Below, piece after piece: positions 1-23,683 of a stretch of DNA of 23,683 nucleotides. Source of the stretch: a virus. How positions within the stretch are numbered: the first letter of the stretch is position 1; each line of letters begins with the position of its first letter. The notes beneath the pieces were generated by a model, which ran no database searches, was not told the DNA's origin, and saw only the letters and a list, made by a program, of their open reading frames with translations. A program made the translations under genes and the position numbers. The stretch spans positions 1 to 23,683 of the IMG/VR virus record IMGVR_UViG_3300032242_002807. One strand, 5' to 3'.

Positions 1-17
1 ATTAAAAAAATAAAGTT

Positions 18-245
18 ATGAATATAGATTTAACACAATCAGAATTGAATGAATTAATTTATGCAATTGGTTTTGCACAAATAGAAGGTCGTTTGTTAAG
101 GAAAGACATTGCCGACCAAGTAAGTGATAAGTTATACCGTGCGTTAGCTTTAGAAAATGAACGCTTAGATAAGGTACTTGAACATGACTCAATTGTTCAT
201 GACATGAACTTTAAAACTAAATACATCCAAACAGGCAATTACTAA
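18..245 (+). CDS. Small hypothetical phage protein (75 aa)
   Basis: I do not recognise this protein. It is acidic to neutral, predicted mostly helical, with no signal peptide, membrane segment or cysteine. The start follows an A-rich leader ending AAATAAAGTT, the usual Bacteroidota-type start context here, and no Shine-Dalgarno sequence is present. It is the first of seven small same-strand genes, a layout typical of phage early regions that encode host-takeover or accessory peptides. Function is unknown; the reading frame is credible because spacing to the next gene is 12 bases and the strand is consistent. Confidence 0.75.
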   Translation: MNIDLTQSELNELIYAIGFAQIEGRLLRKDIADQVSDKLYRALALENERLDKVLEHDSIVHDMNFKTKYIQTGNY

Positions 246-257
246 AAACAAATATTT

Positions 258-491
258 ATGTCCAGACATAAAATCGAATCAGTGATTACAAAACAAATAA
301 CTGAGATATACAGCGCCACTGACATAGTGACGGCAAAAGAACTACTTAGAAACCTATTAAACGCCTCAAATATCAAGGACGTAGACAAATCTAAAATGCT
401 ATCTGAATTGGATAATCTCAAGACTTTGAAACAAGTTCAATTCTACGCGACCAATTGTATGTTTAAATTTGAGGGTTTAGGAATTGATTAA
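258..491 (+). CDS. Small hypothetical phage protein (77 aa)
   Basis: Unrecognised helical protein. Residues 20-56 are rich in Leu, Ala and charged residues and look like a pair of amphipathic helices; a single cysteine lies near residue 67. The ATG sits directly after AAATATTT, so its leader is less A-rich than its neighbours', and it may depend on the gene before it for expression. Its stop codon overlaps the first bases of a promoter box (488-499) that serves the next gene. No function can be assigned. Confidence 0.75.
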   Translation: MSRHKIESVITKQITEIYSATDIVTAKELLRNLLNASNIKDVDKSKMLSELDNLKTLKQVQFYATNCMFKFEGLGID

Positions 492-523
492 CCTCAACTC
501 CAACATTATATTTAGTATATAAA
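488..523 (+). promoter_or_regulatory. Early/middle-type phage promoter P1
   Basis: TTAACCTCAACT (488-499), then exactly 18 bases, then TATAAA (518-523) inside TTTAGTATATAAA. The same 12-mer with the same 18-base gap recurs at 2842-2877, and a G-variant at 1855-1890 and 1971-2006. Expected transcription start is near 530, leaving a short A-rich leader before the ATG at 541. It does not match the Bacteroidota housekeeping consensus (TTG / TAnnTTTG), so a phage activator or altered sigma may be involved; that is inference. Confidence 0.75.
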
Positions 524-540
524 AATAAAAAGTAAAAATT

Positions 541-792
541 ATGGGATTCTATTACGACAAACACTCCGACCAAGACAGAATGTTGAACAAGTTCGACAAA
601 GTAGCTAAACGCAATAAACAAGAGATTGATGAGAATCATCCCGATTTTGAACCTACTAGTTTACCACTAGCCGAACAATTTAAGTATTGGGCTAAAAAAG
701 ATGAGATGGAACGTATCGCTCGTGACGCTAAAAAAGCAGCTGAGGAAACTAAAGTAAATGAACCGTTTATTAGCCACTACAAACCCAAATAG
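541..792 (+). CDS. Small charged hypothetical protein (83 aa)
   Basis: Unrecognised. It is very rich in Lys, Asp and Glu with a long predicted helix over residues 40-72 (alternating charged and Ala residues), and no cysteine or membrane segment. It reads like a soluble, partly disordered phage peptide. It is preceded by promoter P1 and a leader ending AAAAAGTAAAAATT, which supports this ATG. It may be separately transcribed from the two genes before it. A weaker promoter candidate (770-806) overlaps its 3' end. Confidence 0.75.
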   Translation: MGFYYDKHSDQDRMLNKFDKVAKRNKQEIDENHPDFEPTSLPLAEQFKYWAKKDEMERIARDAKKAAEETKVNEPFISHYKPK

Positions 793-806
793 TATATTAG
801 TATATA
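770..806 (+). promoter_or_regulatory. Weak member of the P1 promoter family
   Basis: TTAGCCACTACA (8 of 12 match to TTRACCKCRACT), a 19-base gap, then TATATA (801-806) within ATTAGTATATACT. The -10 surroundings resemble the TTTAGTATATAA of P1 and P3, but the upstream box and spacing are off consensus. AGTATATACT (799-808) is a perfect palindrome and could instead be an operator. If active, it would give a leader of about 70 bases before the gene at 883. Confidence 0.4.
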
Positions 807-812
807 CTGATG

Positions 813-850
813 AAGGGGTGGCAAGTAAAGTCGAAAGGCTGACCTAGAAA
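813..850 (+). ncRNA. Possible structured 5' leader element
   Basis: In the 90-base gap before the gene at 883, AGTC (829-832) pairs with GGCT (837-840) around a GAAA tetraloop, and GGGT (816-819) pairs with ACCT (842-845) outside it, with an asymmetric internal loop. The sequence is markedly more G-rich than its surroundings, which are otherwise A/T. I do not recognise a known riboswitch or ribozyme class. It could be a regulatory leader or simply a chance hairpin. Confidence 0.3.
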
Positions 851-882
851 AACCAATTAAATTAAATAAAAATAAATAAAAT

Positions 883-1089
883 ATGACTATAGTAGATACA
901 ACCGTTTATAAAGCCTTCGTTTTCATAGTTGAAGATGGAGACATAGAATATGAAGTAAGATGTTCTGAAAATGATGCTTCTGATGACTGGGAAATATTTG
1001 ATATAACAAATGGAGGGTCAATTTCATTAGAAAGTGAATTAGGAAGTACTTTACTTGATTTATGTAGTGAACAAAAATTAATGAGTTAA
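883..1089 (+). CDS. Small acidic hypothetical protein (68 aa)
   Basis: Unrecognised acidic protein, predicted as a small beta-rich fold: residues 8-46 alternate hydrophobic and polar residues (KAFVFIVEDG, then EYEVRC) followed by a short helix. Two cysteines (residues 27 and 61) are present with no obvious metal motif. It follows a strong A-rich leader. Highly acidic small phage proteins can be DNA mimics, but nothing specific supports that here. Confidence 0.75.
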   Translation: MTIVDTTVYKAFVFIVEDGDIEYEVRCSENDASDDWEIFDITNGGSISLESELGSTLLDLCSEQKLMS

Positions 1090-1092
1090 ATT

Positions 1093-1317
1093 ATGACAGT
1101 TAAAGAACTAATAGAACAACTACAACAATTAGATCCTGAATTACATGTGTTCGTGAGTGGATATGAAGGTGGATATAATTATGCTGGTCCAATTATTGAG
1201 GATAAAGAATTTGCTTTGAATTTTCATGATGAATGGTATTATGGTAATCATGAAGTTGCTGATTATTCAGGGGTTGAGGAAGGTAATTATACAATAGTTA
1301 AAGGAATAATATTATAA
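1093..1317 (+). CDS. Small conserved phage protein, MTVKELIEQL-type (74 aa)
   Basis: The N-terminus (MTVKELIEQLQQLDPELHVF) matches a widespread pattern in small phage and bacterial proteins that begin with a T/S-V-K-E-L helix, an LDP turn and a beta strand carrying a glycine-rich EGGY segment (residues 24-27). Function of that group is not established. It starts three bases after the previous stop, so the two genes are probably co-transcribed and translationally linked. The very acidic, Tyr-rich C-terminal half is consistent with a compact alpha/beta fold. Confidence 0.8.
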   Translation: MTVKELIEQLQQLDPELHVFVSGYEGGYNYAGPIIEDKEFALNFHDEWYYGNHEVADYSGVEEGNYTIVKGIIL

Positions 1318-1331
1318 AAATAAAATAAGTT

Positions 1332-1613
1332 ATGAGAGTTATTTGTATTGAAGATTCATTATGGAAAGATGGATCAGCATATGATGGAACTATTGCCACC
1401 CATAAAGGAGCTATTTATCATGTTACAGGATCAGCTGATGCATCAGTATTAAGAGCCCAAGGATTTCCAGCCGCACCAGGTGTTTGGTATGGATTTTTAG
1501 AAGTACCTGGTGTGCATCATGGTGTTAGGTTTCTTGAGATACCTGAGGATGAGAATGAAGATGTGTCTGAAGAGTATGTTAGTGTAGCAGAAAGAAATAT
1601 TCTTAATTATTAA
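1332..1613 (+). CDS. Small conserved phage protein (93 aa)
   Basis: The arrangement of an N-terminal beta strand, a KGAIYHVTG segment (residues 25-33), a WYGFLEVPG segment (about 52-60) and a final FLEIPED strand (67-73) recalls a common family of small phage proteins with an SH3-like all-beta look. The function of that family is unknown. The acidic tail after residue 73 is likely flexible. A-rich leader AAAAATAAAATAAGTT supports the ATG. I am confident that it is a gene but not in any role. Confidence 0.75.
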   Translation: MRVICIEDSLWKDGSAYDGTIATHKGAIYHVTGSADASVLRAQGFPAAPGVWYGFLEVPGVHHGVRFLEIPEDENEDVSEEYVSVAERNILNY

Positions 1614-1623
1614 AAAATAAGTT

Positions 1624-1821
1624 ATGATAAACACAACAATTGAACGATTAATTGAAATTGAAAAAGAACGTGAACAAACCATGATGGATAAACAATTCCA
1701 ACAATGGATGAAAAAGCTTAACGTGTCTCGTTTATATACTGATAAGGCAGGTGCTCTTAGAGCAAATGAGCTTATGAATCAATATGATTTGAGTAAATAT
1801 AAGTATGTAGTAAATCTGTAA
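1624..1821 (+). CDS. Small helical hypothetical protein (65 aa)
   Basis: Unrecognised, basic and helical: residues 5-30 form a long charged amphipathic helix (IERLIEIEKEREQ), followed by a second helical half rich in Leu, Ala and Asn. The leader TTAAAAAATAAGTT is nearly the same as that of the gene before, and the gap is 10 bases. It is the last gene of the first small-gene block; a terminator-like hairpin follows 17 bases after its stop. Confidence 0.75.
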   Translation: MINTTIERLIEIEKEREQTMMDKQFQQWMKKLNVSRLYTDKAGALRANELMNQYDLSKYKYVVNL

Positions 1822-1838
1822 TATACAATATTTTAGTT

Positions 1839-1870
1839 AGGGAGTCCGGTTAGATTGACCGCGACTCCCT
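1839..1870 (+). terminator. Terminator-like hairpin with embedded promoter box
   Basis: AGGGAGTC (1839-1846) pairs perfectly with GACTCCCT (1863-1870); CGGT (1847-1850) pairs with ACCG (1858-1861) after a one-base bulge, leaving a 7-base loop. The stem is G+C-rich in an A/T-rich region and lies right after the last gene of the first block, so it probably ends that transcript. The downstream T-run is interrupted (TGCTATCTTTATT). The 3' arm overlaps the TTGACCGCGACT box of promoter P2. Confidence 0.65.
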
Positions 1871-1890
1871 TGCTATCTTTATTATATAAT
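1855..1890 (+). promoter_or_regulatory. Early/middle-type phage promoter P2
   Basis: TTGACCGCGACT (1855-1866), 18 bases, TATAAT (1885-1890). The same 13-mer ATTGACCGCGACT with the same gap recurs 116 bases downstream at P3. It overlaps the preceding terminator hairpin. It would drive the possible 19-residue peptide at 1907 and, by read-through, the ATPase module. Confidence 0.7.
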
Positions 1891-1906
1891 AAGAAAATAA
1901 AGAAAG

Positions 1907-1966
1907 ATGACGATTTTAATATTATGGTTTTTGTTAATGTACGGTTTGTTAAGTAAAAAGAAATAA
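1907..1966 (+). CDS. Possible membrane micropeptide (19 aa)
   Basis: ATG after the leader AAGAAAATAAAGAAAG opens a frame of 19 codons: MTILILWFLLMYGLLSKKK. It is a single hydrophobic stretch ending in a Lys cluster, the classic shape of a one-pass membrane peptide with its C-terminus in the cytoplasm. It sits between promoters P2 and P3, with P2's TATAAT ending 16 bases before the ATG, so the position of promoter and start fits a real gene. Toxin, holin-like or regulatory roles are all conceivable, and it may also be noise because it is so short. Confidence 0.45.
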   Translation: MTILILWFLLMYGLLSKKK

Positions 1967-1970
1967 TTAA

Positions 1971-2006
1971 TTGACCGCGACTAATTCGTTAAATTTAGTA
2001 TATAAT
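1971..2006 (+). promoter_or_regulatory. Early/middle-type phage promoter P3
   Basis: TTGACCGCGACT (1971-1982), 18 bases, TATAAT (2001-2006) within TTTAGTATATAATAATA. The start point should fall near 2013, giving a short A-rich leader before the RadA-like gene at 2024. Identity of the 12-mer and of the spacing with P2, and the shared TTTAGTATATAA with P1, make this the best-supported promoter in the window. Confidence 0.8.
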
Positions 2007-2023
2007 AATAAAAATTAAAAAAT

Positions 2024-2839
2024 ATGAACACAGGTAAAAAACGTGGTAGACCAAGTAAAAAACAAGTAGCTAACTTTACAGTTGTTCCAACTGAATTAAA
2101 ATTAGATATTGTACAATTGAGTAATTTGGATATTGATCCACGTATGATGAATACTATGCAAAGTGGTTTACCGATAGATGATTTAATTTCGCATGAAGGA
2201 GGTGTTCCATGTGCTACAAATATTATGTGTATAGGTGACCCAGGAGTAGGTAAAACAACTGTATTATTAGATTTATTAGCTTCTATGAATAATAAAGGAC
2301 ATAAATGTTTATTCATATCAGGTGAAATGGGTAAAAAACAAATGTTTAAATATACACAACGTTTCCCACAATTTAGAAATGTTAAAACATTGTTCATGGC
2401 TGATTATTTAGAACATAACACAAAAGAGGTTATTGAACAAGTAATGACTATGGGTTGGGATTGTGTGTTAATAGATTCAATTGCTGAGATTATAGAAGGT
2501 GTAAGAGATGATAATAAATGGGATCGTAAACAAGCTGAAAGCTGGTTAGTAGATTTATGTGTTAAGAATAATAAAGGTGATAATAATGAAAATGCTTATA
2601 CTTCATATTTGTTAATTCAACAAGTTACTAAATCAGGTGAGTTTGTAGGTTCAAATAAATTGAAACACATGACCGACGCAATGATGGAAATGAGAAGAAG
2701 AAGTGACCGTGACGGAGGAGGTACATATATGAACTTTATTAAGAATAGAAATGGTAATGTCGACCAACAATTTAGTTACGACTTACAAAACGATTACATT
2801 TACTACGGTTCAATTGTAGAAGCAGAAGACGAAGAATAA
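2024..2839 (+). CDS. RadA/Sms-like RecA-fold ATPase
   Basis: This is a RecA-superfamily ATPase closest in layout to the RadA/Sms core. Visible motifs are Walker A GDPGVGKT (residues 71-78), LFISGE (96-101, matching the RadA YVSGEE strand), Walker B VLIDS (148-152), a QQVTKSGEFVG segment (199-209) that parallels the RadA H-x-TK-G-AGP stretch, and KNRNG (240-244) in the place of RadA's KNRFG motif. The RadA zinc finger and C-terminal Lon-like domain are absent, so the protein is only 271 residues. The N-terminus has a basic AT-hook-like KKRGRPSKK (5-13), suggesting DNA binding. Related phage proteins act in recombination or replication as branch-migration or helicase motors. Driven by P3; first gene of the ATPase module. 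A DnaB-type helicase is less likely given the short length. Confidence 0.8.
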   Translation: MNTGKKRGRPSKKQVANFTVVPTELKLDIVQLSNLDIDPRMMNTMQSGLPIDDLISHEGGVPCATNIMCIGDPGVGKTTVLLDLLASMNNKGHKCLFISGEMGKKQMFKYTQRFPQFRNVKTLFMADYLEHNTKEVIEQVMTMGWDCVLIDSIAEIIEGVRDDNKWDRKQAESWLVDLCVKNNKGDNNENAYTSYLLIQQVTKSGEFVGSNKLKHMTDAMMEMRRRSDRDGGGTYMNFIKNRNGNVDQQFSYDLQNDYIYYGSIVEAEDEE

Positions 2840-2841
2840 TT

Positions 2842-2877
2842 TTAACCTCAACTAACTAATTAAATTAATTATATAAA
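2842..2877 (+). promoter_or_regulatory. Early/middle-type phage promoter P4
   Basis: TTAACCTCAACT (2842-2853), 18 bases, TATAAA (2872-2877). The 12-mer is identical to that of P1. The ATG at 2887 lies only 9 bases after the -10 element, so the transcript would be nearly leaderless for the small membrane protein. Confidence 0.7.
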
Positions 2878-2886
2878 TAAAAAAAT

Positions 2887-3066
2887 ATGAGTAATAAAGA
2901 ATCAAATGGATTAGGGCTTACAACAATATTATTTTTAATATTCATGACCCTCAAATTAACAAATTTTATTGATTGGTCTTGGTGGTGGGTTACTTCACCG
3001 TTATGGATTCCAATTATTGCCGCTATTGTTTTTTTTATCATTGTTGTTTTAATATTTAAAAAATAA
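2887..3066 (+). CDS. Small two-helix membrane protein (Fragile-X-F-associated-like)
   Basis: A 59-residue protein starting MSNKESNGLG. Residues 9-26 form one hydrophobic helix (LGLTTILFLIFMTLKLTN), then IDWSWWWVTSPLWIP (28-42), then a second hydrophobic helix (43-57) and a Lys-Lys end. The IDWSWWWV-SPLWIP block is the hallmark of small phage membrane proteins that annotation pipelines label transmembrane Fragile-X-F-associated protein. Their function is unknown; a holin-like or superinfection-exclusion role has no direct support. The gene is preceded by its own promoter P4 and followed four bases later by the next ATG. Confidence 0.75.
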   Translation: MSNKESNGLGLTTILFLIFMTLKLTNFIDWSWWWVTSPLWIPIIAAIVFFIIVVLIFKK

Positions 3067-3069
3067 ATT

Positions 3070-4200
3070 ATGTTGAATAATATTACTAAAATAAGATTTT
3101 CCCAATACTATAAAAATGGAAAAACAAATAATGGATTCAGACAAGTAGGGTATTGGAATGATAATAATGCCTTTATTAATGAAAAAGATAGTGTTTTATT
3201 ACAAATGGTGCTTAAAATAATTACTAAGTCAGAACCAATTCAATTGAATACTAATGATATTGTTTACGCTACTAAAGCAAGTGATATACCTCGTTTTAAA
3301 TTAAAGGAGTTTATTAAGGAAAATAAAATAAGAAAAACATCTAGAGCTAAAATGGCTAATATATTCATATTGAATAAAGGTGTTTTTTTAGATTTAATTA
3401 AGAAATTAGAGTATGGTGAACATTATTTTGTGAATGAAAAATACGCTATAAACAATCATAAACTTTGGGGTGATGGAGGTGTTTGGGAGGAAGCTAAAAA
3501 AGGATTTAACTCCTATACAGATAAAAACAATTATTTTCTTATAGAAAAAGATAAGAGTAATTGGAAGGATATGTTTAAGGATAGTAGTTTAGAACAATTA
3601 TTTAAAAATAATACTCACACAACTAAAGGTACTTTACTTAGTGTTTATAGAGAACAAAAATTAGTTGACTTACTTAGTATTATTATTGAACATAAAAGTG
3701 ATATCATAAGTGGAAAGAAAAAAATTGTGTTTGATGAGGATTTATTTGTTGAGTTAAATAAAGAAGGAATTGAACTCGATGATGAGTATTTACAAACACT
3801 TCGTGATATGTTGTTTAGTAAAGATGATTCTAATGTTAAGTTAGGTTTTGAAATGATGTCTAATTTAGTACTTAATCAAAGTACAATATTATCAATTTCA
3901 TTCCTATTAAATGAATTAATTTACCAAACTAGATTCAGACCAAGTTATTATACTAACAATAATACCAATTTAAAAGCGTTATTAAAACTACTTAAAACAA
4001 AAGGTATATATTGGGAACGTGATTGGAAAACGTTTGGTACTGGGTTGAGAAAGAACTTTAAAACAGGGAAAGAAGGTGCTATTGTTAAGAAGTTCTTATT
4101 AGATAATATTAATCGTGAATTTAAATTGAGTAACTCAGCTGCTGAGGAATTAGTTAATATAGTTTTTTCAACCGAAGCCCCAGAATTAAATTTAGTATAA
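3070..4200 (+). CDS. Hypothetical protein of the MoxR/VWA module (376 aa)
   Basis: I do not recognise this protein. It is basic, with a beta-rich or mixed first 150 residues, an acidic middle and a helical second half. Residues 244-266 (from LRDMLFSKDD to the following MMSNL) align without gaps with residues 15-37 of both small proteins at 5452 and 5798, suggesting a shared helical, HEAT-like repeat. No catalytic motif or membrane segment is visible. It lies between the RadA-like ATPase and the zincin-VWA protein, 10 bases from the latter, so it is probably a partner or substrate adaptor of the MoxR/VWA pair. Confidence 0.8.
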   Translation: MLNNITKIRFSQYYKNGKTNNGFRQVGYWNDNNAFINEKDSVLLQMVLKIITKSEPIQLNTNDIVYATKASDIPRFKLKEFIKENKIRKTSRAKMANIFILNKGVFLDLIKKLEYGEHYFVNEKYAINNHKLWGDGGVWEEAKKGFNSYTDKNNYFLIEKDKSNWKDMFKDSSLEQLFKNNTHTTKGTLLSVYREQKLVDLLSIIIEHKSDIISGKKKIVFDEDLFVELNKEGIELDDEYLQTLRDMLFSKDDSNVKLGFEMMSNLVLNQSTILSISFLLNELIYQTRFRPSYYTNNNTNLKALLKLLKTKGIYWERDWKTFGTGLRKNFKTGKEGAIVKKFLLDNINREFKLSNSAAEELVNIVFSTEAPELNLV

Positions 4201-4201
4201 A
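4168..4201 (+). promoter_or_regulatory. Weak member of the P1 promoter family inside a gene end
   Basis: TCAACCGAAGCC (8 of 12 match), a 16-base gap, TATAAA (4196-4201) in TTTAGTATAAAATAAAT. The TTTAGTATA context matches P1 and P3. It overlaps the last codons of the preceding gene and would start a transcript just before the zincin-VWA gene at 4211. Off-consensus spacing keeps confidence low. Confidence 0.35.
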
Positions 4202-4210
4202 ATAAATAAT

Positions 4211-5452
4211 ATGATAGATAATATACACGGCGATATAGCCAAACACTCTAAGACATTAATGTTTCGTGAACCGTTTTATGGATTGTTCCTAATCGGTCTG
4301 AATAAAGAATTAAGTGATACTGTCTCAACTGCTTGTGTTGCTAAAGATGGTATTAATACTAAGTTAGTTATTAGTCCTAAATTTTGGGAGACAATAGGTG
4401 ATGGTTGTAAAGTAGCTGTTTTGAAACATGAATTGTTACATATTGCATTTAAACACTTACAAATGTTTGATGAGTATGATGATAAAACATTATTGAACGT
4501 AGCTGCTGATTTAGAAATTAATCAATACATTCAAGACGAGTATAAAGATGATACTTGGGATGGTTTAGAAATTAATAAAGCACCTTGGGATGAATTAAAA
4601 TTACCTGAAAAAGCAGGTACTAGAAAGTATTATGAACTGATTAAAAAAGAAGCAGAACAAAATCCAGATGGTGATGTTGCTAAGTATTTAGATGCTGCTA
4701 AAGCTGCTAATGGTGATGGTGAACCTAGAGAAATAACTTTAGGAGACGGTACTAAAGTAACTGTTAAAGCGTCTCATGAGTTTTGGAAGCAATATGAGAA
4801 CATGGATGAAGCAGAAAAGAAATTGATGGAGAAACAAATTGAACATCAATTAAAAGATACTGCTAACCAAGTACAAAAACAAAGAGGACATATACCAGGT
4901 GAATTAAAAGAATTAATTGATAGTTTATATGTAAGTGAAGAAGCTGTTATTGATTGGAGAGCTTATTTAAGACGTTTTAATGGTATGGCTAGTAAAGTAT
5001 TTACTAAGAAAACAAGACGTAAACCAAATAAACGTTTTTATGGTAACCCAGCTCTTAAAATCAAACAAAGAAAAAATACATTAGTTGCTATTGATACTTC
5101 AGGTTCAGTTTCTAAGGATGATTTAAAGGAATTTTTAAGTGAAATTCATCACATATATAAAACAGGTACTGAAGTTACTGTTGTTGAATGTGATGCTCAA
5201 ATTGGAAGAGTTTATGAGTATAAAGGTGAAGCAAAAGAAGCTTTAGAAGTAACAGGTAGAGGAGGTACAAGTTATGAACCCGTGTTAGAATATCTATTTG
5301 AACATAAAGATAAATTTCAAAACTTAATCTACTTAACTGATGGTGAATGTTCAGTTAACACTACACCATGTAAACCTACTTTATGGGTTCACTGTTCAGG
5401 AAGAAGTATTAATGAAGATTTACCAGGTGCTAAAGTACAAATTAAATCATAA
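4211..5452 (+). CDS. Zincin-like metallopeptidase/VWA domain protein
   Basis: Two domains are readable. Residues 1-110 carry KHELLHIAFKH with HELLH at 73-77, a zinc-peptidase HExxH motif, followed by NVAADLEIN (96-104) where Asp100 could supply the third ligand; this resembles the DUF2201 putative metallopeptidase layout. Residues 288-400 form a VWA domain with a MIDAS: DTSGS (295-299), Thr353 in GRGGTSYEP and Asp377 in LTDGE. The middle (about 190-280) is helical and basic. Such proteins are regularly paired with MoxR AAA+ ATPases, and one is encoded at 6072. Together they probably form a chaperone-like complex that loads metal or remodels a protein target. Whether the peptidase site is active is unknown. 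The stop overlaps the next ATG (TAATG). Confidence 0.85.
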   Translation: MIDNIHGDIAKHSKTLMFREPFYGLFLIGLNKELSDTVSTACVAKDGINTKLVISPKFWETIGDGCKVAVLKHELLHIAFKHLQMFDEYDDKTLLNVAADLEINQYIQDEYKDDTWDGLEINKAPWDELKLPEKAGTRKYYELIKKEAEQNPDGDVAKYLDAAKAANGDGEPREITLGDGTKVTVKASHEFWKQYENMDEAEKKLMEKQIEHQLKDTANQVQKQRGHIPGELKELIDSLYVSEEAVIDWRAYLRRFNGMASKVFTKKTRRKPNKRFYGNPALKIKQRKNTLVAIDTSGSVSKDDLKEFLSEIHHIYKTGTEVTVVECDAQIGRVYEYKGEAKEALEVTGRGGTSYEPVLEYLFEHKDKFQNLIYLTDGECSVNTTPCKPTLWVHCSGRSINEDLPGAKVQIKS

Positions 5453-5820
5453 TGGAAAATATACACGACTTAGATCAAGACCAAATTTACAACTTGAAGG
5501 ATATGCTTACAAGTTGGAATATAGATGATATTAGAATAGCATTAACATTATTAAACAATGCTAACTTTGAAAATCCAGAAATTACTCAACAAGTAAATTA
5601 TTTAATGAATGAATGTCCAGGACTAAGATTTGCTGTGTTCAGTAATATTGAAGGTGGTCATCGTGTTCGATTTCATTATGAGGATAAAAGACAAGATAAA
5701 GGCCGTGAACAATTATTATATGTTGATGATGAGTCAACTTCAGAATCATTAAATTATTCTCCGTATCCATATCCACTCAATAAAATGAAAATCAATAATG
5801 GAAGAGAAACTAATTATTAA
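5452..5820 (+). CDS. Small module protein sharing a HEAT-like motif (122 aa)
   Basis: Unrecognised as a family. Residues 15-37 (LKDMLTSWNIDDIRIALTLL and on) are a helix-turn-helix-like repeat unit also present at exactly residues 15-37 of the next protein and at 244-266 of the 376-residue protein. The rest (about 45-122) is more beta-like and polar. Its ATG overlaps the stop of the zincin-VWA gene by one base, so the two are translationally coupled, which argues for a shared complex. Its own last 23 bases overlap the next gene. Confidence 0.8.
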   Translation: MENIHDLDQDQIYNLKDMLTSWNIDDIRIALTLLNNANFENPEITQQVNYLMNECPGLRFAVFSNIEGGHRVRFHYEDKRQDKGREQLLYVDDESTSESLNYSPYPYPLNKMKINNGRETNY

Positions 5821-6040
5821 TAAAGAGTTATTTAATGAATTGAAAATAATGATAAGTTCATCAAATGAACACGACGTAGTCATGGCCATTTCTATTATAG
5901 AAACGGCTGATGAATGGAATAAACAGAACCAAATAAAGAAAGAACGATTGTATGAGACTCTAAGAGAGAATGACCACATCAAAAACAGACATGAATTACA
6001 AATGAAGGTGTGGTTAGCGAATAATGACCTTAATCAATAA
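5798..6040 (+). CDS. Small module protein with the same HEAT-like motif (80 aa)
   Basis: Helical, charged protein. Residues 15-37 (LKIMISSSNEHDVVMAISII and on) align with no gap to residues 15-37 of the preceding protein; conserved positions are L15, K16, M18, S21, N23, D26, A30 and A37. The two genes look like a diverged tandem duplication of an N-terminal repeat. It starts inside the previous gene (23-base overlap), so it is translated by coupling. A promoter-like element before 6072 overlaps its 3' end. Confidence 0.75.
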   Translation: MEEKLIINKELFNELKIMISSSNEHDVVMAISIIETADEWNKQNQIKKERLYETLRENDHIKNRHELQMKVWLANNDLNQ

Positions 6041-6058
6041 CATAAATTTAATTATAAA
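6024..6058 (+). promoter_or_regulatory. Weak member of the P1 promoter family
   Basis: ATGACCTTAATC (8 of 12 match), a 17-base gap, TATAAA (6053-6058) in TAATTATAAATAAAAAG. The -10 side closely resembles P4, and the leader before the MoxR gene is like that of P1 (AAAAAGTAAAAA). The 11-mer ATGACCTTAAT recurs at 7433-7443 without a -10 element. Confidence 0.45.
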
Positions 6059-6071
6059 TAAAAAGTAAAAA

Positions 6072-7262
6072 ATGGCAAAGACAAGTAAAAAACAAAACGC
6101 AACTGTATCATTAAATGTCCACGAATTAAAGGACTTTTTGAAACACATTATTGATAACAACCGTTATCTACAAGAAAACAATAAACCAATGGTATCAACC
6201 GAAGTTATAGGTGATAGTGGTATTGGTAAAACATCTTCTATCGTCCAATTAGCAGATGAATTAGGTTTGAATTTCGTTAAGTTAAACTTAGCTCAAATTG
6301 AGGAAATAGGTGACTTAGTAGGTTTTCCAATTCGTCAATTTGAAATGAAGGACAAAAAGACAACTGAATGGATAGATGAAAATTCAGTTGAAGATTATCG
6401 TAAGAAAGGTTATGAAGCCACAGGTTTAAATCGTATGAGTTACTGTCCACCTGAATGGATTAGTGGTAAAACAAATGGTGGTATTCTATTATTGGATGAC
6501 TGGAATAGAGCTGATATGAGATTCATTCAAGCTGTAATGGAGTTAATTGACCGTCAACAATATATTAGTTGGAAGTTACCTAAAGATTGGCATATCATAT
6601 TAACCGCTAATCCTGATAATGGAGATTATTTAGTTAACAGTATCGACAACGCTCAAAAAACGAGATTTATTAGTGTTAACTTAAAATTTGATCTTAAATG
6701 TTGGGGTAAGTGGGCTGAACAAGCTAAATTAGATGGTAGATGTATTAACTTTATGTTGATGCATCCAGAATTAGTTACTAAAGAAGTTAATAGTAGAAGT
6801 GTTAGTATGTTCTTTAATAGTATTAGTTCACTTAAATCGTTTGAGGAGTCATTACCATTAATTCAAATGATTGGAGAAGGTAGTGTTGGTAGTGAGTTTA
6901 GTACTTTATTTACTATGTTCATTAATAATAAATTGGATAAGATGATTTCACCTGAAAACATCATGAGTCAAGATGAAACATATGTTATGAACACACTTAA
7001 GAGTTTAGTTGGTAAAGATAAGAATTATAGAGCGGATATTGCGGCTACATTAGGTACAAGGGTTGCTAACTATTTAGAGTTCTATGCTAAGGATAATGCA
7101 GTTGAGAAACCATTAACTGATCGTATTAGTAAAATTGTAACAGAGAAAATATTTGCAACTGACGTTTGTTACAATATGGTTAAATCTATTTACAATAGTA
7201 ATCCAAATAAGTTTAAATTAATGATGCTAAATAAAGAATTAGTTAAGTATATAACTAAATAA
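6072..7262 (+). CDS. MoxR-type AAA+ ATPase
   Basis: A 396-residue AAA+ ATPase of the MoxR/RavA kind. Walker A is GDSGIGKT (47-54), Walker B is GILLLDD (137-143) followed by NRA (145-147), sensor 1 is TANPDN (178-183), and an AQKTRF segment around residue 198 offers the arginine finger. The N-terminal 30 residues and the helical C-terminal third (about 240-396) are less conserved. MoxR ATPases work with VWA-domain partners as ATP-driven chaperones; the VWA partner is encoded four genes... two small genes upstream at 4211. In a phage the client could be a virion protein, the host RNA polymerase or a nuclease; none is identifiable. A hairpin (7285-7316) follows the stop, so this is probably the last gene of the module. 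Confidence 0.9.
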   Translation: MAKTSKKQNATVSLNVHELKDFLKHIIDNNRYLQENNKPMVSTEVIGDSGIGKTSSIVQLADELGLNFVKLNLAQIEEIGDLVGFPIRQFEMKDKKTTEWIDENSVEDYRKKGYEATGLNRMSYCPPEWISGKTNGGILLLDDWNRADMRFIQAVMELIDRQQYISWKLPKDWHIILTANPDNGDYLVNSIDNAQKTRFISVNLKFDLKCWGKWAEQAKLDGRCINFMLMHPELVTKEVNSRSVSMFFNSISSLKSFEESLPLIQMIGEGSVGSEFSTLFTMFINNKLDKMISPENIMSQDETYVMNTLKSLVGKDKNYRADIAATLGTRVANYLEFYAKDNAVEKPLTDRISKIVTEKIFATDVCYNMVKSIYNSNPNKFKLMMLNKELVKYITK

Positions 7263-7284
7263 TACAGTTCGTTGCTTTTACTTT

Positions 7285-7316
7285 AACTCCCGACTCTGTA
7301 ATATGGGTTGGGAGTT
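7285..7316 (+). terminator. Terminator-like hairpin after the MoxR gene
   Basis: AACTCCCGAC (7285-7294) pairs with GTTGGGAGTT (7307-7316), nine Watson-Crick pairs plus one G-U wobble, around a 12-base loop. It begins 23 bases after the stop of the MoxR gene. The downstream sequence lacks a clean T-run, so it may end transcripts with help or protect a 3' end. The arms use the same GGGAGT/ACTCCC words as the hairpin at 1839-1870, in swapped order. Confidence 0.6.
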
Positions 7317-7351
7317 TGTCATTAAAACCAACTTAACCCCACTTTAAACGG

Positions 7352-7384
7352 TTAACTCCTATGGTTCATATATATTTATATAAT
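7352..7384 (+). promoter_or_regulatory. Possible late-type promoter
   Basis: TTAACTC (7352-7358) followed by CATATATATTTATATAAT, containing TATTTATA at 7373-7380. The gap region before 9853 has the same order, TTTAACTC then CATATTTATATAA. The distance to the next ATG (7503) is over 100 bases, so if it is active the transcript has a long leader or serves an RNA in the gap. Confidence 0.35.
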
Positions 7385-7451
7385 AGTATTTACCCCGTTA
7401 AATCCCTGGTAAAGGCCGATGAAAAAGTTTGGATGACCTTAATAAAGAGTT

Positions 7452-7483
7452 TGGAATCCCAGAATTTTTTCCATATTTTTTTA
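7452..7483 (+). terminator. Weak hairpin with T-tract
   Basis: TGGAA (7452-7456) pairs with TTCCA (7469-7473) around a 12-base loop and is followed by TATTTTTTTA. It is a marginal intrinsic-terminator shape lying 20 bases before the glutaredoxin-like gene; with only five pairs it may be chance. Confidence 0.25.
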
Positions 7484-7502
7484 GAGCACTAAATTAATTA
7501 GA

Positions 7503-7820
7503 ATGAGTAATAGAGGAATGAATGGAGAAGTAGGAGTTAGAGTATTAACGTTAAGTGACTGTGATTATTGCATGTGGTTAAAGAGTGAGTTGGATGGTTG
7601 CGGAATAGCCTATGTTGATATTGACGCTAATAAATTCGATGACTTCTCTACTAGTATTGAACGAGAATATAAAACTGATACGTACCCAATAGTGTTTATT
7701 GAGACTAAACAAGACACAATTGTTATAGTAGGAGAGACAGAGTTGGAGACCACAGATAAACTACGTACATTTGATACGATACCACATTTGATATCAATAA
7801 TTAAAACATATATAAAATGA
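7503..7820 (+). CDS. Glutaredoxin-like thiol oxidoreductase
   Basis: A thioredoxin-fold protein of glutaredoxin/NrdH type. The first strand VRVLTLS (13-19) runs into the redox motif C20-D-Y-C23, then a helix, then the cis-Pro motif T60-Y-P62 before the strand IVFIE (63-67). At 105 residues it fits a glutaredoxin with a short N-terminal extension; an internal ATG at 7518 would remove five residues. Phage glutaredoxins usually supply electrons to ribonucleotide reductase for dNTP synthesis, but no reductase gene is in the window. Its TGA overlaps the ATG of the next small gene (ATGA). Confidence 0.8.
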   Translation: MSNRGMNGEVGVRVLTLSDCDYCMWLKSELDGCGIAYVDIDANKFDDFSTSIEREYKTDTYPIVFIETKQDTIVIVGETELETTDKLRTFDTIPHLISIIKTYIK

Positions 7821-7993
7821 GATATAAACCTCAAGTAGAAAAGAAATTAGACCAATTAGAAAATATGATAATTGGATTCGGCTCACAATTCGCTAACCCA
7901 AACTTTACTATCATGATAGCTAAGGATATGATTAGTGAACTGAAGGATAAAGTTGAAGAAATTAGAACATTAATCAACGCTGAACAAGAATAA
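7817..7993 (+). CDS. Small helical hypothetical protein (58 aa)
   Basis: This short gene starts in an ATGA overlap with the glutaredoxin-like gene. It encodes MRYKPQVEKKLDQLENMIIG, a middle segment with FANPNFTIMIAK, and a charged C-terminal helix. Heptad-like spacing of Leu, Ile and Val suggests a helical hairpin or short coiled coil. The coupled start, the clean stop and the correct frame between two genes support it as real. Function is unknown. Confidence 0.7.
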   Translation: MRYKPQVEKKLDQLENMIIGFGSQFANPNFTIMIAKDMISELKDKVEEIRTLINAEQE

Positions 7994-8012
7994 AATTAAA
8001 ATAATCAAAGTT

Positions 8013-8786
8013 ATGCTAACACCAGAACAAATTAAAGACAATTGGGATAAATTTCTAACTAACATAGAACTATACATCTCAGCCCCTCGTAAGGAACTAT
8101 TGCTTGAGTTTTATACTAAACATGAGGAACGTTTCATTATGATGCCCGCTTCACATAAATCTCAATATCATAATTGCTTCCCAGGTGGTTATGTCGACCA
8201 TGTGAATAGAGTAGTAGCTGCTGCCTTAGCATTTAACACGTTATGGCATGAGTTTGGAATGATAGATACTTATACAACTGAGGAATTAGTATTCTCAGCT
8301 ATCAATCATGACTTAGGCAAATTTGGAGATGAGGAAAACGCCGCGTACATTGAACAGACAGACCAATGGAGACGAGATAAGTTAAATGAAACTTATATGT
8401 TCAACGATCGTTTAGAGTATATGACTGTTCCTGATCGTGGTTTACATTTGTTACTTAGTAATGGTATTATACCTACTAAAAACGAAATGATAGCTATCAG
8501 AACTCATGATGGATTATATGATGAATCAAATAAGGCTTACTTAATGGGCTTTACACCTGAAACTAAGCCTCGTACTTCACTTGTATATGTCTTACATCAG
8601 GCGGATTTAATGGCGGCTAGAATTGAGTTTGAAAAGGAATGGTTACCTAAGTTATTAGGGCCAAAAGTAGAAACACCTAAAAAGGAAAATAACTTTAAAT
8701 TAAATAAAAACAATTCGGCTGTGAAGCAAAAAGCATTAAAATCTATGTCTAATCCTGCTTTAGCCGAGCTAATGAAAAAAATATGA
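8013..8786 (+). CDS. HD-domain phosphohydrolase-like protein
   Basis: Residues 45-200 show the metal-binding pattern of the HD superfamily: H63 in FPGGYVDHVNR, H99-D100 in AINHDLGKFG, H165 in RTHDGLYD and D198 in LHQADLMA. These residues bind two metals in nucleotide or cyclic-nucleotide phosphohydrolases. The C-terminal 45 residues are Lys/Asn-rich and likely flexible. Similar proteins are common in T4-like phages of Bacteroidota. Plausible roles are hydrolysis of nucleotides for the phage dNTP pool or of an alarm or immune signalling nucleotide; the sequence does not decide this. The end overlaps the next gene (ATGA). Confidence 0.8.
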   Translation: MLTPEQIKDNWDKFLTNIELYISAPRKELLLEFYTKHEERFIMMPASHKSQYHNCFPGGYVDHVNRVVAAALAFNTLWHEFGMIDTYTTEELVFSAINHDLGKFGDEENAAYIEQTDQWRRDKLNETYMFNDRLEYMTVPDRGLHLLLSNGIIPTKNEMIAIRTHDGLYDESNKAYLMGFTPETKPRTSLVYVLHQADLMAARIEFEKEWLPKLLGPKVETPKKENNFKLNKNNSAVKQKALKSMSNPALAELMKKI

Positions 8787-9058
8787 TATTAGGAATTATT
8801 GCAATTGCCTTATGGATATCCACTATAATTGGATATATCATTTGGAACTTAAATCAAAAAGTAGCTAAACTAGAACAAATTGCTACTAAACAAAAAATTG
8901 TACTTGATAGTGTAGCCGCTATTGTTGAGGAATCAAATAAACAACTTAACGCTGTTGAACTAACTGAAGCATTTAAATCAGATGACCAGATAGGATTCTT
9001 CTTCCGCAATTTACAAAACATACAAGACTCGTTAAATCATTACCTTAAGTACAATTAA
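8783..9058 (+). CDS. Membrane-anchored coiled-coil protein (91 aa)
   Basis: Residues 2-21 are a hydrophobic helix (ILGIIAIALWISTIIGYIIW), followed directly by a heptad-like stretch with Leu, Val and Ile at about 23-57, and a C-terminal helix near FFFRNLQNIQDSL (72-84). The topology would be one N-terminal anchor with the coiled coil on one side of the inner membrane. There is no lipobox or second frame of the spanin type. It sits between the HD protein and the late sigma factor, with ATGA coupling upstream and a two-base gap downstream. Role unknown. Confidence 0.75.
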   Translation: MILGIIAIALWISTIIGYIIWNLNQKVAKLEQIATKQKIVLDSVAAIVEESNKQLNAVELTEAFKSDDQIGFFFRNLQNIQDSLNHYLKYN

Positions 9059-9060
9059 AC

Positions 9061-9816
9061 ATGGCAGAAGAGCAAGAAGTATTATTAACGAAGAAAGGGA
9101 CTGTCCGTAAACGCAAACCTAAAAAGGCTAATGTTTACTTCACTCAGGAAACTGAAGATGCTATTATTGAGTATCTAAAATGTAAAGATCAAGATATACG
9201 TAATAAAATATTTAATGAAAAAATTAACTACTCGTTTCATAAGCTGGCTGAAAATATCATTCATACTTTTAAGTTTTACTATACGGAAGTGGATACTATC
9301 CCTGAGTTACAACATGAAGTGGTGGCCTTTTTATTAGAAAAATTACACTTATATAATCAAAATAAAGGTAAAGCATTTAGTTACTTTGGTACTATTGCTA
9401 AACGTTATCTTATTCTTTATAATAATGCTAATTATAAAAAGCTAAAAGATAAGGCACCTGTTGAAGCTGTTGATGAAGATAAGTCAATATTAATTGATAT
9501 TGTTAATAGTAATAATGAACCACAAGTAGACCAATTACCATCTTATTTACAACAGTTTACTAAGTATGTAGATGCCAATTTATTCATTTTCTTTCCAAAA
9601 CAAAACGACGCTCGCATAGCTGATGCTATATTAGAGTTATTCCGTAAAAATGAAAATTTAGATATTTTTAACAAAAAAGCTTTATATATTTACGTAAAGG
9701 AAATGACCGAGGCATCAACACCTCAGATAACTAAAATTATTAAGCGTTTGAAAATAGTATATGTTAAGAAATATAACGAATATTATGAACACGGACGTAT
9801 TACTATGTCGATTTAA
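9061..9816 (+). CDS. gp55-like late transcription sigma factor
   Basis: A minimal sigma-70 region 2-type protein like T4 gp55. After a basic N-terminus (residues 11-23), the segment VYFTQETEDAIIEYL (25-39), the helix around KLAENIIHTFKF (61-72), an ELQHEVVAF helix (82-90) and KGKAFSYFGTIAKRYLI (102-118) match the region 2 helices that bind the beta-prime clamp and the -10 DNA. A separate region 4 is not evident, though the C-terminal basic helix could contact a clamp or the core. The position immediately before the virion genes is apt: a CATATTTATA-type element lies one base after its stop. It probably redirects host RNA polymerase to late promoters. Confidence 0.85.
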   Translation: MAEEQEVLLTKKGTVRKRKPKKANVYFTQETEDAIIEYLKCKDQDIRNKIFNEKINYSFHKLAENIIHTFKFYYTEVDTIPELQHEVVAFLLEKLHLYNQNKGKAFSYFGTIAKRYLILYNNANYKKLKDKAPVEAVDEDKSILIDIVNSNNEPQVDQLPSYLQQFTKYVDANLFIFFPKQNDARIADAILELFRKNENLDIFNKKALYIYVKEMTEASTPQITKIIKRLKIVYVKKYNEYYEHGRITMSI

Positions 9817-9840
9817 CTCTTCATATCTCTCATATTTATA
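9817..9840 (+). promoter_or_regulatory. Candidate late promoter L1
   Basis: The stretch begins with CTCTTCATATCTCT and ends in CATATTTATA (9831-9840), starting on the base after the sigma-factor stop. It shares 19 of 24 positions, ungapped, with 18843-18866. The ATG of the first virion gene is 12 bases after the motif. TATTTATA is the reverse complement of the T4 late -10 TATAAATA, so either the motif has diverged or its orientation is swapped. Confidence 0.6.
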
Positions 9841-9852
9841 TAAAACGTAAAT

Positions 9853-10215
9853 ATGGATTTTAATCAAGTTTTATTCAAAGATAAAACCTTTTCAAGCTTA
9901 CTAGAGGATATATATAAAAACGCCAATCGTAAAGAAAAGGAAATCAAAGCATTAATCGATCAACTGAAACCTATGATACAGGAACCAGGTGACGCGATGA
10001 TGCTTGTTCCTTTGTTAAAGGAATATATGGAATTAGCAATTAAGAATGATGACGCCTTAATTAAAATGGCAGGTATTGTTCAACGTGGGATGAATAGTAG
10101 TGGTGGAGATGGACAAGATAGTGGCTTGTTAAGTGATCGTGATAAAGAATTATTATTCCAAGAAATTAGTAATATTGGTCATAATGTTGAAGTAAAGCAA
10201 CTTGAAAATAAATAA
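9853..10215 (+). CDS. Small helical virion/assembly protein (120 aa)
   Basis: First gene of the late block. It is fully helical by eye, with a charged N-terminal half, a hydrophobic LVPLLKEYMELAI segment (51-63), a DALIKMAGIVQRGM helix (67-80) and a Gly/Ser/Asp-rich linker (81-91). I cannot place it in a named family. Its position before spike and hub proteins suggests a baseplate assembly factor or a minor structural protein. The TAATG overlap with the next gene indicates coupling. Confidence 0.7.
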   Translation: MDFNQVLFKDKTFSSLLEDIYKNANRKEKEIKALIDQLKPMIQEPGDAMMLVPLLKEYMELAIKNDDALIKMAGIVQRGMNSSGGDGQDSGLLSDRDKELLFQEISNIGHNVEVKQLENK

Positions 10216-11219
10216 TGGGTAGAGAGAATACTATACGAACAGGGATAAGTATACCTAACAAAATGTTAGATATGGCTTCGAATGCTTATAATTCTATAAC
10301 CCGTCATCATAAAGCTAATAGTTATGGACTTGTTAGAGCGGTTAATCCAACTACAAGACAAATTATATATTCTCCTATATCGAATAATATACCTTTAGCT
10401 AAACAAGGTATAGCTATACCTTTATCAACTAATTTTATTAAATTACCTGAACCAAATAATATTGTTCGTATTATAATAGGCCCTAACACTGATACTTCAG
10501 TTGCTAATGTTCCTGGTTCTAACACTGTATATTATGATCCAAATCCAATTGGTGTTTGGCAAACTGTAGATAATAATAAAATTAATCCTGGTCCTACTTT
10601 GGATCAAAAAGCTAAAGAAATAAGTGTAAATCCAAAAGATTTAAAACAAGTTACTTTAGGTATACCTCATAATAAACCATCTAATCTATCAACTTCAAAA
10701 GCAGGTCCTAAACCTACTCATAATTATATTATTTCAAAACCAATAGCATCAAATAATACTTTCGCTATAATAGTTGGAGGTACTCCAAGTTCTAGTTATG
10801 GTGCTACTTATATGAAAAAACAAGCTGAGACAGCTGGTATAATAAGTAATAAGAATATTATTTTTAGTGATTTTGAGAACTCAACTGAGAGTCTTATGAA
10901 TGCTGTTAGGGATAAATTTCCTGAAGCTTCGTTTACTTCATTTAGTGGATTTTCAAGAGGTGGACAAAATGCTTGTGGAGAAATAGGCAATTTTTCTTTT
11001 ATAGGATTAATTGACCCATCATTAACAATTAATGCTAATGTCACTGATAATAGTGTTTATATGATGTATAATCCTAATAATTGGGATAATAGTTACCCAC
11101 AATTAGCTGATAGACAAAGAGCTATTGGACCTAAAATGGGAGGACGAGCTACTCAACTTAATAAAATCCATTCTCAATTCCCAGTGCTATTTTTTCAAAC
11201 ATACGGAAATAAACTATAA
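10215..11219 (+). CDS. Baseplate-type protein with C-terminal serine hydrolase
   Basis: Residues 33-92 (YGLVRAV start, then GIAIPLSTNFIKLPEPNN and VRIIIGPN) resemble the OB-like segment of T4-type baseplate hub/spike proteins that end in PL-x-N-x-P-x-N and a final GP. Residues 170-334 look like an alpha/beta-hydrolase: strand FAIIVGG (183-189), nucleophile elbow G-F-S247-R-G (245-249), acid candidate D267 in GLIDPS, and histidine H319 in KIHSQFP near the end, in the order Ser-Asp-His. A virion-borne esterase, lipase or deacylase acting on the envelope or surface polysaccharide is therefore likely. The family is not recognised; the fold and triad are inferred. It lies between TAATG overlaps with both neighbours, so it belongs to the structural operon. 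Confidence 0.7.
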   Translation: MGRENTIRTGISIPNKMLDMASNAYNSITRHHKANSYGLVRAVNPTTRQIIYSPISNNIPLAKQGIAIPLSTNFIKLPEPNNIVRIIIGPNTDTSVANVPGSNTVYYDPNPIGVWQTVDNNKINPGPTLDQKAKEISVNPKDLKQVTLGIPHNKPSNLSTSKAGPKPTHNYIISKPIASNNTFAIIVGGTPSSSYGATYMKKQAETAGIISNKNIIFSDFENSTESLMNAVRDKFPEASFTSFSGFSRGGQNACGEIGNFSFIGLIDPSLTINANVTDNSVYMMYNPNNWDNSYPQLADRQRAIGPKMGGRATQLNKIHSQFPVLFFQTYGNKL

Positions 11220-13129
11220 TGGCTAACGATAAAATATATCCTATAGATATGAATTCCAAAGATATCCTCCTTCAAAATGAAGGTGGAGGTGGAATGATTA
11301 TGAATGATCAATTTATTGGCATTGTAGGCAATATGCTTCCTGACCAAAAGAAACTTCTTGATAGTCAAGAAAATATTAATGGTACTAATATACAAACAGA
11401 TAAATTTTCTAGTAATATTATAATTACTAATGCTACAAGTAATCCTATTAGTATAAATGATTTAGCAAGTAAAAATTTAGATACATTAGATCAAAGTATA
11501 AATACTAATCAAGTAGCAGCTCCTCTATCAAATGATCATTGTGGTGGTGAAGGTTTATTAAATTATGAATATCAAGAAATAGCTAAAAATTCATATAACA
11601 TCATAGAATTATATACAGCACCAGACTCTACTGATTTTTACCAACCAATTAATGACAATTATATAAAAAACGGAGTTATTTCTCCTAATTGTTTAACAAA
11701 ATATGTTAAAACTGAAGAACAATTTAAAACTTTATTATTTAGTCCTGAATCAATAGATGTACTTAAAACTTCATTAATTTTAGATGGTTCAAATTTTCCT
11801 ATTATATATAAAACTTTACAAACTGACTTACCATCTGATGTAAAATATAATTATGAGAATGTTTTTGTACATGATAAAACTAATAAACTTAATCATAAAT
11901 CAATATATCTGAATTATGATTTTAAAAATAATATCACAGGTCAAACTGAAAATAGAAGCATACTTGATATACAAACACTCCCATCAGGATTAAGATCATT
12001 AGTGTTTGGAACAGTTCAAACTAGTTGGGAAAACACTCATTATGTAGAAGGAATACTAGTAGCAATAGGTCCTGACTATTTAAATTCTTTACCAGGTATA
12101 GGTATAAAAAAAGATGAGTATGGTAGTTTACATTTTCGTGACAAAAACCAAAACTACCTCTTCTATAAATTTCGTTATATATATTTTGAAATATTAAGTA
12201 TTTATAATTCTAATAAAACAAAATTTTTAACTACATTAGCTAATGTATATAAAGAAGCTGTTAAATCACACTTTTTTTCAATTAGTGAGACTACTACTAA
12301 TAAAATCAGAATACAACAACAAATATTAGGTATTGATACTTCTTTAGCAATAGCATTAAAATACATTGATTGTCCTAATGAGTATGAAATAAACAATGAT
12401 TTATCCACAACAAAATCATCTGAAGCTCCAGCTCCTCCTTCAATCACTCCTACAGTTACGCCCCCAGCATCATCAACATTAATTCCTCCCCAAACTAAAG
12501 CTGAGGAAGAAGAAGGTATTTATGAGGCTGAATTTTTACCCGCAACTGAAAATACTACTCAAGTACTTACAGGAGGAAATGAGAACGATGAGGAAGATAC
12601 TAAAAAAATACTTACATATATAGCGCAGGGTAGAATAACAATATCAAAGATTAAAACTGATGGTAGTAATACTTCTAAAAAATATAATTTACAAACAGCT
12701 GACTTAACTGAGATTTCAAAATATGTTAGTTTCGCAGATACAGTTCAAAAAGATTGGAATAATGGAATCATTAATCCTAATTTAATAAAAGATATTGCTT
12801 CCGCTTGCAAAACAGCAGGTGTAAATTGTGTTATCACAACAGCTAAAACAGGACATAGTACAACAACAACATCAGGAAATATTAGTAGACATACAAATGG
12901 TACAGGAGTTGATATTGCTTTTGTGAATGGAATTTCTTCTATTAATGCTACTAATATTAATAATATTGACATTAACTTTAAAACAGCTGGAGATAAACTA
13001 AAAAATGCATTAGTACAAATGGGATATAAATGGAACACGGAAAAGGGAAATGATAAAGCAGTATTATGGTTAACTACAACAGGCGGTAATCATTATAATC
13101 ATCTACATGTTAGTAATAGAATACAATAA
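11219..13129 (+). CDS. Tail protein with C-terminal M15 peptidase domain
   Basis: A 636-residue protein. The first 390 residues are beta-rich and structural, with no family I can name. Residues about 395-450 are a Pro/Thr/Ser/Glu-rich linker. Residues 480-636 are a zinc D-Ala-D-Ala carboxypeptidase/L-Ala-D-Glu endopeptidase domain of the M15 type: SRHTNGTGVDIAF gives H557 and D564, and GGNHYNHLHVS gives H628 or H630 as third ligand. The enzyme would cut peptide stems of peptidoglycan, and attachment to a tail protein suggests local wall digestion during DNA entry, comparable in role to the lysozyme domain of T4 gp5. The TAATG start couples it to the preceding hydrolase-bearing gene. Confidence 0.85.
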   Translation: MANDKIYPIDMNSKDILLQNEGGGGMIMNDQFIGIVGNMLPDQKKLLDSQENINGTNIQTDKFSSNIIITNATSNPISINDLASKNLDTLDQSINTNQVAAPLSNDHCGGEGLLNYEYQEIAKNSYNIIELYTAPDSTDFYQPINDNYIKNGVISPNCLTKYVKTEEQFKTLLFSPESIDVLKTSLILDGSNFPIIYKTLQTDLPSDVKYNYENVFVHDKTNKLNHKSIYLNYDFKNNITGQTENRSILDIQTLPSGLRSLVFGTVQTSWENTHYVEGILVAIGPDYLNSLPGIGIKKDEYGSLHFRDKNQNYLFYKFRYIYFEILSIYNSNKTKFLTTLANVYKEAVKSHFFSISETTTNKIRIQQQILGIDTSLAIALKYIDCPNEYEINNDLSTTKSSEAPAPPSITPTVTPPASSTLIPPQTKAEEEEGIYEAEFLPATENTTQVLTGGNENDEEDTKKILTYIAQGRITISKIKTDGSNTSKKYNLQTADLTEISKYVSFADTVQKDWNNGIINPNLIKDIASACKTAGVNCVITTAKTGHSTTTTSGNISRHTNGTGVDIAFVNGISSINATNINNIDINFKTAGDKLKNALVQMGYKWNTEKGNDKAVLWLTTTGGNHYNHLHVSNRIQ

Positions 13130-13132
13130 CAA

Positions 13133-13567
13133 ATGGCAAAAGATATAAATCAATATACAGGAGAACAGATAGTATTATCATCAGGACGTTTAATTTTTAA
13201 CGCTCGTACTAATGATGTTTATTTGAACGCCAAACGCTATATTAATTTTTCAGCAGGTGATAAAGTAACTATTGATGTAGGTAATATAGATAGTGATAAT
13301 GAACAAAATATGTTTTTAGTTAATGCTCCTAGAATACAGTTTGGTTTAAATAAAAATGGTGTCGCTGAACCAATAGTTAAAGGTGAACAACTAGATGAGA
13401 TATTAACTCAATTAATGGAAGCTTTAGCTATGTATAGTGATATGGTAGCAGCTACAGTTGCTACACCACCATTAGTAGTTACAACCTCAACCTTTTTAAA
13501 AGGTAGACTACAACAAGTGAAAGCTAACTTAGATAATTTTAAATCAACTAAATCATTTACAATATAA
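13133..13567 (+). CDS. Baseplate spike/needle-like protein (144 aa)
   Basis: Residues 11-75 are repeating short strands (IVLSSGRLIFNART, DVYLNAKRYINFSAGD, KVTIDVG, NMFLVNAPRIQFGL), a pattern seen in beta-helical spike tips of contractile tails. PIVKGEQLDEILTQL (80-94) then begins a helical part. This layout is commonly seen in small proteins of T4-like phage baseplates next to hub genes. It probably caps or extends the central spike that crosses the outer membrane. The assignment rests on pattern and position, not on a named family. Confidence 0.65.
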   Translation: MAKDINQYTGEQIVLSSGRLIFNARTNDVYLNAKRYINFSAGDKVTIDVGNIDSDNEQNMFLVNAPRIQFGLNKNGVAEPIVKGEQLDEILTQLMEALAMYSDMVAATVATPPLVVTTSTFLKGRLQQVKANLDNFKSTKSFTI

Positions 13568-14562
13568 TGGCTTCAAATTTATCAATACCAAGCAATGCTA
13601 AATTAGACGCTACTAAAACTCAACTTGAGAGTGTAAAATCCAAGATGGATACGGCTAAAAAAGAATTAGAAAAAGCTAAAAACGCTAAAAATTTCTTAAA
13701 AGATCAAACTAATTTAAGTTCAGCTGATGTTAAAAATATACTAACAGCGGCGGCGATACCTTTACTAACTCAATTTATTAATACAGAAAAAGTAGTAAAT
13801 CTATTAATAGATAAAATTACTAACGAGACTAAAAAGAAATTAGAAAAATATGGACGTGTAGAAATATTAAATGGTGTAATTACATTTACTCCTAAAAATA
13901 AAGGTGATTTTGAAAAATTCGCTCAAAACTTTAAACGTAAAGTTAATTCATTAAAAACCGCTATAGCCGCGTTAAAAAAAATAATAGATACATTAGTTAC
14001 TTTACTTAAAGTGATTAGAGCAGGATTAATTGCTCTTAAAGCATATATAGCTATTTTAAAGGCTAAATCAAAATCAATGGCGTTATTAGCTGCCGCTGAA
14101 ACTGCTTCTCCATCTCCTTCAAAACCTGCAACTGCTGCTTATTTAGCATTTAAAGAATCAACTGATCCTATAATAAATTTGTTGGAAAAAAAAGTAGATG
14201 ATTATATATTAATGACAACCACTATTAGTGGTATATTAGGTATATTTAAAAAAATAATTGATAAAATTAAAGAAAAATTAGATAAAATAAATGTTATTAT
14301 TAATGATTTACCAGACCCATCAAAATCATTATCAACTGAATTAAACGCAACACCCCCAATATCATCAACAACACCATCCTCAGAGGACTATGAAGATATG
14401 AAAGGTAACCAATATACTATTAAAATTTACACAACTCCATCAGGAGCGTTACAAGCTACAGCTTATGATAAAAACACCAATTTAAAAATAGCTGAAACTG
14501 CTCCTAGCAAAACGCGCGGAGCTGATAAATTACTTGATGAAATTAAACAAATATTAGGATAA
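13567..14562 (+). CDS. Helical structural protein (331 aa)
   Basis: Unrecognised. Residues 12-50 and 205-250 are Lys/Glu/Leu-rich coiled-coil-like helices. Residues 140-166 (IDTLVTLLKVIRAGLIALKA and on) form a very hydrophobic helix that could insert into a membrane or pack in a bundle. Residues 181-190 and 255-275 are Ser/Pro/Thr linkers, and residues 276-331 form a small beta-alpha domain (YTIKIYTT, LQATAYD). The gene is coupled by TAATG to the spike-like gene. A baseplate or tape-associated role, including membrane pore formation, is possible but speculative. Confidence 0.65.
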   Translation: MASNLSIPSNAKLDATKTQLESVKSKMDTAKKELEKAKNAKNFLKDQTNLSSADVKNILTAAAIPLLTQFINTEKVVNLLIDKITNETKKKLEKYGRVEILNGVITFTPKNKGDFEKFAQNFKRKVNSLKTAIAALKKIIDTLVTLLKVIRAGLIALKAYIAILKAKSKSMALLAAAETASPSPSKPATAAYLAFKESTDPIINLLEKKVDDYILMTTTISGILGIFKKIIDKIKEKLDKINVIINDLPDPSKSLSTELNATPPISSTTPSSEDYEDMKGNQYTIKIYTTPSGALQATAYDKNTNLKIAETAPSKTRGADKLLDEIKQILG

Positions 14563-14567
14563 TAAAA

Positions 14568-14575
14568 TATTTATA
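14568..14575 (+). promoter_or_regulatory. TATTTATA element before the 14579 gene
   Basis: TATTTATA lies only three bases before the ATG. A -10 element there would place the start site inside the gene, so it is more likely part of the A-rich leader than a working promoter. It is listed because it matches the late promoter candidates' core. Confidence 0.2.
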
Positions 14576-14578
14576 AAC

Positions 14579-15043
14579 ATGAAAGCGGATACATTTGTAA
14601 AATTATTAAGAAAAGTTATACGTGAAGAAATTCAAGCTGTCGTTAGGGAAGAGCTAGGATTATTACTTGAGGCGCCTGCGCCTAAATCGGTAATGGCAGA
14701 GTCCAAAAAACCGGTTGTTAAAAATTCCATGGTCGAATCAATAAGACCTGCCAAACCAACACAGCCATCAAAACCTATGAACTTCGCTAGTAATAACATA
14801 TTAAATGATATATTAAACGAAACAGCGAATGCTGGTGAGTGGAGAACAGTAGCTGATATGAAAGCTGAAAACGCTATAGGCTTTAGTGGAAACACATACG
14901 GAAACGATCCAATAGTTGTAGAAAGTGTAGACCAAATGTTAGCTAATACAAGACCAGCAGGAGATATTAACGCTGTTAAAATTGATGTTGTACCTGATTT
15001 TACTAACTTAATGGCTAAAATGAAACAAGAAGGACAAATATAA
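14579..15043 (+). CDS. Virion-module protein with helical N-terminus (154 aa)
   Basis: Residues 3-32 form one long amphipathic charged helix (FVKLLRKVIREEIQAVVREE). Residues 33-70 are a Pro/Lys/Ser-rich disordered linker, and residues 71-154 contain short conserved-looking pieces (WRTVADMKAENAIGF, PDFTNLMAKM). No enzyme motif is visible. The layout of helix, linker and short C-terminal peptides resembles assembly connectors or scaffolding-like proteins. It is coupled by TAATG to the gp25-like gene, so a role in baseplate assembly is plausible. Confidence 0.65.
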   Translation: MKADTFVKLLRKVIREEIQAVVREELGLLLEAPAPKSVMAESKKPVVKNSMVESIRPAKPTQPSKPMNFASNNILNDILNETANAGEWRTVADMKAENAIGFSGNTYGNDPIVVESVDQMLANTRPAGDINAVKIDVVPDFTNLMAKMKQEGQI

Positions 15044-15465
15044 TGTTAAAAAGACCAACATATACCTTAAATCCACAAGACATCGGACAAAAACGAGGTA
15101 TTGGGATTAGTGTTCTTTTTAATAATGGCAATAATGTTTTTAATCAAACATTCACTACTAAAGAACAAGTTAAATCTAATTTAATTAATTATATATTAAC
15201 TAATAAAGGTGAACGTCTTTTTAATCCTACATTTGGAGGTAATTTAAGAGCATCATTATTTAACCCAGACTCATCCTTTGATAGTGTAGTAGCGTCATTA
15301 GAACAAGAAATATATGCTTATGTACCAAATATTATTATTCGTAACATAGCAATAAAAAAATATTCCGATGAAAATTTAGTAAATATAATACTAGATTATT
15401 CAATAAATAACCAAAATGATAATTTAGTAATAAATGTATCAACAAATGATTTAACTAAACAATAA
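15043..15465 (+). CDS. gp25-like baseplate wedge protein
   Basis: The segment TNKGERLFNPTFGGNLRASL (53-72) is the signature of the gp25/GpW lysozyme-like baseplate wedge family, in which a T-x-x-GER-x-x-x-P-x-FG motif is followed by a helix and strands. At 140 residues it is close to T4 gp25 (132). The protein is a structural part of the inner wedge, not an active enzyme in tails of this type. It directly precedes the gp6/J-like gene with a TAATG overlap, the same order as W-J in P2, which supports both calls. Confidence 0.9.
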   Translation: MLKRPTYTLNPQDIGQKRGIGISVLFNNGNNVFNQTFTTKEQVKSNLINYILTNKGERLFNPTFGGNLRASLFNPDSSFDSVVASLEQEIYAYVPNIIIRNIAIKKYSDENLVNIILDYSINNQNDNLVINVSTNDLTKQ

Positions 15466-17336
15466 TGGCAAACGTACCTGATATAAAATATTTTGATAAA
15501 GACTTTACCACGTTAAAGCAGGATTTAATTAACTATGCTAGAACATACTTTCAGAATAACTATATGGACTTTAGTCCATCTGCTCCTGGTAATATGTTTA
15601 TGGAAATGGCCGCTTATGTAGGTGATATATTATCATTTTACACTGATACTCAACTACAAGAGACATTATTATTATATGCTCAAGAAAGAAAAAATATAAT
15701 TGCTTTAGCATATGCTTTAGGTTATAGACCTAAAATAACTTCAACATCATCAGTGACATTAGATATATTTCAATTAATACCTTCTGATGGTGCTCCTTAT
15801 TATAATCCTGATTTTAGATATGCTGCTACAGTAAATAAAAATACTGTAGTTAAATCAAATTCAAACCCAACAATAACTTTTATTACTCAGGATTCTATTG
15901 ACTTTAAATTCTCATCTTCTTATAACCCAACAGATGTTAGTATATACCAATACTATACTTCTACAACTAATCCACAATATTATCTACTTAAAAAACAAGT
16001 AGAAGCAATATCAGGACAAATTAAAACTACTACTTTCTCATTTGGTAATCCAGTACAATTTCCAACTGTTACTATTAATGATAAAAATATTATTGAAGTA
16101 ATTAGTATAGTTGATAGTGAAAACAATACATGGTATGAAGTACCTTATTTAGCTCAAGATACAGTATTTGATGAATCTTTAAATTTACCTACATTTGAAC
16201 CTAATCATAGTGGTGATAATAGTGCTCGTTTTTTATTACGTTTAAAAAAGGTTCAAAAACGTTTTACAACACGATTTAACGATGATAGTAATTTAGTATT
16301 AGAGTTTGGTAGCGGCGTTACTTCAGTTCCTGATGAGACAATTATACCAAATCCTGATAATGTTGGTTTAGGCTTAGTTGATGGTATAAGTAAATTAACT
16401 ATGGCTTATGACCCATCAAATTTCCAATACACAAATGAGTATGGTATTGCTCCCGCAAACACTACTTTAACAGTGACTTACTTAGTAGGTGGAGGTATTA
16501 ATACAAACTTACCATCAGATGATATCAATTTAAATGATGTTGTTACTGTTAATATTAATGATTATAATTTAGATCCTTCAATAGTTAACATTTCTAAAGG
16601 ATCAGTTAGATTTAATAATCCCGGTCCTTCATCTGGAGGTGGACCTGGTGAAAGTACAGAGCAAATTCGTTTACAAGCTTTAGCTAATTTCCCAACCCAA
16701 AATAGAAATGTAACTAAGGCTGACTATTTAGTTCGTACTTTATCACTACCATCAAAATATGGTTATTTAAGCAAGGCTTATGTAGCGCAAGATTATTTAG
16801 TAGCGAATGATTCAGACAAACAAAATTTTATTAATAGTAATCCATTAGCAATTTCTGTTTATGTTCTATCAACAAATATAAATGGTAGATTAACTACAGC
16901 GAGTAATATTGTAAAACAAAATTTAAAAACATACTTATCCTATGAAAAAATGATGAGTGATGCTATATTAATTAAGGATGCTTATTATGCTAATATTAAA
17001 GTTAACTTCGATATTTCAGTATTACCAGCATATAACTCACAAGATGTTTTAACTAAATGTATTGACGGATTAAAGGATTATTTTAATATATCTAAATGGC
17101 AAATAAACCAACCTATTATATACTCAGACATTTATAACTTGATTGGCTCTATTAAAGGTGTTCAATCAGTAATTAAAGTAAATATTAAAAACTTAACTGG
17201 AGGTAATTACTCTCCATATTCTTATGATATATCAGCTGCTACTAAACAAGGAGTTGTTTATCCATCTTTAGACCCAATGATATTTGAAGTAAGATATCCT
17301 AATACAGATATTTATGGTCGTATTGTAACTTATTAA
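15465..17336 (+). CDS. gp6/J-like baseplate wedge protein
   Basis: A 623-residue protein close in size to T4 gp6 (660). The N-terminal helix contains SAPGNMFMEMAAYVGDIL (39-56) and YTDTQLQETLL; the middle has NNTWYEVPYLAQDTVFDE (about 220-237) and LVLEFGSGV; GGGPGEST followed by EQIRLQALANFP (about 391-410) and NVTKADYLVR (about 414-423) mark the baseplate J core domain. It dimerises and links wedges of the contractile baseplate in T4 and P2. It is coupled to the gp25-like gene upstream. The gene for the Ntn-hydrolase-like protein follows after two bases. Confidence 0.92.
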   Translation: MANVPDIKYFDKDFTTLKQDLINYARTYFQNNYMDFSPSAPGNMFMEMAAYVGDILSFYTDTQLQETLLLYAQERKNIIALAYALGYRPKITSTSSVTLDIFQLIPSDGAPYYNPDFRYAATVNKNTVVKSNSNPTITFITQDSIDFKFSSSYNPTDVSIYQYYTSTTNPQYYLLKKQVEAISGQIKTTTFSFGNPVQFPTVTINDKNIIEVISIVDSENNTWYEVPYLAQDTVFDESLNLPTFEPNHSGDNSARFLLRLKKVQKRFTTRFNDDSNLVLEFGSGVTSVPDETIIPNPDNVGLGLVDGISKLTMAYDPSNFQYTNEYGIAPANTTLTVTYLVGGGINTNLPSDDINLNDVVTVNINDYNLDPSIVNISKGSVRFNNPGPSSGGGPGESTEQIRLQALANFPTQNRNVTKADYLVRTLSLPSKYGYLSKAYVAQDYLVANDSDKQNFINSNPLAISVYVLSTNINGRLTTASNIVKQNLKTYLSYEKMMSDAILIKDAYYANIKVNFDISVLPAYNSQDVLTKCIDGLKDYFNISKWQINQPIIYSDIYNLIGSIKGVQSVIKVNIKNLTGGNYSPYSYDISAATKQGVVYPSLDPMIFEVRYPNTDIYGRIVTY

Positions 17337-17338
17337 TT

Positions 17339-18238
17339 ATGAAATTATTAAATATCCTTAAAAGTTTACTTAATGAATGCACTGTGACCGGTGTTAGATT
17401 AAGTAATGGTGTGGTATTAGCTAAAAATAGAGATAGAGGATATACAGCTGAAGTAGAAGTGGTACATGAAATTTTAGATAATGTAGAAATGGTTTATTGG
17501 CATGATATTGACACTGATTGGTCTGAAGGTATGAATGAATTTGGTATTGGTATTGTTAATTCATCTTTAATGGTTCATGATGATGAAAAAGAAGGTGATA
17601 AAGTTGAGAAAAAAAGAGACGAAAAACGTAAAAATCCAGAATTAGAAGATAAAAGAAAAGAACCTAAACACGCGAGTGATGGTGCTAAAATTAGACAAGT
17701 GTTATGTCAAAATAATATTAGAGACGCAGTTAAAGTTTTAGTTTCATCAAAAGGAGATGGAAGCGCTGAAGTTAACGGTGTTACTGGTCAATCTATTATT
17801 AGTGATGGAAAAGAAATATATGTTATTGAACATACAAGTATTGACGCTCCTGTTATTAGAAAATTAAAAGAAGATAAAAAAGTAATAGTGAGAACCAATC
17901 ATGGTATCTACCATAAAGATGTAGGCTATCAATCAGGTATAAAAAAAGATTCTACTCATAGTAGAATGAATTTAGCGAAAGAACACTTACAAGATGCTGA
18001 AACAGATCAAGATGTTTTAGACATTTTAAAAAAACAATATAAAGAAAATACATTCTTGAATCCATATAGAAAAACAAATAAATATCACATGCAGACCACA
18101 GGTCAAATTATGATGAATTTAAAGAAAAAAGAAGTCACTATTCGTATGGATAAAGAACATGGTGAATTTGAAGGTGTAGAAACATTATTACCTAAAGATT
18201 ATGAAGCCAAAATAAAAATTAAAATTGAAAAATCTTAA
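17339..18238 (+). CDS. Ntn-hydrolase-like protein (linear amide C-N hydrolase type)
   Basis: Residues 14-33 (C14-TVTGVRLSNGVVLAKNRDR) match the N-terminal nucleophile region of Ntn hydrolases of the acyltransferase/dipeptidase type (C45, C59, C69), where a Cys-Thr begins the mature enzyme and NxD follows a strand turn. Further support comes from GMNEFGIGIVNSSL (64-77), DGKEIYVIE (156-164), RTNHG (185-189), S208-R209 and QIMMNL (256-261). The 13-residue leader before Cys14 would be removed by autocleavage. Residues 81-112 are a highly charged Lys/Glu insert. These enzymes cleave linear amides such as acyl-amino bonds; the target here is unknown. Its place between baseplate genes is unusual and suggests a virion or lysis role. 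Confidence 0.75.
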   Translation: MKLLNILKSLLNECTVTGVRLSNGVVLAKNRDRGYTAEVEVVHEILDNVEMVYWHDIDTDWSEGMNEFGIGIVNSSLMVHDDEKEGDKVEKKRDEKRKNPELEDKRKEPKHASDGAKIRQVLCQNNIRDAVKVLVSSKGDGSAEVNGVTGQSIISDGKEIYVIEHTSIDAPVIRKLKEDKKVIVRTNHGIYHKDVGYQSGIKKDSTHSRMNLAKEHLQDAETDQDVLDILKKQYKENTFLNPYRKTNKYHMQTTGQIMMNLKKKEVTIRMDKEHGEFEGVETLLPKDYEAKIKIKIEKS

Positions 18239-18241
18239 TAT

Positions 18242-18841
18242 ATGAATTTAGACAAATTAAAAGGACATATTCCTGATAGTGTTATTACCCAAATTCCAGG
18301 AATTCAAGATAAATTTGAAATCAACACTCCATTACGTTTAGCTCATTTCTTAGCTCAATGCGGACATGAGTCAGGTGGATTTAGATTAACTAAAGAAAAT
18401 TTAAATTACAGTGCTAAAGGATTACAAGGTATTTTCAAAAAATATTTTCCAGATGCTACTAAAGCTACTTTATACGAACGTAAACCTGAAAAAATTGCTA
18501 ATTTAGTTTATGCAAATAGAATGGGTAATGGTCCTGAAGCAAGTGGTGATGGTGCAAAATATTGTGGACGTGGTTTTATTCAATTAACTGGTAAAACTAA
18601 CTACCAAGCATTTTTTAAATCAATTGGCGCGGATATTAATACTGACCCAACATTAGTTGCAACTCAATACCCATTAGCATCAGCTGCGTGGTTCTTTAAT
18701 AAGAATGGTTTACATAAAATAGCTGATGGTGGAGCAACAGATGCTGTTGTTACTTCTATTACTAAACGTGTTAATGGTGGTACAATTGGTTTACCTGATC
18801 GTATTAAACATTTTAACGAGTATTATCACTTGTTGGCTTAA
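18242..18841 (+). CDS. GH19-type lysin (chitinase/muramidase fold)
   Basis: A 199-residue glycoside hydrolase family 19-like protein. Catalytic E43 lies in AHFLAQCGHESGGF (34-47), the second acid candidate E52 in KENLNYSA, and GRGFIQLTGKTNY (109-121) is the typical substrate-cleft signature; TKRVNGG near residue 175 completes the fold. Phage members cut peptidoglycan glycan chains. There is no signal peptide or membrane segment, so it is either a holin-dependent endolysin or a tail-associated muramidase; its place among baseplate genes allows both. Size fits a single-domain enzyme with no wall-binding module. A late promoter candidate starts one base after the stop. Confidence 0.9.
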   Translation: MNLDKLKGHIPDSVITQIPGIQDKFEINTPLRLAHFLAQCGHESGGFRLTKENLNYSAKGLQGIFKKYFPDATKATLYERKPEKIANLVYANRMGNGPEASGDGAKYCGRGFIQLTGKTNYQAFFKSIGADINTDPTLVATQYPLASAAWFFNKNGLHKIADGGATDAVVTSITKRVNGGTIGLPDRIKHFNEYYHLLA

Positions 18842-18842
18842 T

Positions 18843-18866
18843 CTCTCCAAATACCCCATATTTATA
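18843..18866 (+). promoter_or_regulatory. Candidate late promoter L2
   Basis: Begins CTCTCCAAATACCC and ends in CATATTTATA (18857-18866), 19 of 24 positions identical to L1, and like L1 it begins right after a stop codon. The ATG of the DNRLRE-like gene is 20 bases after the motif. The C-rich upstream part is conspicuous in so AT-rich a genome. Confidence 0.6.
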
Positions 18867-18886
18867 CTAGAATAATACTAATATAA

Positions 18887-19999
18887 ATGGGTGTTTACAA
18901 AATATTTCCGTCACAGGACACAACAATCTACACAGATTATAATACTCTGAATGCAGGGTTAGACTCGATACTAGACTTATCTAAAAATCAATCTAACCTA
19001 TATCCATCATCATCTACTAGTCGTATATTAATCAAATTTGATAATGACGATATAACTGACGTTATTTCTAAATCAGGCGCTAATTTTACTGCGTCTCTTA
19101 AAATGTACAACGCTAATGTAGATGGTCTTCCAACTAATTTTGATATTGAAGTACATCCACTATATGAAAGTTGGGATATGGGTACAGGACGTTTTAATAA
19201 TTTACCTATATCAATAGATGGTGCTAGTTGGAAATATAGAAGTTCAAATGAAAAAAACGCTTGGATTACTACATCATTTCCAACAGGTGTTACTTCATCT
19301 TATTACGCTACTAATGAAGGTGGTGCTTCTTATTATACAGCCTCAACAACTCAATCATTTAATTATTTCTCATCTAAAGATATTAATATTGATGTAACTC
19401 AATTTATTGGATGGTACACTGCTAGTGTTATTCCAAATAATGGATTTGTTATTATGAATAGTACATCAGATTCTCCAACTGGCACAGGCTCATTTGAATT
19501 TGATCATAACTACAAATACACATTTAATTTCTTTTCTAGAGATACTAACACTATTTATCCTCCATGTTTGGAATTTAAATGGAACGATAGTACATTCAAT
19601 ACAGCATCATCAGTATTTATCCCTAATGAAGAAATAAATATCGCTATTGCTAATAACAAAACTATATTTTATGATAATGAATATGTAAGATTTAGAGTAT
19701 ATGCTAGAGAAAAATATCCAGCTCGAGTGTACACTCAAACAGCATTAAATCAGTATAATAAAGTATTACCTACTGCTTCATACTATTCAATTATAGATTT
19801 AGATACAAATACAAAAATAATTGATTTTGATACTACAGCTACTAAATTAAGTATTGATGGAACAAGTAGTTATTTTAGAATGTATATGAATGGATTAGAA
19901 CCTGAACGTTATTATAAAATACAAATTAAGTCTATCATTGATGGAGGTACTTATATTTTTGATGATGACTATTATTTTAAAGTATTACAAACAGTTTAA
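18887..19999 (+). CDS. DNRLRE-like virion structural protein (370 aa)
   Basis: The first 240 residues follow the DNRLRE beta-sandwich pattern: an initial FPSQDTTIYTDY, a SRILIKFD strand (45-52), ASLKMYNAN (69-77), a HPLYESWDMGTGRF turn (90-103), DGASWKYR (111-118), the DVTQFIGWY strand and a final FEFKW-like strand. Residues 250-370 look like a second beta domain with Tyr and Asp-rich strands. Such modules are found in tail and adhesin-like proteins of phages infecting Bacteroidota. It probably decorates the baseplate or connects a fibre. The start follows the leader TAATATAA, after promoter L2. Confidence 0.75.
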   Translation: MGVYKIFPSQDTTIYTDYNTLNAGLDSILDLSKNQSNLYPSSSTSRILIKFDNDDITDVISKSGANFTASLKMYNANVDGLPTNFDIEVHPLYESWDMGTGRFNNLPISIDGASWKYRSSNEKNAWITTSFPTGVTSSYYATNEGGASYYTASTTQSFNYFSSKDINIDVTQFIGWYTASVIPNNGFVIMNSTSDSPTGTGSFEFDHNYKYTFNFFSRDTNTIYPPCLEFKWNDSTFNTASSVFIPNEEINIAIANNKTIFYDNEYVRFRVYAREKYPARVYTQTALNQYNKVLPTASYYSIIDLDTNTKIIDFDTTATKLSIDGTSSYFRMYMNGLEPERYYKIQIKSIIDGGTYIFDDDYYFKVLQTV

Positions 20000-20001
20000 T
20001 A

Positions 20002-20352
20002 ATGTCTGAACAAATAAAGATACAAAAAACTATTTATAGTTTAAACAGTTTTAATAATGTTGTTGACACTAATTTTTCACAATTAGTTAAAACATCATCA
20101 CCATTAACAAATGTTACTACATTGGATAAAACTGTTAGTCAATTCTTTCAAGAATATGATTCATTATTTTTTGAAATACCTCCAACAGGCTCAGAACAAT
20201 CACATTTAGGTTTAGCAACTAGAAGTTTAGAATATTTAGGATTATCATTAGAAACTTTACAAAAAGAAATCGATGATTTAAGAGAAGAAAATGTTAACTT
20301 AAAAAATCAAATTGTATTAACTTCTCAAATTAATACAGGAACACAAATATAA
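20002..20352 (+). CDS. Small structural protein with C-terminal coiled coil (116 aa)
   Basis: Mostly polar, with an N-terminal Ser/Thr/Asn-rich part, a compact middle (QFFQEYDSLFFEIPP, 47-61) and a clear coiled coil at about 75-102 (LEYLGLSLETLQKEIDDLRE) in which Leu and Ile recur every three or four residues. A trimeric coiled coil here could attach a fibre or neighbouring tail proteins. It starts two bases after the DNRLRE-like gene and ends one base before the ATG of the large tail protein, so the three genes are a unit. Confidence 0.7.
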   Translation: MSEQIKIQKTIYSLNSFNNVVDTNFSQLVKTSSPLTNVTTLDKTVSQFFQEYDSLFFEIPPTGSEQSHLGLATRSLEYLGLSLETLQKEIDDLREENVNLKNQIVLTSQINTGTQI

Positions 20353-20353
20353 T

Positions 20354-23300
20354 ATGGCAACAACAGTTACTAATATATCAGTATCCAACAACATCCTTTC
20401 AGGATCATCTTCTCAACAGTTAGTTATAACTAGAGATATGGTTCGTAACTTTGGCGCCCCTGAAGACTATGTTGAGTTACATATAAGTGATCCTTCAGGT
20501 AAAGTACTTTATTCATATTCTCCTTTTAAAGGATATACAATACCAGGTACATTTGCACCTTCTACTGCTTATACAATACAAGAATTAGTTTTTGATCCTG
20601 CTAAAGATTTACAAAATACAGGTATTAGATATGGTGATTATAAACTTACTTATAACATTTTAAGACCTAAAATTGTTAAGGATTCTAATCCAAGTTTATT
20701 CATTAAAGAAATATCTGGTGATAGAACAGAAATTAGATTAAGTACTAATAATATTTCTACAACTGATATTCAAGTTAATACTTCTGATTTTATTAATGAA
20801 ATTCAAGGAGTACCTTACTTTAAGGAATTTTATATAAACTTTGGAAAAAATCAACTAATACCAGCAACTAACGTAGCGTTAGATTTAGGATCGTCAAATG
20901 TAATTGTTGCTCAAAGTCAAGGTAATGTTGCAGCAACCTCCACTTTAGCAGGACCTCCAACAGTATTAATTAAATTACTTAATCCATTACCACTACAATA
21001 TACTGTTAATACTTTAGTTAGTGTTGTAGATGAAATATCAAATTCAAAAATCTATGAGGTTAATACAACTCCAGATCCAGTACCTGTAGTTTATCCTTCA
21101 TTACGTGGACCTAATTTTGATTTGGATTTAGATCAATTAAGAGTAGGACCTACTCCTTATTATAATTTTACTGAAGTAACTAGTTTCCAAGGTACATTTG
21201 CTCCTCAATTACAACAATTGCTTAGTCAATTAAGTGCTTCTAATTTCCAAATTAATATCGATTATACTGACTATAACAACTTTGTTCATTATTCAAGTGC
21301 TGCTCGTCGTTTAGAAGGATTCAAATATAAATTAGTTAATCTTGAGGCGACAACATCATTAAGTGCATCTGTTGCTTTAAGTGCTTCTCCAACAGCTGCT
21401 TTAGATGCTGCTAAGTATCAAAGCAGTATAAATAAAATAATTCAAAGTTTTGATGGTTGGGAACAATACTTGTATTATAATACAGGTTCATTCTCATGGC
21501 CAAAGCAAAACTCAACTAAACCATATATAGTCCAATCAGTTACTTCTTCTGAATCACAAACTTGGTATAACGGTAATTATGATTCTGCTTCTATATATGA
21601 CGAAAATAACCAAAACTATTTACTATATACCTTACCAGGTTATATAGCTGAAAATGATAATAATGAATTAGCCTTCCAATTTGTAGCGTCTATTGGACAA
21701 ATGTTTGATGATATTTGGATTCATATTAAAGCAATAACTGACTTATACCAAACAAAAAATGCTTTAGATAAAGGTATATCTAAAGATTTAGTATACTTTG
21801 CTTTACAATCTTTAGGTATTAATACATATACTGATCAAGACGGTAATAATCAATTTCAATATTTATATGGTGTTAATCCTGATGGTACTTACAAACCACA
21901 GGTTGCTTCATATCAAACCTTAATTAGTGCTTCTAATTACCAATTATCAGGACAAGACCAACAAGAAGGAATTTATAAGCGTTTATATAGTAACTTACCT
22001 TTATTACTTAAATCAAAAGGTACAACTCGCTTTAATCAATATTTAAACACTATATTTGGTATTCCAACAACAATAATGGGAGCTGTAGAATATGGTGGTG
22101 TAGATAAAATAACATCTTCATTTGAATATGAATATGATAGATTCACTTACGCGTTACAAACATCAAATTCAAATAATATAACTATACCTTGGAATTATGT
22201 TTCTCAAAGTAAAGCTAGAACAACTTACTCAGATATAGTACCAGATGGTATTGAATTTAGATTTAAAGCATCTCCATCTTATGCTACTACTCAATCTTTA
22301 TTTTATAGTGGTTCTAATTTTAAATTAGATTTATATTATACTAACACAGGTTCTAATGGCTCTATTTACGCTAATACTATAGGTGATTTTGGTTATATAA
22401 AGTTTACTTTAGGTAGTACCTCAGTAACATCATCTACTATACCTGTATTTACAACAGGTTCAAATGATGATACTAGTTGGTATAATGTATTAGTTCAAAG
22501 ACGTACTCCTAATTTAAGAGTAGGACAAACAAGTACTTCTCAAACATATGACATTTATGTTAAAAATAATATTTATGGAGAAGTAGGACATGTAGCAAGC
22601 GCTAGTTTAACAACTTCTACTGCTGCTACTAACTCATTATGGTATAATCAAGGTTCTATAAAGTTAGGAGGTGGCACTTATCCATTTAGTGGTTCAATCC
22701 AAGAAGTAAGATTATGGTCTAATTATGTATCTGAGTCTACATTTAATTTGCATGTGGTAAATCCTGAATCAATTGAAGGTAATACTTATAGTTCTTCATA
22801 TTCAGATTTAATAGCTAGATGGCCATTAGGAAATAACTTATATACATACAATCATAGTTTAATAACAAATGTTGCTTCAGTAGCACCTGATCAAAATATT
22901 CAAGCGTTCACTGCTTCCTTTGCTAATTTTATAAATCAAAATAATTATACTTCATTTACTGAAACATATTATGCCGATGTTGCTAACTCAGGATATGCTA
23001 ATCCAGTGACTGATAAAATTAGAATATATAGTGGAAGTACTTATGGTACTCAATTAATGCCTAATAAGAGTATTGTTGTACCTGATATTATTCCAATTAC
23101 TAAAGATATACATTTATTAGATGCTAGTTTATCTCCTCAAGACGAGATAGATAGAGCTATTATAGCCGCTTTCGGTTCATCTTATACTGTGGATGATATT
23201 ATTGGTAATCCTGCTACAGGATCATATTATGAATTTCAACCACTTCAAAATGAATTTTTTAAGAAATTTATTAATAAATATAATTATAAAGATTATATTC

Positions 23301-23683
23301 GTTTAATTGATTTCTTCCATAATTCTTTATTTAAAACACTTAAAGATTTTACACCAGCTAGAACTAACTTATCTACAGGTATTGTAATTAAACCACATTT
23401 ACTTGAAAGACCTGTTATATATAGAAGTGAACCTACATTTACTCATTTTGAAGTTGATGCTGAAATTAAAACAGCATTTATAAGCGCTAGTAATGGAGGT
23501 AATTATAGTCAATCTATTTATCCAATAACTTATAAAGGAGAATTTGGCAATGTTACAGTAATGTCAGACGCTAGAGATTTTTTCACAGGTGAATTACCAA
23601 GTGCATCAATTGACTATCATGATATATTCATATCAGGAAATGTAAATCCTTATAATCATTTTTCTCCAAATAACACAAGTTCA
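20354..23683 (+). CDS. Giant tail protein, tail protein I-like with LamG-like domain (partial)
   Basis: The frame opens at ATG 20354 and is still open after 1,110 codons at the window edge, so the 3' end is missing. Residues 440-575 contain a MFDDIWIHIKAI helix, KNALDKGISKDLV and an LPLLLKSKGTTRFNQYLNTI motif ending in FGIP, the pattern of the P2 gpI-type tail protein that joins fibres to the baseplate. Residues about 638-797 read as a concanavalin/LamG-like lectin domain (SWYNVLVQRR, GGTYPFSGSIQEVRLW). Residues about 966-1022 return to helical conserved text (YIRLIDFFHNSLFKTL, PARTNLSTGIVIKPH). It is Ser/Thr/Tyr/Asn-rich, as adhesins are. Likely role: baseplate-fibre connector and host-surface binding. 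Placed three genes after the J-like protein's region, in line with W-J-I order. Confidence 0.8.
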   Translation, partial: MATTVTNISVSNNILSGSSSQQLVITRDMVRNFGAPEDYVELHISDPSGKVLYSYSPFKGYTIPGTFAPSTAYTIQELVFDPAKDLQNTGIRYGDYKLTYNILRPKIVKDSNPSLFIKEISGDRTEIRLSTNNISTTDIQVNTSDFINEIQGVPYFKEFYINFGKNQLIPATNVALDLGSSNVIVAQSQGNVAATSTLAGPPTVLIKLLNPLPLQYTVNTLVSVVDEISNSKIYEVNTTPDPVPVVYPSLRGPNFDLDLDQLRVGPTPYYNFTEVTSFQGTFAPQLQQLLSQLSASNFQINIDYTDYNNFVHYSSAARRLEGFKYKLVNLEATTSLSASVALSASPTAALDAAKYQSSINKIIQSFDGWEQYLYYNTGSFSWPKQNSTKPYIVQSVTSSESQTWYNGNYDSASIYDENNQNYLLYTLPGYIAENDNNELAFQFVASIGQMFDDIWIHIKAITDLYQTKNALDKGISKDLVYFALQSLGINTYTDQDGNNQFQYLYGVNPDGTYKPQVASYQTLISASNYQLSGQDQQEGIYKRLYSNLPLLLKSKGTTRFNQYLNTIFGIPTTIMGAVEYGGVDKITSSFEYEYDRFTYALQTSNSNNITIPWNYVSQSKARTTYSDIVPDGIEFRFKASPSYATTQSLFYSGSNFKLDLYYTNTGSNGSIYANTIGDFGYIKFTLGSTSVTSSTIPVFTTGSNDDTSWYNVLVQRRTPNLRVGQTSTSQTYDIYVKNNIYGEVGHVASASLTTSTAATNSLWYNQGSIKLGGGTYPFSGSIQEVRLWSNYVSESTFNLHVVNPESIEGNTYSSSYSDLIARWPLGNNLYTYNHSLITNVASVAPDQNIQAFTASFANFINQNNYTSFTETYYADVANSGYANPVTDKIRIYSGSTYGTQLMPNKSIVVPDIIPITKDIHLLDASLSPQDEIDRAIIAAFGSSYTVDDIIGNPATGSYYEFQPLQNEFFKKFINKYNYKDYIRLIDFFHNSLFKTLKDFTPARTNLSTGIVIKPHLLERPVIYRSEPTFTHFEVDAEIKTAFISASNGGNYSQSIYPITYKGEFGNVTVMSDARDFFTGELPSASIDYHDIFISGNVNPYNHFSPNNTSS

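Follow-up and report, generated by a model that had tools for sequence, protein, structure and literature searches.

A phage-specific box ahead of an altered Bacteroidota-type core: a putative middle promoter class in one phage clade

The closest described counterparts of the sites considered here are the MotA-dependent middle promoters of phage T4 and the primary-sigma promoters of the Bacteroidota. In the T4 system, the MotA box is given as wwwTGCTTtA, lies 12±1 bp from the -10 element and has a consensus that tolerates deviations (PMC2988021). Excerpts of the Bacteroidota literature define a primary-sigma core, TAnnTTTG, in which the G at -5 is nearly invariant (PMC6847099, PMC9723704, PMC7366714), and in F. 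johnsoniae transcription begins 4-5 nt past this -7 element, which runs from T-12 to G-5 (PMC6847099). Worked-out promoter classes for T4-like Bacteroidota phages were not found in the portions of the open-access literature searched. We analyzed a viral stretch of 23,683 nucleotides (IMG/VR record IMGVR_UViG_3300032242_002807, hereafter the window) that carries a recurrent 12-bp box next to a Bacteroidota-like core. On balance, these sites probably represent a class of middle-type promoters that depend on an activator, following a MotA-like logic on a phage-altered Bacteroidota core.

Box, core and start-codon spacing

A preliminary description of the window had reported four sites before left-half genes that share a 12-base box and an invariant 18-base gap to TATAAW. 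All four 36-base sites (488-523, 1855-1890, 1971-2006 and 2842-2877) are exact, with no mismatches and a gap of precisely 18 bases, and their placement as a promoter-like family is upheld. Neither strand of the window holds a further exact copy of the 12-mer; the single one-mismatch copy, at 12536, lacks TATAAW (best, 3 mismatches), and a reversed-pattern control matched nothing in the window. A weight matrix for the box plus a TA element described below found five window sites scoring at least 17.4 and two weak ones, and no other position scored 6 or more on either strand. In 20 random windows generated by an order-1 Markov model, the averages were 1.0, 0.4 and 0.15 matches at thresholds of at least 6, 8 and 10. 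The sites, all predicted, are as follows.

484 to 541, + strand: promoter 1 (score 26.2); TTG 484-486, box TTAACCTCAACT 488-499, -7-like TATATTTA 507-514, TATAAA 518-523, predicted start at about 519-520, ATG 541 of an 83-aa gene.
839 to 883, + strand: weak candidate (8.1, not significant taken alone for 839-865); box CTGACCTAGAAA 839-850, TAAATTAA 858-865, ATG 883 of a 68-aa gene.
1851 to 1907, + strand: promoter 2 (32.8); TAG 1851-1853, box TTGACCGCGACT 1855-1866, TATCTTTA 1874-1881, TATAAT 1885-1890, ATG 1907 of a 19-aa hydrophobic ORF (1907-1966).
1971 to 2024, + strand: promoter 3 (33.2); box TTGACCGCGACT 1971-1982, TAAATTTA 1990-1997, TATAAT 2001-2006, ATG 2024 of a KaiC/RecA-like ATPase.
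2842 to 2887, + strand: promoter 4 (19.7); box TTAACCTCAACT 2842-2853, TAAATTAA 2861-2868 (TTAA core variant), TATAAA 2872-2877, ATG 2887 of a 59-aa membrane-like protein.
4168 to 4211, + strand: weak promoter (10.5); box TCAACCGAAGCC 4168-4179, TAAATTTA 4187-4194, ATG 4211 of a VWA/metallopeptidase-like protein.
6024 to 6072, + strand: promoter 5 (17.4); box ATGACCTTAATC 6024-6035, TAAATTTA 6043-6050, ATG 6072 of an AAA/MoxR-like ATPase.

Among the weaker relatives proposed earlier, 770-806 has no box by the matrix, and the weak site before the gene at 883 is 839-865 instead; those at 4168 and 6024 stand, since orthologous genes in related contigs carry sites too. The ortholog of gene 4211 is preceded by a site in G005 (14.0) and G007 (16.7), that of gene 6072 in eight other contigs (G003, G004, G005, G007, G008, G009, G012 and G024), and small ORFs resembling 1907-1966 stand behind the box in G003 and G009 (coverage of G003 and G005 was complete except for about 0.4 and 1.6 kb). 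Contig G013 was omitted from one of the analyses.

Across 634 kb the matrix gave 156 matches at a score of at least 12, compared with a mean of 1.6 in five order-1 Markov resamplings, a comparison in which the contigs counted had also supplied the training sites of the matrix and the sites, coming from related contigs, are not fully independent. A single random control yielded 2 matches at a threshold of 10 and none at 14. Equal frequency inside genes would have spoken against a promoter family; the core instead lies outside ORFs, as called by a simple ORF picker, in 111 of the 156 matches, and in 116 of 165 in the test of that prediction, though ORFs cover 90% of the DNA. The exact 36-base pattern is itself partly coincidental: 29 viral-contig stretches contain 30 exact matches, 13 with the TA element and 17 without it. 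That the sites are an intergenic repeat or a chance alignment lacking promoter function is nonetheless extremely improbable, given that the elements keep a rigid spacing around variable sequence, precede genes on the sense strand and recur at orthologs, with controls close to zero; a repeat was ruled out because conservation is limited to the spaced elements.

The TA element, TA[TA][AC]TTTA (TAWMTTTA), always begins 7 nt past the box, whether the gap from box to TATAAW is 17 or 18. In a logo of 77 deduplicated sites, selected solely by box and TATAAW (77 of 90 kept after removal of near-duplicates), its position relative to the start of the box is +19 in both gap classes, and its last base is A in 95 and 100% of the 17- and 18-gap classes, respectively. 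The box consensus is TTGACCGCRACT, 12 bp long and 7 bp from the core. Among 118 box sites (of 135 before near-duplicates were removed), TTG occurs exactly 20 nt upstream of the TA element in 36, as against 2.3 expected and near-background counts at adjacent offsets, and G is absent from -10/-9 in all 118, an absence that the matrix itself favors.

These relationships bear on the layout first proposed, in which the 12-mer is an extended -35 standing 18 bases ahead of a TATAAW -10. The 18-base gap is exact at the four window sites and TATAAW lies at +2 or +3 past the core in 77 of the 118 box sites, as that layout would have it. Across relatives, however, the gap varies: 41 deduplicated sites have a gap of 17 and 36 a gap of 18, against a constant distance from box to TAWMTTTA. 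Moreover, an ATG 4-5 nt past TAWMTTTA replaces TATAAW at 9 of 118 box sites, and in distant phages TATAAW is mostly missing, falling within 12 nt of the core at only 5 of 34 TTG-N20 sites in Flavobacterium phage immuto and 4 of 50 in G025 plus G026. TATAAW as the -10 was therefore ruled out, and the layout as a whole is highly improbable. Start codons provide an independent ruler. Of 429 distinct TTG-N20-TAn[AC]TTTA sites, 283 have an ORF within 40 nt downstream, as opposed to 14 of 92 with N23 and 5 of 71 with N17; the start-codon peak is at 4 nt past the core (ATG at exactly that distance in 20 sites), and the first ATG is closer in just 7 of the 283. Because start codons peak there, TATAAW is better read as start-site DNA than as a -10, and the peak is compatible with leaderless starts as predicted from ORF positions.

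Distribution among phages and comparison with the host core

Related contigs, from a group of uncultured phages, carry the motif ahead of tens of genes. Box plus core was found in 8 of 8 near-clade contigs, with 7-19 matches each, and in none of 22 of the 24 distant records, the remaining two holding four weak box matches; the box thus appears essentially restricted to one phage clade. Distant clades mostly lack the box yet carry TTG-N20-TAnnTTTA: in 11 distant groups pooled, this pattern occurs 137 times compared with 1 for TTG-N20-TAnnTTTG, and the box region holds other sequences. Phage immuto also uses it, with one weak box match genome-wide. One distant group, c69, has no overall TAnnTTTA enrichment (9 versus 8.5; TAnnTTTG, 10 versus 5.3).

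Flavobacteriaceae upstream regions favor the other ending, with 116 TAnnTTTG against 32.9 expected and 72 TAnnTTTA against 63.9, in contrast to box-clade phages, with 20 against 18.1 and 143 against 57.2; the host set (29 of 80 loci reached by GroEL similarity, selected by titles indicating Flavobacteriaceae or close to them) does not represent known hosts of these phages. TTG spacing is fixed at 20 in the phages and ranges from 18 to 23, with a maximum at 21, in Flavobacteriaceae-type hosts. As far as the published excerpts define them, Bacteroidota primary-sigma promoters share with the box sites TA at -12/-11, no G at -10/-9, TTT at -8 to -6, a predicted start 4-5 nt downstream and, in a third of sites, a TTG about 20 nt upstream; the box sites differ in having A at -5, a TTG spacing fixed at 20 and an added 12-bp box. 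The preliminary view that the layout misfits the Bacteroidota housekeeping promoter had overlooked TAWMTTTA, which agrees with TAnnTTTG (-12 to -5) at five of six fixed bases, all but the last, and is accompanied by a TTG at N20 in about a third of sites, so that a TTG/TTTG near -33 is seen in the group and is lacking from most individual box sites.

The same description had offered a phage-modified polymerase as an alternative, and the replacement of the host's nearly invariant final G by A in phage cores may reflect one. More generally, it is possible, if short of probable, that phages recode Bacteroidota promoters, a phage sigma-like or sigma-modifying factor moving the -5 preference from G to A and clade-specific activators adding boxes like TTGACCGCRACT. 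If so, phage TTG-N20-TAnnTTTA would be set apart from host TAnnTTTG by a sigma-appropriation system in Bacteroidota, of a kind not described in the portions of the literature searched.

Candidate trans-acting factors and a second class

The window has three further features of note.

9061 to 9816, + strand: sigma-factor-like protein, 251 aa (homologue profile matches, structure model).
9832 to 9853, + strand: second promoter-like class without box or TTG; ATATTTATA 9832-9840, then the gene at 9853.
18858 to 18887, + strand: second promoter-like class; ATATTTATA 18858-18866, then the gene at 18887.

Among 26 homologues of the 9061-9816 protein, 11 match Pfam Sigma70_r2 (best E 4.7e-4), 9 a PHROG sigma family and 3 PHROG late sigma (best E 0.017); DUF2624 is likewise matched by 11, and the window's own copy matches neither Sigma70_r2 nor the PHROG sigma family. 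A profile search of PDB sequences with the family found no match, nor did Foldseek alone, run with the model against the PDB, at 0.001. The best structural matches of the model (pLDDT 71, pTM 0.43) are nevertheless sigma factors: 1or7_A (Z 9.8), followed by T4 gp55 (7d7c_F; Z 9.6, 125 aligned, rmsd 5.0), with 2map at Z 9.1 (rmsd 2.8, 92 aligned). As modeled, the protein has a sigma-factor fold, with modest sequence support.

In the box clade, 76 of 110 copies of ATATTTATA stand before ORFs, whereas its reverse complement does so in 4 of 109, which suggests a second, box-less, late-like promoter-like class. The T4 late promoter is TATAAATA. A short AT-rich core without TTG, together with a sigma fold, is common to the T4 late/gp55 system and to the second class with the 9061-9816 protein, with TATAAATA in the one and ATATTTATA in the other; late timing here is putative, as is use of the 9061-9816 protein at these sites. 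T4 gp55 is named in a published abstract. Interpreting TATAAATA in the leader as a T4-like late element was rejected as a general rule, since TATAAATA is rare in immuto and in G025 plus G026, and TATAAATAT stands before ORFs in 4 of 109 cases.

A phage-encoded sigma factor, perhaps 9061-9816, could replace the host sigma and recognize the box and TAnnTTTA as its own -35 and -10, respectively, with no separate activator. The A-ended phage cores and a sigma-fold protein present in box and non-box clades alike would agree with this. That distribution also counts against it, for the box is clade-specific where the protein is not, and the box-less ATATTTATA class would better suit a late sigma. We regard such a replacement as rather unlikely.

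The search for the activator started from 74 gene clusters shared by four or more near-clade contigs, of which 16 are unmatched among the distant phages. Four members of this subset were scanned (c2, c12, c26 and c33) and two of them aligned as well (c12 and c26); the scans found no convincing DNA-binding family, and MotA or AsiA was not seen among these few clade-specific proteins from incomplete contigs. The 64-aa product of c32, which resembles Arc (PHROG Arc-like, E 0.0013), also occurs in distant phages.

Proposed mechanism and relation to known promoters

The box, the core, their spacing, placement before genes, clade restriction and the start-codon ruler are established by sequence statistics. 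From these we infer that the sites act as promoters, that they are used at middle times and that the box binds an activator protein, not a repressor. The best available reading is still the one first suggested, a MotA-like role for a phage activator, with the activator itself a candidate protein only. The core would be an altered Bacteroidota -7 element, TA[TA][AC]TTTA, at -12 to -5, joined in about a third of sites by a TTG 20 nt upstream, at the -33 position. The box TTGACCGCRACT occupies about -31 to -20, directly ahead of this element, and would most likely be bound by a phage-encoded activator that touches polymerase, as MotA does at T4 middle promoters. Transcription would start 4-5 nt past the core, in or next to TATAAW, giving short leaders or none.

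The region between -33 and -7 is a usual place for an operator, and the position of the box there would suit a repressor too. The box could then silence these genes, host polymerase reading the core without an activator. Plain box-less TTG-N20 promoters, also predicted, occur alongside boxed ones in the same contigs. Just 36 of 118 box sites keep a TTG at N20; for TAnnTTTA in immuto the figure is 24 of 35, although in G025 plus G026 it is 22 of 52. This hints that an activator compensates for a weak -33. We therefore consider a repressor improbable. The -33 comparison is nonetheless mixed, and since the sigma fold has become better supported, the activator reading is slightly weakened and the phage-sigma explanation slightly strengthened.

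The analysis yields a ready promoter code, comprising the plain TTG-N20 core, the boxed core and the box-less ATATTTATA class, with predicted starts, several of them leaderless. The isolate immuto, on Flavobacterium sp. LMO8, makes the core accessible to testing, and the change from G to A at a nearly invariant host base poses a sharp question about phage capture of an unusual Bacteroidota sigma factor.

Compared with T4 middle promoters, so far as the published excerpts describe them, the proposed activator-dependent class likewise has a phage-specific box directly ahead of an element that resembles the -10 of the host, and its box consensus tolerates deviations. It differs in its core, Bacteroidota-type rather than sigma70, and in the box, TTGACCGCRACT being unrelated in sequence to wwwTGCTTtA, centered at about -26 rather than -30 and 7 nt rather than 12±1 from the core. 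The MotA box stands in place of a -35; here the -33 TTG is retained in 36 of 118 sites, so replacement would be partial. Many genes of these phages are thus preceded by a predicted promoter core one nearly fixed letter away from that of the Bacteroidota, beside a short phage-specific sequence that a phage protein probably binds.

Box sites in the window and in related phages

The four sites reported at the outset, at 488, 1855, 1971 and 2842, are all present on the + strand as exact copies, each with exactly 18 bases between the 12-base box and TATAAW, and the window (a 23,683-base virus record from IMG/VR) contains no further exact copy of the 12-mer. A weight matrix combining the box with the TA element, TA[TA][AC]TTTA, found five strong sites (488, 1855, 1971, 2842 and 6024), two weak ones (4168 and 839) and no other match scoring ≥6, where random windows average 1.0. 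The genes behind box sites are as follows.

83-aa and 68-aa proteins
1907-1966, 19-aa hydrophobic ORF, preceded by a strong predicted box promoter of its own
2024-2839, KaiC/RecA-like ATPase
59-aa membrane-like protein
4211-5452, VWA/metallopeptidase-like protein (DUF2201)
6072-7262, AAA_5 ATPase

Small ORFs like that at 1907-1966 also lie behind boxes in the related phage contigs G003 and G009. The ATPase at 2024-2839 carries an AT-hook-like stretch, KKRGRPSKK, at its N-terminus, and KRGRP recurs in small proteins of relatives (cluster c23). The pair at 4211-5452 and 6072-7262 resembles cellular MoxR-VWA systems.

Scanning with the ATPase at 2024-2839 yielded 57 related loci. In a set of 24 of these, every locus contains box plus TATAAW (gap 17-19, ≤2 mismatches), always on the ATPase-gene strand and nearly always shortly upstream of an ORF. 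When 77 deduplicated sites, selected by box and TATAAW alone, were aligned, TA[TA][AC]TTTA emerged although it was no part of the selection. It starts 19 bases after the box start in both the 17-gap (n=41) and 18-gap (n=36) classes, showing that the box is tied to the TA element while TATAAW floats by one base. Across 634 kb (eleven contigs and the window) the matrix gave 165, 156 and 140 matches at ≥10, ≥12 and ≥14, compared with averages of 3.8, 1.6 and 1.0 in five Markov controls. Placement outside genes, on which the proposed promoter family depended, is borne out: the TA element lies beyond ORFs in 111 of the 156 matches, and ORFs leave just 10% of the sequence uncovered. In ten contigs and the window, 412 genes have an upstream gap of ≥20, and a box match precedes 112 of them.

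By its sequence distribution, the box is clade-specific. Each of 8 near-clade contigs has 7-19 copies of box plus core (the TA element; ≤3 mismatches). Of 24 distant records 22 have none, the exceptions being G021 (3 copies) and the Flavobacterium phage immuto (1); the reversed pattern has 5 matches in all 32 records. Between -25 and -12, counted from the start of the core, distant groups differ from the box, with sequences such as GTTTGGC and TAGGCTT. The exact 36-base pattern first described has 30 matches in 29 stretches of the viral collection. The TA element is present in 13, every one with TTGACCGCRACT, and missing in 17, of which 10 carry TTAACCTCAACT; this is the form of window sites 488 and 2842, both of which have the TA element (2842 as TAAATTAA). 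Six viral-contig stretches from other phages (L009, L012, L019, L020, L023 and L031) carry the pattern without the TA element, in a single region that they share, and these copies are probably a coding coincidence. Among 119 T[TA]G-N20 cores in near-clade contigs, 68 are plain, without a strong box; 36 of these precede an ORF, whose ATG in several cases is at 4 nt.

The core element and the predicted start

According to published work on Flavobacterium, the primary-sigma element TAnnTTTG occupies -12 to -5 (PMC9723704). Its T-12, A-11, T-8, T-7, T-6 and G-5 are nearly invariant, positions -10 and -9 are virtually never G, and for many promoters transcription begins 4 or 5 nt downstream of the element (PMC6847099). 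The phage core agrees with this at every position but -5, which is A. TTG stands exactly 20 nt upstream of the core at 36 of 118 box sites (2.3 expected), and adjoining offsets are near background. The layout therefore does resemble the Bacteroidota housekeeping promoter, contrary to the preliminary description. Over the phage loci there are 429 distinct TTG-N20-TAn[AC]TTTA sites, and for 283 an ORF begins no more than 40 nt away; for N23 and N17 spacers the figures are 14 of 92 and 5 of 71.

Start codons peak exactly 4 nt after the core (20 sites, with 5 sites at 5 nt), as expected of leaderless transcripts if transcription starts 4-5 nt after the core. Another 19 sites are spread over the eight positions at 6-13 nt, a broad mode at 22-24 nt holds 76, and 7 sites at <4 nt do not fit. 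At 9 of the 118 box sites an ATG 4-5 nt after the core takes the place of TATAAW, which cannot be the -10 there; with its one-base float, this tells against the original assignment of TATAAW as the -10.

Hosts, represented by 29 Flavobacteriaceae-type genome loci, and phages were compared in one pipeline.

Core elements in upstream regions, observed (expected)
Group, regions: TAnnTTTG; TAnnTTTA
Flavobacteriaceae-type loci, 324: 116 (32.9); 72 (63.9)
Box-clade phages, 277: 20 (18.1); 143 (57.2)
G025 and G026 (related phage contigs), 140: 4 (12.2); 52 (32.9)
Immuto, 76: 2 (4.2); 35 (17.7)

TTG-to-core spacing is spread over 18-23 in the Flavobacteriaceae-type loci, with a maximum at 21, and is fixed at 20 in phages (box clade 37, G025 and G026 22, immuto 24 sites); a second box-clade peak, at 16, is the box itself. 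Eleven further distant groups together have 137 TTG-N20-TAnnTTTA and 1 TTG-N20-TAnnTTTG. In one of these groups, c69, TAnnTTTA is not enriched overall (9 vs 8.5 expected), although its 5 TTG-N20 sites end in A. The predicted promoters of immuto, whose host is Flavobacterium sp. LMO8, comprise an A-tract, AGTTGC and TTG-N20-TAT[AC]TTTA.

A box-less class and a sigma-like protein

A second promoter-like element, ATATTTATA, is strongly strand-biased in relatives: it precedes ORFs in 76 of 110 box-clade cases, and its reverse complement in 4 of 109. The window has 5 sense copies, and 3 of them precede ORFs, each without TTG or box.

9832-9840, sense, before gene 9853
14567-14575, sense, before gene 14579
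18858-18866, sense, before gene 18887

The obvious candidate role for this class is that of late promoters.

The unannotated protein at 9061-9816 is sigma-like and belongs to a large family in viral contigs, with at least 587 relatives; its immuto counterpart, immuto26A_153, is annotated as hypothetical. Sigma70_r2 is matched by 11 of 26 homologues (best E 4.7e-4), a PHROG sigma family by 9 and a PHROG late-sigma family by 3, whereas the window's own copy matches none of the three; DUF2624 is also matched by 11 of the 26. Confidence in the structure model is moderate (pLDDT 71, pTM 0.43). Foldseek matched nothing in the PDB at E ≤0.001; among viral models it matched one, unnamed, at 3.2e-5, and named phage sigma factors followed lower in that list. 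On VIA-align realignment sigma factors came out best, namely E. coli sigmaE (1or7_A; Z 9.8, rmsd 13.7, 160 aligned), T4 gp55 (7d7c_F; Z 9.6, rmsd 5.0, 125 aligned) and sigmaE region 2 (2map; Z 9.1, rmsd 2.8, 92 aligned). For a helical protein, Z in this range is modest; what counts is that nearly every chain listed is a sigma factor. An Arc-like 64-aa protein, at 7833-8027 of viral-contig stretch L182, is found in near and distant phages and is possibly a general transcription regulator.

How the box may be read

Judged from sequence, the box sites are a real promoter-like family, with an anatomy corrected from that first proposed. The shared core suggests that one polymerase form would serve all clades, and the exchangeability of the box between clades suggests that a clade-specific DNA-binding partner would read it. 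It is also possible that the box is bound by a repressor, or that it is read directly by a phage sigma. The DNA-binding partner we infer would parallel T4 middle promoters, where the -35 is replaced by a MotA box (PMC2988021). Of 118 box promoters 36 retain TTG at -33, compared with 24 of 35 cores in immuto but 22 of 52 in G025 and G026; these figures hint at a weakened -33 in box promoters, like that of T4 middle promoters, without establishing it. The MotA-like role first proposed would hold in its logic: the box family would work on lines like those of T4 middle promoters, yet is no member of that family. Compared with the host, the phage core is Bacteroidota-like and differs at one nearly invariant base.

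Follow-up and report, generated by a model that had tools for sequence, protein, structure and literature searches.

What is the role of an amide hydrolase encoded among the baseplate genes of a phage? The question is raised by a virus record of 23,683 bases, apparently a fragment, referred to here as the window. The ORF concerned (17339..18238, plus strand; ATG start, 299 aa, stop included) is assigned as an Ntn hydrolase precursor on the basis of Pfam AAT, an AlphaFold2 model and fold matches. It starts 2 bases after the end, at 17336, of a gp6-like baseplate wedge gene (15465..17336, same strand; PHROG 219 baseplate wedge subunit, E 4.4e-15). A gp25-like baseplate wedge gene lies upstream of the latter (15043..15465, plus strand; PHROG 261 and 43 baseplate wedge subunit), and a GH19-type endolysin gene (18242..18841, same strand; Pfam GH19 8.5e-9, PHROG endolysin 6.4e-65) begins 3 bases past the end of the ORF. 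The reading frame and the motifs cited in the original prediction (Cys14, NRDR, GMNEFGIGIVNS, RTNHG and a Ser/Arg pair) are all present.

Other genes of the window were recorded in passing. Among the baseplate genes, a 334-aa protein (10215-11216) carries a GFSRGG serine-hydrolase-like motif and gave no Pfam match. The 636-aa protein encoded at 11219-13126 has a C-terminus (SRHTNGTGVDIAF...NHLHVS) which by eye resembles M15-type D,D-carboxypeptidases, and gave no Pfam or PHROG match. A VWA/metallopeptidase (DUF2201) protein (4211-5449) is paired with what looks by eye like a MoxR-like AAA ATPase (6072-7259).

The assignment itself was addressed by structure prediction. The AlphaFold2 model, computed with 46 viral homologs as input, has a pLDDT of 89 and a pTM of 0.88. 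Residues 1-11 are disordered and the first strand begins at Cys14. The modelled fold is the alpha-beta-beta-alpha Ntn fold, and alignments of about 200-225 residues to several Ntn hydrolases reach Z of 19-21 (CV2077, 21.0; NAAA, 20.4; AAT, 19.6 and 19.1; acid ceramidase, 19.5). Foldseek and VIA-align matches comprised isopenicillin-N acyltransferase, CV2077, NAAA, acid ceramidase, bile salt hydrolases and C69 dipeptidases, and two more viral proteins matched by fold in BFVD. Alignments to enzymes in their mature form begin at Cys14 of the model and at the known nucleophile of the partner; as judged by chain ranges, Cys14 is aligned with NAAA Cys126, AAT Cys103, acid ceramidase Cys143 and BSH Cys2. 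Sequence comparison gave a marginal Pfam AAT match (PF03417; 24.5 bits against a gathering cutoff of 23.2, E 2.6e-5), which covers residues 117-270 and leaves Cys14 outside, and nothing usable in PDB sequence searches. The choloylglycine hydrolase/penicillin V acylase (C59) profile did not appear among the hmmscan results, which extended to E of 1; folds of this group match the model at Z of about 16-18. The proposed Ntn-hydrolase fold is thus borne out by the model, and as far as prediction can go the fold is settled.

Conservation among relatives points the same way. Strictly invariant across 47 homologs are Cys14 (17378..17380), N30, R31, D32 and R33 (17426..17437), E63, G64, M65 and N66, R185, N187, H188 and G189, and the pair S205 and R209 (17951..17965), all encoded on the plus strand. 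E63 to N66 belong to EGMNEFGIGIVNS (residues 63-75; 17525..17563), in which G69 and N74 are also invariant and which includes the GMNEFGIGIVNS motif (residues 64-75); R185 to G189 form RTNHG (17891..17905), where T186 is nearly invariant. The majority of residues in the cited motifs are conserved across the same 47 homologs. Cys14, which had been put forward as the catalytic residue, is in addition invariant in 67/67 sequences with a leader ending in Glu, and coincides with the nucleophile of the structural matches. It is the predicted N-terminal nucleophile of the mature enzyme. By analogy with the clan, N30-R31-D32-R33, N66, N187 and R209 are natural candidates for the remaining catalytic residues, Asn187 being a candidate oxyanion-hole residue. 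The charged insert described as unusual (residues 81-112; 17579..17674) is real. It is nevertheless lineage-specific, being missing or short in the Chryseobacterium phages MA9V-1 and MA9V-2 and in L006, and is partly of low confidence in the model (residues 104-109 below pLDDT 50).

Ntn hydrolases require the free alpha-amino group of their nucleophile, and Cys14 is preceded by a leader of 13 residues (MKLLNILKSLLNE; 17339..17377), disordered in the model and located at the same place as the hypervariable leaders of relatives. To characterise this region, the residues before the nucleophile were extracted from all loci and a tree of 79 non-redundant sequences was built. Three classes were found: 67 sequences have Glu in front of the nucleophile, 9 have Met immediately in front of it and 3 have Ala. 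Within the first class, P1 is Glu in 67/67, a position fixed by the class definition, although Glu is also found in 67/70 sequences having any leader. At P3, 63/67 sequences have Leu or Ile and the other four have Val (twice), Phe and Met. Farther from the junction the leader shows almost no preference (3.2-3.8 bits), and the background composition of leaders is 7.8% Glu and 25% Leu+Ile. These rows are related, and the counts do not represent independent events. Leader length among relatives varies from 4 to >300 residues and the sequence is otherwise hypervariable; the junction motif is retained after 4 residues (MINE/C, the slash marking the junction), after 13-30 residues or after an extension of up to about 340 (L051). 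Because the leaders diverge so strongly in length and sequence, common descent by itself does not account for the constancy of P1 and P3. The junction in the window reads LNE/C, and the MA9V enzyme (WIC41446.1) carries the leader MTSANNNEFLNE followed by CVIAAK.

Several architectures depart from the short leader. L051 (4993-6840) encodes a 616-aa fusion, in which a basic, Gly/Lys-rich N-terminal region with a weak DUF5872 match, below cutoff, is joined to the Ntn hydrolase through KLNE-Cys. Shorter N-terminal extensions occur in L053, L059, L062 and L079, the last of which begins with a leader-like MKFKKIISNLQEE and has a second junction, SLDE/C. In L135/L137 (G025) and L191, the Ntn domain is part of very large proteins with Ala directly before the nucleophile; it is near the N-terminus in L137 and after a domain resembling ART/KptA by eye in L191, and in all of them is followed by a region that looks by eye like a type IB topoisomerase. 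PF03420 and PF04586 were searched for in this Ala-Cys group (L130, L135/L137, L191) and neither was found.

Met-Cys forms arise at 4-5 separate points of the tree. Since some relatives begin with Met-Cys and others carry Ala at the position preceding the nucleophile, selection appears to act on a free N-terminal Cys, and the existence of the Met-Cys forms strongly implies that in the leader-bearing proteins the nucleophile would be freed as the actual N-terminus by processing. The suggestion that a short leader must be removed before Cys14 is thus supported by the disorder of residues 1-11, the junction motif and the invariant cysteine.

Which protease would make this cut? The main rival to the explanation we favour is that the leader is an ordinary Ntn propeptide, removed by the enzyme itself, with Glu and Leu/Ile needed for self-cleavage and the enzyme remaining cytoplasmic in the producing cell. 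The closest structural relatives, whose matched structures include precursors of AAT, NAAA and acid ceramidase, as a rule cleave themselves, some amidophosphoribosyltransferase propeptides likewise end in Glu before Cys, and the motif persists both after a 4-residue leader and after extensions of >300 residues. We nevertheless consider self-cleavage rather unlikely. The leader is disordered in the model instead of being docked in the active site, and three further observations, developed below, stand against it: the P3 preference is that of gp21, the same site occurs in capsid proteins of the same phages and the same leader is found on unrelated proteins without an Ntn domain.

T4-type prohead proteases cleave after Glu, and the [L/I]-x-Glu with which the leaders end is the motif at which one of them, gp21, cuts. 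In the window, the putative site is L-N-E (P3-P2-P1; 17369..17377, plus strand), with the cut predicted after Glu13 from the P1 and P3 statistics of relatives. In T4, the gp21 sites of Alt are ITE-6 and LTE-619 (PMC5694885). The leaders of T4 internal proteins target the core and are removed by gp21 (PMC9958956), and mutations in the ten-residue leader of IPIII showed the role of residues 8 and 10 in processing (PMC9026906); these residues are P3 and P1. Major capsid proteins of the same phages as the Ntn hydrolases carry comparable sites (LINE/A, LLNE/S, LISE/A, LLDE/A and LLKE/G), located where the T4 gp23 cut is expected, this equivalence of position being our reading by analogy with T4.

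The protease itself was searched for with PF03420 (gp21), which was found in 14/20, 9/20 and 4/20 of the relative-bearing contigs searched, many of them fragments, and in 0/14 control genomes. Positives include both Chryseobacterium phages, in one of which, MA9V-1, the authors had named a prohead core protease and examined the virion proteins by SDS-PAGE (PMC10537231), as well as the L012 contig, which encodes an enzyme with 75% identity to that of the window. No gp21 was seen in the 23.7 kb window contig, nor was a PF03420 match obtained in G004 and G009, contigs of over 200 kb with Glu-leaders, which are perhaps incomplete. The gp21-type protease of MA9V-1 (OR050627.1, 126501-130544) forms part of a far longer polypeptide than in T4, of about 1,350 aa. 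A strict correspondence between leader type and the presence of gp21 was also considered and was dropped, given that G020 and G021 each combine a Met-Cys form and gp21 in one phage.

Leaders of this kind extend beyond the Ntn hydrolases. In the jumbo phage G007, the enzyme gene (MNLKDSIKNILRE; start MNLKDSIKNILREH...) is clustered with seven genes sharing its leader, whose products begin with MNLQESIRRILREE / MNLQESIRRILRE or nearly so. Once their first 25 residues were removed, the eight proteins showed no mutual similarity (BLASTP, 1e-3). A leader common to unrelated proteins fits a targeting sequence and is difficult to reconcile with an intramolecular propeptide. Leaders resembling capsid-targeting sequences (CTS) were counted in 32/295 proteins of G003, also a jumbo phage, and 36/285 of G007, about a tenth, compared with 1-2% for the same patterns at other offsets and 3/332 proteins in G025, which is without PF03420; these strict patterns were written after viewing the sequences, and the enrichment is descriptive. 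A looser criterion, counting every [L/I]-x-E between residues 4 and 25, showed only a weak excess (37%, against about 26%). When 20 neighbours bearing leaders were scanned with Pfam, hardly any function could be assigned.

Long runs of small, mostly unannotated genes are found at L250:3916-11473 (G007) and at L241 5019-19385 and L242 (G003), with the recurring leaders MNLQESIRRILREE, MKRIVRLTESDLxRIVRRVIxE and MKIIITESQ.... They are probably a large repertoire of capsid cargo. A GH19 and peptidoglycan-binding enzyme of G007 (L250:14481-15479) starts with a leader-like MKIVITESQFKKLINE, which suggests a packaged lysozyme.

The baseplate setting of the window could instead point to a tail- or baseplate-associated enzyme acting on the host envelope at entry, as the adjacent gp6 and GH19 endolysin genes might indicate. 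Relatives were collected in two alignment-guided scans of viral contigs, which returned 229 and 435 sequences, so that at least 435 exist. The link to the baseplate operon, as originally noted, does not hold generally: of 78 non-redundant loci, about 12 have gp25 or gp6 within 6 kb and, in the baseplate-linked loci other than the window, the gene is at the opposite end of the operon. GH19 is within about 6 kb in 9 loci, the window and 8 others. A capsid protein and/or gp21 is nearby in 4 of the 78. Loci without baseplate genes are beside head genes or in unrelated blocks, and the close relatives L004 and L012 have neither a baseplate nor a head-gene setting. Most loci, these two included, are therefore outside the baseplate operon; in addition, a leader ending in [L/I]-x-E suits head maturation and suggests head packaging and not a tail role, and the Met-Cys forms have no targeting signal. 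A tail enzyme is, in our opinion, quite improbable.

Still less probable, to the point of being very doubtful, is a role in morphogenesis, in which the hydrolase would process or crosslink virion proteins within the head. The late-gene context of the window would agree with it, as would a place among the head core proteins, where a leader that serves for targeting should bring it. Met-Cys forms, however, would be active in the cytoplasm, and small acyl amides are the substrates of the enzymes nearest in fold, even if a shared fold does not establish the substrate. The patchy genomic position also favours an accessory gene, one that across these loci resides among late genes.

As for the origin of the gene, two scans of 84,980 prokaryote genomes, keyed on short conserved peptides that distant homologs could escape, found no relative, and neither did a plasmid search; a cellular origin was rejected on these grounds. 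Among 50,697 phage records, MA9V-1 and MA9V-2 are the only isolates with the gene, their copies being annotated as hypothetical protein.

From the computed fold, the junction, the co-occurrence of gp21 and capsid sites, and the sharing of leaders, we infer cleavage, packaging, injection and a host target. We consider it probable that the enzyme is a capsid-cargo zymogen, whose leader is cut by gp21 at head maturation and which is injected to hydrolyse an amide of the host. The enzyme would be synthesized late, alongside the virion genes, as an inactive precursor in which the leader blocks the alpha-amino group of Cys14 in the producing cell. This leader (MKLLNILKSLLNE), a putative T4-style capsid-targeting propeptide, would bring it into the prohead core, where cleavage by the gp21-type protease after Glu13 would both release the cargo and expose Cys14 as the N-terminus. 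The active enzyme would then be ejected from the head with the DNA into the next host and, at an early stage of infection, cleave an amide bond in one of its molecules. A small N-acyl amide (a lipid, signal or defence molecule) is a first guess for the substrate, because of the fold kinship with NAAA, ceramidase and acylases. Some leaders have just 4 residues (MINE/C), short for a signal, which counts against a targeting role; the T4 Alt leader has only 6 (PMC5694885). The broader proposal, that head maturation gates the zymogen (off in the producing cell, on only in the virion and the next host) and that it is one of dozens of leader-tagged cargo proteins in these jumbo phages, is in our view slightly on the probable side.

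The Met-Cys forms add two qualifications to this explanation. Their maturation by methionine aminopeptidase is expected in the cytoplasm, and they therefore suggest a target in the cell and not in the virion. Because two of them occur in gp21 phages (G020 and G021), packaging would not be universal, and some phages seem to have switched from an injected to a newly made enzyme, or the reverse.

If the packaging explanation is true, an amidohydrolase would act in the first minutes of infection, and a simple criterion, either [L/I]-x-E immediately preceding a nucleophile or a leader common to several proteins, could identify injected effectors among the many uncharacterised proteins of large phages. 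The isolates MA9V-1 and MA9V-2 carry the gene, making the idea directly testable.

The enzyme is a previously undescribed phage member of an amide-bond-cutting family. With C45/AAT (isopenicillin-N acyltransferase) it shares the Ntn fold and a nucleophilic Cys at the precursor junction, and it differs by an identity of about 15%, its presence in viral contigs only and a short leader with a prohead-protease motif. NAAA and acid ceramidase, which are lysosomal and have a long, self-cleaved pro-subunit, are alike in fold and nucleophile position, whereas no sequence relation was detectable in PDB sequence searches. Phage head proteases trim scaffolds and internal proteins; we know of none that creates an active site and, to our knowledge, the gp21 cut in T4 does not create a catalytic residue. 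Our literature search found no paper on a phage Ntn hydrolase in the head. Polyvalent or head-packaged effectors are enzymes likewise proposed to be packaged in heads and injected (PMC5512222, PMC9503650); term searches of these two papers and of a jumbo-phage survey (PMC7824862) returned no Ntn hydrolase. The nearest parallel is with T4 IPI-III and Alt, which also have a short N-terminal leader ending in [L/I]-x-E in a phage that encodes gp21 (PMC5694885, PMC9958956, PMC9026906), and of which IPI, once injected, inhibits a nuclease of the host (PMC9958956). In contrast to these proteins, the putative cut in the phage Ntn hydrolase would fall exactly before the nucleophile.
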